A stretch of 64,000 nt of DNA from Lentibacillus halodurans (GTDB taxonomy: Bacteria > Bacillota > Bacilli > Bacillales > Amphibacillaceae), in the NCBI RefSeq assembly GCF_900112045.1, contig NZ_FOJW01000012.1, positions 1 to 64,000 of the forward strand, in the 5' to 3' direction. Position 1 is the stretch's first letter; each line of letters opens with the position of its first letter. Made by a program: the position numbers and the translations under genes. The notes beneath the pieces were generated by a model that saw nothing but the letters and a program-made list of their open reading frames with translations, had not been told where the DNA came from and searched no databases. This document shows, piece after piece, positions 1 to 64,000 of the stretch.

Positions 1-98
1 CAGAATCGGACCTTTACAGGCAGTAGCTTCCGTCAGAACGTGCGATGATACGATAACTTTAAAATACGGGAAGCGTACAGCCTGTTAAGGTGGGAAAA
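1..98 (+). repeat. R1 repeat copy a (cut by window start)
   Basis: The first 24 bases are identical to bases 26641-26664 of copy b. The right side carries CCTGTTAAGG (81-90), which can pair with CCTTTACAGG (11-20), as in the other copies. The 5' hairpin lies outside the window. Confidence 0.75.
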
Positions 99-109
99 AA
101 CAAATGTAA

Positions 110-131
110 GCGCCCAATGAATGGAGGGCGC
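110..131 (-). terminator. gerQ terminator
   Basis: GCGCCC (110-115) and GGGCGC (126-131) form a 6-bp G+C stem with a 10-nt loop. Read on the - strand it is followed by a T-rich tract, and it lies just downstream of the gerQ stop. Confidence 0.65.
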
Positions 132-193
132 TTCATTCCAGAAAAATACGGGTTTTATAGTCTATTCAATTCTGGTTAAAAGGCGAATCAAAG

Positions 194-649
194 TTATCTT
201 GGCGGGTATTGCGCCATTTGTCCTTCAGCACCGTATGGGTATTCATAATTCAGTTCTTCATCAAATGTGACATAGTCCAGATAAATCATTAATAGCAAAT
301 ATCTTCTGCCTGTTTGCGGGTCACGCAAAATGATATGATCTCTTCCGGCTGCCTCAATGACTCCCCGAAATATTTTAGCGTTCCACTCCTCATTGTTTTC
401 AAACGTCATATAAACCGTTGCACGTTTTCCTTCATTTAACCGTAAAATATTTTCAATGTACGATTGTTCCATCGGCAGCATACCCTGACCATTTTGAGCC
501 TGCTGTTGTTGTTGCTGCTGGTTTTGAGGAACTTGCCGCGGGTCGTAAAAGGGATAGTATACTGGGGATGACTGCGGGTAATAGTAGTATGGGTATGCTT
601 GATAGGGATTTGTGTACGGATAATGGACATTGTTGTCTTTCTCACTCAT
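194..649 (-). CDS. gerQ: Spore coat protein GerQ
   Basis: 151 aa. GerQ is a spore protein that is cross-linked by transglutaminase and is needed to place the cortex hydrolase CwlJ, so it acts in germination. The N-terminal third is rich in Tyr and Pro, followed by a run of glutamines (about residues 42-53) typical of this family and of its cross-linking sites. The conserved C-terminal half holds the GKRATVYMTFENN and GVIEAAGRDHIILRDP segments. The start at 649 is chosen over an upstream ATG at 685 because AGGAGG lies 7 bases before it. It is followed by a terminator. cwlJ, its usual partner, is not adjacent here. Expression during sporulation is expected, but no clear sporulation promoter was identified. 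Confidence 0.93.
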   Translation of the reverse strand: MSEKDNNVHYPYTNPYQAYPYYYYPQSSPVYYPFYDPRQVPQNQQQQQQQAQNGQGMLPMEQSYIENILRLNEGKRATVYMTFENNEEWNAKIFRGVIEAAGRDHIILRDPQTGRRYLLLMIYLDYVTFDEELNYEYPYGAEGQMAQYPPR

Positions 650-925
650 GAAAAAACCTCCTGTTATTAATATACTTTCGGACATTCGGACGAACCAGGT
701 ACATCAAAACAGAAATGCACATTTCTATTGAGTTCATGCTGTTTTGGCCTACTAGATATATGTATGAAGGCTGGAATGAAATGATGACAGATGCGGATGA
801 AAAAGTATGGGGCAATTTGCGACATTTTTTGGGCGGATGGTTATGAAGGTGAAAGCTGAATATTACAAATTGCAAGCGCGTCAATGTCATCGAATAATGG
901 ATGCGGTGCACGATTTGGCATAAAA
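650..925. other. gerQ-hemQ intergenic region
   Basis: It holds the gerQ ribosome binding site at its left end and the hemQ terminator at its right edge. The gerQ promoter must lie here on the - strand, but no confident -10/-35 pair was seen. Nothing else is recognisable. Confidence 0.4.
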
Positions 926-951
926 AAGAATCGGCTGATTCACCGATTCTT
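926..951 (-). terminator. hemQ terminator
   Basis: AAGAATCGG (926-934) and CCGATTCTT (943-951) form a perfect 9-bp stem. On the - strand the stem runs into TTTTTT, directly after hemQ. Confidence 0.8.
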
Positions 952-978
952 CCAGGGGTTATCTATGATTTTTTCAAT

Positions 979-1719
979 TTAAACCTGCAAATAAGTGTCA
1001 ATGTTTTCTTTCGCCAGGTGGTTACCGACGAAAAACTCGCCGAATTCACCGTAGCGGGCAGTTACTTCGTCAAAGCGCATTTCGTAGACGAGTTTTTTCA
1101 GCTGCAGCACGTCATGGGCAAACAGGGTAACGCCCCATTCCCAGTCATCAAAGCCGAATGAGCCGGTAATGATTTGTTTCACCTCGCCGGCATATTTGCG
1201 CCCGGTTTTAGAATGCTCATAAAGCAGTCGCGTCCGTTCTTTGAAATCGAGTGAATACCAGTTCTCGTCCCCCTGGCGGCGTTTGTCCATCGGGTAGAAA
1301 CACATATGCTCCCATTTCGGCAAAATTGGATAGAGTCGTTCCCGTGTTTTTGGATCATCTGCTGAGCTGTTCCCACTGTATTGCGAAAGTTCCACAACGG
1401 AGACATAGGATTTGGCAGGACGCAGATACTCGGCAATTTTCGATTTATTGAATTCTGTTTCAATATCGGTTAATGCATTCATTGTCGGACGTAAGAACAT
1501 GAACATTAAATCCGCTTTTTGGCCCACAACCTTGTAGAGAGCATGACTGCCGGTTTCCGCTGCTTCGACTTCTTCCCATTTTGTCAACAAGCTTTTGAAT
1601 TCTTGAATGGCTTTGTCACGTTCGTCGGATGAAGCCATTTTCCATGATGTCCAGTCGATCGTACGCATGTCATGCAGGCAATACCAGCCGTCCAATGTTT
1701 TAACTGCTTCAGCTGCCAT
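979..1719 (-). CDS. hemQ: Coproheme decarboxylase HemQ (ChdC)
   Basis: 246 aa, the usual length. HemQ converts coproheme III to haem b, the last step of the coproporphyrin-dependent haem pathway of Gram-positive bacteria. The protein shows the chlorite-dismutase-like fold sequence starting GWYCLHDMR. The catalytic Tyr is in CFYPMDKRR (Tyr142) and the proximal haem His in [10 protein letters not shown] (His169). Their spacing of 27 residues equals that of the characterised Listeria enzyme (Tyr147/His174). It stands alone, divergent from pta, as in B. subtilis (ywfI). An AAAGGAGAG ribosome binding site precedes the ATG. The annotation is secure. Confidence 0.97.
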
Positions 1720-2009
1720 AGAAATCTCTCCTTTATTGACGATGTTGGAAATGTATTTTTTGCTGTTTTTGATACTGAAATCAGCTAACCGACTTCCTCA
1801 ATCAGACTTCCAGCATCTGAACTCTGACCTTTAAAAAACGAGGTTATGCTGAGTTTTTTCTAGCATGTTTTAACTATATCATATTTAGGGTACGATAAGC
1901 ATGGAATAGAGCGCATGTCAGGGTTCTGTCAAAAGATCATGTCAATTAAGTGACAATTGTTTTCAAGAAATAAAGAATCAAGTATGATACACAATGGGAG
2001 GTGCTCTTG

Positions 2010-2978
2010 ATGAGTAATCTTTTTGAGCAAATAAAGGATCAGTTAAAAAATACGGATAAAAAAATTGTTTTTCCTGAAGGCCGGGATGAAAGGGTTCTGA
2101 CGGCTGCCAGTCAGCTTGGCGCTTCCGGCATCGTGACACCCATATTACTGGGAGATATACAGGAAATCAGGCAGAAGGCGGAAGCCGTAAATGTGAATGT
2201 GTCCGCGTGTCAGATGATCGATCCACATGATTTCCCGTTGTTTGGCGATATGATCGATGCGTTTGTTGAGCGCCGCAAAGGAAAGGTAACGGCTGCTGAC
2301 GCACGGCAAATTTTGCTGGATGAAAATTATTTCGGGACAATGCTTGTCTACATGAACCAGGCGGACGGACTTGTCAGCGGTGCAACCCATTCAACGGCTG
2401 ATACGGTACGGCCGGCACTGCAGATCATTAAGACAAAGGACGGCATTAAGAAAACATCCGGCGTCTTTATCATGGTCCGCAATGATGAAAAATATGTATT
2501 TGCTGATTGCGCGATCAATATGAACCCCGACAGTCAGGATTTGGCCGAGATTGCGGTGGAGAGCGCTAACACAGCCGAATTGTTCAATGTTGACCCGAGG
2601 ATTGCCATGCTCAGCTTTTCCACGAAAGGTTCCGCTCAATCGGAGGAAACGGATAAAGTTATCAACGCATTGAATCTGGCACGGGAGAAAAATCCTTCAC
2701 TCGTCATCGATGGTGAATTTCAGTTTGACGCAGCATTTGTGCCGAGTGTTGCAGCAAAAAAAGCACCTGAATCGGTAATCAAAGGCGATGCGAATGTCTT
2801 TATTTTCCCGAGTCTTGAAGCGGGGAATATTGGCTACAAAGTCGCCCAGCGTCTTGGTGAATTTGAAGCAGTCGGTCCAATCTTGCAAGGACTGAACAAA
2901 CCGGTCAATGACCTGTCGCGCGGGTGCAGTGCTGAGGATGTATATAATTTGGCACTGATTACAGCGGCACAGGCATAA
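2010..2978 (+). CDS. pta: Phosphate acetyltransferase
   Basis: 322 aa. The enzyme interconverts acetyl-CoA and acetyl phosphate, the first step of overflow acetate formation in the cytoplasm. The protein opens with NLFEQIK and keeps the family segments KIVFPEGRDERVL, DGLVSGATHSTADTVRP and VFIFPSLEAGNIGYK. The ATG at 2010 is preferred to the GTG at 2001 because GGGAGG lies just ahead and the length then matches B. subtilis Pta (323 aa). A possible promoter is TTTTCA-17-TATGAT around 1961-1990. pta is CcpA-activated in B. subtilis; no cre box was found here. Confidence 0.97.
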   Translation: MSNLFEQIKDQLKNTDKKIVFPEGRDERVLTAASQLGASGIVTPILLGDIQEIRQKAEAVNVNVSACQMIDPHDFPLFGDMIDAFVERRKGKVTAADARQILLDENYFGTMLVYMNQADGLVSGATHSTADTVRPALQIIKTKDGIKKTSGVFIMVRNDEKYVFADCAINMNPDSQDLAEIAVESANTAELFNVDPRIAMLSFSTKGSAQSEETDKVINALNLAREKNPSLVIDGEFQFDAAFVPSVAAKKAPESVIKGDANVFIFPSLEAGNIGYKVAQRLGEFEAVGPILQGLNKPVNDLSRGCSAEDVYNLALITAAQA

Positions 2979-3176
2979 ATAGAAGGAAAGGGCGTACAGC
3001 ACGGGCTGTGCGCTTTTATACGTTATTGAAAAAATCAGTAAACGCTGATAGGCTGCTGAATCAATGATGAAATGGGAAAAAGCAGTGTTAAAAAACCAAA
3101 GTCTTTCACTATAAATCTCCCATAAGCGTTGATAGATGGTGGCACATCCTTTTAAACAGAATGATTTTTTCATTAA

Positions 3177-3235
3177 ATACCTTGCATTACAAGATATTAT
3201 AATATACAATACTTATATACCTTGTAATGCAAGAT
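3177..3235 (+). promoter_or_regulatory. padR promoter with paired inverted operators
   Basis: TTGCAT (3182-3187), a 17-bp spacer and TACAAT (3205-3210) make a good SigA promoter. CTTGCATTACAAG (3181-3193) overlaps the -35 box, and its exact reverse complement CTTGTAATGCAAG (3221-3233) lies just past the expected start site. Each arm is itself a CTTG-N5-CAAG dyad and both arms are preceded by ATAC. This is what an autorepressed PadR operator would look like. Confidence 0.7.
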
Positions 3236-3257
3236 ACATAAGTGAGGTGAAAAGCCC

Positions 3258-3596
3258 TTGTCGACAACACAGATGATGAAAGGAATTCTGGATGGCTGCT
3301 TGCTGGCTATTATTAAGGACAAGGAAGTATATGGCTATGAATTGGCTGAGCGACTGGAAAGGTATGGATTTGACGCGTTAAGTGAAGGGACGATCTATCC
3401 GCTTTTGATGCGGATGCAAAAAGAAGAACTGGTGACATCCACCCGCAAAAAATCAACAGCCGGGCCAAAACGAAAATATTATTCCCTCACATCAAAAGGA
3501 GAACAGGAATTGGATGGTTTTATCCGGCGGTGGAATGATCTGCAGAATAATGTCAATCGGATTCTGGAACATGAAACATCATCAGATGAATTTTAG
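3258..3596 (+). CDS. PadR family transcriptional regulator
   Basis: 112 aa. A small winged-helix repressor of the PadR family: MKGILDGCLLAIIKDKEVYGYELAERL and the turn DALSEGTIYPLLMRMQKEELV are the recognisable DNA-binding core (residues about 6-65), followed by the wing and a C-terminal dimerisation helix. The TTG start is supported by GAGGTGA 8 bases upstream. It is 15 bp ahead of a membrane protein carrying a HAAS-like N-terminus, a pairing common in Firmicutes, so the two form an operon. The promoter is bracketed by inverted repeats that suggest autoregulation. The inducing signal cannot be deduced from sequence. Confidence 0.93.
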   Translation: MSTTQMMKGILDGCLLAIIKDKEVYGYELAERLERYGFDALSEGTIYPLLMRMQKEELVTSTRKKSTAGPKRKYYSLTSKGEQELDGFIRRWNDLQNNVNRILEHETSSDEF

Positions 3597-3611
3597 AAAG
3601 GGGATGATTGT

Positions 3612-4370
3612 GTGCCTGGAAAAACAGAACTATCGACCAAAAGCAGAGAATTTTTAGAGGACTTGCGGGTTTATTTATTTTCCAACGGCAAAAATTCAGA
3701 TGATATACAGGACATAGTAGAAGAACTGGAAGTCCATTTGATGGAAGCAGAGAAAGAAGGAAAATCGGTTGAAAAAATTATAGGACATTCTCCAAAGGAA
3801 TATATGGAACAGCTGTCAAATGAGCTGGCCGCTGATTACAAATCGTGGTTTAAGTATGTAATGCTTATCATTTTGGGGTCTTTTTCGTTTTCACTGGCCA
3901 ATGATTTATTTGAAGGCACGTTATCCTATTCAGTGCTTGAATTGATAGGTCATGTTGTTCTAGGTGTCATTTTTATATTTGGCATGCTAATGACGTTTAA
4001 ATACATAGTCGGGAACAAACTTTCAAAATGGAAAGAATTAAGCATCTTTTTTGTATTGGGAATAATTCCCATCGGCTTGTTTGTCGGATTGACTTATATA
4101 AATCGGGCTGTTGAAACACCCATGATTTACTTTGGTACAGCGGGAACGATTTTGACAGCAGTCATTACCGTAGTTTTCCTCATTGCAGTATCCTGGTGGG
4201 CAAAGACATGGGTGCTGCCGATTGTTTTAACAATGCTATTGCTGCCTGAATATCTGTTCAGGCTGACTGCGATGGTCCAGGAGACACAGATGATTTTAAG
4301 TACTGTCGCCAGTTTTGGCGGTATCGGTGTTTATATGTTCATAGACAGTAAAATGAATAAAGCATCGTGA
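3612..4370 (+). CDS. HAAS-type membrane protein, PadR partner
   Basis: 252 aa. The N-terminal 75 residues (EFLEDLRVYLFSNGK...VEELEVHLMEAEKEGKS...PKEYMEQLSNEL) resemble the helical HAAS/DUF1700-like domain found next to PadR regulators. Six or so hydrophobic segments follow from about residue 80 (for example VMLIILGSFSFSLA, VVLGVIFIFGMLM, LSIFFVLGIIPIGLFVGL, AVITVVFLIAVSWWA). No enzyme motif is visible. The GTG start has AAAGGGG 8 bases upstream. It is likely co-transcribed with padR and is presumably the regulated target or a sensor partner. The exact role is unknown. Confidence 0.75.
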   Translation: MPGKTELSTKSREFLEDLRVYLFSNGKNSDDIQDIVEELEVHLMEAEKEGKSVEKIIGHSPKEYMEQLSNELAADYKSWFKYVMLIILGSFSFSLANDLFEGTLSYSVLELIGHVVLGVIFIFGMLMTFKYIVGNKLSKWKELSIFFVLGIIPIGLFVGLTYINRAVETPMIYFGTAGTILTAVITVVFLIAVSWWAKTWVLPIVLTMLLLPEYLFRLTAMVQETQMILSTVASFGGIGVYMFIDSKMNKAS

Positions 4371-4985
4371 TATGAAACAGGCTGGAACACAGTTAAAACG
4401 TTCCACGCTAAAGACGAACGATGACAGGGCAGGAAGTGCAGCATTTGAATTTTTCAACAGTCACATCCTTATTCACCGTTGATAACGACTGCGAAAGCGT
4501 GACAATTTGTCTTGGTGTAGCCTTCCTCCCATTCTGATGTTAGTTGCGTGCGATCCGGCGGCATACTGCGCTTTCCATGGGCCTCCTCGGAAAGCAAAGA
4601 CCTCTTTCCTGCGGGGTCTTCGGCTCGTGTCCCCGGAAAAGGCGTATTTTTTCCGCAGCGACAATCATGCATTCACCAACAAAAGCATGGAAGCAAGCAA
4701 ATCTTAGACCAAGTTACTTCTCAGTTGATCGATCATTCGCAACAAATGTTCAAAAATACCTCAAAAGATAAAACCGAACTGTTCCCATAATAGTGGAATC
4801 ATCGTTCGGATTTATCTTTGGCTTATATACTTTTGTCCCAGTCTCTTTACAGCTGGCAAACTTCATCCCGAAAACAAAAACTTCAGCGTGAAAAAGAATC
4901 TTCATTCCAAAATCAAAAATTTCATCCCGAAATCAAAAACATCCATACAAAACTTGCCCTCTGGCCAATCTATGACAAAATCACC
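4371..4985. repeat. Gene-free region with R4 and R5 repeats
   Basis: This stretch lies between two convergent genes. 4545-4665 is a GC-rich element (R4) with blocks such as CTGCGGGGTCTTCGGCTCG. A relative lies in inverse orientation at 58058-58140. 4861-4955 holds about five degenerate 19-20 bp units of the type TTCATCCCGAAATCAAAAAC (R5), related to an array at 47811-47885. A weak hairpin GGAAC/GTTCC (4383-4403) may end the PadR operon. The open frames here have no coding character. Confidence 0.6.
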
Positions 4986-5837
4986 TCACTGCATTCCTGC
5001 CACTTTCTTATTTCGCTTCACCATTTGCTCATACCGCTTCTCAAACTGCACCAGCTCTTCATCCGAAAAGTCATCGGTGACAATTCGCTCGCTCGTATTC
5101 TGCAATGCGTTCAGTACTCGCCCTTTCATCGCCGCAACGGTCAATTTCATGCCAAGCAGCTCCGACAATGAGGCCATCACATCAGGGTTGATATCCGGAT
5201 AATCAAATTTTGTATCTTTACCTTTCCGGGAACTATCATAAAAATCCCTGACCAACTCCGCGCGCTCTCTGCTATTTCCCTCTACATCCACATAAATTTG
5301 AATCGCTGCCCCGTCCTTAACGCGCCGCTGAGAAATGCCGGCAAATTTCCGGCCGTCAATGCTTAAATCATAATCGCCAGGGCAGTACGAGCCGACAATT
5401 TCATAGGCTTCGATTTTATCTGTGAGATCACGAAGCATGTAACGGATAAAACTAACCATTGCTTCATAACAATCGTGGATGGAAGTCCCTTGTACATCAG
5501 GCAGGACGAGTGAAATGTTCAAAACGCCCGAGTCCAGTGCAACTGCCAGCCCGCCGGAATTCCTCACGACCGTATAGTAGCCTCGCTCAGAAAGCAGCCT
5601 GACACCTTCTTCCAAATACGGCAGACGTGAATCAGGAATGCCGAGGACAATGGTGTTCGGATGCACCCATAATCGAAGCGCCGGATCTGCATTTACACCA
5701 TCAGCAAACAGCGCCAGCACATCGTCAATAGCAAATGATGTCAGTGCTGTATATGATTTTCCATGGAACGATTTTTTTTTCGAATGGTCAAGATAACGAA
5801 ACTGCCTGTGTGCGACCACATCTTTCCAACTTTTCAT
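4986..5837 (-). CDS. lipL: Octanoyl-[GcvH]:protein N-octanoyltransferase LipL
   Basis: 283 aa, near the 281 aa of B. subtilis LipL (ywfL). It moves the octanoyl group from the glycine-cleavage H protein to E2 subunits of 2-oxoacid dehydrogenases, an essential step of lipoate assembly in B. subtilis. The BPL/LplA/LipB fold is recognisable from RLWVHPNTIVLGIPDSRL, VRNSGGLAVALDSGVLNISL and GSYCPGDYDLSIDGRKFAGISQRR. Cys152 in GSYCPGDYDL is the catalytic cysteine that separates LipL from LplA ligases. AAAGGAG precedes the ATG. It is divergent from ywfO across 88 bp. Confidence 0.95.
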   Translation of the reverse strand: MKSWKDVVAHRQFRYLDHSKKKSFHGKSYTALTSFAIDDVLALFADGVNADPALRLWVHPNTIVLGIPDSRLPYLEEGVRLLSERGYYTVVRNSGGLAVALDSGVLNISLVLPDVQGTSIHDCYEAMVSFIRYMLRDLTDKIEAYEIVGSYCPGDYDLSIDGRKFAGISQRRVKDGAAIQIYVDVEGNSRERAELVRDFYDSSRKGKDTKFDYPDINPDVMASLSELLGMKLTVAAMKGRVLNALQNTSERIVTDDFSDEELVQFEKRYEQMVKRNKKVAGMQ

Positions 5838-5925
5838 CTGCTTCTCCTTTGATTAAACCTTTTATCCCCAAGATATCTATTATATAATATATGATAACAT
5901 TGTCGAACAGAAACGGGTTGAAATA

Positions 5926-7257
5926 ATGTCATACAAAAACGAACAGCTACATGAAGAAAAAGTTTTTAAAGACCCGGTACACCGGTATGTTCACGTACAG
6001 GATCGGGTTATCTGGGATTTAATTGCCACACCTGAATTTCAGCGGTTAAGGCGGATCAAGCAGCTCGGGACATCCTATCTGACATTTCATGGTGCTGAGC
6101 ATAGCCGCTTCAATCACTCGCTCGGTGTTTATGAAATCGTCCGGCGTATTATCGGCAATTTTGAAAACCGTGATCGCTGGAATAATGAAGAACGCTTGCT
6201 CTGTCTATGCGCGGCTCTTTTGCATGATTTGGGGCATGGTCCGTTTTCACACTCGTTTGAAAAAGTCTACAAATTGGATCATGAGCATTTTACACAGCAG
6301 ATCATCCTTGGCGATACACAAATACATCATATTCTCGAACGGGTAGAACCGGCATTTTCCAAAAAAGTGGCCGACGTAATTGATAAAACATATGAGGATA
6401 AGCTTGTCGTCAGCCTGATTTCCAGTCAGATCGATGCTGACCGGATGGATTACTTGCAGCGTGATGCCTACTTCACCGGCGTCAGTTACGGGCACTTTGA
6501 CATGGAGCGTATTTTGCGCGTCATGCGCCCGATTGACGATCAGGTGGTGATTAAATCAAGCGGCATGCATGCAGTTGAAGACTACATCATGAGCCGTTAC
6601 CAGATGTACTGGCAGGTTTACTTTCATCCGGTAACGCGCAGTGCCGAGGTGATTTTGTCAAAAATTCTGCACCGGGCAAAGTACTTATTTGAAAACAACT
6701 ATACTTTTAAATTAAAGCCGTTTCACTTTATTTCATTTTTTCAAGAGAATGTCGATCTAAATGATTATTTAAAGCTCGACGAATCGATTGTTTTCTATTA
6801 CTTTCAGCTGTGGCAGGAAGAGGACGATAATATATTACGGGATTTGTGCGAGCGATTCATGAACCGCCGTTTGTTAAAGTACATTGAATTTAATCCGAAC
6901 TTGCAGATGAACGAATGGATGGAACTGTACAGGCTGTTTCAGGAGGCAGGGATCGATCCGGAATATTATCTCGTCGTCGATTCCTCATCCGATTTGCCGT
7001 ATGATTTTTACCGACCGGGCGAAGATGACGAACGCTTGCCGATCAATCTGTTAATGCCTGATAGGAATTTAAAGGAACTTTCCAGGCATTCGGATATTGT
7101 TGAATCAATTTCCGGAAAAAAGCGGACCGATCACAAACTGTATTTCCCGGAAGATATGCTGTTGAAGCTTACCAATGATAATCCAGTCAAAAAACAAATT
7201 CTGGAACTTTTAAATCTTGAGTATTCCCTGGAAGGAGCGGGTGAAGATGCTGACTAA
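5926..7257 (+). CDS. ywfO: HD-domain phosphohydrolase (YwfO family)
   Basis: 443 aa. An HD-superfamily metal-dependent hydrolase, related to dNTP triphosphohydrolases. The metal ligands appear in order: HSRFNHSLGVYEI (about residues 59-70), LLHDLGHGPFSHSFE (about 98-112) and SQIDADRMDYLQRDA (about 167-181). The substrate in this organism is inferred only from relatives. The ribosome binding site is weak (CGGGTTGA). A TATAAT box (5883-5888) lies in the short divergent region with lipL. Its 3' end overlaps ywgA by 11 bp, so the two are translationally coupled. Confidence 0.92.
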   Translation: MSYKNEQLHEEKVFKDPVHRYVHVQDRVIWDLIATPEFQRLRRIKQLGTSYLTFHGAEHSRFNHSLGVYEIVRRIIGNFENRDRWNNEERLLCLCAALLHDLGHGPFSHSFEKVYKLDHEHFTQQIILGDTQIHHILERVEPAFSKKVADVIDKTYEDKLVVSLISSQIDADRMDYLQRDAYFTGVSYGHFDMERILRVMRPIDDQVVIKSSGMHAVEDYIMSRYQMYWQVYFHPVTRSAEVILSKILHRAKYLFENNYTFKLKPFHFISFFQENVDLNDYLKLDESIVFYYFQLWQEEDDNILRDLCERFMNRRLLKYIEFNPNLQMNEWMELYRLFQEAGIDPEYYLVVDSSSDLPYDFYRPGEDDERLPINLLMPDRNLKELSRHSDIVESISGKKRTDHKLYFPEDMLLKLTNDNPVKKQILELLNLEYSLEGAGEDAD

Positions 7258-7747
7258 CCATGCCAAACTAATGCAATTTTTTTCGGCAGCTAATGAAGTA
7301 TCCGGACGGAAAAAGCTGCAAAAAATGATCTATATCCTGCAAAAATGTCATGTTCCGTTTGAGGAAAAATACCAATTTCATTTTTATGGGCCATACTCGG
7401 AGGAACTTTCACTAAGGATTGAGGAACTGTGTAATCTGGGATTTATATCTGAGGAAAAAGAAACAAAATCGAACTATATTCAATATCATTATGAGATTAC
7501 TAGTGATGGGGAGGCTTTTTTAGACCAATTTCAAATGGAAATGCCGGATATGACAGAACAGATTGCATTGCTGAAAGGGCAGAGTTCACGATTTCTTGAG
7601 CTCGTTTCGACTGTGTTCTATTTTGAAGGGCTGCCGGTAAATGAAGTGGTGGAGAAAGTGCATGCCGTTAAACCGAAACAAAACTACACCAAGGCTGAAA
7701 TCGATGAAGCATTCCGGTTCATAGGTGAGATCAGGCCGGTACAATAA
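7247..7747 (+). CDS. ywgA: YwgA family protein of unknown function
   Basis: 166 aa, the same length as B. subtilis YwgA. The start at ATG 7247 follows AAGGAGCGGG and lies inside the ywfO end (11-bp overlap). The N-terminal part (MQFFSAANEVSGRKKLQKMIYILQKC...YQFHFYGPYSEELSLRIEELCNLGFI) resembles a winged-helix-like module seen in phage-type and regulatory proteins. No catalytic motif is visible. The function is unknown; coupling to the HD hydrolase is conserved in Bacillaceae and suggests a shared task. Confidence 0.9.
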   Translation: MLTNHAKLMQFFSAANEVSGRKKLQKMIYILQKCHVPFEEKYQFHFYGPYSEELSLRIEELCNLGFISEEKETKSNYIQYHYEITSDGEAFLDQFQMEMPDMTEQIALLKGQSSRFLELVSTVFYFEGLPVNEVVEKVHAVKPKQNYTKAEIDEAFRFIGEIRPVQ

Positions 7748-7812
7748 GCTTTGGATGCTTTTCAATGATATGCTACAATAAGAACCAACATAAATCCAGG
7801 AGGGTTCTTGAA

Positions 7813-8334
7813 ATGGCAGATCAATCTTCCAACCAGAAGAAGACGAATCAATTTACCATTATTAAAGACGATCCGAACGATGGACATGGCGGTTATGGTG
7901 TCGGCGCGATCAGTCTTGAAAATATGTCATCCGTGATTATTGATCCGAATGAGGACCGTGCCTTTGTCGATATGGGTGCGATGCATGCGCGCAGTGAAGT
8001 AGAGCGGCGTGTGAAGTTTCAGAATGACAGAGAGGTCGTAGCGAACGGCAAACGTTATTGGATTGTCTGGGTTACAACGGAAAAAGGTGAAAATAGTCCT
8101 TACTTTGCCGGTGTGTGCGGCAGTGAAATCGTTGTTGACCGATCGATCAAGCGTGCTTACAAGTCGATGCCGGAACATGTCAAACATATGGAGAAATCCT
8201 TGAAGGGGAACATAATGGTTGACCATATGGACGATCATTCCAAGAAATTACTGAAGGATTTTCTTGCTGACTTTGAAGGCGGCGACATGTGGCATCATTC
8301 TTCAGATGAATTGAAAAATGCACTGCCTGAATAG
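7813..8334 (+). CDS. ywhD: YwhD family protein of unknown function
   Basis: 173 aa (B. subtilis YwhD is 172). A soluble protein with no signal peptide. Conserved stretches include DDPNDGHGGYGVGAISLENMS, AMHARSEVERRVKF and GKRYWIVWVTTEK. The ATG at 7813 follows AGGAGGG with normal spacing. It is 65 bp after ywgA, probably in the same transcription unit, and is closed by a strong terminator shared with the convergent PBP gene. No function is known. Confidence 0.9.
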   Translation: MADQSSNQKKTNQFTIIKDDPNDGHGGYGVGAISLENMSSVIIDPNEDRAFVDMGAMHARSEVERRVKFQNDREVVANGKRYWIVWVTTEKGENSPYFAGVCGSEIVVDRSIKRAYKSMPEHVKHMEKSLKGNIMVDHMDDHSKKLLKDFLADFEGGDMWHHSSDELKNALPE

Positions 8335-8472
8335 CAAAGCTTCGCTGTCCGGTCATGAAAGATCATGAACATTTTGTGACCGATTTATGAACAATTGGTT
8401 AAAATCTTGTACTTTAACCCGTAAATTTGTAAAATATGTGTACATGGGCTAACACATGTATTACTAGGACAC

Positions 8473-8510
8473 AAAAAGAGCTGATCCCTTAGCGTGAGTC
8501 AGCTCTTTTT
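8473..8510. terminator. Bidirectional terminator ywhD / PBP
   Basis: AAAAAGAGCTGA (8473-8484) and TCAGCTCTTTTT (8499-8510) form a perfect 12-bp stem with A/T tracts at both sides, between convergent genes. Confidence 0.9.
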
Positions 8511-8560
8511 GATTTTTGCATTCCACAAATATGACCAAATTCAGAGCGTGACAGGAATTG

Positions 8561-10624
8561 TTAAAACAACAGATCAAACACTCTCTCAAATAAACCCTGA
8601 TCATCTTCATTTTGTTGCTTCCTGTCATGATCCGAGTCCTTCTGGTCATCAGGCATATGCACGGTGCAGTGCTCCTCAGGTTCAGTTCCTTTTTCAAAAT
8701 ACATCATCCGGCTTGTTTCACAATAAGGTGTCGCCCGTTTACCGCTATCCGGGTCGATCCTGACGCCGACAACACCAGGCGGAACATCAAATTTTTGGGT
8801 AGCAGCATTTTCATGTGCATCCTCCATAAACGAAGCCCATATATCCTTGGCATAGGCTTCCTCTGCAGTTCTAGTAATTTGCTTGTTATTGTCGTACCCA
8901 GTCCAAATACCAGTCACCAATGACGGGCTGTAGCCGATCATCCAGCTGTCGGTATTGGTTGTCCCGGATTTTCCGGCATATTTCCTGCTGAGCTCATCGG
9001 CGATGGAGGATCCCGTTACAGACATGTAACCATCCAATGACCGGTCAAACATTCCGGTCATCAGCTGGGTCAGCACAAAGGCCGATTGCGGATCAAGGAC
9101 TGGCTCCTCTTCTTCCTGTTTTCGCTCAAATACGGTAATGCCATCTCTGTCAACGATTTTGGATACTGTATGACTTTCTATATCGTAGCCGCCATTTGCG
9201 AGCATTCCGTAACCTGTGACCAATTCTTCCACCGTGACCGAAGAAGTACCTAATGCCAGGGAGGGCACAGCATTAAGCTTGCTGTCAATGCCGAATGTCT
9301 GCGCTGTATTAGCCAATTTTTCCGGTCCAAGATACAAATTGGTTTTAACAGCATACACATTGTCGGATAGTGCCAGTGCCTGGGCAAGCGTGATTTGTTC
9401 GTTTGCATAATAGCCATTATAGTTGCTCGGCTGATAGACTTCACCATCCTCAAGTCTGAATGCGGTTGGTTTGCTCATCAGCATGGTCGTCGGTGTGTAG
9501 CCGTTGTTTAGAGCTGCGTAATATAAAAACGGTTTAAAAGCTGATCCTGGCATCCGTTCCGCGTTTACTGCCCGGTTAAACGGACTGCTTTTATAATCTC
9601 TGCCACCGATTAAAGCACGGATCCCTCCAGTGCCCGGATGCATAGCCATGGCACCAATCTGGATGTCGCTTTCCGACTGGATGACACTTTCTGTTTTTGT
9701 TTCAAGCTGTTTTTGGAGCTGGGTATCAAGTGTGGTATGAATGTGATAACCACCAGAACGGACTTTTTCGGCATCAAGCTCCAAAATCCCTGCTGCTTCG
9801 CTTAATGCAGCATCCTGAAAATAGGGTGCGGCAGATACGTATTCCCGTTGTTCAGGTTCGGTGAAAGCCAGGTCTTCCCGGACGGCAAGAAAATGCTCCT
9901 GTTCGGTTATTTGATCATTTTCCAGCATTAATTCTAAAATCCGCTGCTGTCGGTTTTCGGCATTTTCCAGGTGATGAAAGGGTGAATAGTAAGAGGGCCC
10001 TTTCGGGATGGCTGCAAGCATAGAAGATTCTGCCAGCGTCAGCTCGCTTGCCGATTTATCAAAAAAATGTCTGCTCGCTGCTTCCGCCCCATAAGCGCTG
10101 TGCCCATAATAAATGGTGTTTAAATAACCTTCGAGCAGCTCGTCTTTTGAATAGTACATTTCCAGTCTCACCGTATAAAACGCTTCTTTCAGTTTGCGTG
10201 CCCAAGTTTTTTCATGTGATAAAAACAGATTCCGGGCATATTGCTGGGTCAGTGTACTGGCGCCTTCTTCCAGTGAAAAATGTTTAAGATCGGAAATAGC
10301 TGCACCGGCGATTCGCTGCAAATCAAAGCCATTATGATTGTAAAAGTGCCGATCCTCAATTGCCAGGGTTGCCTCGATCAAATGTGGGGACATCTCTTCC
10401 AAATCCACCCAATACCGGTTTTCTGCCCCACGCTCTTCACCAATTACGTCGCCGTCTATACTGTAATAAATCGTATTTTGATCATCAGTAAGCTGTGGCG
10501 GCCCCAACAGAAAGCTGATAAAATATACGCCGCCAAGCAAAAGCAGACCGAAAGCAAATAGCCCGATCGGTATGAGATAAAACAGCCGGTATTTTTCCCC
10601 GTTCAAACGTAAAAATTTCTTCAT
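8561..10624 (-). CDS. pbpG: Class A penicillin-binding protein (PBP2D/YwhE type)
   Basis: 687 aa. A bifunctional peptidoglycan synthase anchored by one N-terminal membrane segment (FYLIPIGLFAFGLLLLGGVYF). The glycosyltransferase 51 domain shows EDRHFYNHNGFD and GASTLTQQYARNLFL (about residues 90-140). The transpeptidase domain has the three penicillin-binding motifs: PGSAFKPF (SxxK), SDN and KSGTT. The C-terminal tail is acidic and charged. The ATG at 10624 is preferred to 10639 since GGAG lies 9 bases before it. Position between ywhD and argS matches ywhE (pbpG), which acts in spore wall synthesis in B. subtilis; the neighbouring speE-speB genes are absent here. Confidence 0.92.
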   Translation of the reverse strand: MKKFLRLNGEKYRLFYLIPIGLFAFGLLLLGGVYFISFLLGPPQLTDDQNTIYYSIDGDVIGEERGAENRYWVDLEEMSPHLIEATLAIEDRHFYNHNGFDLQRIAGAAISDLKHFSLEEGASTLTQQYARNLFLSHEKTWARKLKEAFYTVRLEMYYSKDELLEGYLNTIYYGHSAYGAEAASRHFFDKSASELTLAESSMLAAIPKGPSYYSPFHHLENAENRQQRILELMLENDQITEQEHFLAVREDLAFTEPEQREYVSAAPYFQDAALSEAAGILELDAEKVRSGGYHIHTTLDTQLQKQLETKTESVIQSESDIQIGAMAMHPGTGGIRALIGGRDYKSSPFNRAVNAERMPGSAFKPFLYYAALNNGYTPTTMLMSKPTAFRLEDGEVYQPSNYNGYYANEQITLAQALALSDNVYAVKTNLYLGPEKLANTAQTFGIDSKLNAVPSLALGTSSVTVEELVTGYGMLANGGYDIESHTVSKIVDRDGITVFERKQEEEEPVLDPQSAFVLTQLMTGMFDRSLDGYMSVTGSSIADELSRKYAGKSGTTNTDSWMIGYSPSLVTGIWTGYDNNKQITRTAEEAYAKDIWASFMEDAHENAATQKFDVPPGVVGVRIDPDSGKRATPYCETSRMMYFEKGTEPEEHCTVHMPDDQKDSDHDRKQQNEDDQGLFERVFDLLF

Positions 10625-10740
10625 ATGTTTTAACTCCATTTATGATGTGTTTATTATTTTCATTATGGGAAAAAATGGACGGAATTAAACCCGGGATGGC
10701 ATGGATCAGCGGCATAGATACGTGATTGTTTCCAAAAAAC

Positions 10741-10767
10741 GCCCGGATTTATTTCGCAACCCCGGGC
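10741..10767 (-). terminator. Terminator after decayed hepT-like gene
   Basis: CCGGGC (10762-10767) and GCCCGG (10741-10746) form a GC-rich stem. On the - strand it is followed by GTTTTTTGG. It would close the decayed gene upstream. Confidence 0.65.
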
Positions 10768-10799
10768 ATGTGACCGTTATTTTTATGGGGATAGGCATC

Positions 10800-11206
10800 A
10801 TTGATTTTTCATCCGTAATCTTCCGTATCTGGTGGGTGAATGATTTTAAATCGCTTATATGAGTGGTTACGATTTTTTCCAATATTTGATGATCAATCTC
10901 TTGATAATTAACTACTGCAATATTTCTGAATCCGACCATTGCCTTCATTTGTGCTGCAATGGATTTATTAATCATCCCGGCATACTGGAGCAGGTTTAAA
11001 TGCTTCACGGCTTGTTTGCGGCAATCCAAGCTGCTGTTCGGCCACAATGTGCATCGATAAGTCGATGGCAGTTTCACATGCTCGCTGGATATTTAAAATG
11101 ATACTGTCTTATTTGGTGAAGTCCTTAAGGATTACCGGGTCATCATAAACCTCTTCAATTCTGTAGATACACCGCTCTATGATATTTTGCTTTATTTAAA
11201 ATACAT
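10800..11206 (-). pseudogene. Decayed HepT-like (DUF86) gene
   Basis: Read on the - strand in shifting frames, the DNA encodes RCIYRIEEVYDDPVILKDFTK, an in-frame TAA (11109-11111), DSIILNIQRACETAIDLSMH and IVAEQQLGLPQTSREAF. A frameshift near 10994-11003 is followed by NLLQYAGMINKSIAAQMKAM, VGFRNIAVVNYQEID and HISDLKSF. This order is that of the DUF86/HepT family (HEPN-fold toxins and YutE-like proteins). The first codons (near 11190-11206) also need frame changes. The usual RN-xxx-H-x-Y motif reads RNIAVVNY, so the catalytic His is lost. A 30-codon frame at 11196-11288 just upstream is unrecognised. The identification rests on remembered family motifs. Confidence 0.75.
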
Positions 11207-11377
11207 CATCTATCATATACAGAACCCCTTTCCCGGATTTGTTTAAAATGACCTGCCGCCCTTCATTCAGTCTGGCGTACATACTCATGACTTGTTTAAT
11301 TCTGACCATTATATCAGACAATTGTACCGCAAGTTTAGCTGGTCGGCGTATTTTTTTAAGATCAGTCAGTCTTTATA
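11207..11377. other. Rest of PBP-ywiB intergenic region
   Basis: Apart from the 30-codon unrecognised - strand frame (11196-11288), nothing was recognised here. The ywiB promoter follows. Confidence 0.3.
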
Positions 11378-11407
11378 TTGAAATTTCCTGGAACTTATCG
11401 CTATAAT
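11378..11407 (+). promoter_or_regulatory. ywiB-argS promoter
   Basis: TTGAAA (11378-11383), an 18-bp spacer and TATAAT (11402-11407), 29 bp ahead of ywiB: a SigA-type promoter. Confidence 0.65.
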
Positions 11408-11436
11408 AGGACATTATATCAAGCAGGAGCGATACG

Positions 11437-11880
11437 ATGAACAAAACCCCGAAACAGGTTGCTGTTGAACTGCAGACAGCCATTGATGACAACGGGCAAA
11501 TGGAATACAATACAGTCAGGCAAACTGGCCGATTTTATCGAAAAGAAAACATGGATGTGCTGACCTATAACGAAACAGCTGACGACGGATCGCCGATTTA
11601 TAATATGATCACAATTCTTACAGATAAAGTGAGTGTAAAACGAACAGGTTCCATCAGCATGCACCAGCAATTCCGCAAGCAAAAGACGTCGGAAAATGTT
11701 TTCCAGCATCCGCACGGCAATCTACATATGGAAACATTTACAAATACGATAAACTATCAGGCGCTGTCCGAACACCAGGATGGTCTGCTCACCATTGACT
11801 ATACCGTTAAGCTGAACGGACAGGATGAACGAAAGCATCAGCTGACATTAATGATTCGAACCAAGGAGGATTCCCAATGA
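11437..11880 (+). CDS. ywiB: DUF1934 protein YwiB
   Basis: 147 aa. Member of the DUF1934 family, a small beta-barrel (calycin-like) protein of unknown role. Typical features are the opening [20 protein letters not shown], a central [21 protein letters not shown] and [15 protein letters not shown]. No signal peptide. The start is the ATG at 11437. Its end overlaps argS by 4 bp (ATGA), so it is translationally coupled to arginyl-tRNA synthetase, as in B. subtilis. Confidence 0.92.
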
Positions 11881-13550
11881 GCAATGCATTATCACAAACA
11901 GAAGATATACTGAAACAAGAGATTGCCGCAGCTGTCCTGAAAGCGGATCTGGCTGGAGAAAGCGAACTGCCAGAAATCATTCTCGAAAAGCCCAAGGAAA
12001 AAGCGCACGGTGATTTTGCGACGAATATTGCCATGAAGCTTGCACGGGTCGCTAAAAAGGCCCCGCGTCAAATTGCCGAAGATATCATGGCTGAAATAGA
12101 CGAAGCAAAGGCAAATGTTGAAAAAGTGGAGATTGCCGGACCCGGATTCATTAACTTTTTCATGAAAAATGACTTTCTTGGTGAATTGATCCCGGCTATT
12201 CTGGAAGCCGGTGAGACATACGGACGATCAAATACCGGTCAAGGCAAAAAGATTCAGGTTGAATTTGTGTCGGTGAATCCAACCGGTGATTTGCATCTCG
12301 GCCATGCCCGTGGCGCGGCCTATGGCGATGTGTTTTGTAATGTCCTGGATGCAGCGGGGTATGACGTGTCACGTGAATACTATATTAATGATGCCGGGAA
12401 TCAGATTGATCATTTGGCGCTGTCCGTTGAAACCCGCTACTTAGAAGCGCTTGGCTATGAAGCTGTGATGCCTGAAGACGGCTATCGCGGTGACGATATT
12501 GTTGGCATTGGTCAGAAATTGGCTGATGAGTATGGTGATCAATGGGTGAATAAAAACAGACAGGAACGCCTGGCATTTTTCAAAGAATATGGTCTGAATT
12601 ATGAGCTTGGCAATCTGAAACAAGATTTAGCAGATTTTCACGTGCATTTTGACAACTGGTTTTCTGAGCAGTCTTTATATGATGATAACAGGGTGGAAGA
12701 GGCTGTTCAGACATTGTGGGATGGCGGTTATGTCTATGAACAGGACGGGGCAACATGGTTCCGATCAACCGATTTCGGGGACGATAAAGACCGTGTGCTG
12801 ATTAAGCAGGACGGCAGTTACACGTACCTGACACCAGATATCGCGTATCATAAAGATAAGCTTGAACGTGGTTTTGATAAAATCGTTAATGTATGGGGAT
12901 CCGACCATCACGGGTATATTTCCCGGATGCGTGCTGCGATCCAGGCACTCGGCTACCCGGCGGAAAAATTTGATGTAAAAATCATTCAGACCGTCAACCT
13001 GTTCGAAGGCGGCGAAAAAGTTCGCATGAGCAAACGGACAGGTAATGCGGTTGCATTGCGCGATTTGATGGAGGAAGTAGGTCCTGATGCGACACGTTAT
13101 TTCTTTGTTATGCGATCAAACGATACACAGTTTGATTTTAACCTGGATCTGGCACGTTCCCAATCAAATGATAACCCGATTTATTATGTCCAGTATGCCC
13201 ATGCCCGTATCTGTACGATGCTGGAGCAGGCTAAATCAAAAGGTATTGCTGCCAGCGGGGAGTTTAACGCCGAACTGTTAACGGTTGAAAAAGAAACAGA
13301 TCTTCTGAAAAAATTGGGTGAATTCCCGCAGACAGTGGCTGATGCGGCTGAAAAACACGCACCACATAAAGTGACCCAGTATGTTTTTGATCTGGCATCC
13401 TTGCTGCACAGTTTCTACAATGCTGAAAAAGTGCTCGATCCGGACAATCCGGAATTGACCAAAGCACGCATCGCTCTGATGAAGGCAGTACGGGTAACGT
13501 TGGCAAACGGTCTCAAGCTGATCGGTGTAAATGCACCGGTGAAAATGTAG
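11877..13550 (+). CDS. argS: Arginyl-tRNA synthetase
   Basis: 557 aa, class I aminoacyl-tRNA synthetase that charges tRNA-Arg. The ArgRS N-terminal additional domain is followed by [20 protein letters not shown] with the HIGH-type signature HLGH (residues about 138-141) and later [10 protein letters not shown] as the KMSKS equivalent. The DALR anticodon-binding domain closes the protein ([17 protein letters not shown]). It is coupled by a 4-bp overlap with ywiB and followed by a strong terminator. Confidence 0.98.
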
Positions 13551-13555
13551 TGATG

Positions 13556-13592
13556 AAAAACTTGCAGAGATAGATGCTTCTGCAAGTTTTTT
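13556..13592 (+). terminator. argS terminator
   Basis: CTTGCAGA (13561-13568) and TCTGCAAG (13579-13586) followed by TTTTTT; the flanking A run extends the stem. Confidence 0.9.
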
Positions 13593-13856
13593 GCGTTATT
13601 TTGGTCGTCTTCCCGAAGCAATCATTGAGCTGATAATATGGGGATTCCCTGATAAACGTACAATGACAAACCGCATAGTGTGGCGCATGTTGGCTTAAAC
13701 GGGAGTCTGTCTGCCTGTCTCCGTGAGCCTTCTTTCTACTACAATCGAGAAAAGTTCCTAAAAAGGGGCAACATCATCATAAAAAATATGCCCACTTTTT
13801 GTCCGTTTCTTAAGATTGTAGTTGTGAATCCAATTTCTTAAGTTTCTATAAATCTG
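13593..13856. other. argS-fadF intergenic region, left part
   Basis: No gene or repeat recognised between the argS terminator and the fadF promoter. Confidence 0.3.
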
Positions 13857-13950
13857 TTGACTGAATGATCATTCATCATATAAAGTGATAGTATCAGCAA
13901 AAATGTAGGGCACGCATCTTTTATTTTTCAAAATAATGCAATCGCTAACA
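13857..13950 (+). promoter_or_regulatory. fadF promoter with palindromic operator and cre-like site
   Basis: TTGACT (13857-13862) and TATAAA (13879-13884) with a 16-bp spacer. The perfect palindrome TGAATGATCATTCA (13862-13875) fills the spacer. Its half-site TGAATGA is that of the B. subtilis FadR (TetR family) operator, though the half-site spacing is shorter. TGCAATCGCTAACA (13937-13950) differs from the cre consensus TGWAANCGNTNWCA at one position, so catabolite repression by CcpA is plausible. Confidence 0.65.
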
Positions 13951-13985
13951 TTTTTCGTTATACTATATCAAAGGGGGAGCGGAAG

Positions 13986-16094
13986 ATGAACACATTTTTA
14001 TTGATCAACTGGCTCGCATTTATAGCGATTGCCGCCTATGGAATATACTTATTCGTCAAAGTAGTAGCAACACGGGTTTCCTATATTAAGTTGGGAAAGA
14101 AATCTGAGTTTGACCGGGATTTTAAAGAACGCTTCCGCCGCATAGGCAAGATTGTTTTCGGACAGTCGAAACTGCTGAAAGATAAAAAATCCGGAATCAT
14201 CCATATCATGATGTTCTATGGTTTTTTACTCGTTCAGTTTGGTGCCATCGATATGTTTGTAAAAGGGCTGGCACCGGGCAATCATTTACCATTTGGGATG
14301 TTTTATCCAGGGTTTACGTTTTTCCAGGAAATCGTGACTTTAATGATTCTTGTGGCGGTTGTCTGGGCATTTTACCGGCGTTATATTGAAAAGCTCGTTC
14401 GTTTGAAGCGCGGTTTTAAAGCGGGACTTGTTCTGTTGTTCATTGGGACATTAATGCTTTCCGTGCTGGCTGGAAATGGGATGGCGATTCTTTGGCACGG
14501 TGAAACGGCAACATGGACAGAACCAGTTGCCAGTTTGATAGCTTTGGCCTTTAGCTGGTTGCCGCAAACAGCAGCAATGGTCATGTTCTATGTTTTCTGG
14601 TGGATTCATACCGTTACGATTCTGGCATTCCTGGTATACGTACCGCAATCCAAGCACGCACACTTAATTGCTGCGCCCATCAACGTATTTTTGAGCAAAC
14701 GCGTGCCGGGAAAATTAAAAAAGATCGACTTTGATATAGATGAAGAAGAAAATGAAGATGAAATCTCCTTTGGTGTCGGAAAAGTGGAGGATTTTGAACA
14801 GCACCAGATGATTGACTTTTACGCATGTGTCGAATGCGGGCGCTGTACGGATGTATGCCCGGCTTCAGGCACAGGCAAGATGCTGTCACCGATGGATATT
14901 ATGATCAAAGTCCGTGATCATTTGACCGAAAAAGGTGCTGCCGTTACAGGAAAATCTGCCTGGGTACCTGCATATGCATTTTCTAACACAAAAGGGAACC
15001 AGCTGGCCGGTGCAGGAGCAGATGAAGCTGCTGCAGGCATGGAAAGTGTCAGCCTGATTGGTGATGTTATCACGGAAGAGGAGCTTTCGGGCTGTACAAC
15101 ATGCCGCAATTGTGAAGATGCGTGCCCGGTTATGAATGAACATGTTGGAACCATTATCGACATGCGCCGTTATCTTGTTATGACGGAAGGTAAGATGGAT
15201 CCGGATGCGCAGCGTGCGGTGATGAATATTGAACGTCAAGGGAACCCTTGGGGACTTTCCAAAAAAGACCGGATCAAATGGCGTGAACAGGATGAAGATG
15301 CCTATATCCCAACAGTCAAAGAACTCAAGAAAGAGGAAAAAGATTTTGAATATCTTTTCTGGGTTAGCTCTATGGGATCATTTGACAACCGTAGTCAAAA
15401 AATAGCCCTTGCTTTTGCCAAATTAATGAACCAGGCAGGTGTCAGCTTTGCTATTCTTGGAAATAAAGAACAAAACTCCGGTGACACGGCCCGTCGTATT
15501 GGGAATGAGTTTTTATTCCAGGAGATTGCCGAGAAAAATATAAAAGAATTCGAGAAACATCATGTGAAGAAGATTGTGACGATAGATCCGCATGCGTATA
15601 ATATTTTCAAAAATGAATATCCTGATTTCGGCTTTGAAGCAGAAGTTTATCACCATACGCAAATGCTCTATGATCTGGTGATGAATGGTAAACTGAAACC
15701 GCAGCGGGAAATTAATCAGCGACTGACATACCATGATTCCTGTTATTTAGGAAGATACAACGGTGTCTATGATCCGCCGAGAGAGATTCTGACATCTATC
15801 CCGGGACTTGAGCTGACTGAGATGGATCGCAGCAGGGAGAACGGCATGTGCTGCGGTGCAGGCGGCGGTCTCATGTGGACGGAAGACACAACCGGAAACC
15901 GTATTAATGTTGCTCGTACCGAACAGGCCATGGAAACTGAATCAACAATGATTTCCAGCGCATGTCCATTCTGTCTGACGATGCTGAGTGATGGCACGAA
16001 AGCAAAGGAAGTTGAGGAAGACATTAGTACCATGGATGTTGCTGAAATACTGGCATTGTCCGTGTTTGTGGAAGAGGAACAGAAGTCTGCCTAA
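13986..16094 (+). CDS. fadF: Iron-sulfur membrane oxidoreductase FadF
   Basis: 702 aa (B. subtilis FadF, formerly YwjF, is about 705). It probably passes electrons from acyl-CoA dehydrogenases via ETF toward the respiratory quinone pool. The N-terminal quarter is membrane-bound with several helices. Two 4Fe-4S cluster motifs follow (CVECGRCTDVCP about residues 281-292 and CTTCRNCEDACP about 369-380). Two CCG-type cysteine-rich segments follow, the last as CCGAGGG (about residue 622), as in heterodisulfide reductase subunits. RBS AAGGGGGAG. The promoter carries a likely FadR-type operator and a cre-like site. A perfect hairpin separates it from the thiolase gene. Confidence 0.95.
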   Translation: MNTFLLINWLAFIAIAAYGIYLFVKVVATRVSYIKLGKKSEFDRDFKERFRRIGKIVFGQSKLLKDKKSGIIHIMMFYGFLLVQFGAIDMFVKGLAPGNHLPFGMFYPGFTFFQEIVTLMILVAVVWAFYRRYIEKLVRLKRGFKAGLVLLFIGTLMLSVLAGNGMAILWHGETATWTEPVASLIALAFSWLPQTAAMVMFYVFWWIHTVTILAFLVYVPQSKHAHLIAAPINVFLSKRVPGKLKKIDFDIDEEENEDEISFGVGKVEDFEQHQMIDFYACVECGRCTDVCPASGTGKMLSPMDIMIKVRDHLTEKGAAVTGKSAWVPAYAFSNTKGNQLAGAGADEAAAGMESVSLIGDVITEEELSGCTTCRNCEDACPVMNEHVGTIIDMRRYLVMTEGKMDPDAQRAVMNIERQGNPWGLSKKDRIKWREQDEDAYIPTVKELKKEEKDFEYLFWVSSMGSFDNRSQKIALAFAKLMNQAGVSFAILGNKEQNSGDTARRIGNEFLFQEIAEKNIKEFEKHHVKKIVTIDPHAYNIFKNEYPDFGFEAEVYHHTQMLYDLVMNGKLKPQREINQRLTYHDSCYLGRYNGVYDPPREILTSIPGLELTEMDRSRENGMCCGAGGGLMWTEDTTGNRINVARTEQAMETESTMISSACPFCLTMLSDGTKAKEVEEDISTMDVAEILALSVFVEEEQKSA

Positions 16095-16097
16095 GTG

Positions 16098-16133
16098 GAT
16101 AAAGAGGGGATGAATCGACATCCCCTCTTTATC
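16098..16133 (+). terminator. Perfect 15-bp hairpin after fadF
   Basis: GATAAAGAGGGGATG (16098-16112) and CATCCCCTCTTTATC (16119-16133) pair perfectly around a 6-nt loop. No long U-tract follows, so it may terminate weakly or protect the fadF mRNA 3' end. Confidence 0.65.
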
Positions 16134-16147
16134 ATAAAGCTGTTCCC

Positions 16148-16190
16148 GAGCGAGCGTTCAGTCGTTAACAAGTAAGCGTTATCATATACT
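16148..16190 (+). promoter_or_regulatory. Thiolase operon control region
   Basis: A degenerate palindrome CGAGCGAGCGTTCAGTCG (16147-16164) resembles operators of TetR-type fatty-acid regulators. AGTAAGCGTTATCA (16171-16184) matches the cre consensus except at its first base. TATACT (16185-16190) is the likely -10 box. The -35 box is unclear, which would suit a promoter overlapped by regulators. Confidence 0.5.
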
Positions 16191-16226
16191 ACGATAAAAC
16201 TATTTTTAAGAGAGGATGTTGGATAT

Positions 16227-17411
16227 ATGCGAAAGTCTGTCATTGTATCTGGAGCCAGAACACCATTTGGTAAATTTGGGGGTGCATTAAAGCCTTTTAC
16301 GGCATCACAGCTGGGTGGAAAAGCGATCCGGGAAGCGTTGGAACGTGCAGGATTGGCTGAAGAAAAAGTTGATGAGGTCATTATGGGAACTGTCTTACAG
16401 GGAGGACAGGGACAAATTCCATCCCGCCAGGCAGCACGTGAAGCAGGAATTCCATGGAAGGTCAAAACGGAAACAATCAACAAAGTCTGTGCTTCAGGCC
16501 TGCGCAGTGTTACCCTTGCGGATCAGCTCATCAGGCTTGGTGATGAAGATATTATTGTTGCCGGCGGAATGGAAAGCATGAGCAATGCGCCGTATATTTT
16601 GCCTGATGCTCGTTGGGGAAACCGTATGGGCGATAAAAAAGTAGTCGATATGATGGTATATGATGGCTTGACTTGCTCATTTGCGGATGTTCACATGGGA
16701 AGCTACGGCAACAGCACCGCCGAAGAATATGGTTTAACGCGGGAAGCGCAGGATGAATGGTCATATCGCAGTCACCAGCGTGCCGTCAAAGCGATTGAGA
16801 ATAGAAAATTTGCCGAAGAAATCGTTTCGATTGAAGTACCGCAGCGAAAGGGTGATCCGATCGTTGTCGATACCGATGAAGCCCCGCGCAAGGATACCAG
16901 TGTTGACGCGCTGGCGAAACTGCGTCCGGCGTTCGACCGTGACGGAACGATTACAGCCGGCAATGCCCCCGGGGTCAATGATGGGGCTGGTGCATTTGTC
17001 GTGATGGCCGATGAAACAGCGGAACAGCTTGGCAGAACACCAATAGCAACGATTCATGACCATGCAGAAGTTGCCGTGGAATCTAAGGATTTTCCAAAAA
17101 CGCCGGGACTGGTTATTAACAAATTGCTCGAAAAAACCGGTCGTTCCAAAGATGATATTGATTTGTTTGAAATTAACGAAGCATTTGCGGCAGTGTCATT
17201 GGCTAGCGGCCAAATCGCCGGTATTGACCCGGAAAAAATCAACGTAAATGGCGGGGCAGTTGCTTTAGGCCATCCAATCGGCGCAAGTGGTGCACGTATT
17301 ATTTTGACATTGATTCACGAACTGAAACGCCGTGGCGGAGGGCTTGGCATTGCAGCGATTTGCAGCGGCGGCGGCCAGGGTGACGCCATGCTGGTGGAAG
17401 TGCCAAAGTGA
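16227..17411 (+). CDS. Acetyl-CoA C-acetyltransferase (thiolase)
   Basis: 394 aa. Thiolase family; cleaves 3-ketoacyl-CoA to acetyl-CoA in beta-oxidation, or runs in reverse to acetoacetyl-CoA. Active-site residues are visible: Cys88 in [11 protein letters not shown], the His of [10 protein letters not shown] (about 349) and the Cys of [10 protein letters not shown] (about 379). It is most like MmgA-type acetyl-CoA acetyltransferases. First gene of the multi-gene run up to icmF. RBS AGAGAGGATG; the upstream region carries operator-like and cre-like sites. The next gene starts 111 bp on, behind an unusually strong ribosome binding site. Confidence 0.95.
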
Positions 17412-17522
17412 TGTGTAAGCTATTCGATCGTGGTTTTGGAGTCGACCGATTTATGTGATGCTGCTGAAGTTGCTGACAAAATCGCTCATTCATCAATTTC
17501 AATTCAAAAGGAGGCGCAAGCA

Positions 17523-18374
17523 ATGACTATCAAAAAAGTAATGGTAATCGGCGCAGGACAGATGGGCTCAGGTATTGCCCAGGTTTGCGCGCAATCTGGT
17601 TATGATGTTTTGCTGAACGACGTCAGTGAGGAAGCAATTCAGAAAGGTTTCGGCCATATCGATAAATTGCTGACAAAATCTGTCGATAAAGAACGTATCA
17701 GTGAACAGAAAAAAAACGATACACTTTCCCGGATTCAACCGACAACAGATATTCAGAAAGTCGAAAACTGCGATATGGTGATTGAAGCAATTGTCGAAAA
17801 TATGGATGTAAAAACAAAGGTGTTCCGTGAACTGGACGCCAGTGCACCAAGCCATGCAATTTTGGCGACCAACACATCCTCCCTTCCCATCACGGAAATG
17901 GCAGCAGCCACTAATCGCCCTGACCAGATCATCGGGATGCATTTTATGAATCCGGTGCCTGTCATGAAACTTGTAGAGGTTATTCGCGGGCTTCAGACAA
18001 GTGATGAAACGTATCAGGCAGTTGCTGATATGGCGAAGGAACTTTCCAAAACAGCCGTTGAAGTGAATGACTATCCCGGTTTTGCGGCGAACCGTATATT
18101 AATGCCGATGATCAACGAAGCTATTTATGCAGTACACGAAGATGTGGCATCAGTGGAGGATATTGATACGGTGATGAAACTCGGCATGAACCATCCGATG
18201 GGGCCTCTGACACTTGCAGACTTCATCGGTCTGGATACGTGCCTTTACATCATGGAAGTGCTCCATGACGGCTTTGGCGACAGCAAATATCGTCCATGCC
18301 CGCTGCTTCGCAAATATGTGAATGCCGGCTGGCTCGGTAAAAAATCAGGCAGAGGCTTTTATCAGTACAGTTGA
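17523..18374 (+). CDS. 3-hydroxybutyryl-CoA dehydrogenase
   Basis: 283 aa. NAD-dependent 3-hydroxyacyl-CoA dehydrogenase, MmgB/Hbd type; third step of beta-oxidation on short chains. The Rossmann motif GAGQMGSG (residues 10-17), the catalytic His140 in [17 protein letters not shown] and the C-terminal domain with [19 protein letters not shown] are clear. The start at 17523 is fixed by AAAGGAGG 7 bases before the ATG and by the family N-terminus (IKKVMVIG). Acts between enoyl-CoA hydratase (not in this locus) and the thiolase upstream. Confidence 0.96.
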
Positions 18375-18483
18375 ATGGAAGCGAAATTAAGATCAACCCA
18401 GGAATACGAAAGTGGCGTATTCTGTATTATAAAGCCAATTGTCACTAAAACAGCCTAGAATGGCAGAAAGGAGGCCAAATCAT

Positions 18484-19623
18484 ATGAACCTGCATTTTTC
18501 CGAAGAACAAAAAATGATGCGTAAAATGGTTCGGGATTTTGCCCAGCATGAAGTGCAGCCGGAAATTGACAGGATGGAGAGGGAAGACCGTTTTCCGGCA
18601 GAAATCATTCAGAAAATGGGGGAGCTCGGGTTGATGGGAATTCCGATTTCTGAAAAATATGGCGGAAGCGGGATGGACTTTATGTCATATATTATAGCCA
18701 TTAATGAACTTTCCAAAGTAAGTGCGACCCTCGGCGTCATTTTATCCGTTCATACATCAGTCGGTACCAACCCGATTTTATATTTTGGCAATGACGAACA
18801 AAGAAAATACTACCTTCCAAAGCTTGCCACAGGTGAATATCTTGGTGCCTTCGCATTAACGGAGCCTGGGGCAGGTTCTGATGTCGCCAGCATGCGGACT
18901 AAAGCGAAAAAAGATGGCGACAGCTACATTCTGAACGGATCCAAGATGTTTATTACTAATGGCGGAGAGGCGAATACATATGTAACGTTTGCCCGGACGA
19001 GTGACGAACCGGGATCGAAAGGGATCAGCGCATTTATTGTTGAAAAAGATACACCGGGACTGGATATTGGGAAATCCGAAAAGAAGATGGGTTTGCATGG
19101 GTCGAGTACAGTGCAGCTTAATTTTGAAAACTGTGTCGTTGCAAAAGAGCAGCTTCTCGGCGAAGAGGATAATGGTTTTGAAATTGCGATGGCCAATTTA
19201 AATGTGGGGCGAATCGGTATTGCCGCTCAGGCTTTGGGAATCGGTGAAGCAGCACTTGCGTATGCAACCAGCTATGCAAGGGAGCGTGAGCAATTCGGCA
19301 AACCAATTGTCCAAAACCAGGGGGTAGCGTTTAAGCTTGCTGACATGGCAACGAAGGTCGAAACTGCCAAACTATTGGTCTATCAGGCTGCGTCATTGGT
19401 ACAGCGTGGGGTTTCATGCGAGAAAGAAGCATCTATGGCTAAATTGTATGCATCGAAAACAGCACGGAAAGCAGCTATTGAAGCTGTTCAGATTCATGGT
19501 GGTTATGGCTACACAGAGGATTATCCGGTTGAGCGATTATTCCGTGATGCTAAGGTGACCGAAATTTATGAAGGAACGAATGAAATTCAGCATGTCGTGA
19601 TTGCAAAAGAACTACTGCGCTGA
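18484..19623 (+). CDS. Acyl-CoA dehydrogenase (first copy)
   Basis: 379 aa, a full-length short/branched-chain FAD acyl-CoA dehydrogenase. Signatures: GAFALTEPGAGSDVASM (flavin site), [42 protein letters not shown] and [16 protein letters not shown], where the Glu of YEGT (about residue 362) is the catalytic base. ATG 18484 follows AAAGGAGG. It is a close paralogue of the next gene, so the pair arose by duplication; substrates probably differ (butyryl versus isobutyryl or longer chains), but this cannot be read from sequence. A hairpin GAATAC/GTATTC (18402-18422) lies in the 109-bp gap upstream. Confidence 0.95.
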   Translation: MNLHFSEEQKMMRKMVRDFAQHEVQPEIDRMEREDRFPAEIIQKMGELGLMGIPISEKYGGSGMDFMSYIIAINELSKVSATLGVILSVHTSVGTNPILYFGNDEQRKYYLPKLATGEYLGAFALTEPGAGSDVASMRTKAKKDGDSYILNGSKMFITNGGEANTYVTFARTSDEPGSKGISAFIVEKDTPGLDIGKSEKKMGLHGSSTVQLNFENCVVAKEQLLGEEDNGFEIAMANLNVGRIGIAAQALGIGEAALAYATSYAREREQFGKPIVQNQGVAFKLADMATKVETAKLLVYQAASLVQRGVSCEKEASMAKLYASKTARKAAIEAVQIHGGYGYTEDYPVERLFRDAKVTEIYEGTNEIQHVVIAKELLR

Positions 19624-19684
19624 ATGAATAAAGATTCTCTGGTAATCAATCAAGTTTTTCAATTTTGAAGGGGGACAACGTACG

Positions 19685-20824
19685 ATGAATTTTCAACTGA
19701 CAGAAGAACAGGAAATGCTGCGCAAGATGGTTCGTGATTTTGCCCAAAAAGATGTAGAACCGACTGCAGCAGAACGAGATGAAGCAGAACGTTTTGATCG
19801 CGATATTTTTGATAAAATGGCTGAATTGGGGCTGACGGGAATCCCGTGGCCGGAAGAATATGGTGGAATCGGTGCTGATTTTGTCAGTTATGTGATTGCG
19901 GTAGAAGAATTATCGAGAGTGTGTGCCTCAACCGGGGTTACCTTATCAGCGCACCTTTCTCTTGCAAGTTGGCCCATTTATAAATATGGTAACGAAGAAC
20001 AGAAGAAAACGTTCCTCAGTCTTCTTGCAACCGGGGAAGCATTGGGCGCCTATGCACTGTCTGAACCAGGGTCCGGCAGTGATGCAGCTGGCATGAAAAC
20101 AGTTGCCAAAAAAGATGGTGATGAGTACATTCTAAACGGCAATAAAGTCTGGATCACGAACGGGGGTGTTGCGGATATTTATATTGTATTTGCCCTGACT
20201 GATCCGGAGGCAAGACATAAAGGCATTAGCGCATTTATTGTGGAAAAAGGAACGGAAGGATTCACTACTGGCAAAAAGGAAAGAAAACTCGGCATCCGAT
20301 CATCCCCAACAACTGAACTTATTTTTGAAAACTGCCGTATTCCAAAAGAAAATTTGCTGGGTGAAGAAGGTGAAGGATTTAAAATCGCCATGACAACACT
20401 TGACGGCGGACGCAACGGTATCGCTGCTCAGGCACTGGGGATTGCTCAGGGTGCACTTGATGCCGCTGCGGATTATGCGAAAGAACGTGAACAGTTCGGC
20501 AAACCAATTGTGGCCAATCAGGGTATTTCATTCAAACTGGCCGATATGGCGACAGAGATAGAAGCATCCCGTCTATTAACCTATCAGGCGGCATGGCTTG
20601 AGTCAGAAGGTCAGCCATACGGGAAAGCATCAGCCATGTCCAAACTATTTGCCGGTGATGCTGCTATGAGAATTACGACCGAAGCAGTGCAAGTATTTGG
20701 CGGGTATGGCTATACAAAAGATTATCCGGTTGAGCGGTACATGCGCGATGCAAAAATCACCCAAATTTATGAAGGAACAAACGAAATCCAACGTCTCGTG
20801 ATTGGTCGGATGCTGACGAAATAG
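19685..20824 (+). CDS. Acyl-CoA dehydrogenase (second copy)
   Basis: 379 aa, same fold and length as its upstream paralogue. Signatures: [57 protein letters not shown] and [17 protein letters not shown] with the catalytic Glu. [15 protein letters not shown] is typical of MmgC/AcdA-like short-chain enzymes. RBS AAGGGGG. It passes electrons to ETF, then probably to FadF. The following 171-bp gap contains a GTTCAC/GTGAAC hairpin (about 20862-20883) but no clear promoter, so read-through to the GTPase gene is likely. Confidence 0.95.
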
Positions 20825-20995
20825 GAAGGCCTCGAAGTTTGGCTTAAATTGTCATCGGCTCAAGTTCACCATTTCGAGTGAACGCCTAAAGTCAGCGAGC
20901 GCACCACCAAATCACGAAAAGGTTGCAAATTCACACGGCAACAGCATCAACCTGCGCCGAAAGCAGCTCACATTGCATGAAAGGAAGTCAGTCCT

Positions 20996-21922
20996 ATGCA
21001 CCAAATTGTTGAACAGATGAAACAAAAAGACATACGTGCATTGGCTCGGGCGATTACAATCGTTGAAAATGATCACCCTGATAAGCTCGCACTCCTCAGT
21101 GGTGTTTTTTCCGGCAAAAAGCATGCGCGCTATGTGGGCATCACCGGATCACCGGGGGCAGGAAAAAGTTCACTTGTGAACCGTCTGATCACCCATATCC
21201 GAAGTGAAGGCAAGACAGTTGCGGTCATTGCGGTTGATCCAACGAGTCCGTTCAGCGGCGGTGCCTTGCTCGGTGATCGTGTCCGCATGAACGAGCATTT
21301 CACCGATGACGGTGTATACATTCGCAGCATGGCAACTCGCGGCAGTCTGGGAGGCCTCGCCCGTGCAACCAAAGATGCTGTCCGTATTTGTGATGCATAT
21401 GGCTTTGACGTTGTGATGGTGGAAACGGTAGGTGTTGGGCAATCTGAGCTTGATATCATGAAAATTGTTGATACAACCGCACTTATCCTGACACCGAACA
21501 GTGGTGATGTGCTTCAGATTTTCAAGGCAGGGATCATGGAAATTGCCGATCTGTTCATCATCAACAAAGCAGATCTCCAAGGTGTAGGGAGATTAAAAGC
21601 ACTCCTGAAAGAGCTCGTTATGATGACGAAGCAAACATATGAAATTCCGATTGTCAAAACGATCACAACTGAAAACAAAGGAATCGATACATTTTGGGAA
21701 AAAATCAATGAGCACCATGACTATTTATACAGTACCAAGGAAGGCCAAAAACGCCGGAAACAGCAGCAGGAGCTGGAAGTATATGAACTGATCCGCGAAG
21801 AAATCTGGCGGGATGTAAAAGCTTATGTGGAGAACAAAGACATGACAATTAAAGCCGAAGATGACCCGTATAAATGCGCACAGGAAATCTTTAACCAATG
21901 GAAAAAGAAAGGGGGCGGCTGA
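20996..21922 (+). CDS. meaB: MeaB/ArgK-type P-loop GTPase
   Basis: 308 aa. G3E family chaperone that protects and reloads B12-dependent acyl-CoA mutases. Walker A GSPGAGKS (about residues 50-57), the switch segment [29 protein letters not shown] and NKAD identify the family. The C-terminal extension is the dimerisation arm. It ends one base before the TetR gene starts. Oddly, the nearby mutase IcmF already contains its own MeaB-like domain, so this separate protein may serve another mutase elsewhere or assist IcmF. The name follows family usage. Confidence 0.93.
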   Translation: MHQIVEQMKQKDIRALARAITIVENDHPDKLALLSGVFSGKKHARYVGITGSPGAGKSSLVNRLITHIRSEGKTVAVIAVDPTSPFSGGALLGDRVRMNEHFTDDGVYIRSMATRGSLGGLARATKDAVRICDAYGFDVVMVETVGVGQSELDIMKIVDTTALILTPNSGDVLQIFKAGIMEIADLFIINKADLQGVGRLKALLKELVMMTKQTYEIPIVKTITTENKGIDTFWEKINEHHDYLYSTKEGQKRRKQQQELEVYELIREEIWRDVKAYVENKDMTIKAEDDPYKCAQEIFNQWKKKGGG

Positions 21923-22561
21923 ATGACAAATAACCAAGTTGTTTCTTCTGTGAAAGATACCGATTTGATCGAGAAGCGGCGAAATCAGATGATCAAGGGT
22001 GCGATTGCCTTATTCAAAGAAAAAGGGTTTCACCGCACGACAACGAGGGAGATCGCAAAAGAATCGGGATTCAGTATCGGTACATTGTACGAATACATCC
22101 GGACAAAAGAAGATGTGCTGTTTCTCGTTTGTGATGCGATTTATGATCAGGTAAGAGAGCGTCTGGAAGCTGCCATTGACTGGAAGAATCCAACTGTAGC
22201 CAATTTGGAAAAAGTCGTTGAATCGTATTTTCACCTGATGGACGACATGCAGGAAGAAGTTGTCATCATGTATCAGGAAGTCAAGTCACTCAAACAAGAA
22301 ACGAAAGAATACGTGCTGCAGAAGGAACGGGATATGGTGGCTATGCTGGAAAAAATGATTGTGACCTGTGTACCTGGCAGCATTCTCAGGCAGGATGCTG
22401 CTCTTATCGCCAATAATATTTTTGTTCAAGGTCAAATGTGGGGGTTCAGGAGGTGGATGTTGCAAAAACAATTCACCCTGAAGGAGTATATTGAACGTCA
22501 AATCCATTTTCTGATGCAGTCTCTGTCCATTAACGGCATGCCAAATGTTAAGAGCGACTGA
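21923..22561 (+). CDS. TetR family regulator (FadR-like)
   Basis: 212 aa. N-terminal TetR helix-turn-helix: IKGAIALFKEKGFHRTTTREIAKESGFSIGTLYEYIRTKEDVLF (residues about 23-66). The C-terminal ligand domain matches the kind found in acyl-CoA-responsive regulators (FadR/YsiA-like) only loosely. The ATG directly follows the stop of the GTPase gene. Encoded inside the beta-oxidation operon, it is the natural candidate to bind the palindromes ahead of fadF and the thiolase gene and to respond to acyl-CoA. That assignment is inference from context. Confidence 0.9.
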   Translation: MTNNQVVSSVKDTDLIEKRRNQMIKGAIALFKEKGFHRTTTREIAKESGFSIGTLYEYIRTKEDVLFLVCDAIYDQVRERLEAAIDWKNPTVANLEKVVESYFHLMDDMQEEVVIMYQEVKSLKQETKEYVLQKERDMVAMLEKMIVTCVPGSILRQDAALIANNIFVQGQMWGFRRWMLQKQFTLKEYIERQIHFLMQSLSINGMPNVKSD

Positions 22562-22588
22562 ACAGAAAGTTTTTCAAGGAGGGTTCAT

Positions 22589-25500
22589 ATGGAACAAGTT
22601 CAGATTTATAAACCGGTCAATCCTGTCCGATTTGTAACGGCATCAAGTTTATATGACGGACATGACGCCTCGATCAATATTATGCGGCGAATTCTTCAAT
22701 CAAGTGGTGCAGAAGTTGTCCATCTCGGTCACAACCGTTCAGTGGAGGAAGTCGTCTACGCGGCTATTCAGGAAGATTCCCAGGGAATTGCGATTTCATC
22801 CTATCAGGGAGGGCATGTGGAATACTTCAAATACATGATTGACCTTCTTCATAAGCTGGACGCCGGTCATATCAAGGTTTATGGCGGCGGCGGGGGTGTG
22901 ATTATTCCGCGTGAAATCACCGAACTGGAAGCGTATGGGGTATCACGCATTTTTTCACCCAATAATGGCCGTGAAATGGGGCTTCAGGGAATGATCAACA
23001 GCATGCTTGAGGAATGTGATTTCCTACCGCCAATTGATTTGAAACGTGAACAGGAAAAGCTGGCTGACAGTGAGCGGCAGGCAATTGCCCGCTTGATCAC
23101 CTATATCGAAAACCACGATGAGGATGAGGAAAAGCAAGCCGTTCTGAATACACTGCGGTCACAATCGAACCATGCACCGGTCCTGGGTATTACTGGCACA
23201 GGAGGCGCCGGTAAAAGTTCACTGACCGATGAGTTGATTCGCCGCTTTATCCATGAAATACCGGACAAAAAAATAGCCATCATTTCGATCGACCCGACGA
23301 AAAAGAAAACTGGCGGCGCTTTGCTTGGTGACCGAATCCGGATGAATGCGATTTTTACTGATCGTGTCTATATGCGGTCATTGGCGACACGGGGATCAAG
23401 AACAGAGCTGTCCCAGGCGCTCCAGGATGTCATTGATGTGCTCCGTACCGCAGAATATGATTTCATTATTGTTGAAACAAGCGGAATCGGCCAGGGAGAT
23501 GCGGCAATCACCGATGTCACTGATCTTTCCATGTATGTTATGACGGCTGAATTCGGTGCACCTTCACAGCTTGAAAAAATTGATATGATTGATTTTGCTG
23601 ATTTTGTTGTCATTAACAAATTTGAGCAAAAAGGGTCTGAAGATGCATTGAATCAGGTCCGCAAACAATATCAGCGCAGTCATATGCTGTTCGGTGAAGA
23701 TAAGGAAACGTTCCCGGTTTTCGGTACAATTGCCAATCAGTTCAATGATGCCGGCACGAATGCATTGTTCGCATCCATGATAGATACGCTGAATGAAAAG
23801 TTCGGCTGGAATGACACAATCGGCTTTGATCGCAATACCATTGCCAAGAAGCAAAACATGATCATTACAAATGAACGCCGTCATTATTTGCGGGAAATCG
23901 CCTCACATATCAGGGATTACCACGAAAAGACGGAAAAGCAAAGTGATATAGCACGAAAACTTTACCAGCTTGAAGGTACCAAAAGTGTCCTAAATGATGA
24001 TGACAGCACCGAAACAATCAACAAAGCCATCCAAACGTATGAAGACAAACTTGATAAGCATGCGAAAAAACTGCTCGACAATTGGGATGAAACGAAAGAA
24101 ACATACAATCAGGATAAACTGACATTTTCAATCCGTGACAAAGAAATTGAAATGGACTTAACGACAGAGTCGATCTCAGGCCTGAAAATACCAAAAGTCC
24201 TGCTTCCAAAATATAAGGACTGGGGAGATCGCCTAAAGTGGCTGATGAAGGAGAATATTCCGGGGTCTTTTCCGTATACGGCAGGTGTCTTTCCATTCAA
24301 ACGCAAAGGTGAAGATCCGACACGACAGTTTGCCGGAGAGGGCACACCGGAACGCACCAACCGGCGATTTCATTATTTATCTGAAGACAGTGAAGCAAAA
24401 CGGCTGTCAACAGCATTCGATTCGGTAACACTGTATGGGGAAGACCCTGCACCCCGTCCGGATATTTACGGAAAAGTCGGCGAAAGTGGTGTGAGCATTT
24501 GTACATTGGATGACATGAAAAAACTGTACGACGGGTTTGACCTGATCGACCCGAAAACATCGGTGTCTATGACGATCAACGGCCCGGCACCCATTATTCT
24601 GGCGATGTTTTTCAATACAGCGATTGATCAGCAACTGACGAAATTCAAAGAAGAAAAAGGACGTGAACCGAGCGGTGAAGAATATCGAAATATGCGGGAT
24701 GAGACGATATCCGTTGTGCGTGGAACGGTTCAGGCCGATATTTTAAAAGAGGATCAGGGTCAGAACACATGCATTTTCTCGACGGAGTTCGCTCTTCGCA
24801 TGATGGGCGACATTCAGCAGTATTTTATCGATAAAAATGTCCGGAATTATTACTCTGTTTCCATTTCTGGCTATCACATCGCAGAAGCAGGTGCCAATCC
24901 GATTACTCAGCTGGCATTCACGCTTGCTAATGGCTTTACGTATGTAGAATATTATTTGAGCCGCGGCATGGATGTGAACAAATTTGCGCAAAATCTGTCG
25001 TTCTTCTTTTCCAACGGGCTAGATCCCGAATATACGGTGATTGGTCGTGTTGCCCGCCGCATCTGGGCGATTACGATGCGCGATAAATATGGTGCCGATG
25101 AGCGGAGTCAAAAGCTGAAATACCATATCCAGACATCCGGCCGCTCATTGCACGCACAGGAGATTGATTTTAACGATATCCGGACAACGCTGCAGGCACT
25201 CTTAGCTATTCAGGACAATACGAATTCACTGCATACGAACGCATACGATGAAGCGATCACAACACCGACAGAAGAATCTGTCAGGCGTGCGATGGCCATA
25301 CAGATGATTATTAATAAAGAATTTGGACTGACAAAGAATGAAAATTCACTGCAGGGGTCATTTATTGTGGAAGAACTGACGGACCTGGTGGAGGAAGCTG
25401 TTCTGCAGGAATTTGAAAAAATGAATGACCGCGGTGGTGTGCTTGGCGCCATGGAACGCCAATACCAGCGCGGCAAAATCCAGGAAGAATCATTGTACTA

Positions 25501-25825
25501 TGAAGGCAAAAAACACTCCGGTGAGCTGCCGATTGTCGGAGTGAATACTTATGTCAATCCAAATTCGACGTCAGAAGATAACATTAATTCAATGGAGCTT
25601 GCCCGGGCATCCAAAGAAGAAAAAGAGCATCAGATCAGTGAACTGCATAAATTCCAGGATACTCATAAAGAATATACTGACGCTGCCCTTGAACAATTAA
25701 AGCAAGTGGCAGCATCCGGCGGTAATATTTTTGCAGAATTGATGGAAACCGTAAAAGTGGCTAGCCTTGGCCAAATCACGAACGCACTTTATGAAGTAGG
25801 CGGTCAGTACAGAAGGAATATGTAA
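22589..25825 (+). CDS. icmF: Fused isobutyryl-CoA mutase IcmF
   Basis: 1078 aa, the usual length for IcmF. It interconverts isobutyryl-CoA and n-butyryl-CoA with adenosylcobalamin. Domain order: B12-binding domain (about 10-145, with [16 protein letters not shown] and [13 protein letters not shown]), G-protein chaperone domain (about 190-420, Walker [30 protein letters not shown]), linker, then the TIM-barrel mutase (about 560-1078, with [34 protein letters not shown] and the C-terminal VNTYVNP). RBS AAGGAGGG. Placed last in a beta-oxidation operon, it can channel isobutyryl-CoA from valine or iso-even fatty acids into butyryl-CoA for the dehydrogenases upstream. Related fused mutases acting on isovaleryl/pivalyl-CoA cannot be excluded. 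Confidence 0.95.
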
Positions 25826-25844
25826 TAGCAGAGGCAGGATTATA

Positions 25845-25868
25845 GGAATCGGCGAAATAGCCGATTCC
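25845..25868 (+). terminator. icmF operon terminator
   Basis: GGAATCGGC (25845-25853) and GCCGATTCC (25860-25868) form a 9-bp stem with a 6-nt loop, followed by a short T-rich stretch. Confidence 0.75.
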
Positions 25869-25935
25869 TGACTTTTCATGTCCGCAGCTGCAGCTTTAGA
25901 AATAATTCATTTCTCATTATTGTTTATACTGGCAT

Positions 25936-25959
25936 ATTCCGTCCATTTTTGTTTATAAT
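25936..25959 (+). promoter_or_regulatory. Probable rpoE promoter (-10 box)
   Basis: TATAAT (25954-25959) with a poor -35 element (TGGCAT, 25930-25935, 18-bp spacer) lies 95 bp before rpoE. Confidence 0.4.
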
Positions 25960-26053
25960 GAATGGTACGATTTAAGCAATATGATGTACAGAACATTAAT
26001 AATCAGGTGTAATAGCCTTGAAATGAAATACATGAAAAGGGAGTGCGGTAGTC

Positions 26054-26590
26054 GTGAGCTTGAAAAACTACAGCCGCGAAGAACTGGAAGTAAAATCAAT
26101 GGTTGAACTGGCAAATGAACGCTTATGGGATGAAAAAAAAGCAATGGATTTCAATGAACTTTATGACCAAATAGCTGAATTCAAAGGATTTACCGAAGAA
26201 CAGAAACAGGAATACATTGCACAATTTTATACAGATCTGACATTAGATGGCAGATTCCTGACAGTCAGTTCCGGCGTGTGGGGATTGAAGCGCTGGTATC
26301 CGGTTGAACAAATGGACGAAATCGTATCAACGGCACCTAAGAAAAAGAAAGCGAAGAAGAAAAAGAAAGAAGAAGTTCCGCGTGAAGAGCCTGAAGAAGG
26401 GAACTTGGATGTTGCGGACGATAATGTCGAGATATTGACAGGTACATTTGATGATGAAGTACTCGGTGAAGATGAACTTGATGAAAACGACGAATTTGAC
26501 GATGAATTCGATGAAGTTGACGATTTTGATGATGATGAAGATGATAATGAAGATGATGATGATAGCAATGAAGATGAAGATAATAGGTAA
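26054..26590 (+). CDS. rpoE: RNA polymerase delta subunit
   Basis: 178 aa. Delta factor promotes RNA polymerase recycling and transcription specificity in Firmicutes. The folded N-terminal HARE-HTH domain (residues about 1-90: SMVELANERLWDEKKAMDFNELYDQIAEF, VSSGVWGLKRWYPVEQMDE) is followed by a lysine-rich patch KKKKAKKKKK and then a highly acidic disordered tail of Asp and Glu, exactly the delta layout. GTG start with AAGGGAG upstream. Its TAA stop overlaps the first bases of R1 repeat copy b. rpoE followed by pyrG is the conserved order. Confidence 0.97.
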   Translation: MSLKNYSREELEVKSMVELANERLWDEKKAMDFNELYDQIAEFKGFTEEQKQEYIAQFYTDLTLDGRFLTVSSGVWGLKRWYPVEQMDEIVSTAPKKKKAKKKKKEEVPREEPEEGNLDVADDNVEILTGTFDDEVLGEDELDENDEFDDEFDEVDDFDDDEDDNEDDDDSNEDEDNR

Positions 26591-26735
26591 AGTGAAACTT
26601 CATTCAGTGGGGTGCTTTTCCCCACTGAATGTTAGTTGAACAGAATCGGACCTTTACAGGCAGTTGATCCCCCCACACTTTTATAAAACATTCTGTAATG
26701 AGAGGAACTTACTGCCAGTTATGTGGTGGATAAAG
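26587..26735 (+). repeat. R1 repeat copy b
   Basis: Starts with TAAAGTGAAACTTC, which includes the rpoE stop. Stem 1 is ATTCAGTGGGG (26602-26612) with CCCCACTGAAT (26620-26630). The conserved joint GTTAGTTGAAC follows, then AGAATCGG and CCTTTACAGGCAGT. The right arm ACTTACTGCC (26707-26716) is followed by GTGGTGGATAAAG, which closes the element just before the pyrG promoter. Confidence 0.8.
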
Positions 26736-26742
26736 AATCCGC

Positions 26743-26781
26743 TTGACTTTTTAGATACCGATGGGTACAATTTTAATTGGG
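26743..26781 (+). promoter_or_regulatory. pyrG promoter with GGGCTC start
   Basis: TTGACT (26743-26748), a 17-bp spacer and TACAAT (26766-26771). Seven bases on, the expected start is GGGCTC (26779-26784), the same initial sequence that allows CTP-sensitive reiterative G addition on B. subtilis pyrG. Confidence 0.85.
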
Positions 26782-26805
26782 CTCGCTAAATTCATAAACA
26801 TCCGG

Positions 26806-26840
26806 CGCTCCCCCTGTTTATAAAAGGGGGGGCGTTTTTT
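26806..26840 (+). terminator. pyrG leader attenuator
   Basis: CGCTCCCCC (26806-26814) pairs with GGGGGGGCG (26826-26834) around an 11-nt loop, followed by TTTTTT. In the known pyrG mechanism, low CTP causes extra Gs at the 5' end; they pair with the pyrimidine-rich left arm and stop terminator formation. A second hairpin AATCGGCT (26869-26876) / AGCCGATT (26937-26944) plus a T run lies between this attenuator and pyrG. Confidence 0.85.
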
Positions 26841-27029
26841 GTTTATGTTTCAGTATAGTTCTAATTGGAATCGGCTAATTCACCCATTTCCTTGAATTCG
26901 GCTTCTTGAATCCAGTTTTCAAACAGACGGCGCATCAGCCGATTTTTTCTTATGTTTAACTTTTAACGAACGATATAACCTATTTACAGAAGTAATAAGC
27001 GATACAACATTAATTCAAATAGAAAGTAG

Positions 27030-28649
<1,620 letters not shown>

Positions 28650-28662
28650 TCACAACTAAAGC

Positions 28663-28714
28663 AAAAAGATCTAAGTCAAGAACATACACTTGGTTTTTGG
28701 GTTAGGTCTTTTTT
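28663..28714 (+). terminator. pyrG terminator
   Basis: AAAAAGATCTAA (28663-28674) pairs with TTAGGTCTTTTTT (28702-28714, one mismatch/wobble) with a long loop. Confidence 0.7.
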
Positions 28715-28801
28715 CTATAAAACGTCGTACTTCTGTGTTTCCAGAAAAGCCAAGTGTTTCTAAAAATAACTCAGTCCCTCCTGAATTCTGTTCTTTAAAA
28801 A

Positions 28802-28830
28802 GAAGGATTTTACGAAATTTTATCGAATAC
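28802..28830 (+). promoter_or_regulatory. SigH-type promoter of spo0F
   Basis: GAAGGATTT (28802-28810), 11 bp, then ATCGAATAC (28822-28830) fits the SigH consensus RnAGGAWWW-N11/12-RnnGAATWW at all but one position. spo0F is SigH-controlled in B. subtilis. Confidence 0.75.
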
Positions 28831-28878
28831 AGATAAGTAAACATCATATAGAATTCGTGTAGCTGGGGGTAGACAAGC

Positions 28879-29238
28879 ATGACAAAGGAGATATTGGTAG
28901 TTGATGACCAGGCTGGAATACGTATGTTATTACAGGAAGTATTCACTGATGAAGGATTTAGTGTGACAACGGCTGAAACGGGTAAGGAAGCACTGGACAA
29001 AATATACGCCGGGTCATTTGATTTACTAATGCTCGACTATAAATTGCCCGTTGTGGATGGTTCACAGGTATTAAAACAATTGGAACATGATCAAATCTTT
29101 ATTCCGGCAATTGTGATGAGTGGTTTGGCTGAAGATGCCGGGGAGGAATTAAAACATTTCGGTATTATAAGAAAAGTATTTGCTAAGCCGTTCAGCATTC
29201 AGGAAGTCAGCCGTTTTGTCAAAAGTATATTGGAATAA
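28879..29238 (+). CDS. spo0F: Sporulation response regulator Spo0F
   Basis: 119 aa, a single receiver domain that relays phosphate from sporulation kinases to Spo0B. The acidic pocket is VVDDQ (Asp9/Asp10), the phosphorylation site is Asp53 in LLMLDYKLP, the switch residue is Ser in VMSG, and the conserved Lys is in FAKPF. VDDQAGIRMLLQEVF is close to B. subtilis Spo0F. A SigH promoter lies upstream and a terminator downstream. The normal downstream neighbour fbaA is missing. Confidence 0.94.
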   Translation: MTKEILVVDDQAGIRMLLQEVFTDEGFSVTTAETGKEALDKIYAGSFDLLMLDYKLPVVDGSQVLKQLEHDQIFIPAIVMSGLAEDAGEELKHFGIIRKVFAKPFSIQEVSRFVKSILE

Positions 29239-29281
29239 TGCGCTTTTATCGTGCTTATAGTCATATCATAATAGGGTAATG

Positions 29282-29314
29282 ATGCAGCAGACAGTTTTCT
29301 TTTGCTGCATTTTT
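29282..29314 (+). terminator. spo0F terminator
   Basis: ATGCAGCA (29282-29289) and TGCTGCAT (29303-29310) followed by TTTT. Confidence 0.8.
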
Positions 29315-29488
29315 AAAATGCAGAAATAAAGCAATCTCATTCTGTAGCTTGCGACTTTACGTTCTTGTTGATATTCTTATACTGTAATTAATTTACTTAG
29401 CAGATAGAAGCGTATAAAACGTCCTGCCTGATAAGTACAACTGAGGTAAGGCTGGAAGAAGTCAAGTTTTCTAATTGTCCTTCCAAGG

Positions 29489-29554
29489 CGTGATGCCATC
29501 AAGCAAACGGTTGTCGAAAAAATGCACGAGTTCGGTTCTTCTAATCAAGCATAA
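29489..29554 (+). pseudogene. fbaA: C-terminal remnant of fructose-bisphosphate aldolase fbaA
   Basis: Read from 29489, the DNA encodes RDAIKQTVVE then KMHEFGSSNQA and a TAA stop. This is the end of class II fructose-bisphosphate aldolases as I know them (RDAIK-TV--KM-EFGS-). fbaA occupies exactly this place, between spo0F and the transaldolase gene, in B. subtilis. No other part of the gene is visible between 29239 and 29488, so all but about 21 codons appear deleted. Confidence 0.8.
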
Positions 29555-29671
29555 GATTGGCATATTATTTTAGTCATAGGCTGTAACAATAACGGCTGCC
29601 GGGTGAAAAATCTCAGATTTGATCACTGCCTGGCAGAGACCGTTTAAATTAAGAAAGAGAGGGTTTTACCA

Positions 29672-30313
29672 ATGAATTTTTTCTTGGATTCCGCAAGTAT
29701 TGATGAAATCCGGTCTGCAAATGAACTTGGTATTCTGGCGGGTGTGACAACTAACCCAAGTCTCGTTTCAAAAGAAGGTGTTTCCTTTCACGACCGGTTG
29801 AAGGAAATTACCGATGAAGTATCCGGATCCGTCAGTGCGGAAGTTATTTCAGAAGATGCAGAAGGTATGGTGAAAGAAGGGAAAGAGCTGGCGGCAATCG
29901 CACCGAATATTACAGTTAAGGTTCCGATGACACTGGAAGGCCTGAAAGCCGTTAAAGCGTTCAGTGATTTGAACATCAGAACAAACGTGACACTGATCTT
30001 TAATGCGAACCAGGCACTCTTGGCAGCTCGTGCAGGTGCTTCCTACGTATCGCCATTCCTTGGAAGACTGGACGATATTGGACATGATGGTATGGATCTG
30101 ATTGCAACCATTTCCGGAATATTCGATCGTCACAATATTGGAACGGAAATTATAGCAGCTTCCATCAGACATCCACTGCATGTGACAGACGCTGCTTTAA
30201 ATGGTGCACATATTGCGACACTGCCATACAAAGTGCTCGGTCAACTGGTTAAGCACCCATTGACAGATCAAGGTATTGAAAAATTCCTTGCTGACTGGAA
30301 CAAGCAAAAATAA
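29672..30313 (+). CDS. tal: Transaldolase
   Basis: 213 aa, of the short transaldolase/fructose-6-phosphate aldolase family (B. subtilis YwjH). Moves dihydroxyacetone units in the pentose phosphate pathway. [32 protein letters not shown] is the family start. The Schiff-base Lys is Lys83 in ITVKVPMT; the C-terminal half has [10 protein letters not shown] and [27 protein letters not shown] hairpin lies directly upstream. Confidence 0.95.
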
Positions 30314-30384
30314 ACTGAAACTGAATCTATTGTATGTTAATGCGGAATAAATGCATATAACTGGAAAAAATGATTAGGGTAAGG

Positions 30385-30554
30385 AGAAAAGCGGAGGCGA
30401 CTGGTCAGCGACTTACGGGGTGGACTGCTCCGACTGAGATAAAGGAAACGCGAAGAGCTGAAGCGATTTGACGTTGACTTATCGCAGGGAGGAGTCAGGA
30501 ACTCCGCTAGTCGCTAGGAGCCGCAGTTAGCCAAAGAAAAGCGGAGGCGACTGG
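30385..30554 (+). repeat. R3 element with terminal 20-bp direct repeats
   Basis: AGAAAAGCGGAGGCGACTGG occurs at 30385-30404 and again at 30535-30554. The DNA between is GC-richer than the surroundings and contains internal complementary blocks (GCGAC/GTCGC). It ends 42 bp before murAB. The open frames in it lack coding character. Confidence 0.7.
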
Positions 30555-30596
30555 ACAGGGTAGAAGTGTACGACGTCGAGAAGCGGGGTGCTGTAA

Positions 30597-31883
30597 TTGC
30601 AAAAAATATTAATTGAGGGCGGTCATTTACTAAATGGCAAAGTACGGATCAATGGAGCTAAAAATAGTGCTGTTGCATTACTGCCTGCTGCTCTTTTAGC
30701 TGATTCACATGTCATGATTGAGGGGTTGCCCGACATATCAGATGTTTATACGCTAGGTGATTTGCTGGAGGAAATAGGTGGAAAAGTCAGCTGGGATGGG
30801 CAAACAGTGCACATTGATCCTGAAAATATGGTATCGATGCCGCTGCCGAACGGTAAAGTAAAAAAATTAAGGGCATCCTATTATTTTATGGGTGCCATGC
30901 TCGGTAAATTCAATCAGGCGGTTATTGGGCTTCCGGGCGGCTGTCATTTGGGGCCGCGTCCGATCGATCAGCATATTAAAGGCTTTGAGGCATTGGGAGC
31001 TGAAGTAACCAATGAACAAGGCGCCATCTATATCCGGGCCAATCAGCTGCGTGGAGCCAGGATTTACCTTGATGTCGTCAGTGTAGGGGCAACCATTAAT
31101 ATTATGCTTGCCGCAGTGAAAGCAAAAGGCAAAACCATCATTGAAAATGCTGCAAAAGAACCGGAGATTATTGATGTTGCAACACTTTTGACCAATATGG
31201 GCGCCAAAATCAAAGGAGTTGGGACAGACGTGATCCGGATTGAAGGTGTACCATCATTGCATGGATGCCAGCATACTATTATTCCGGATCGGATTGAGGC
31301 TGGTACATATGCAATAGCCTCTGCGGCACAAGGCAGCGAAGTGATTTTAGACAATGTTATACCACAGCATCTTGAATCCGTACTGGCCAAGCTGGAAGAA
31401 ATGAGTGTTACAGTGGAGCAAAGCGATGAACAATTATATATCGCACCGAAGCATCCGCTTAAAAGTGTTGATGTTAAAACATTAGTTTACCCCGGGTTTC
31501 CGACTGATCTGCAGCAGCCGTTCACATCATTATTGACGAAGGCTGTCAATACAGGTGTTGTAACGGATACGATCTATTCCGCGCGTCTTAAACATATCGA
31601 TGAATTGCGGCGGATGAATGCCAATATTAAAGTGGAAGGCGGCTCAGTGATTGTAAACGGGCCCGTCCAGCTCGAAGGCGCACGTGTAAAAGCCAGTGAT
31701 CTGCGTGCAGGTGCATCACTTATCATTGCTGGACTGATGGCAAATGGTGTCACTGAAATCACAGGTGTGGAGCATATTGACCGCGGCTATGAAAAAATCA
31801 CTGAAAAGCTAAATTATCTTGGTGCCAACATATGGCGCGAAGAAATGAATGAGCAGGAAATCGAGCATTTTCAGGATTCCTAA
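30597..31883 (+). CDS. murAB: UDP-GlcNAc 1-carboxyvinyltransferase 2 (MurAB/MurZ)
   Basis: 428 aa. Second MurA paralogue; adds enolpyruvate to UDP-GlcNAc in peptidoglycan synthesis. The EPSP-synthase fold is recognisable from [16 protein letters not shown], and the active-site Cys116 lies in [14 protein letters not shown], the fosfomycin target. The order tal-murAB-glpX-rho is the B. subtilis one, which separates it from murAA at 60 kb. TTG start behind GGGGTG. R3 ends shortly before it, so the repeat may shape its leader. Confidence 0.95.
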
Positions 31884-31989
31884 TAAAAGAGCAGACGACT
31901 TGACTTCAAATAAAAGTGAAATACCATAAAGAAAGACTGCTTTTTTAATGAATGTTGTTTTTTACAAGCCACTGTATAGAAGAAATTAA

Positions 31990-32215
31990 AATATAGCAGT
32001 TGAAACACACGTCGACTCAAGCGGGAATAGTGGCCAAAGTGAGCTCCACAGTGATGTGCGTACTAGGAACGCGTGCTACACCGAAACAACATTTAACGCG
32101 ACGGGCACCAAGCAAAGCATCTTGTGGGAAAGCTGCGAAACTGCGAGGAGCGTATGCTACACTGAGACAACATTTAACGCGACGAGCACTCGTGAATTTC
32201 AGCTGCGGTGGTCAA
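31990..32215 (+). repeat. R6 element with 34-bp direct repeats
   Basis: GCTACACCGAAACAACATTT and the following ACGCGACGGGCAC (32075-32108) recur at 32156-32189 with 3 changes. Blocks such as GTGAGCTCCACAGTGATGTG (32039-32058) resemble part of R2 copy b. The rest of the 427-bp gap between murAB and glpX holds a possible long-loop terminator (GAGCAG near 31889, CTGCTTTTTT near 31937) and no gene. Confidence 0.6.
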
Positions 32216-32309
32216 AAAGCAACAATATATTGCGAAAAGGGCTAAAGAAACCCCTCTATATGTAAATCCTTTTGGGATGAGGATAATTTTTATTAAAGGA
32301 GAGGGGAAA

Positions 32310-33278
32310 ATGGAAAGAAGTTTAACAATGGAAATCGTCCGCGTAACAGAAGCGGCGGCACAATCATCCGCACGCTGGATGGGACGTGGGAAAAAGAATG
32401 AAGCAGATGACGCTGCAACCTCAGCTATGCGTGATGTCTTTGACACAATCCCGATGCAGGGCACTGTTGTCATCGGTGAAGGGGAGAAAGACGAAGCGCC
32501 GATGCTCTATATTGGTGAAGAACTCGGTACAAGTTCCGGTCCAAAAGTGGATATAGCTGTAGACCCTGTGGAAGGGACAAATATCGTTGCACAAGGTACA
32601 TGGAATGCGCTGGCTGTTATTGCGATTGCCGATGAGAAAAAAATGCTGCATGCCCCGGACATGTATATGAAAAAAATAGCAGTTGGTCCGGAGGCTGTTG
32701 GAAAAATTGATATTAATGCCTCTGTACTGGATAACTTAAAAGCAGTTGCTGAAGCAAAAAATAAGGCAGTTGAAGACCTGGTCGTGATTGTTCTGAATCG
32801 TCCGCGTCATACGGAACTAATTGAAGAAATCCGTACTGCTGGAGCACGGATCAAGTTAATCCCGGATGGCGACGTGGCTGCAGCCATGAATACAGCTTTC
32901 GACGACACTGGTGTTGACATTCTAATGGGAATCGGGGGTGCTCCAGAGGGTGTCCTCAGTGCGGCAGCGTTAAAATGCCTTGGCGGCGAAATCCAGGGCA
33001 AGCTCGTCCCGTCCAGTGATGCAGAAATTGAACGCTGTCATAAAATGGGGATTGCTGATTTGGATAAAGTGTTTTACATGGATGATTTCTGCGATGGTGA
33101 CGATGCTATTTTTGCTGCTACCGGAATAACCGATGGAGAACTGCTCCAAGGCGTACGATTCAAAGGTTCAAAAGCAACAACACAAACTGTTGTAATGCGT
33201 GCCAAAAGCGGGACAGTCCGTTTCATTGACGGTGAACACAGCCTTAGTAAAAAACCAAATCTTGTTATACAACCTTAA
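32310..33278 (+). CDS. glpX: Class II fructose-1,6-bisphosphatase
   Basis: 322 aa (B. subtilis GlpX 321). Hydrolyses fructose-1,6-bisphosphate in gluconeogenesis. The metal and phosphate motifs are [14 protein letters not shown] and [11 protein letters not shown]-like ([13 protein letters not shown]), followed by IPDGDVAAA and [15 protein letters not shown]. The ATG at 32310 is fixed by AAAGGAGAGGGG and family length; an upstream in-frame start lies in repeat DNA. It is followed by a terminator. B. subtilis also has the class III Fbp. Confidence 0.96.
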
Positions 33279-33303
33279 TAACGTTTAACATAAATCAAAT
33301 AAT

Positions 33304-33330
33304 AGGAAGCCAAATTCCAGCTGGCTTCCT
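33304..33330 (+). terminator. glpX terminator
   Basis: AGGAAGCCA (33304-33312) and TGGCTTCCT (33322-33330), followed by TT. Confidence 0.8.
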
Positions 33331-33571
33331 TTACTCTTGAATCTGCTTTCAACTTTAATCCGTTGGTACAGACAAAAATATTTGAAATAGTATTGAATAT
33401 TACCCTGGAAAAGGGTATGATGGATATGTTTATGAATAGGAATAAACGGCAATGATAATTGTAAAATAGGAAAACTTCCATTCTAGCTTCCTGCAAACTC
33501 TTCCTATAGTTATACTGACCATTCAAATAGAATGAGAACATTCACAGTTTTCAAGATGTAAATATATACGT
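33331..33571. other. glpX-rho intergenic region, left part
   Basis: AT-rich, no gene recognised; R2 copy a fills the rest up to rho. Confidence 0.3.
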
Positions 33572-33826
33572 GTGTTCAAAAAGGATGATAAAAAGGCCCG
33601 GTCGGTTAGGTTCGTCATGTCCTTTGAAAACGCCGGCACTAACACGTCGTGTGTGTTAAAAGTTCGAGGCTGCGCAGCTTTGAGTAGCGAAGTAGTACAC
33701 GAGCAACAGAGAAGCAAGCAGAGCTTCCACAGTATGGGTGGCTTCGACATTGATACAGGACATGTCGGTATTTAGTCGAAGCTTCACTAGACGGCGATTC
33801 ATTTTTGCCGGACTTTTGAACAACCT
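33572..33826 (+). repeat. R2 repeat copy a
   Basis: Begins GTGTTCAAAAAGGATGATAA and ends CCGGACTTTTGAACAAC; GTTCAAAA and TTTTGAAC form terminal inverted repeats. It shares AGCTTTGAGTAGYG and both ends with copy b. It ends 25 bp before the rho start codon. Confidence 0.75.
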
Positions 33827-33850
33827 CAAATGAATAGGTGTGGTGATTTA

Positions 33851-35131
33851 ATGGCATCATTAACAATTTCCCATCTGGAGACATTAACATTAAAAGAGAT
33901 TTATGCTCTGGCACGGGAATACAAAGTATCGTACTATGCAAAACTGACAAAAAAAGAACTTATTTTTGCTATTTTAAAAGCACAGGCTGAAAAAGATGGC
34001 TACTTATTTATGGATGGGATTCTGGAAATAATACCTTCAGAAGGATTTGGCTTTCTTCGCCCAATCAATTATTCCCCGAGTGCAGAAGATATTTATATTT
34101 CCGCATCACAAATTCGCCGTTTTGATTTAAGAAATGGGGATAAAGTTTCCGGCAAAGTGCGTCCGCCAAAAGAAAACGAACGCTATTACGGTTTGCTGCA
34201 TGTTGACGCGGTAAATGGGGAAGATCCGGAGACGTCAAAAGAACGTGTTCATTTTCCTGCACTCACGGCACTGTATCCTGATCGTCTAATGCAGCTTGAG
34301 CAGAAGACTAAAAATATATCAACGCGTATCATTGATTTGATGACACCGGTCGGATTTGGTCAGCGCGGATTAATCGTTGCACCGCCAAAAGCTGGTAAAA
34401 CAATGCTCCTGAAGGAAATTGCCAATAGTATTTCGACGAATCATCCGGAAGCCAAACTGATTATTTTACTGGTGGACGAGCGTCCGGAAGAAGTAACGGA
34501 TATTGAACGCTCGGTTCATGAGGATGTGGATGTTGTCAGTTCAACTTTTGATGAAGTTCCGGAAAGCCATATCAAGGTATCGGAACTTGTCCTGGAACGT
34601 GCAATGCGCCTGGTTGAACACAAACGTGATGTGATTGTGTTAATGGATAGCATTACACGTCTTGCCCGTGCATACAATCTCGTCATTCCGCCAAGTGGCC
34701 GTACGCTTTCCGGTGGTATCGACCCGGCTGCATTTCACCGTCCGAAACGTTTCTTTGGTGCAGCGCGGAATATTGAGGAAGGCGGCAGTTTTACTGTCCT
34801 TGCAACTGCTTTAATTGATACAGGTTCCCGCATGGATGACGTCATCTATGAAGAATTTAAAGGAACCGGCAACATGGAATTGCACCTTGATCGGAGTCTT
34901 GCTGAACGCCGGATTTTCCCTTCAATTGACATATTGAAATCCGGAACACGAAAAGAGGAATTGCTTGTTTCGAAAGATCATCTGGATAAAATATGGGCCA
35001 TCCGCAAAACCATGCAAGACTCCCATAACTTCCTTGATCGCTTCCTGAAACGTCTCCGGTCAACGAAAAATAATGATGAATTTTTCCAGCAAATGGAGGA
35101 AGAAATGAAGCGTAAAGGAACAAAAGTATAG
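33851..35131 (+). CDS. rho: Transcription termination factor Rho
   Basis: 426 aa (B. subtilis 427). Hexameric RNA helicase that ends transcription. The N-terminal Rho_N domain ([21 protein letters not shown]), the cold-shock RNA-binding domain ([18 protein letters not shown]), and the RecA-like motor with Walker [10 protein letters not shown] and Walker [17 protein letters not shown] are all present. The ATG at 33851 is preferred to 33830 from the family N-terminus and GGTGTGGTGA ahead. The gene is flanked by two copies of the R2 repeat. Confidence 0.97.
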
Positions 35132-35196
35132 AAAAGATAATAAGCAATGATTGGCTATTGCAATCATAACGTCATGCTGTTATAATTTTTTCTAGT

Positions 35197-35411
35197 GCGT
35201 GTTCAAAAGATGGATAAAAAGGACCGAGAAGTTCAAGATATCGTAGCTTTGAGTAGTGGAACGTATGTATTAAAATACATGAGCAACGGAACGGGAAGCT
35301 AACGAGCTCCCACAGGATGTGATGACTTCTGCGTTGCCTACAGCACGTGGGTGGTTTTAGCAGAAGGTCCTCTATCGACGTGTCATTTTTACCGGACTTT
35401 TGAACAACCTA
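35197..35411 (+). repeat. R2 repeat copy b
   Basis: Begins GCGTGTTCAAAAGATGGATA and ends ACCGGACTTTTGAACAACCT, with the same terminal inverted repeats and orientation as copy a. Internal dyads include ATGTATT/AATACAT (35264-35281). A weak hairpin ATGATTG/CAATCAT (35147-35167) after rho lies just upstream. Confidence 0.75.
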
Positions 35412-35506
35412 TTTTTATGTGAGTTTAAATAAGGTATTGAGACCTGTGACGGCTCTTGCAATAACTCTGTTTCCAAAGGATTCAGGGCAAAAAGGAGTGG
35501 AAAGAT

Positions 35507-35752
35507 ATGAAAAAAGAAATTCATCCGGAATACAGAAAAGTGGTTTTTCTGGACACGAGCTCAGATTATAAATTCTTGAGCGGTTCAACACAAACTTCCG
35601 AGGAAACAATCGAGTGGGAAGATGGCAACACGTATCCGCTTATCCGAATTGAAATCAGCTCAGCTTCACACCCATTCTACACAGGAAAACAAAAAGCTGA
35701 TAAAGTCGGCGGACGAGTAGACCGATTCAAGAAAAAATATAATATGAAATAA
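35507..35752 (+). CDS. rpmE2: Ribosomal protein L31, type B
   Basis: 81 aa. [28 protein letters not shown] and the lysine-rich end [11 protein letters not shown] identify L31. It lacks the CxxC pair that binds zinc in type A L31, so it is the zinc-independent type B form. In B. subtilis the gene after rho encodes the zinc-binding form and the type B paralogue (ytiA) is elsewhere under Zur. No Zur-like box is visible here. RBS AAGGAG; strong terminator downstream. Confidence 0.95.
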
Positions 35753-35783
35753 AAAGCTGAGGCGACCAAACCTCATTCATATG

Positions 35784-35820
35784 AAAACAGGCAATCTGTC
35801 TCTACGTTGCCTGTTTTTTT
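35784..35820 (+). terminator. rpmE2 terminator
   Basis: AAAACAGGCAA (35784-35794) and TTGCCTGTTTTTTT (35807-35820): 11-bp stem and T run. Confidence 0.92.
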
Positions 35821-35924
35821 CACTTTAATGAAAAGGATAAATGCCGTTACCGGTTAAAAGTCCGATCAAATGTTAAACTAAACATTACATAATAGAAATA
35901 CGACCTTGAAGGGAGTCCCTGTAC

Positions 35925-36545
35925 ATGTACGTGATGAAACAAAGCGGATGGCTGGAAGTAATTTGCGGCAGTATGTTCTCCGGAAAATCAGAGGAGCTGA
36001 TACGACGGGTTCGCCGTGCAACATATGGCAATTTATCAGTCCTTGTTTTTAAGCCGGCCGTTGATGACAGATATTCCGACGAGTCTGTCGTTTCCCATAA
36101 TGGTACATCAATTATCGCACGCCCTGTGAAAACTTCCGATAAAATTTTTGAATATCTTCATCATACAAATGTAGATGTGGTCGGGATCGATGAAGTTCAA
36201 TTTTTTGATGACAACATTGTTTCCGTGGCAAATGAACTGGCCGATAAAGGCATTCGTGTCATTGCTGCCGGTCTTGATACCGATTTTCGCGGAGAACCAT
36301 TTGGTGCAATGCCAAAGCTGATGGCACAGTCTGAGTCCGTCTCCAAGCTGAATGCTATCTGTCCTGTCTGCGGCTCACCTGCAAACCGCACCCAGCGTTT
36401 AATTAACGGGAAGCCTGCATCATATAACGACCCGGTCATCATGGTTGGCGCATCAGAGTCCTATGAACCAAGATGCCGGCATCATCATGAAGTACCGGAC
36501 AAGCCCGGCTGCAGGGGAAAAGAAATCAGGGCCTTATCGGAATAA
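35925..36545 (+). CDS. tdk: Thymidine kinase
   Basis: 206 aa. Type II thymidine kinase, salvage of thymidine to dTMP. The P-loop is GSMFSGKS (residues 15-22); [12 protein letters not shown] carries the catalytic Glu; CPVCG and the later C-rich part ([15 protein letters not shown]) form the zinc site. GAAGGGAG lies 9 bases before the ATG. It ends with a UUCG-loop terminator. Confidence 0.96.
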
Positions 36546-36555
36546 TCAGCGAAAG

Positions 36556-36580
36556 AGAGTGCTTCGGCGCTCTTTTTTTG
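36556..36580 (+). terminator. tdk terminator (UUCG loop)
   Basis: AGAGTGC (36556-36562), TTCG loop, GCGCTCT (36567-36573), then a T run. Confidence 0.9.
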
Positions 36581-36674
36581 TTGAAAGAGACCAGATTATG
36601 CTACGAAGGCAACCGGGTAGTCAAAAACCTGCTGAATCAGCATCGGAAGAACAGCTATACGACTTCAGCTAATT

Positions 36675-36703
36675 TTGACCTCCCTTCAAGAGTATACTAT
36701 AAT
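36675..36703 (+). promoter_or_regulatory. prfA-prmC promoter
   Basis: TTGACC (36675-36680), 17-bp spacer, TATAAT (36698-36703); 30 bp ahead of prfA. Confidence 0.8.
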
Positions 36704-36733
36704 TATACTGTTAATCGAAAAGAGGTGACCGTT

Positions 36734-37804
36734 ATGTTAGAGCGTCTGCAATCATTGGAAAATCGATATAATAAATTAAATGAATTACTTAGCGACCCTG
36801 ATGTCATAAGTGATACGAATAAGCTGCGTGAATACTCCAAGGAACAGTCTGATCTGGAGGAGGTTGTGCAGAATTATCGGCAATATAAAGATGTAACCGG
36901 ACAATTGAAGGATGCGAAAGAAATGCTTGAAGATGAATCAGATGAAGAAATGCAGGAAATGGCAAAAGCGGAAATCGAGGAACTATCCGAAGCAGTGGAA
37001 GAGCTGGAGGAACGGTTAAAGATATTGCTGCTGCCAAAAGACCCGAACGATGACAAAAACGTCTTTATGGAAATCCGCGGCGCTGCCGGTGGAGATGAGG
37101 CTGCGCTGTTTGCCGGTGATCTTTACCGCATGTATATCAAATATGCTGAAACACAGGGGTGGAAAATCGATGTGATCGAGGCAAGCTCAACCGGTGTCGG
37201 CGGCTATAAGGAAATTATTTTTATGGTAAATGGTACTGGTGCATACTCAAAATTGAAGTATGAAAATGGCGCACACCGCGTGCAGCGCGTACCGGAAACG
37301 GAATCAGGCGGCCGTATCCATACATCAACTGCAACGGTAGCCGTGTTACCGGAAGCGGAAGAAGTGGAAGTTGACATTAATGAAAAAGATATTCGCGTCG
37401 ATACATTTGCTTCAAGCGGTCCAGGCGGCCAAAGTGTTAACACAACCATGTCTGCCGTACGTCTGACCCATGATCCAACCGGGATTGTGGTCTCTTGTCA
37501 AGATGAAAAATCGCAAATCAAAAATAAAGAAAAAGCGATGAGAGTGCTTCGTGCGCGCATCTATGACAAATTCCAGCAGGAGGCACAGGCGGAATATGAT
37601 GAAAATCGTAAATCGGCTGTTGGCACCGGTGACCGTTCAGAACGAATCCGCACATACAATTTTCCGCAAACTCGTGTGACTGACCACCGTATCGGCTTGA
37701 CGCTGCAAAAACTGGACCAGGTCATGGAAGGGAAATTGGATGAGTTCATCGATGCATTGCTGCTGGAAGAGCAAGCGAAGAAACTTGAAGAAATTGGTGA
37801 ATAA
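36734..37804 (+). CDS. prfA: Peptide chain release factor 1
   Basis: 356 aa, same as B. subtilis RF1. Reads UAA/UAG and triggers peptide release. [24 protein letters not shown] is the RF1 start; the GGQ motif sits in [14 protein letters not shown] and its Gln is the target of PrmC encoded next. The domain with [30 protein letters not shown] is typical. The start at 36734 follows AGAGGTGA; longer in-frame upstream codons precede the promoter and are discarded. Confidence 0.97.
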
Positions 37805-37807
37805 ACA

Positions 37808-38668
37808 ATGGAAAAAGAGCCCAAACAACATGAAGTCCTGCGCCGGGCTTCTCTTTTTTTAGAGGAAAATAACCGTGAACCCAAGATGGCTGAACTGCTT
37901 CTGAAGCATTATCTTGATGTGACGAGGACAGTTTTTTTGACGATGATGCACGACCCGATACCGGAAACTGTATTACGAAGCTTCTGTCGTGCGGTAACCG
38001 AGCATGCAGAAACTGGTGTGCCGCTCGAACATATAACAGGTTATGCAACGTTTTATGGGCGGGATTTTCAAGTTAATGAGCACACCCTGATACCGCGTCC
38101 CGAAACAGAGGAACTCGTACAGCACTTCATCCAAGCGGTTTCAAATGAGCCGCTCAGGATTGTTGATATTGGTACAGGAAGCGGAATTATCGCTATAACC
38201 CTTGCATTGGAACTGCCAAATGCAACTGTTTATGCAACCGATATTTCAGAGAAAGCACTTGAAGTAGCAAGACAAAATGCGAAACAATTGGATTCAAATG
38301 TTACCTTTCTTCAGGGTGATTATTTACAGCCGCTGATTGAGCAGCATATTGAAATCGATATGATCGTTTCCAACCCGCCATATATCGCATCTGCTGATAA
38401 AACATTGCTTTCCGATACTGTAAAAAATTTTGAGCCGGAACAGGCGCTTTTCGCTGATGACAATGGTTTGGCTGCATTTAAGAAAATCATTCATCAGCTG
38501 CCAGAAACGATGAAGCCTTGTGGCTGTGTGTTTCTTGAAATCGGACACAAGCAAGGAGCTGATGTTCAATCCTTATTGCAAAAAGCATTTCCGAAGAGTG
38601 ATGTGGCGATTATCCCGGATATGAACGGCAAGGACCGTATCATTAAAATGACAGTCAATAACGCGTAA
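37808..38668 (+). CDS. prmC: Release factor glutamine methyltransferase PrmC
   Basis: 286 aa. SAM-dependent methyltransferase that N5-methylates the GGQ glutamine of RF1/RF2. Rossmann motif IVDIGTGSGIIAITLA and the catalytic NPPY (VSNPPYIA) are clear; TGYATFYGRDFQVNEHTLIPRPETEEL is the PrmC-specific segment. It starts 3 bp after prfA, so the substrate and modifier are co-translated. Confidence 0.96.
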   Translation: MEKEPKQHEVLRRASLFLEENNREPKMAELLLKHYLDVTRTVFLTMMHDPIPETVLRSFCRAVTEHAETGVPLEHITGYATFYGRDFQVNEHTLIPRPETEELVQHFIQAVSNEPLRIVDIGTGSGIIAITLALELPNATVYATDISEKALEVARQNAKQLDSNVTFLQGDYLQPLIEQHIEIDMIVSNPPYIASADKTLLSDTVKNFEPEQALFADDNGLAAFKKIIHQLPETMKPCGCVFLEIGHKQGADVQSLLQKAFPKSDVAIIPDMNGKDRIIKMTVNNA

Positions 38669-38880
38669 CAGCATGAGCGGGAACAAATGCCTCTACGCCT
38701 TCAATCCTGCGCACCCAAAAAATAATAGATTCATAGTATGAAATAAAAGCCCCCTGTCCATACTGGTTTGTAAGTTAAACGAACCGGGGTGTCATCGCCC
38801 GTTATCTCTCATGTTTCAGAGACGGAATATGACGGACGTTGCACCGGGAAAAAATCAGGTTGGAGAGGGGATTCTGGGAG

Positions 38881-39489
38881 ATGCGAAAGTTAGCAGTATC
38901 AGCAATCATATTCGTTATAATCGTTTTAGCAATGCCTATGAAAGGTATTAGTGGAGAAACTGGCTACAACGCCCAGTCTGATGATATAAAGGTTATTCCG
39001 GATGAAGCGATCCGTCTGCGTATTTTAGCCAATAGTGACAAGCAGGAAGATCAGGCATTAAAGCGTAAGGTTCGTGACGAGGTCAATGATGCCATAACCG
39101 AATGGGTAGAAGAGATGACTGACATCAACGAAGCCAGAAAGCTGATTGAAGCCCGTATTCCGGAAATCCGCACGATTGTGGAAGGTGTACTGGAAGCGGA
39201 AAATAAGCAACAGTCGATGGACGTTGAATATGGAAGAAATGTCACATTCCCGGCAAAGCTGTATGGCTCATATCTGTACCCACCTGGTGAATATGAAGCC
39301 GTTTTGATTACCCTTGGAGAAGGTCAGGGAGCTAATTGGTGGTGTGTGCTGTTCCCGCCGCTGTGCTTTCTGGATTTTTCAAATGGAACCAGTGTTGCTG
39401 AGGCAGAAGAGGAGAAATCGGAACAGGAGCTACAGGAAGACGAAGAAGAAGCGGAAGTAAAATTTTTTCTCTTTGAATGGTTTGGTTAA
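38881..39489 (+). CDS. spoIIR: Stage II sporulation protein R
   Basis: 202 aa. Secreted signalling protein made in the forespore under SigF; it triggers SpoIIGA to process pro-SigE in the mother cell. N-terminal signal sequence (KLAVSAIIFVIIVLAMPMKG). The conserved IPDEAIRLRILANSDKQEDQALKRKVRDEV-type segment and GANWWCVLFPPLCF are diagnostic. ATG 38881 has GGAGAGGGG 10 bases before it. The C-terminus is acidic. No confident SigF promoter was recognised. Confidence 0.95.
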   Translation: MRKLAVSAIIFVIIVLAMPMKGISGETGYNAQSDDIKVIPDEAIRLRILANSDKQEDQALKRKVRDEVNDAITEWVEEMTDINEARKLIEARIPEIRTIVEGVLEAENKQQSMDVEYGRNVTFPAKLYGSYLYPPGEYEAVLITLGEGQGANWWCVLFPPLCFLDFSNGTSVAEAEEEKSEQELQEDEEEAEVKFFLFEWFG

Positions 39490-39555
39490 GTCATAGATTC
39501 TCCAGTTTCCACATAAAATACTAGAAAATCTGCCAAAATCATAGAGGTGAAAAAA

Positions 39556-39957
39556 ATGGAACTAATCGCAGCGAATCATGCATCGGAAGAGAAGCTGGAA
39601 CAATTTTTGCAAAATAATCAGGACGTTGAGCGGAATCTATTACTGGAAAAAGGGTATGTTGTAGAGCTCAAGGGGACAATCGAAGGCTGTTTTGTGATGG
39701 ATTTGGTCGATAACGATGTCTACTGGCTGAAACAACTTTATGTGACAAAGAATGCGGCAGCATCTCTACCCGTTTTATTGGAAGCTATTTTAGCGATGGC
39801 AAAAGAAAAGCAGGCAAAGCAAGTGTTTGTCCACAGCCACCAGCCAATGGTCGATGTATTGCTTGAATCATTGCAATTTTATCCACAAAAAGAGAATACG
39901 TTCGTCGGCACTAGTCCGGATAAGGAAGGAAATTGGTGGACATATCATGTTTCCTGA
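39556..39957 (+). CDS. GNAT-like small protein
   Basis: 133 aa, soluble. The layout WLKQLYVTKNAAASLPVLLEAILAMAKEKQAKQVFVHSH resembles the beta4-alpha3-beta5 part of GNAT acetyltransferases, but the acetyl-CoA loop (Q/RxxGxG/A) is not clear, so activity is uncertain. In B. subtilis the spoIIR-ywlC interval holds ywlA and the GNAT gene ywlB; this may be the ywlB counterpart. RBS AGAGGTGA. It is followed directly by the DnaA-box cluster. Confidence 0.6.
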   Translation: MELIAANHASEEKLEQFLQNNQDVERNLLLEKGYVVELKGTIEGCFVMDLVDNDVYWLKQLYVTKNAAASLPVLLEAILAMAKEKQAKQVFVHSHQPMVDVLLESLQFYPQKENTFVGTSPDKEGNWWTYHVS

Positions 39958-39961
39958 CTAC

Positions 39962-40200
39962 TTATCCACAATTATGCACAACGTTCTGTGGGTAACCTGT
40001 TAAAAATAAGTGAACAACGCAAAAAAACTTTCCACAGTTTTGTGGAAAAACGATGATCTAAATTGGAAATCTACTGGTGACTGTTTTTACTAAATCTGAA
40101 TTCTGGCTCCTGACGCCTGTAAAATAATGGCTAAATCTGAATTTTCCCTTCTGTGGATAGCCTGTGGAAAAAATTCCCGCAGGCTATTTTCTTTTGCACA
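39962..40200. promoter_or_regulatory. DnaA-box cluster before ywlC
   Basis: Perfect boxes TTATCCACA (39962-39970) and TTATGCACA (39972-39980) are followed by sites one base off: 39987-39995 (-), 40041-40049 (-), 40152-40160 (-), 40163-40171 (-) and TTTTGCACA 40192-40200 (+); CTTTCCACA (40028-40036) is two off. A perfect reverse box lies at 41285-41293 after ywlC. I recall that a stable DnaA-binding cluster is reported near ywlC in B. subtilis. Confidence 0.8.
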
Positions 40201-40247
40201 ACCATTTTCTTTCCACTAAAATATATTGTAGAAAAGAGGGACGAACT

Positions 40248-41270
40248 GTGCAGACAAAACGATGGAACATACAAAAGGAACAACCCGATCAGCAGGCGAT
40301 TAAGGAAGCGGCTGAACTATTGCAAAACGGCCAAACGGTAGCATTTCCGACTGAAACCGTTTATGGACTTGGTGCGGATGCAACCGACGAATCAGCTGTT
40401 TCAGGCATTTTCCGGGCAAAAGGGAGGCCGGAAGATAATCCGCTGATAGCACATGTTGCCACGAAAAATCAGTTGCGCAGTCTGGTCAAACCACTGCCTG
40501 ATGTTGCTGAAAAATTAATTGATGTATTTACGCCGGGTCCATTAACACTTGTGTTATCAAATAATGGCGTATGTGCAGATAACGTAACAGCAGGGTTATC
40601 TACAATCGGCATAAGGATTCCGGACCATTCGGTTGCACAAACCTTGCTGAAAACGTGTAATATACCACTTGCTGCTCCAAGCGCCAATATTTCCGGAAAG
40701 CCGAGCCCGACCAATGCAGACCATGTCTGGACGGATTTGCAAGGGAAGATTGCTGGACTGATCGATAGCGGGGCAACTGGTGTCGGGGTGGAATCAACAG
40801 TCATCGATTGTACACAGGAAATACCAGTAATTCTCAGGCCTGGCGGTATCACGAAAGAACAGCTAGAAACGGCAATTGGCCCGGTTATGGTTGATCCTGC
40901 GTTGGCCAATACCGCTGAAAATCCAAAAGCACCGGGAATGAAATATACGCATTATGCTCCGGAGGTCCCGATGTGGCTTGTACCAGGCAAAGCGGAAAGA
41001 TTGCAAGCCATCATTGACAGGGAACAAGGGGCTCAGAAACGAATCGGTGTTATGGCCAGTACGGAAACTGCAAATAAACTACAGGCAGAACGAGTCATTC
41101 CGCTCGGATCCGATTTACAGCAAATTGCATCAAACCTGTATGGTGCGTTACGTGTATTTAAGAATGGCAACGTTGATCTGATTCTGTGTGAGACATTTTC
41201 GAAATCCGACATCGGACAAGCCATTATGAATCGGCTCGAAAAAGCTGCCACTGAATATGTGGAAAATTGA
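40248..41270 (+). CDS. ywlC: Threonylcarbamoyl-AMP synthase (Sua5/YwlC)
   Basis: 340 aa (B. subtilis YwlC 346). Makes threonylcarbamoyl-AMP for the t6A37 modification of ANN-decoding tRNAs. YrdC domain: VAFPTETVYGLGADATDE, GRPEDNPLIAHV, STIGIRIPDH, LAAPSANISGKPSPTNADHV; the Sua5-specific C-terminal domain follows (about 215-340). GTG start at 40248 fits AAGAGGG 7 bases upstream and the TKRW N-terminus. It lies between DnaA boxes. Confidence 0.96.
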   Translation: MQTKRWNIQKEQPDQQAIKEAAELLQNGQTVAFPTETVYGLGADATDESAVSGIFRAKGRPEDNPLIAHVATKNQLRSLVKPLPDVAEKLIDVFTPGPLTLVLSNNGVCADNVTAGLSTIGIRIPDHSVAQTLLKTCNIPLAAPSANISGKPSPTNADHVWTDLQGKIAGLIDSGATGVGVESTVIDCTQEIPVILRPGGITKEQLETAIGPVMVDPALANTAENPKAPGMKYTHYAPEVPMWLVPGKAERLQAIIDREQGAQKRIGVMASTETANKLQAERVIPLGSDLQQIASNLYGALRVFKNGNVDLILCETFSKSDIGQAIMNRLEKAATEYVEN

Positions 41271-41427
41271 GCTTGAGATGTGCCTGTGGATAAGTCAGTT
41301 TCTTATTTCCCCTGATATAACCGTAACGCCTACTGAATGAAGATTTACTTTCGCCCACCTCACCTGAACTGCATATCTCCCCTCAGTCATGCATATAGTT
41401 TAATAGCATGTCCGAGGGGGATTGTGG

Positions 41428-41982
41428 ATGTCGGTTTATCATATAGGTGAAATTGTATCATTAGTATTTATGGCGATTGCCTTAGGAATGGATGCCTTTT
41501 CGGTAAGTCTTGGAATGGGAATGCAGCAGGTCAGGCTGAAACGGATTGCCATTGTTGGGGCCGTGATTGGTTTATTTCACATGATTATGCCGTTTATCGG
41601 TATTTTGCTGGGACAAGCAATCTCCGCACAAATCGGGCAATACGCAACACTTCTCGGTGGAATGCTGCTCGTTGGGATTGGCTCCCAAATGATTTTTTCC
41701 TCATTTAATCATGAAACGAAACGACTGGCTCAGCCAATCGGAATCGGGTTAGTTTTTTTCGCGCTAAGTGTCAGTCTTGATAGTTTTTCGGTCGGTCTCA
41801 GCCTCGGTATGTCGGAAGTGAAAACGGTCATTGCTTTAATATTGTTTGGAACAGCCAGCACCATTCTTACATGGCTCGGTATGATTTTAGGAAAAAAAAT
41901 GCATGGCTTACTTGGGGTGTACAGTGAAATACTGGGTGGCAGCATTCTTTGCGGGTTTGGATTACATATATTGTTTGGCTAA
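41428..41982 (+). CDS. mntP: Manganese efflux pump MntP
   Basis: 184 aa, DUF204/MntP family with six membrane helices in two homologous halves: ALGMDAFSVSLGMG near the start and SLDSFSVGLSLGMS in the second half carry the conserved Asp residues. Exports Mn2+. ATG 41428 follows GAGGGGG. No yybP-ykoY manganese riboswitch was seen in the 157 bp upstream. Confidence 0.94.
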   Translation: MSVYHIGEIVSLVFMAIALGMDAFSVSLGMGMQQVRLKRIAIVGAVIGLFHMIMPFIGILLGQAISAQIGQYATLLGGMLLVGIGSQMIFSSFNHETKRLAQPIGIGLVFFALSVSLDSFSVGLSLGMSEVKTVIALILFGTASTILTWLGMILGKKMHGLLGVYSEILGGSILCGFGLHILFG

Positions 41983-42229
41983 TAGGAAGCTCAGGGGCTT
42001 TCCGCGGATCAGCGGGGAGTCTTTTTGGAATGATCAAAAAGTATCCATGAAGGCTGCATTAGAAAGTGGGGCTTGCTTTACTGTGCTTTAATAAATGTAT
42101 TCATACAAAACCAGGGCTTTCATTATTTATTTATGATGACTTAGAAATATCCAAATTATCCGGATAAACTTGAAAACTGATTCGATCAGCAGTTTTTCTG
42201 ATTTTTTCTGACAAGCTTGTCATTCTATG
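41983..42229. other. mntP-ywlE intergenic region, left part
   Basis: No gene recognised; R1 copy c occupies the right side. A GGAAGC/GCTTTCC hairpin near 41986-42003 may end mntP. Confidence 0.35.
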
Positions 42230-42247
42230 ATATAGTTTTGGGTAGGC

Positions 42248-42401
42248 TTTCACTTTATCCCGCCTTAACAGGCAGTAAGTTCTCCACATCGGAGAAGAAG
42301 AAATCTGAAAAGAATGTGTGGTCAACTGCCTGTAAAGGCCCGATTCGTTCAACTAATATTCAATGGGAAAAGCGTCCCATTGAATGAAGTTTCACTTTAT
42401 C
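42248..42401 (-). repeat. R1 repeat copy c
   Basis: Reverse orientation. Stem 1: ATTCAATGGGA (42358-42368) with TCCCATTGAAT (42375-42385). Stem 2: CCTTAACAGGCAGT (42263-42276) with ACTGCCTGTAAAGG (42325-42338), one mismatch. The element is bounded by identical TTTCACTTTATC 12-mers at 42248-42259 and 42390-42401. It ends 13 bp before ywlE. Confidence 0.85.
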
Positions 42402-42414
42402 GGAGGACTTCCCA

Positions 42415-43017
42415 ATGAAGATTTTATTTGTTTGTACCGGAAATACGTGCCGTAGCCCAATGGCGGAAGCATTATTAAAGCATAAAATGCCTGAGGCTGA
42501 AGTACAGTCAGCGGGAATTTTTGCTATGAAAAATCAGCGCCCGAATGACCATGTGGTGGAGGCATTACAGCAGCAGGGTGTGACGCTGGACACAATATCA
42601 CAGCCAGTGACAGGTGAATTGCTGCATTGGGCGGATCTGGTACTCACCATGACAACACAGCACAAACAGTCACTTATCATGGAATATCCTGACTTTCAGG
42701 AAAAATATTATACATTAAAAGAATATGTTTCCAACAATGATAAGAAGATATGGAACCAACTGAAACAGCAGTATGCCGACTATGAAGAAAAACGTTCACA
42801 GTTCATTCAACGGTATCAGCATAAAATGGACCATTATAAACTCGAACAGGAACTTAAGGAATATTTGAGGCATGACTGGGAAAAAATCCAAAAACTTGAA
42901 TCTAGTCTGATTAACTACGATATTTCAGATCCATTCGGAGGAGACGTCGATACTTACAAGCAGACCTTGGACGAAATACAAAAACATATTGATGCATTGA
43001 TTTTAAAGATACAGTAA
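42415..43017 (+). CDS. ywlE: Protein-arginine phosphatase YwlE (enlarged)
   Basis: 200 aa against about 150 in B. subtilis. It removes phosphate from arginine residues marked by the McsB kinase for ClpCP. The P-loop CTGNTCRS holds Cys7 and Arg13, with Thr11, the residue that gives arginine specificity; the general acid is Asp172 in DPFGG. About 58 extra residues, rich in Lys, Gln and Glu and probably helical, sit between LKEYV (105) and DPFGG (172). The TAA stop overlaps the start of R1 copy d. RBS GGAGGA. Confidence 0.9.
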   Translation: MKILFVCTGNTCRSPMAEALLKHKMPEAEVQSAGIFAMKNQRPNDHVVEALQQQGVTLDTISQPVTGELLHWADLVLTMTTQHKQSLIMEYPDFQEKYYTLKEYVSNNDKKIWNQLKQQYADYEEKRSQFIQRYQHKMDHYKLEQELKEYLRHDWEKIQKLESSLINYDISDPFGGDVDTYKQTLDEIQKHIDALILKIQ

Positions 43018-43165
43018 AACTTCCATCAGTGGAGAAGTTTCCACACATGGGTATGCCAGAGCAGACATTAGCTATTGACTTCTTGTTCGAGCCTGCATCA
43101 GCCCCCACAGATGGTTAGTTGAACGAATCGGTGTGCCAGCGCCCATTAACTTACGCCAATACACA
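43015..43165 (+). repeat. R1 repeat copy d (diverged)
   Basis: TAAAACTTCCATCAGTGG starts at the ywlE stop. CCATCAGTGG (43023-43032) pairs with CCACAGATGG (43105-43114, one mismatch) across a longer loop. GTTAGTTGAACGAATCGG follows at 43115-43131. Confidence 0.65.
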
Positions 43166-43256
43166 TTTTTTTCATGTACCAGAGGAGCAAGTTTTACGGA
43201 CGGTTACATCGGGGTAAATGGTAATCAATTAATACAATAAGAAGGAGCGACAGGGC

Positions 43257-43697
43257 ATGAAAGTCATTATAACTGCGGACCACGCGGGGATGACCATTCG
43301 CAATGAAGTGAAAAATCTGTTAGATGAAATGAATATTGAATATGAAGATACCGGCTGTTCATGCGAATATTCAGTGGATTATCCTGATTACGCGTTGCCG
43401 GCAGCTGAACGGGTTGTTAATGGAGAATTCGATCGCGGCATTTTTATTTGCGGAACAGGAATCGGCATGTCGATCTCAGCCAATAAAGTAAAGGGCATTC
43501 GCTGTGCTTTGGTAAGTGACGTTTACAGTGCCAAATTGACCCGTCAACACAATGATTCGAATGTATTGGCAATGGGAGAGCGTGTTATTGGACCGGGACT
43601 AGCACGTGAAATCGCCAAAACCTGGCTGGAAACCGAATTTGATGGCGGACGACATGCCAACCGCCTTGAAAAAGTGGCGTCGTATGAAAACAATTAA
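43257..43697 (+). CDS. rpiB: Ribose-5-phosphate isomerase B
   Basis: 146 aa. RpiB/LacAB family; interconverts ribose 5-phosphate and ribulose 5-phosphate. ADHAG near the start, Cys65 in FICGTGIGMS and His98 in TRQHND are the family's catalytic residues. RBS AAGGAG. It is 17 bp ahead of ywlG and probably co-transcribed with it. Confidence 0.95.
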   Translation: MKVIITADHAGMTIRNEVKNLLDEMNIEYEDTGCSCEYSVDYPDYALPAAERVVNGEFDRGIFICGTGIGMSISANKVKGIRCALVSDVYSAKLTRQHNDSNVLAMGERVIGPGLAREIAKTWLETEFDGGRHANRLEKVASYENN

Positions 43698-43714
43698 CAC
43701 CGGGGTGAGAGCTG

Positions 43715-44299
43715 ATGGGTGATGAACTGAGTTTAGAACATCAGGTCAAACAGGACATGGAGGCTATGACCAGTGAATGGCTGGCAAGCGGACATCTGAG
43801 TTCTGGAGACTTATTTGTTGTCGGATGTTCCACCAGTGAAGTTGCTGGAGAGCAGATCGGCACATCCGGCAGCGAGAAAATGGCAGCTGTTATTTTTGAT
43901 GCGTTTTCATCCTTGAGGATGAAAACAGGAGTGGAGATTGCTTTTCAGTGCTGTGAGCATTTGAACCGTGCACTGATTGTGGAAAATGAGACAATGCAGC
44001 GGTATCAGCTGGAAGAAGTCTCTGCAATACCGGTACCTCGCGCAGGCGGATCGATGGCTTCATTTGCCTATAAAAAGATGCAGCGTCCGGTCGTTGTTGA
44101 AGTGATCAGGGCAGATAGCGGCATGGATATTGGCGAAACAATGATTGGAATGCATTTGAAACCGGTTGCGGTGCCGCTGCGTTTTAAGCAAAGAATGATT
44201 GGAAATGCCCGGGTGACTGCCGCACGCACTCGCCCGAAATTAATCGGTGGAAAACGTGCCATATATGATCATGAATCTGCTGGTATAGAACCGGATTAA
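43715..44299 (+). CDS. ywlG: UPF0340 protein YwlG
   Basis: 194 aa, UPF0340 family of unknown function. Conserved segments: FVVGCSTSEVAGEQIGTSGS, FQCCEHLNRALIVE, PVPRAGGSMASFAY and MIGMHLKPVAVPLR. The pair of adjacent cysteines and the glycine-rich motifs hint at a ligand-binding site. Soluble. Follows rpiB closely behind GGGGTGAGAG. Confidence 0.93.
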   Translation: MGDELSLEHQVKQDMEAMTSEWLASGHLSSGDLFVVGCSTSEVAGEQIGTSGSEKMAAVIFDAFSSLRMKTGVEIAFQCCEHLNRALIVENETMQRYQLEEVSAIPVPRAGGSMASFAYKKMQRPVVVEVIRADSGMDIGETMIGMHLKPVAVPLRFKQRMIGNARVTAARTRPKLIGGKRAIYDHESAGIEPD

Positions 44300-44375
44300 G
44301 CAGGTACTGCCCGGGTCGACAACCACCCTGATCCGGTTAATAATCTTTTTAGTTGGTTGATAAATGTAAATTCGG

Positions 44376-44404
44376 TTGATATCCCGCAAAATCTGTTTTA
44401 TACC
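44376..44404 (+). promoter_or_regulatory. Possible glyA promoter
   Basis: TTGATA (44376-44381), 17-bp spacer, TATACC (44399-44404), 56 bp ahead of glyA. An ATTCGGTT block overlaps the -35 box and is only weakly like a PurR box. Confidence 0.5.
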
Positions 44405-44460
44405 CACAAAATCCAGTTGACCATGAATAAATTACATCATAAAACAAGGGGGAAGTACAT

Positions 44461-45696
44461 ATGGAACATGTAAAACAAACTGACGCAGAAGTATTTGAAG
44501 CAATGCAGGCAGAAAAAACGCGCCAGCAGGAAAAAATTGAACTGATTGCATCGGAAAATTTCGTATCCGAAGCGGTTATGGAAGCAATGGGTTCAGTGCT
44601 CACGAATAAGTATGCGGAAGGCTATCCCGGCAAGCGCTACTATGGCGGTTGTGAGCACGTGGACGTTGTGGAAAATTTGGCACGTGAGCGGGCAAAAAAG
44701 CTTTTCGGTTCGGATCACGCCAATGTCCAGCCGCATTCCGGCGCCCAAGCGAACATGGCGGTTTATTTTTCCGTATTGGAATCTGGTGATACAATTCTCG
44801 GTATGAACCTGAACCATGGCGGTCATTTAACCCATGGCAGTCCGGTGAATTTCAGCGGAAAACTTTACAATGTTGTGGATTACGGTGTTGACCGGGAGAC
44901 AGAGCAGCTTGATTACGATGCCGTTCTCGAGCGGGCAAAGGAAGTTCAGCCTAAATTGATTGTTGCCGGTGCAAGTGCTTATTCACGCGAAATTGATTTT
45001 GGCAAATTCCGTGAAATTGCTGATCAGGTTGGTGCTTATTTGATGGTTGATATGGCGCACATTGCCGGACTTGTGGCGGCAGGACTGCATCATAATCCGA
45101 TAGACTATGCTGATTTTGTGACGACCACAACACACAAAACGTTGCGCGGTCCACGCGGTGGAATGATTTTATGCAAAGAGGAACACGCAAAAAAAATTGA
45201 CAAATCCGTATTCCCAGGTATGCAGGGAGGACCGTTGATGCATGTTATAGCAGCCAAAGCCGTTTCATTTCAAGAAGCATTATCTGATAATTTCAAAGCA
45301 TATTCGAAGCAGATTATCCGGAATGCACAAGCCTTGAGTGATGCACTGATTGACGAAGGTGTCCGGGTTGTATCAGGCGGAACGGACAATCATTTACTAT
45401 TGCTTGACGTCACACCATTGAATCTTACCGGAAAAGTTGCTGAAAAAGTGTTGGATGATATTGGGATCACCGCCAATAAAAACACAATCCCATTTGACAC
45501 GGAGAGTCCGTTTGTCACGAGTGGTATGCGCATGGGCACAGCAGCCGTGACTACACGTGGGTTTAAAGAGGAAGATATGAAAGAAGTTGCAGCCATCGTT
45601 GCCTTTGTTTTGAAAAACCATGAAGATGAGAATGTTCTGCGTGAAGCGGAAGAGCGTGTTACAGCACTGACCAGTAAATTTCCATTATACGCATAA
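44461..45696 (+). CDS. glyA: Serine hydroxymethyltransferase
   Basis: 411 aa. PLP enzyme that makes glycine and methylene-tetrahydrofolate from serine. [37 protein letters not shown] is the signature start, and Lys226 in [14 protein letters not shown] binds PLP. RBS AAGGGGGAAG. Monocistronic: it is preceded by its own likely promoter and followed by a terminator. Confidence 0.98.
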
Positions 45697-45700
45697 GGTA

Positions 45701-45730
45701 GGGATGTTCCTTTTAGGAGCGTCCTTTTTT
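45701..45730 (+). terminator. glyA terminator
   Basis: GGGATGTTCC (45701-45710) pairs with GGAGCGTCC (45716-45724) using G-U wobbles, followed by TTTTTT. Confidence 0.7.
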
Positions 45731-45913
45731 AACAAATAGCGGAAAAATTTGCATATTAAACTGGCAGGGATTAATCACAAATTGATTGGGAAAATTGATC
45801 GAGCCGGGCAAAAAAAGATAAAGAGAACGGCAATAAATCGATTCTGCTTCAAATCCCAACGGATAAGCAGCCACACCGGCTAATGATATGTATTATTCAT
45901 ATGCCGCCGTTAC

Positions 45914-45942
45914 TTGAAAGCTCGTCCATTTTTCAGTACAAT
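45914..45942 (+). promoter_or_regulatory. upp promoter
   Basis: TTGAAA (45914-45919), 17-bp spacer, TACAAT (45937-45942), 39 bp ahead of upp. Confidence 0.75.
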
Positions 45943-45981
45943 TTTAAAGATGCCACTAATATGAAGGAGTGATCGGTGAAA

Positions 45982-46611
45982 ATGGGAAAAGTGCACGTAC
46001 TGGATCATCCGTTAATTCAACATAAGTTGACGTACATACGCGATAAACATACCGGGACGAAGGAATTCCGAGAACTTGTCGATGAAGTTGCCATGCTGAT
46101 GGCCTTTGAGATCACACGCAACCTGCCGCTACAGGAAAAAACAACGGAAACGCCGGTGATGGAAGCAACAACAAACGTGCTGGCTGGCAAAAAAATCGGA
46201 CTGATTCCGATTCTCCGTGCCGGTCTGGGCATGGTTGACGGCATGCTGAAGCTGATTCCAGCTGCACGTGTTGGTCATGTCGGCCTGTATCGTGACCCGG
46301 AAACTTTGAAACCGCACGAATACTACATTAAGTTGCCGTCTGATATAGAAGAACGTGAACTGATTGTCATTGATCCGATGCTGGCAACGGGCGGATCAGC
46401 GAATGATGCGATACATTCTCTGAAAAAACGCGGGGCAAAACAAATTCGCCTCATGTGTCTAGTAGGGGCACCAGAGGGCGTTGAGGTTATTCAAAACGAA
46501 CATCCTGACGTGGATATTTTTCTGGCTGCGCTGGATGAGAAGTTGAATGCCCATGGCTATATTATTCCGGGACTTGGTGATGCCGGAGACCGCCTGTATG
46601 GTACAAAATAA
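45982..46611 (+). CDS. upp: Uracil phosphoribosyltransferase
   Basis: 209 aa, the same as B. subtilis Upp. Salvages uracil to UMP with PRPP. The PRPP-binding loop is [33 protein letters not shown] is the characteristic end. The ATG at 45982 matches the family N-terminus MGKV; a GTG six bases earlier is closer to the AAGGAGTG and is the alternative. mnaA follows by 17 bp in the same operon. Confidence 0.97.
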
Positions 46612-46628
46612 CGCCGGGGTGACCAGAG

Positions 46629-47744
46629 ATGAGTAAACCGATTAAAGTTATGACAATTTTCGGGACAAGACCGGAAGCAATCAAAATGGCTCCGCTCGTT
46701 CTGGAATTGAAAAAACGGTCTGAAGTTTTTGAGCCAATTGTAACGGTTACCGCACAGCATCGCGAAATGCTGGATCAGGTCCTGGGCATTTTCGGTATCG
46801 AACCCGATTTTGACTTGAATATTATGAAAAAGAAGCAATCGCTTGCCCAGATTACGACACGTGCGCTTGAGGGCCTTGATGAAGTCATGAAAGAGACGGA
46901 GCCGGATATCGTGCTCGTTCACGGTGATACAACGACAACGTTTGTGGCATCACTAGCTGCCTATTACAATCAGATTGCAGTTGGTCATGTTGAGGCAGGT
47001 TTGCGTACATGGGATAAATATTCACCATATCCGGAAGAAATGAACCGGCAATTGACAGGGATCATGGCAGATTTACATTTCGCACCGACGGAAAAATCAA
47101 TGCAAAATCTTTTGGATGAAAATAAACCGCCTGATCGGATTGTGGTAACTGGGAATACAGCGATAGACGCATTGAAAACGACGGTTGATGCTGATTATTC
47201 CAGTCCAATTATGGATCAGATCGGTGACAGAAGGCTTGTACTTGTGACTGCACACCGCCGGGAAAACCTCGGCATCAATATGGAGCAGATGTTCCGCGCC
47301 ATCAAGCGGCTTGTTAATACATACCATGATATTCAAGTTCTTTATCCGGTCCATTTGAATCCGGTTGTCCAGCAGACGGCGAATGACATTTTAGGTGATG
47401 ATGACCGGATTAAATTAATTGAGCCGCTCAGTGTTGTTGATTTTCATAATTTTGCTGCTAAGTCACACTTCATTATGACGGATTCAGGCGGTTTGCAGGA
47501 GGAAGCACCATCTCTGGGCGTGCCGGTTCTTGTCCTGCGTGATACGACCGAGCGCCCGGAAGGTATTGAAGCGGGGACATTGAAACTTGCTGGTACTGAT
47601 GAGGAAACGATTTTTCAGCTTGCAGACGAACTATTAAGCGATGATGCGGCACATGAAAAAATGGCCAAAGCATCCAATCCATATGGCGACGGTGAAGCCT
47701 CGGGAAGAATTGCCGACGTGATTGCAGGATATTTTAATAGGTAG
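46629..47744 (+). CDS. mnaA: UDP-N-acetylglucosamine 2-epimerase
   Basis: 371 aa. Non-hydrolysing epimerase that forms UDP-ManNAc, used for teichoic-acid linkage units. FGTRPEAIKMAPLVLEL, GHVEAGLRTWDKYSPYPEEMNRQL, VTAHRRENLG and TDSGGLQEEAPSLGVPVLVLRDTTERPE-type segments identify it. Close coupling to upp is usual in Bacillaceae. Ends with a strong terminator. Confidence 0.96.
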   Translation: MSKPIKVMTIFGTRPEAIKMAPLVLELKKRSEVFEPIVTVTAQHREMLDQVLGIFGIEPDFDLNIMKKKQSLAQITTRALEGLDEVMKETEPDIVLVHGDTTTTFVASLAAYYNQIAVGHVEAGLRTWDKYSPYPEEMNRQLTGIMADLHFAPTEKSMQNLLDENKPPDRIVVTGNTAIDALKTTVDADYSSPIMDQIGDRRLVLVTAHRRENLGINMEQMFRAIKRLVNTYHDIQVLYPVHLNPVVQQTANDILGDDDRIKLIEPLSVVDFHNFAAKSHFIMTDSGGLQEEAPSLGVPVLVLRDTTERPEGIEAGTLKLAGTDEETIFQLADELLSDDAAHEKMAKASNPYGDGEASGRIADVIAGYFNR

Positions 47745-47745
47745 G

Positions 47746-47778
47746 GAAAAAGATCCAGCCTGAAGTGCTGGATCTTTT
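47746..47778 (+). terminator. upp-mnaA terminator
   Basis: AAAAGATCCAGC (47748-47759) and GCTGGATCTTTT (47767-47778) form a near-perfect 12-bp stem. Confidence 0.9.
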
Positions 47779-47810
47779 AGATGGACGGGCTGTTAAATAC
47801 CAGCCGCAGT

Positions 47811-47885
47811 AAACTCCAGCCGGGGAATCAAAGCTCGAGAATCAAAGCTTCAGCCGGAGAACCCAAACTCCAGTCCGAGAACCAT
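47811..47885 (+). repeat. R5 degenerate tandem array
   Basis: Four units of 14-20 bp: AAACTCCAGCCGGGGAATCA, AAGCTCGAGAATCA, AAGCTTCAGCCGGAGAACCC, AAACTCCAGTCCGAGAACCA. The pattern matches the array at 4861-4955 (AATCAAAAAC-TTCATCCCG). Confidence 0.7.
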
Positions 47886-47986
47886 CCCCATCACCTTCCA
47901 GGAAATCTGGGCACCAATTAAATGTATGTTTTCCCCGCACTTTTCCAATGCTATCTTATATACCAACACAAGAAGGAGCACCACTT

Positions 47987-50164
47987 ATGCGTCGTTTACT
48001 TATTACACTCACAGCCATCATCCCGTTTTTGCCTCTGCCCGTATCTGCCTTGTCACAAAGCGGTCAAGCAGAAACAGAAGAATCGGTCATCATCGAAGTG
48101 GACGGCAATCCTGCAGAACACAAGTCATATCTCAGCACATATCACCCTTACATAGATGTGGTTGCCACATACGACACACTGTTTAATGGACTTGCCTTAA
48201 AAGCAGATCCAAAAAGGTTCGAAAATATCGAATCTCTTGATTTTATTAAGGCGGTCCATCCTGTCACATCATATGAAACACAATCCGAGCCACTGATACA
48301 AACTGAAAATAGTGTAATCCCCTCAGCTCTCAATGATACATCCTATACTGGAAAAGGCGTGCAGGTTGCGGTAATCGACACAGGCATGGACTATGAACAT
48401 CCTGATCTCGTCAAAAACTACGCCGGCGGATATGATGTGGTCGATCTGGACGATGATCCGATGGAAACCATCGCATCGGAAGGGATGCCAACATTGCATG
48501 GAACACACGTAGCAGGGATTATAGCTGCCGATGGTGAACTGAAGGGAGTCGCCCCGGATGCAGCTATTCGTGCTTATCGCGCACTTGGACCCGGCGGAAT
48601 GGGAACATCGGTCCAAGTGATTGCTGCCTTGGAGCAGGCGGTTGACGATGGCGCGGATATTATCAATCTTTCATTGGGAAATACCATAAACGGCCCGGAC
48701 TTTCCGACAAGTGCTGCTGTCAATCGTGCAGCAGCACTTGGGGTTCCAGTTGTCATTGCAAACGGCAACAACGGTCCGGGAAATTGGACGATCGGCTCGC
48801 CGGCAACAGCAGCTAATGCTTTGTCCGTAGGCGCTGTGTCAAATCCCCAAACTGTTCCTTATTTATATGAAACAATGCATCATAAAAACATTCCGCTGAC
48901 AGAAATGGAAGGATCAACACCATGGAAGCTGGATAAAAGCTATGATGTGGAAGTTTTTGATGGTCAAAATGTTCAAGGAAAAATTGCCCTGATGGAGCGT
49001 GGCGAAACCCCTTTCTCCGACATGGTCAAGCAAGCACAGGATTCCGGGGCAGTGGCTGCCATTATTTACAATCATGAACAGGGGAGCTTCCAGGGGATGA
49101 TTTCGGATAGAGATGATTCCATTCAGATTCCCGCAGCATCGATTTCCAGAAAGAACGGCGAATGGCTCATTCAAAACGCACAAAACAACCATCTATACGT
49201 GAAAACCAAATATGAAACAACAGAACAAACCATTGCCGACTTCAGTTCGAGAGGGCCAGTTACCGTGAACTGGAATTTGAAGCCTGATGTCAGTGCGCCG
49301 GGTACGAACGTTTTGAGTACTGTTCCGAATGGTTATCAGGAACTGCAGGGAACGAGTATGGCAGCACCTCAAGTCACCGGCGCAATGGCACTCCTCATGG
49401 AAGCTCATCCCGAATGGACGATTCAAGAGCTGATGGGGGCGATCAAAACAACTGCAAAAAGAGTCAAGAATGATCATGATGAACCATTCGACCCAGTTAT
49501 CCAGGGCACTGGGGAAATTCAGCCTCAAAAGGCAATCAATACCCCAACGGTTATCGATCATCCGTTACTGTCATTTGGAAAAATTACTGAATACAGAAAA
49601 ACAAAGTCACTGGACCTGACGATCGAGAACAAATCGGACAAGCAGCAAACCTATACATTTTCTACTCCGAAAAAACAAAAAGGGATGAGCTGGGACCTCC
49701 CGCTAAGCTTTACATTGGATGAAGGCGAAACCAAAAAGCTTCCAATTAAATTAACGATTAATAGCAGTCAAATTGATGAAGGCATTCATCAGGGTTGGCT
49801 GACGCTGAATCAGGATAATGATGAACAATATCAGCTGCCATATCTTTTTGTCAATCAATCAGCGGACTATCCAAAAGCAATGGGATTTGATTTTACTTTG
49901 AAGCCATTTTCTGATGATACGTATGCTTATCAGCTTTATTTGACAGATCCGGCTGAAAGCATTGATGTTATGCTTTATGACCCGGATACACTTATGTACG
50001 AACAGACACTGCTTCAATCAAGTGATGTCGATGTTGGTTTAAATGAAGGGCAAATGGATCAATCCGAACTCCCGAAACCTGGTCAATACCTGGCTGTTAT
50101 CAATGTAAAACTTAAAAATGGTCAAATGGAAAGCTATCAGACCGAGCTTCACATTCCGGAATAA
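47987..50164 (+). CDS. Secreted subtilisin-like serine protease (Vpr-like)
   Basis: 725 aa. Signal peptide (residues 1-20, RRLLITLTAIIPFLPLPVSA), a short I9-like propeptide (about 30-98), then the S8 catalytic domain with Asp131 (VAVIDTGMD), His171 (LHGTHVAGI) and Ser457 (GTSMAAP); Asn261 is the oxyanion residue. A PA domain (about 320-400, GKIALMERGETPFSDMVKQA) is inserted between His and Ser as in Vpr, and a beta-rich C-terminal part follows. ATG 47987 has AAGGAG upstream. It is exported and cleaves extracellular protein. In B. subtilis this place between the upp/mnaA area and atpI holds no such gene, so it is a lineage addition. Codon use is not obviously foreign. Confidence 0.93.
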   Translation: MRRLLITLTAIIPFLPLPVSALSQSGQAETEESVIIEVDGNPAEHKSYLSTYHPYIDVVATYDTLFNGLALKADPKRFENIESLDFIKAVHPVTSYETQSEPLIQTENSVIPSALNDTSYTGKGVQVAVIDTGMDYEHPDLVKNYAGGYDVVDLDDDPMETIASEGMPTLHGTHVAGIIAADGELKGVAPDAAIRAYRALGPGGMGTSVQVIAALEQAVDDGADIINLSLGNTINGPDFPTSAAVNRAAALGVPVVIANGNNGPGNWTIGSPATAANALSVGAVSNPQTVPYLYETMHHKNIPLTEMEGSTPWKLDKSYDVEVFDGQNVQGKIALMERGETPFSDMVKQAQDSGAVAAIIYNHEQGSFQGMISDRDDSIQIPAASISRKNGEWLIQNAQNNHLYVKTKYETTEQTIADFSSRGPVTVNWNLKPDVSAPGTNVLSTVPNGYQELQGTSMAAPQVTGAMALLMEAHPEWTIQELMGAIKTTAKRVKNDHDEPFDPVIQGTGEIQPQKAINTPTVIDHPLLSFGKITEYRKTKSLDLTIENKSDKQQTYTFSTPKKQKGMSWDLPLSFTLDEGETKKLPIKLTINSSQIDEGIHQGWLTLNQDNDEQYQLPYLFVNQSADYPKAMGFDFTLKPFSDDTYAYQLYLTDPAESIDVMLYDPDTLMYEQTLLQSSDVDVGLNEGQMDQSELPKPGQYLAVINVKLKNGQMESYQTELHIPE

Positions 50165-50591
50165 GCTTAAAGACAGGCCGGGAATACCGAGAGAGTCTTC
50201 GTACTGACCGGATCCTTAAACAGTCTAAAAACCCAGTAAAAATTTGTTCACATAATGTTCAAACAAACGGGGCTCATTTTCCGATATAATAGCTACTGAG
50301 AATGGAAGGATCCCTGTCAAAATACAAGTTTGTGATCAGATATGAGATGGTAGCAGATGGCAATTTAATTTATCCGAGATACTAATTGACAATAGGATAT
50401 GGCTCATGTAAACTAGCTTAGTGTGGAATGGTAAGGGTTTCATGTCTGCTTGGTAAAGGGCAATAAAGTCCTTACATAATTTGATGATATTTGTTCCTCA
50501 TGAAGCGTGATTCACCTCACGATTACAAAAGATCTTTGAGCGTTGGGGGAACAATCTATCATGCTCGGATGTCAGGGAGAAGAGTCAAATC
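50165..50591. other. atp operon upstream region
   Basis: Holds the atp promoter (50386-50414), a second isolated TATAAT (50285-50290) without a good -35, and GTAAGG/CCTTAC complementary blocks in the leader (about 50430-50475). No gene recognised. Confidence 0.5.
50386..50414 (+). promoter_or_regulatory. atp operon promoter
   Basis: TTGACA (50386-50391), exactly 17 bp, TAAACT (50409-50414); a perfect -35 box, 177 bp ahead of atpI. Confidence 0.8.
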
Positions 50592-50963
50592 ATGTCGTAC
50601 TATGAAAAGATGGTCAACAGGCAACGGAAGTGGATGTTCTACCTTCTCGCTATATCCGTACTTGGAGCAGGTTTCACACCATATCCACGTATTTTCCTCG
50701 GACTACTCTTAGGCGGTGCCGTAAGCTTTTACAACTTATGGCTGTTGCAGCGCAAAATAGATGCGTTTGCCGAATCTGTGGAAAAAAGTGAGTCCGCTGT
50801 GGGCCTCGGTACTTTATCCAGAATGGCGGCGGCAGCATTAGCCGTCATCATCGCACTCCGCTTTGATGAATATTTCGACATGATCTTTGTTTTAATTGGA
50901 TTAATGACATCTTATTTGGTCATTATGATAGATTTTATGATGTTCCGGCTTAGGAACGAATAA
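50592..50963 (+). CDS. atpI: ATP synthase protein I
   Basis: 123 aa, four membrane helices (FYLLAISVLGAGF, IFLGLLLGGAVSFYNLWLL, AAAALAVIIAL, MIFVLIGLMTSYLVIMIDFMMF). AtpI assists assembly of the c-ring of the F-type ATP synthase and may affect Mg2+ supply. It is the first gene of the atp operon, as in B. subtilis. ATG 50592 follows AGGGAGAAGAG. Confidence 0.92.
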   Translation: MSYYEKMVNRQRKWMFYLLAISVLGAGFTPYPRIFLGLLLGGAVSFYNLWLLQRKIDAFAESVEKSESAVGLGTLSRMAAAALAVIIALRFDEYFDMIFVLIGLMTSYLVIMIDFMMFRLRNE

Positions 50964-51072
50964 AAAATTCTGAGGATTAAAGTATAGGTAAAACTTCGGC
51001 AATCGCAGTAAAACTGGCCTAAGCCTCAAGTTTTTCCGGAAGTCTCAGGAACAGTGCTTGGAAGAGGGGTGA

Positions 51073-51801
<729 letters not shown>

Positions 51802-51860
51802 GATTTATATTGTTAAGTAATCCGTTTCTGCAAATGAATGCTGAAACAGGAAAATATTAA

Positions 51861-52103
<243 letters not shown>

Positions 52104-52126
52104 TTGAATGGAGTGAGTCCGATAAT

Positions 52127-52158
52127 GGCGAAGATTATCTTCACAAAAGACCTTCGCC
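52127..52158 (+). other. atpE-atpF intercistronic hairpin
   Basis: GGCGAAG (52127-52133) and CTTCGCC (52152-52158) form a 7-bp stem with an 18-nt loop and no T run; may tune the high c to low b ratio by mRNA processing or stability. Confidence 0.55.
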
Positions 52159-52218
52159 GTTGTTTGTACTTCCAGCCTAAGCGCGTTATCGATACGTAAA
52201 GTGAAAGGAGTGAATTCT

Positions 52219-52746
52219 GTGCAGTCATTCACCGGATTTACAACGATTTATGCGGCACTCGGCGGACTCCATGTTGGAGATATGCTGACCCAGCTTTTCT
52301 TCTTTATTGTCTTAATTGTACTAGTCCGCAAATTTGCATGGGGTCCGTTGATGGGCGTTATGCAAAAGCGTGAAGAATATGTGGCAGGTGAAATTGAAGC
52401 TGCTGAACAGAGCCGTGCAGAAGCTGAAAAAGCACAGGCGGAAGCAACTGAACAATTAAAGCAGACCAAACAGGAAGCGCAAAAGATTATTGAGGATGCA
52501 AAAAGTGCTGGAACGAGGCAGGAGCAGGATATCATTGAATCCGCCCATCGTGAGGCAGATCGCATCAAGGAATCAGCGCGGGAAGAAATTGAAAATGAAA
52601 AAGAAAAAGCGATTCAAACACTTCAGGACAAAGTCGCTTCACTATCTGTACTAATTGCCAGCAAAGTGATTGAAAAAGAAATCAGTGCACAGGATCAGGA
52701 AGAGCTGATTAACGAATACATTAAAGAGGCAGGAGAAGAGCAATGA
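52219..52746 (+). CDS. atpF: ATP synthase subunit b
   Basis: 175 aa. One N-terminal membrane helix (LTQLFFFIVLIVLVRKFAW) then a long charged coiled coil (residues about 55-165) forming the peripheral stalk. GTG start at 52219 fits GAAAGGAG and family length (about 170). Its end overlaps atpH by 4 bp. Confidence 0.96.
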   Translation: MQSFTGFTTIYAALGGLHVGDMLTQLFFFIVLIVLVRKFAWGPLMGVMQKREEYVAGEIEAAEQSRAEAEKAQAEATEQLKQTKQEAQKIIEDAKSAGTRQEQDIIESAHREADRIKESAREEIENEKEKAIQTLQDKVASLSVLIASKVIEKEISAQDQEELINEYIKEAGEEQ

Positions 52747-53282
52747 GTGAAGTAGTTGCCAACCGCTATGCAGAGGCTCTTTTCCAGCTCGGAAATGAAA
52801 AAGGAACATTAGAACAATTGGTTGAGGAGTTTTATGTCCTGAAATCGATTTTTGACGAAAATGAACAGCTTGTTGCATTCCTGGAACATCCGCGTGTTAA
52901 TAATGATAAAAAAAATCAATTTCTTGATGATGTGTTTCAAGGATTTTCAGAACATGTGCTAAAGACACTCAAACTATTGACAGCACGTCATCGTATTGGG
53001 GTCTTTCCCTCCATTATTGACCATTTTACTCAGTTGGTAAATGATGTGAAAGGAATTGCAGAAGCTAAAGTATATTCTGTTCGCGAATTGTCAGAAGACG
53101 AAAAAGAACAGCTTGAAAATACGTTTGCTGAACGTTTTAATAAACAGGCCATTAAACTTAAGACGATCGTCGATCCATCAGTCATTGGCGGAATTAAACT
53201 GCAGATTGGCAACACAATTTATGATGGAACGATTCAGGGCAAATTAAAACGGATCGAACGGAATATTTTGACGGCAGACTAA
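52743..53282 (+). CDS. atpH: ATP synthase subunit delta
   Basis: 179 aa. Links the top of F1 to the b stalk. RYAEALFQLGNEKG at the start and KLKTIVDPSVIGGIKLQIGNTIYDGTIQGKL near the end are the OSCP/delta signatures. Starts inside the end of atpF (ATGA overlap). Confidence 0.96.
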   Translation: MSEVVANRYAEALFQLGNEKGTLEQLVEEFYVLKSIFDENEQLVAFLEHPRVNNDKKNQFLDDVFQGFSEHVLKTLKLLTARHRIGVFPSIIDHFTQLVNDVKGIAEAKVYSVRELSEDEKEQLENTFAERFNKQAIKLKTIVDPSVIGGIKLQIGNTIYDGTIQGKLKRIERNILTAD

Positions 53283-53297
53283 TGAAGATAGGGGTGA

Positions 53298-54815
<1,518 letters not shown>

Positions 54816-54852
54816 ATCATAATTCATGTAACAATACAGGTTTGGGAAATGA

Positions 54853-55779
<927 letters not shown>

Positions 55780-55787
55780 CTCTTTGA

Positions 55788-57221
<1,434 letters not shown>

Positions 57222-57273
57222 TGACGGAGATGTAATACTGGATGAACGCGGAGTAATCCCAATGAGATCATGA

Positions 57274-57912
<639 letters not shown>

Positions 57913-57916
57913 TAAG

Positions 57917-57955
57917 AAAAAATCTCTTGTAACAATGTGTTATAAGAGATTTTTT
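57917..57955 (+). terminator. atp operon terminator
   Basis: AAAAAATCTCTT (57917-57928) and AAGAGATTTTTT (57944-57955): perfect 12-bp stem with T run, 182 bp after the atpC stop and downstream of R1 copy e. Confidence 0.92.
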
Positions 57956-58751
57956 CTGTACTTGACTTGATTGAAAAAGGAAATAATATGTCGATAAGGA
58001 CATTAGAAAGACTTTTGTTTAAAAAATATGGATAAATTATAAAGCACAGGAAATATGTGAGACTCCTGCGGAAAAACGAGCGACCGAGACCCCGCAACGG
58101 TCTTTGTAAGGAAGCTCGGTGTCCGTGGAAAGTGCCTATACTTCCTTCCGTGCCTTGTCCATAATCACTAATTTTTAATTAAAGAGGTTTCGAATAAGAG
58201 ATGGTGGAGTGAAAATCACACCACCACATTTGATAGAGAACCTATGATTGTCAGGTAGAGCGAGGGAAAACAACAGGATAACAGAGGTATCAGTAGAAGA
58301 ATATAGAAAGTTTCTGCAGAAAAGGGAAAGAATCGACAGAAGAATCAAAAGTACCTTCAGAAGAGTATAAATATCAGCAGAAAGTATCAACCAAAGAATA
58401 AAAAAACAGCAGAAAAATCAAAATGTCCACAGAGAAATAAATTTCTGTCGATATTTCCCGGGAAATATTAGATACAGTCGATAAAATGAAACACCATCAG
58501 TGGAGATTTTTTGTACAGCCCATCCTAGTACAAACATTGGCGATTGTCATCGTTTTTAGTCTGAAGTTCAATCTCACTAATGATTAGCTGAAGGTGTTCT
58601 CCCATCTGAACTTATCTGTTTCACTTCATGTTTCTGAGTTAGGATTTTTACCGACGATTATCGTCAATATTGACAAGAGTTCTGAGAAATGGCAAAGTAA
58701 CAATTGATATTAGGCACGTGTTGCCGGGATAAAAGTAAAGGTGTGAAATTT
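57956..58751. repeat. Repeat-rich gene-free region before ywzB
   Basis: 58058-58140 is an R4 copy (ACTCCTGCGG, CGAGACCCCGCAACGGTCTT, GCTCGGTGTCCGTGGAAAGT), inverted relative to 4545-4665. 58200-58440 is A-rich and repetitive (AGCAGAAA-type words) without coding character. 58482-58605 (GATAAAATGAAACACCATCA, GTGGAGATTTTTT, later TGATTAGCTGAAGG) is a strongly diverged R1 copy f. No gene is supported. Confidence 0.55.
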
Positions 58752-58985
58752 ATGTTTTCTTCAATAGGCGTAACTGCTATCATAAGTATGATATCGCATT
58801 TAATCTTTATTTATATAACGTGGAGAGTCATGACAACGATTAATCTCGATCCGCTGATCAGAAAGGGACGCGAAACCGAAGCACGTGTGTTGATTATGTT
58901 TATCACGATTGTCATCGGTACAGGTGTCAGCAGGTTTTTTCTTGAATTTATTCAATGGTCACAGGATCTGATGTTTCTTTTTTGA
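58752..58985 (+). CDS. ywzB: DUF1146 membrane protein YwzB
   Basis: 77 aa, same as B. subtilis YwzB. Two membrane helices (VTAIISMISHLIFIYITWRVM and ARVLIMFITIVIGTGVSRFFLEFI) joined by a charged loop with INLDPLIRKGRETEARVL. Function unknown. ATG 58752 behind AAAGGTGTGA. Its position between atpC and ywmB-murAA is conserved. Confidence 0.93.
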   Translation: MFSSIGVTAIISMISHLIFIYITWRVMTTINLDPLIRKGRETEARVLIMFITIVIGTGVSRFFLEFIQWSQDLMFLF

Positions 58986-59295
58986 GCTTCAAAGCAATGA
59001 TTTTCCACTTTTGTGGTAGCAGGATCCCCGCTTCAAGACTTGGAATCAAGACAATGAGGGATTAGCTGCCTGTCCTGCTTGCCGGCTGTGATTATCCGGC
59101 ACAAAATCGCAGGGGAGTAAATGCACGGAGAAATCTTGTGACATCCCTGCACTAGGACGCCGTGTGAGCTGGAATTCCCCACTGATTGAAATTCTATTTT
59201 ATGAAACTATCATTTGATAACACAATAACTTTACTGTATGTGAAGGATCTCTCTTGTTCATACTATAACTATAGTAAATCAAGGGGGATTTTTTA
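58986..59295. other. ywzB-ywmB intergenic region
   Basis: No gene or clear repeat; the ywmB ribosome binding site AAGGGGG is at its right end. A promoter is expected but not convincing. Confidence 0.3.
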
Positions 59296-60012
59296 ATGCG
59301 AAAACTGGCAATCATTTTAAGTATTTATTTATTCATGATGATGAGCTCCGGGGTATTGGCCAAACAGACGGATGAACTGACTGATATTGCATCAATTGTA
59401 ACTGAAGACGGGGTGTCGGTTGACAGCTGGCAAGTGACAATCAAAGAAGAGATGAACAGGGATGCAATTGAACACATAACAAATAAACTGCAGGATGAAA
59501 ATAGTTATAAGGCCACTAGAACGGAAGACGAAAAAGCGGTAAAATATTCTTTCGAGCGCGCACATAAAAAAATGAACATTTCCGAAATGTATAATGTTGT
59601 GATTCCCAAAAATGCTATGTATGATGCGGAATTTGTTGCAGTTTTGCAGGGAGAACATTGGAATGATTCAATCGCTGACTTCTATATTAATAGAGTGGAA
59701 GACATACAAGCGACATATTTCACAACTGAGTCGACAAAATTTGCTTGTCTAACTGCAGATGTTGATGCTAAAATAGAAATTGCTTATTTTTTAAATCAAC
59801 TGAAACAAACATTGCAATTAACGAATATTCAAACACAAACAGATAATGTGGAAACATCAAAGGTTAAAAAAATCGTGTACGGGTATACACCGTTGTGGGA
59901 GCAGGAAATTACAATGCAAAAACCGATGAACCTGCAAATGGTGGTCCAGAACGGTACACATGACAGCAAACGTGTAACGATAGGCACACCTATGCTGATT
60001 AATGAATATTAA
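59296..60012 (+). CDS. ywmB: YwmB family protein (TATA-box-binding-like fold)
   Basis: 238 aa. N-terminal signal peptide (KLAIILSIYLFMMMSSGVLA), so exported. The rest fits the YwmB/DUF1779 family, whose structure resembles a TATA-box-binding protein although it acts outside the cytoplasm; the role is unknown. VDSWQVTIKEEMNRDAIEHI and VYGYTPLWEQEITMQKPMNLQMVVQ are conserved. It is 33 bp ahead of murAA, probably in one operon, as in B. subtilis. Confidence 0.92.
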   Translation: MRKLAIILSIYLFMMMSSGVLAKQTDELTDIASIVTEDGVSVDSWQVTIKEEMNRDAIEHITNKLQDENSYKATRTEDEKAVKYSFERAHKKMNISEMYNVVIPKNAMYDAEFVAVLQGEHWNDSIADFYINRVEDIQATYFTTESTKFACLTADVDAKIEIAYFLNQLKQTLQLTNIQTQTDNVETSKVKKIVYGYTPLWEQEITMQKPMNLQMVVQNGTHDSKRVTIGTPMLINEY

Positions 60013-60045
60013 TATAGTGAAATTGGATTATAAGGGGAATAGAAT

Positions 60046-61380
60046 ATGGACAAAATCATCGTAAAAGGCGGGAAACGGCTGAACGGCACTGTCAAAGCAG
60101 AAGGAGCTAAAAATGCTGTGCTGCCAGTCATAACTGCCAGTATGCTGGCGAGTGAAGGGAAAAGTGATATTACCGATGTTCCCGTCCTGGCTGATGTGTA
60201 TACAATCAATGAAGTACTGCGAAACATGAATGCAAGTGTACATTTTGAAAATAATACAGTTTATGTTGATGCGTCAAATGAATTACTCACGGAAGCTCCC
60301 TTTGAATATGTTCGAAAAATGCGTGCGTCTGTATTGGTTCTCGGACCGTTATTGGCGCGTTATGGCCATGCCAAAGTTGCAATGCCGGGCGGTTGTGCTA
60401 TCGGCTCACGGCCAATTGATTTGCATTTGAAAGGGTTTGAAGCAATGGGGGCACGTGTGCACGTTGGCAATGGATACGTTGAACTGGAAGCTGATGGACG
60501 CCTCCATGGTGCAAAAATATATCTTGATATGCCGAGTGTAGGGGCAACTGAAAATATTATGATGGCTGCAGCACTTGCAGAAGGGAAAACCATTATTGAA
60601 AACTGCGCAAAAGAACCCGAAATTGTAGATTTGGCAAACTTTCTGAATAAGATGGGTGCAAAGGTAGTCGGTGCAGGTACCGAAACGATCCGTATTGAAG
60701 GTGTAGAAAAAATGTACGGTGTAAAACATACCATCATCCCGGATCGAGTGGAGGCTGGCACCTTTATGATCGCCGGAGCCATAACCGGCGGAAATATCCT
60801 GATTGAAAATGCGGAAAGCGAACATTTGCGATCCGTCATTTCCAAGCTGGAGGAAATGGGTGTTACAGTCACAGATGAAAAAAATGGCATTCGCGTTATT
60901 GGTCCTGATAAACTGCTTGCGACTGACATTAAAACCTTGCCACATCCAGGGTTTCCAACTGATATGCAGTCACAAATGATGGCTCTCATGCTGAATGCCT
61001 ATGGCACAAGTGTTATAACAGAAACAGTGTTTGAAAATCGGTTTATGCATGTCGAGGAATTCCGGCGCATGAATGCGAAAATGAAAATAGAGGGTCGAAG
61101 TGTGATTATCGAAGGACCTGGTGACTTGCAGGGTGCTGAGGTAGCGGCAACTGATCTGCGTGCGGCAGCTGCACTTATTCTGGCAGGTCTGCGTGCTGAA
61201 GGGTTTACCCGTGTCACTGAATTAAAGCACCTTGATCGTGGTTATGTTAATTTTGCCGAAAAATTGGCTTCCCTGGGTGCTGATATTGAGCGAGTAGATG
61301 AAAATGGAGATCAGGTTAACCCATTTATGCAGGTGGATTATCAAACTGATCAAGTCATACCACAATTATCCCAATCATAA
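60046..61380 (+). CDS. murAA: UDP-GlcNAc 1-carboxyvinyltransferase 1 (MurAA)
   Basis: 444 aa. First committed step of peptidoglycan synthesis; this is the main MurA of Bacillaceae. [20 protein letters not shown] binds substrate; Cys117 in [14 protein letters not shown] is the PEP/fosfomycin residue. The C-terminal tail after [18 protein letters not shown] is about 20 residues longer than in MurAB. Ends with a near-perfect terminator. Confidence 0.97.
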
Positions 61381-61394
61381 ATCATATAGGTAGA

Positions 61395-61430
61395 CAGAAA
61401 AAACAGATGTTTATTCATCTGTTTTTTCTG
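61395..61430 (+). terminator. murAA terminator
   Basis: CAGAAAAAACAGATG (61395-61409) and CATCTGTTTTTTCTG (61416-61430) form a perfect 15-bp stem with a 6-nt loop. Confidence 0.92.
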
Positions 61431-61747
61431 TTGTAATGGCATTGATTAAGCGTGCAATACGATTCTCACTTCTTTTCGATGGTGCTGACTCATCCCTGAA
61501 ACAAAAGGGAGACGGCATGATTTTAATTCGTTTTTCTTATGATACAATATTGCATTTTATAATAAAACTGTTAAAATTAAAATAAAATTACAAACTGTCC
61601 AAACTGATGACAGGGAGTATTGATTGTGTGTGCTCCGGTCATCATAAAGGTTTTAGCATAGTAGATTAAAAGATTAATGGTCAGGTGAGCTGCCAATAAT
61701 TGTAATCGCTTTCAGCTTAAGTGTATTGACATTAGGAGTGTGACGGC
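61431..61747 (+). promoter_or_regulatory. opp operon upstream region with cre site
   Basis: TGTAATCGCTTTCA (61701-61714) fits the cre consensus TGWAANCGNTNWCA at every position, so CcpA control is likely. A possible promoter is TTGATT (61620-61625), 17 bp, CATAAA (61643-61648), with the cre downstream as a roadblock. The rest is AT-rich without a gene. Confidence 0.6.
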
Positions 61748-62680
61748 ATGCTGCGTTATATTTTAAAAAGGTTCACCATCATGCTTGTGACGATTTGGAT
61801 CATTGTCACGCTGACGTTTGTTCTGATGGTAACACTGCCAGGATCGCCGCTGAATGAGGAGCGGACGACGAATGAGACGGTTCAGGCCAATCTTGAGGAA
61901 CATTATAATTTGGATGAGCCCTATTACATACAGTACCTTCTTTACATTAAATCAATCATCACATTTGATTTTGGACCATCCATTAAACAGCCGACAGAAA
62001 CTGTCAATGATCTGCTGGGACGCGGATTCCCGATTTCATTTGAACTGGGAATTGCCACGATCATCGTGGCAGTTATTTCCGGAATCGTTCTCGGCATTTT
62101 CGCTGCCTTGAAACATAACGGCATCATCGACTATATGGCGATGACGATTGCCGTTTTGGGGATATCGATTCCGAACTTTGTCCTGGCGACATTGCTGATT
62201 CAAACATTTGCTGTTTACTTGGGGATTCTGCCTGCAGCCACCTGGTCAAGCCCAATGCATATGATCATGCCGACCATCGCACTTGCAACCGGTCCGATGG
62301 CGATTATCGCCCGGCTGACACGATCAACGATGCTTGAGGTGCTCACACAGGACTACATCAAAATGGCCCGCGCAAAAGGACTAAAACCGTGGAAAATTAT
62401 TATCAAACATGCACTGAAAAACGCCCTCATGCCGGTGGTGACTATTATGGGGACACTGCTCGCCGGTATATTGACGGGCACTTTCGTCATTGAACAAATA
62501 TTTGGCATTCCTGGTATGGGCAAGTATTTTGTTGAAAGTATTAATCAACGGGATTATCCCGTCATTATGGGGACAACGGTGTTTTACAGTGCATTTCTGA
62601 TTATCATGCTGTTTTTGGTCGATATTGCATACGGTTTACTCGATCCGAGAATTAAATTGCACAAAAAGGGAGGAGAATAA
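61748..62680 (+). CDS. Oligopeptide ABC transporter permease (OppB/DppB type)
   Basis: 310 aa. Inner-membrane permease with six helices; MLRYILKRFTIMLVTIWIIVTLTFVLM is the usual N-terminus. The EAA-like loop that meets the ATPase is MARAKGLKPWKIIIKHALKNALMPVVT. It forms a heterodimer with the next gene product. RBS TAGGAGTG. The substrate (di- or oligopeptide, nickel or other) cannot be told from the permease. Confidence 0.93.
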   Translation: MLRYILKRFTIMLVTIWIIVTLTFVLMVTLPGSPLNEERTTNETVQANLEEHYNLDEPYYIQYLLYIKSIITFDFGPSIKQPTETVNDLLGRGFPISFELGIATIIVAVISGIVLGIFAALKHNGIIDYMAMTIAVLGISIPNFVLATLLIQTFAVYLGILPAATWSSPMHMIMPTIALATGPMAIIARLTRSTMLEVLTQDYIKMARAKGLKPWKIIIKHALKNALMPVVTIMGTLLAGILTGTFVIEQIFGIPGMGKYFVESINQRDYPVIMGTTVFYSAFLIIMLFLVDIAYGLLDPRIKLHKKGGE

Positions 62681-62681
62681 C

Positions 62682-63638
62682 ATGACATCAAATGACGAAA
62701 CAAAGCCCACTCATTCTCCTGCCGATATCCCGGACGATTGGTTCAAGTGGAAGGATAAGGATCTGGATGCGGCTGAAACCGTCTCACGCCCGTCTCTTTC
62801 ATACTGGAAAGATGCATGGAAGCGCCTGAGGAAAAATAAACTGGCAATGGCGGGATTGGTTTTTCTAATCATTTTGGGAATTCTTGCTACTATTGGTCCG
62901 ATATTGTCACCGTATTCAGTGGTCGATCAGAACCGTCCAAATCAGTTCCTGCCGCCATCAGCTGAACATTGGTTTGGAACAGATTCACTCGGGCGTGATG
63001 TATTCACTCGGACATGGTATGGCGCCAGAATTTCATTGTTTGTGGGATTGATGGCTGCATTAATTGATTTTTTTGTAGGGGTTATTTACGGCGGTATTTC
63101 CGGTTATAAAGGCGGACGCACCGACAGCGTTATGATGCGTATCATTGAAATTTTATACGGATTGCCGTACTTATTGGTTGTTATTTTGCTTCTTGTTGTC
63201 ATGGGACCAAGCCTGACAACGATTATTATTGCCCTATCTGTCACCGGATGGGTCGGCATGGCTCGTATTGTCAGGGGACAGGTGCTGCAGATCAAAAATT
63301 TTGAATTTGTACTCGCATCGAAATCATTTGGAACCAAAACACCAAGAATTATCCGAAAAAATCTGCTTCCGAATACGATGGGGCCGATTATCGTACAAAT
63401 GACCCTGACGGTACCGAATGCGATTTTTGCTGAAGCATTCCTCAGTTTTCTCGGGCTGGGAATCCAATCGCCCTACGCCAGCTGGGGTGTCATGGCAAAT
63501 GATGCATTAGGGGCAATTTTATCCGGTTATTGGTGGACACTATTTTTCCCGGCTTTTTTCATTTCGTTTACGATGTTTGCATTTAATGTTCTTGGTGACG
63601 GGCTTCAGGATGCACTTGATCCGAAGCTGAGGGAGTAG
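62682..63638 (+). CDS. Oligopeptide ABC transporter permease (OppC/DppC type)
   Basis: 318 aa. Second permease. It has a longer charged N-terminus (about 60 residues, SNDETKPTHSPADIPDDWFKWKDKDLDAAE) than typical DppC, as in OppC, then the oppC domain LRKNKLAMAGLVFLIILGILATIGP and the marker HWFGTDSLGRDVFTRTWYGARISL. EAA loop: ASKSFGTKTPRIIRKNLLPNTMGP. Starts 2 bp after the oppB-like gene with GGGAGGAG ahead. Confidence 0.93.
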   Translation: MTSNDETKPTHSPADIPDDWFKWKDKDLDAAETVSRPSLSYWKDAWKRLRKNKLAMAGLVFLIILGILATIGPILSPYSVVDQNRPNQFLPPSAEHWFGTDSLGRDVFTRTWYGARISLFVGLMAALIDFFVGVIYGGISGYKGGRTDSVMMRIIEILYGLPYLLVVILLLVVMGPSLTTIIIALSVTGWVGMARIVRGQVLQIKNFEFVLASKSFGTKTPRIIRKNLLPNTMGPIIVQMTLTVPNAIFAEAFLSFLGLGIQSPYASWGVMANDALGAILSGYWWTLFFPAFFISFTMFAFNVLGDGLQDALDPKLRE

Positions 63639-63648
63639 GTGAAACAGA

Positions 63649-64000
63649 TGGAAAAAATACTCGATGTAAAAGATCTGCATGTAACATTTTCAACATATGG
63701 CGGTACGGTTAAAGCAGTAAGAGGCGTTAATTTTTACTTGAAAAAAGGGGAAACGTTGGCCATTGTCGGCGAGTCGGGATGCGGAAAAAGTGTGACATCG
63801 AACGCGATAATGCGCCTGATACCTGATCCTCCGGGGAAAATCTCAAACGGAACCATTACATTTAAAGGAAAAGAACTCACCAGTGTATCTGAGAAAGAGA
63901 TGCGTTCCATTCGTGGTGTTGATATTTCGATGATTTTTCAGGACCCCATGACAGCATTGAATCCAACATTAACGATTGGCACACAGCTGGTTGAAGGGTT
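63649..64000 (+). CDS. Oligopeptide ABC transporter ATPase (OppD type), partial
   Basis: First 117 codons; the gene runs off the window. Walker A is GESGCGKS (about residues 42-49); the Q-loop is MIFQDPMTALNP. TVKAVRGVNFYLKKGETLAIVGESG is typical of OppD/DppD. It starts 11 bp after the permease gene behind GGGAGTAGGTG, so it is the third gene of the operon. Confidence 0.93.

Follow-up and report, generated by a model that had tools for sequence, protein, structure and literature searches.

Several genes in one stretch of the Lentibacillus halodurans genome end on a TAA that also begins a copy of a repeat, R1, with two predicted hairpins. What is this repeat, and why does it lie on stop codons? 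An earlier reading of the DNA (the sequence-only reading) had stated that the repeat gives neighboring genes their stop codons, and had suggested either a structured RNA at mRNA 3′ ends or an element that moves and inserts where genes end. We followed R1 from this stretch, called the window here (64,000 nt; positions 1 to 64,000 of contig NZ_FOJW01000012.1), into the genome and its relatives. Our comparisons of sequence and predicted fold indicate that R1 is very probably, at about 85%, a DNA repeat that is mobile but non-autonomous, of the same kind as bcr1.

Copies and distribution of R1

With at most one mismatch, the start string of R1, TAAAGTGAAAC, occurs 11 times in the 64-kb window against 1.59 occurrences expected, and none of 100 shuffles reached 11. 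The open reading frames ending at 26590 and 57735 encode RNA polymerase delta (rpoE) and ATP synthase epsilon (atpC); the one ending at 43017, called ywlE in the earlier reading and here, gave sub-cutoff matches to low-molecular-weight phosphatases and arsenate reductases. These ends bear out the statement that rpoE stops on the TAA of copy b, ywlE on that of copy d and atpC on that of copy e, and the quoted stem changes among copies were found in the window sequence as well. The repeat family is real, though the list of its copies had to be corrected for strand and extent (Table 1): copy c runs along the minus strand and lies in the 5′ UTR of ywlE, copy a is cut, and copy d is decayed. Copy e is flanked by the atpC stop and a terminator-like hairpin.

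Table 1. R1 copies, their parts and neighboring features in the window, and L. halodurans arrays with shared 5′ and unlike 3′ parts
Feature	Position	Strand	Remarks
Copy a	1..99 (end approximate)	+	5′ part lost at window start; core AATCGGACCTTTA, hairpin 2 and degenerate right end left
Copy b	26588..26735	+	Full length; TAAA 26588-26591 includes rpoE stop 26588-26590; right end GGATAAAG at 26728-26735
Copy b, hairpin 1 (inner helix and loop)	26601..26631	+	
Copy b, AATCGG core, hairpin 2 and right end	26644..26735	+	
Remnant of R1 left end and stem-1 arm (AAAGTAAATCTTCATTCAGTAGG)	41329..41352	-	
Copy c	42253..42402	-	Full length; between promoter-like TATGATATAGT and CGGAGG ribosome binding site 5′ of ywlE; antisense to ywlE
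Copy d	43014..43218	+	Decayed; loop 1 with extra sequence; TAAA overlaps ywlE stop 43015-43017
Copy e	57732..57916	+	Long subtype (named R1-B); TAAA overlaps atpC stop 57733-57735
Rfam Bacillaceae-1 (RF01690) match in copy e	57773..57839 (67 nt)	+	Between hairpin 1 and GAACAGAATCGG core; 74.9 bits, gathering 35
Terminator-like hairpin AAATCTCTTGTAAC...GTTATAAGAGATTTTTT	57917..57955	+	3′ of copy e; by eye
5′-shared, 3′-unlike arrays	C23:66063-66366, C25:212158-212457, C29:31578-31849, C12:314035-314361, C23:55189-55488, C17:50908-51200		

Elsewhere the window holds small direct repeats of 27 nt (4858-4943) and an L31-Firmicutes ribosomal protein leader (35465-35497; RF03156, 37.3 bits).

In the 31 contigs (3.67 Mb) of the L. 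halodurans genome, BLAST with copy b gave 59 matches. A covariance model, for which 22 copies of this genome were used, gave 120, some antisense or overlapping and none of them copy d, and also matched relatives. Eight draft contigs (C6, C7, C9, C17, C19, C23, C26 and C29) start or stop within R1, as if the assembly had been broken by the repeat.

At E<=0.001 the model matched 99 of 146 genomes of the family (34 of 46 genera), 64 of 199 of the order (42 of 98 genera) and 45 of 398 of the class (27 of 146 genera), in samples that overlap. Searches over more than 40 genomes used stricter filters, and their per-genome match numbers are lower bounds. Even within the genus the spread is patchy: seven of the 12 members are rich in R1 and five poor in it or free of it, with no match at the same threshold in three (G069, G085 and G101). 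Exact matches to the core came from 49 stretches in Lentibacillus, Virgibacillus, Oceanobacillus and Ornithinibacillus, and on plasmids from Pseudalkalibacillus, Cytobacillus and Peribacillus and in one Klebsiella record. The last is the Klebsiella grimontii plasmid pNY3A (CP079755.1, 218561-224631), whose short R1-like element (50.5 bits) is cleanly bounded at both ends; elsewhere this record has 138 nt similar to a Bacillus-type contig, which may reflect transfer or an assembly mixture. Phages were dismissed as the usual carrier: copy b had no match among 50,697 phage records, and exact R1 patterns were found in 3, 5 and 30 IMG/VR stretches.

Architecture and fold

R1 is about 120-165 nt long, with most copies at about 150-165 nt and a short class at 113-139 nt; spans that include up to four flanking bases are mostly 147-167 nt. 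The unit reads RTAAA|GTGAAAC, hairpin 1, TTAGTTGAAC, (A)GAATCGG or CAATCGG, NNTTTA, hairpin 2 and GTTAANGCGGG|ATAAA, so that its ends are RTAAA|GTGAAAC...GCGGG|ATAAA, and its polarity is fixed. We saw no terminal inverted repeats by eye: GTGAAACTTC and the other-strand CCCGC do not match. Taking one copy from each of 67 genomes, the TAAA was intact on the left in 64, a count that the covariance model may raise by favoring copies with intact left ends, and on the right in 45; TTTA stood before hairpin 2 in 58.

These 67 copies, found by the model and aligned by MAFFT without it, were used to examine the fold. Both sides had changed in 23 of 27 pairs. Paired cells amounted to 95.1%, against a mean of 83.1% in shuffled alignments and 27.7-49.5% in slid versions, and the covariation score was 0.305, against 0.095 and at most 0.071; none of 500 shuffles reached any of five fold measures. 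The shuffle control ignores kinship, whereas the slid control does not. Among the 22 L. halodurans copies, two-sided change was seen in 7 of 28 pairs, and RNAalifold recovered hairpin 1 only. The covariation proposed in the sequence-only reading thus holds in a much larger alignment, and together with the start-string shuffles it rules out a chance origin of R1. As judged from the alignments, it fits RNA and single-stranded DNA alike.

Copy e represents a long subtype, R1-B, in which the Rfam family Bacillaceae-1 (RF01690) lies between hairpin 1 and the core. G038, G136 and G108 each have multiple copies with this layout, and G125 has two more; some of these are partial. All five R1-B loci scanned had RF01690 above gathering, while copies a-d had no match even at E<=5. 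Bacillaceae-1 RNA, which is listed in a table of PMC2864571, is thus the middle of R1-B and is missing from ordinary R1; Rfam classes it as an sRNA gene, whereas here it travels within a repeat. Outside R1, the window has three more RF01690 matches, of which two are below gathering. At about 33574-33821 and 35201-35405 it holds a different repeat, about 205-250 nt long, whose inverted ends are GTTCAAAA/TTTTGAAC and which carries Bacillaceae-1-like hairpins (one RF01690 match above and two below gathering).

Filled and empty sites, target and arrays

We compared three R1 sites of L. halodurans with those of its relatives. The rpoE site could be aligned in 10 of the 11 other genus members, and R1 was in none. 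By eye, the rpoE stop is within a single ATAAA in G136, G125 and G101, is TAAA after C or T in G133 and G093, TAA in G085 and G069, and TAG in G038 and G120; G108 has a different insert, not R1. At atpC, R1-type elements were recognized by eye in 5 of the 12 genus members, two of them diverged. The long subtype is found in L. halodurans (G000) and G125, ordinary R1 in G133 and G136, and in G108 a longer, diverged insert that starts like R1. Four members (G101, G069, G120 and G093) have TAA or TAG without R1, G038 has another insert, and in G129 (GATAAATAG) and G085 (GGTAAAAAA) the stop is a bare TAAA, after which comes the terminator-like hairpin. At the position of copy c, upstream of ywlE, R1 is missing from all 11 relatives, and G120 has a remnant-like piece farther upstream.

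Since several relatives that lack R1 have one lone TAAA stop where the element would be, the stop is a property of the target; this target state is visible in part of the relatives only, the stop being TAG or TAAT at some empty sites. The comparison at rpoE, atpC and ywlE thus indicates that insertion is precise, that the stop codon is older than the insertion, and that one site accepts different subtypes. The view that genes receive their stop codons from the repeat is thereby reversed. From these sequences we read the overlap of R1 with stop codons as a consequence of its TAAA target.

The target preference was counted in L. halodurans with crude gene calls (open reading frames of at least 80 codons). 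The best 80 of the 120 model matches were used, the 40 weaker ones (including antisense matches) being omitted; 77 of the 80 came with DNA and 3 without, and 70 remained after setting aside 7 that lacked TAAA[GA] near the left end. Of these, 51 were the first of an array, meaning that the upstream bases are not those of an inner array unit; one array-like copy so omitted, at C11:105823, also starts on a stop codon. The base 5′ of the left TAAA in the 51 was A in 37, G in 12 and T in 2. Only 2 of the 51 lay within a crude open reading frame, compared with 919 of 1447 background RTAAA sites, and 11 of the 49 non-coding ones started on a stop codon, compared with 20 of 528 background sites (binomial p 1.8e-6). 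Stop-codon sites are thus over-represented. This bias toward stop codons and non-coding DNA may reflect target preference or selection against harm. The description of R1 as a mobile element inserting at gene ends survives in its first half, given the filled and empty sites, the many genomic matches, the arrays and the patchy spread; in its second half it holds as an enrichment and fails as a rule, 38 of the 49 copies using no stop and copy c being in a 5′ UTR.

The right end is less uniform. An end-reading survey covered 66 of 68 loci. Among non-array copies with GTAAA on the left and a right end that could be read, that end was ATAA in four (copy b, C25:42889, L145 and L153) and GTAA in three (C12:122245, C25:171393 and C12:99255), with C12:112609 ambiguous; C16:122294 has ATACA on both sides.

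L. halodurans also carries R1 in arrays of 2-4 units, head to tail, with one TAAA common to each junction. Of 23 within-array pairs compared, 11 were 0.96-1.0 identical and 12 were 0.71-0.82 identical. Between different loci, the best identity was 0.961 and the median 0.69 (50 copies of at least 95 bits and no shorter than 110 nt), which gives no hint that R1 moved very recently. Eight of the 16 array junctions had unlike 3′ halves (0.57-0.72, against a median of 0.55 and a 95th percentile of 0.74 for unrelated loci). Six of these eight shared a common 5′ half (0.94-1.0; Table 1) and part company past AATCGG, ahead of hairpin 2. At C12:314035 and C17:51052, two of these six, the new part opens with an apparent reversed Bacillaceae-1 module. 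The other two are C22:58113, whose last unit is truncated, and C25:29550, unlike in both halves. Sixteen junctions in other genomes comprised 9 alike in both halves, 2 of the 5′-shared kind, 4 of its mirror image and 1 intermediate. We infer from these junctions that exchange inside R1 reshuffles its 3′ parts. By eye, two loci (L013 and L008, at C8:153476 and C12:314035) have a Bacillaceae-1-like module in opposite orientation between TTTAC and hairpin 2.

Two readings that place the value of R1 in its neighbor genes can be weighed on this evidence. Selection of R1 for supplying stop codons is scarcely credible: the copies that start on a stop codon speak for it, but relatives free of R1 already possess a stop of their own there, which contradicts it at rpoE and atpC, and most of the 49 copies use no stop at all. 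It is also improbable that R1 is mainly a functional structured RNA, such as a 3′-UTR stabilizer, a processing site or an sRNA, kept for its effect on neighbor genes. Its strong covariation is what such an RNA would have, but hairpins of single-stranded DNA would show covariation as well; one copy is downstream of rpoE and another separates the atpC stop from its terminator-like hairpin, and the atpC site is occupied in five genus members, but the positions at rpoE and before ywlE are not common to relatives, three members of the genus have no match, and among 61 copies the upstream called gene is on the opposite strand in 24 (same strand in 37). For the bcr repeats of two B. cereus strains, passages of PMC3446304 report copies within mRNAs (84 of 165 and 62 of 155) but, there, a correlation with decay for bcr3 only. 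With the rpoE and ywlE insertions not shared, and the atpC insertion shared in part with different subtypes, a conserved gene-specific 3′-UTR role is unlikely, though possible at atpC; as the main explanation it was rejected because of the empty orthologous sites. What stood of the proposed RNA at mRNA 3′ ends is that the fold covaries and that some copies are in 3′ regions.

Relation to bcr1 and possible modes of spread

The repeat that R1 resembles most closely is bcr1, a counterpart missed by the earlier remark that no function had been described for such an element. Work by Okstad in 2004 reportedly found bcr1 present or absent at sites with conserved flanks, as R1 is at rpoE, atpC and ywlE. 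Both bcr1 (group A, bcr1-bcr3) and R1 are multicopy, mostly chromosomal and of similar size, with many copies in UTRs and intergenic DNA, a TTTAT (= ATAAA) end motif and a conserved predicted structure. A table in PMC2267715 gives the size of bcr1 as 147 or 167. According to passages in PMC6542083, mobility of BCR elements is tied to the TTTAT motif and a mechanism like site-specific recombination, and the first BCR element is restricted to the B. cereus group; we read the latter as a statement on known range. The range of R1, in many genera of Bacilli, is much wider than that stated for bcr1, for which reason we call R1 bcr1-like and not bcr1. The two differ also in their ends: PMC3733652 lists Bcr1 with the MITEs whose inverted repeats measure 15-30 bp, and R1 has no such repeats. 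PMC3733652 also describes other bacterial MITEs (RUP, NEMIS and ERIC), which like R1 are small, non-coding, gene-adjacent and folded once transcribed, and unlike R1 are defined by terminal inverted repeats. A DDE MITE was rejected for R1, terminal inverted repeats being absent by eye.

An IMG/VR contig (L359) carries a 161-nt R1 match (76.4 bits) with the same ends and hairpins, starting TTTATAAAGTGAAAC and ending GGGATAAATAAA, and with TTAGCCCTCACCAATCGG in place of R1's TTAGTTGAACCAATCGG. A sister contig (L363) has shorter matches (43.3 and 40.9 bits) adjoining a TIGR03601 heterocycloanthracin-type gene. We tentatively take the L359 element to be a B. cereus-type form of the repeat. From the description of bcr1 we infer that R1 is probably homologous to it, with L359 as indirect support. 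In listings and passages of open-access papers we found such a repeat described nowhere but in the B. cereus group, and the papers listed for R1 core strings were unrelated by title.

How R1 moves is the next question. IS200/IS605-derived MITEs (PATEs) and REP/RAYT elements have hairpins near their ends, no inverted repeats and a short fixed target. R1 is like them in all of this, with a short left target and fixed orientation, although its two hairpins are unlike each other, which sets it apart from REP units. That R1 is itself a PATE-like derivative of IS200/IS605, moved by a Y1 HUH TnpA, is possible but doubtful. Among 40 chosen family genomes, 20 of 22 rich in R1 had a match to Y1_Tnp (PF01797), as did 11 of 18 without an R1 match, many of these matches being partial or broken; the association is weak and uncorrected for kinship. 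PF01797 had no match in two R1-rich genomes, G125 (complete) and G045, and in L. halodurans it found one broken remnant with a stop; a host Y1 enzyme could since have been lost. Inspection by eye showed no sequence before hairpin 1 that could guide to TAAA, and the right ends are divided over an element-borne TAAA, 4 to 3 with one ambiguous. Nor was an autonomous partner with R1 ends recognized in 1.59 Mb of fetched DNA: among 379 distinct left ends, 10 had a right-end-like match 250-5000 nt away, six of which were viewed by end sequence and longest frame. Only tentatively, too, can R1 be thought to spread mainly by site-specific or microhomology recombination, or by template switching, between TAAA and core sequences and without a transposase of its own. 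The eight L. halodurans junctions with unlike 3′ halves, six with a common 5′ half, would follow from it, as would the two 5′-shared and four mirror-image junctions of other genomes; on its own, however, it leaves unexplained the clean single units at unlinked (R)TAAA sites, the fixed polarity and ends, and the presence in tens of genera.

In the reading that we favor, an enzyme acting in trans would recognize the tetranucleotide TAAA and the ends of R1, folded and probably single-stranded, much as IS200/IS605-type transposases recognize their own hairpins and short targets; TTTA, conserved at the base of hairpin 2, might pair with TAAA. A target TAAA that serves as a TAA stop remains a stop after insertion. 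Because the right end is also ATAAA, whether this is part of the element or copied from the target, more copies can join head to tail with one TAAA per junction, and exchange within the element would then reshuffle 3′ parts and expand arrays. Effects on mRNA would be by-products of the landing place. A bolder version, which we hold to be conceivable though on balance unlikely, is that R1 and bcr1 form one old class of folded, enzyme-less repeats across Bacilli, moved by non-Y1 machinery that reads TAAA and exchanging 3′ parts, with Bacillaceae-1 as an exchangeable module and not an RNA gene.

If R1 is such a mobile repeat, what had been described as a repeat of one species group becomes a common mobile repeat of Bacilli. 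The covariance model could be used to annotate R1, and a simple reason is offered for copies that lie on stop codons. A catalogued small RNA family, Bacillaceae-1, may be a component of mobile repeats, which is a point of caution. As R1-rich and R1-free species occur within one genus, the question of the enzyme is tractable.
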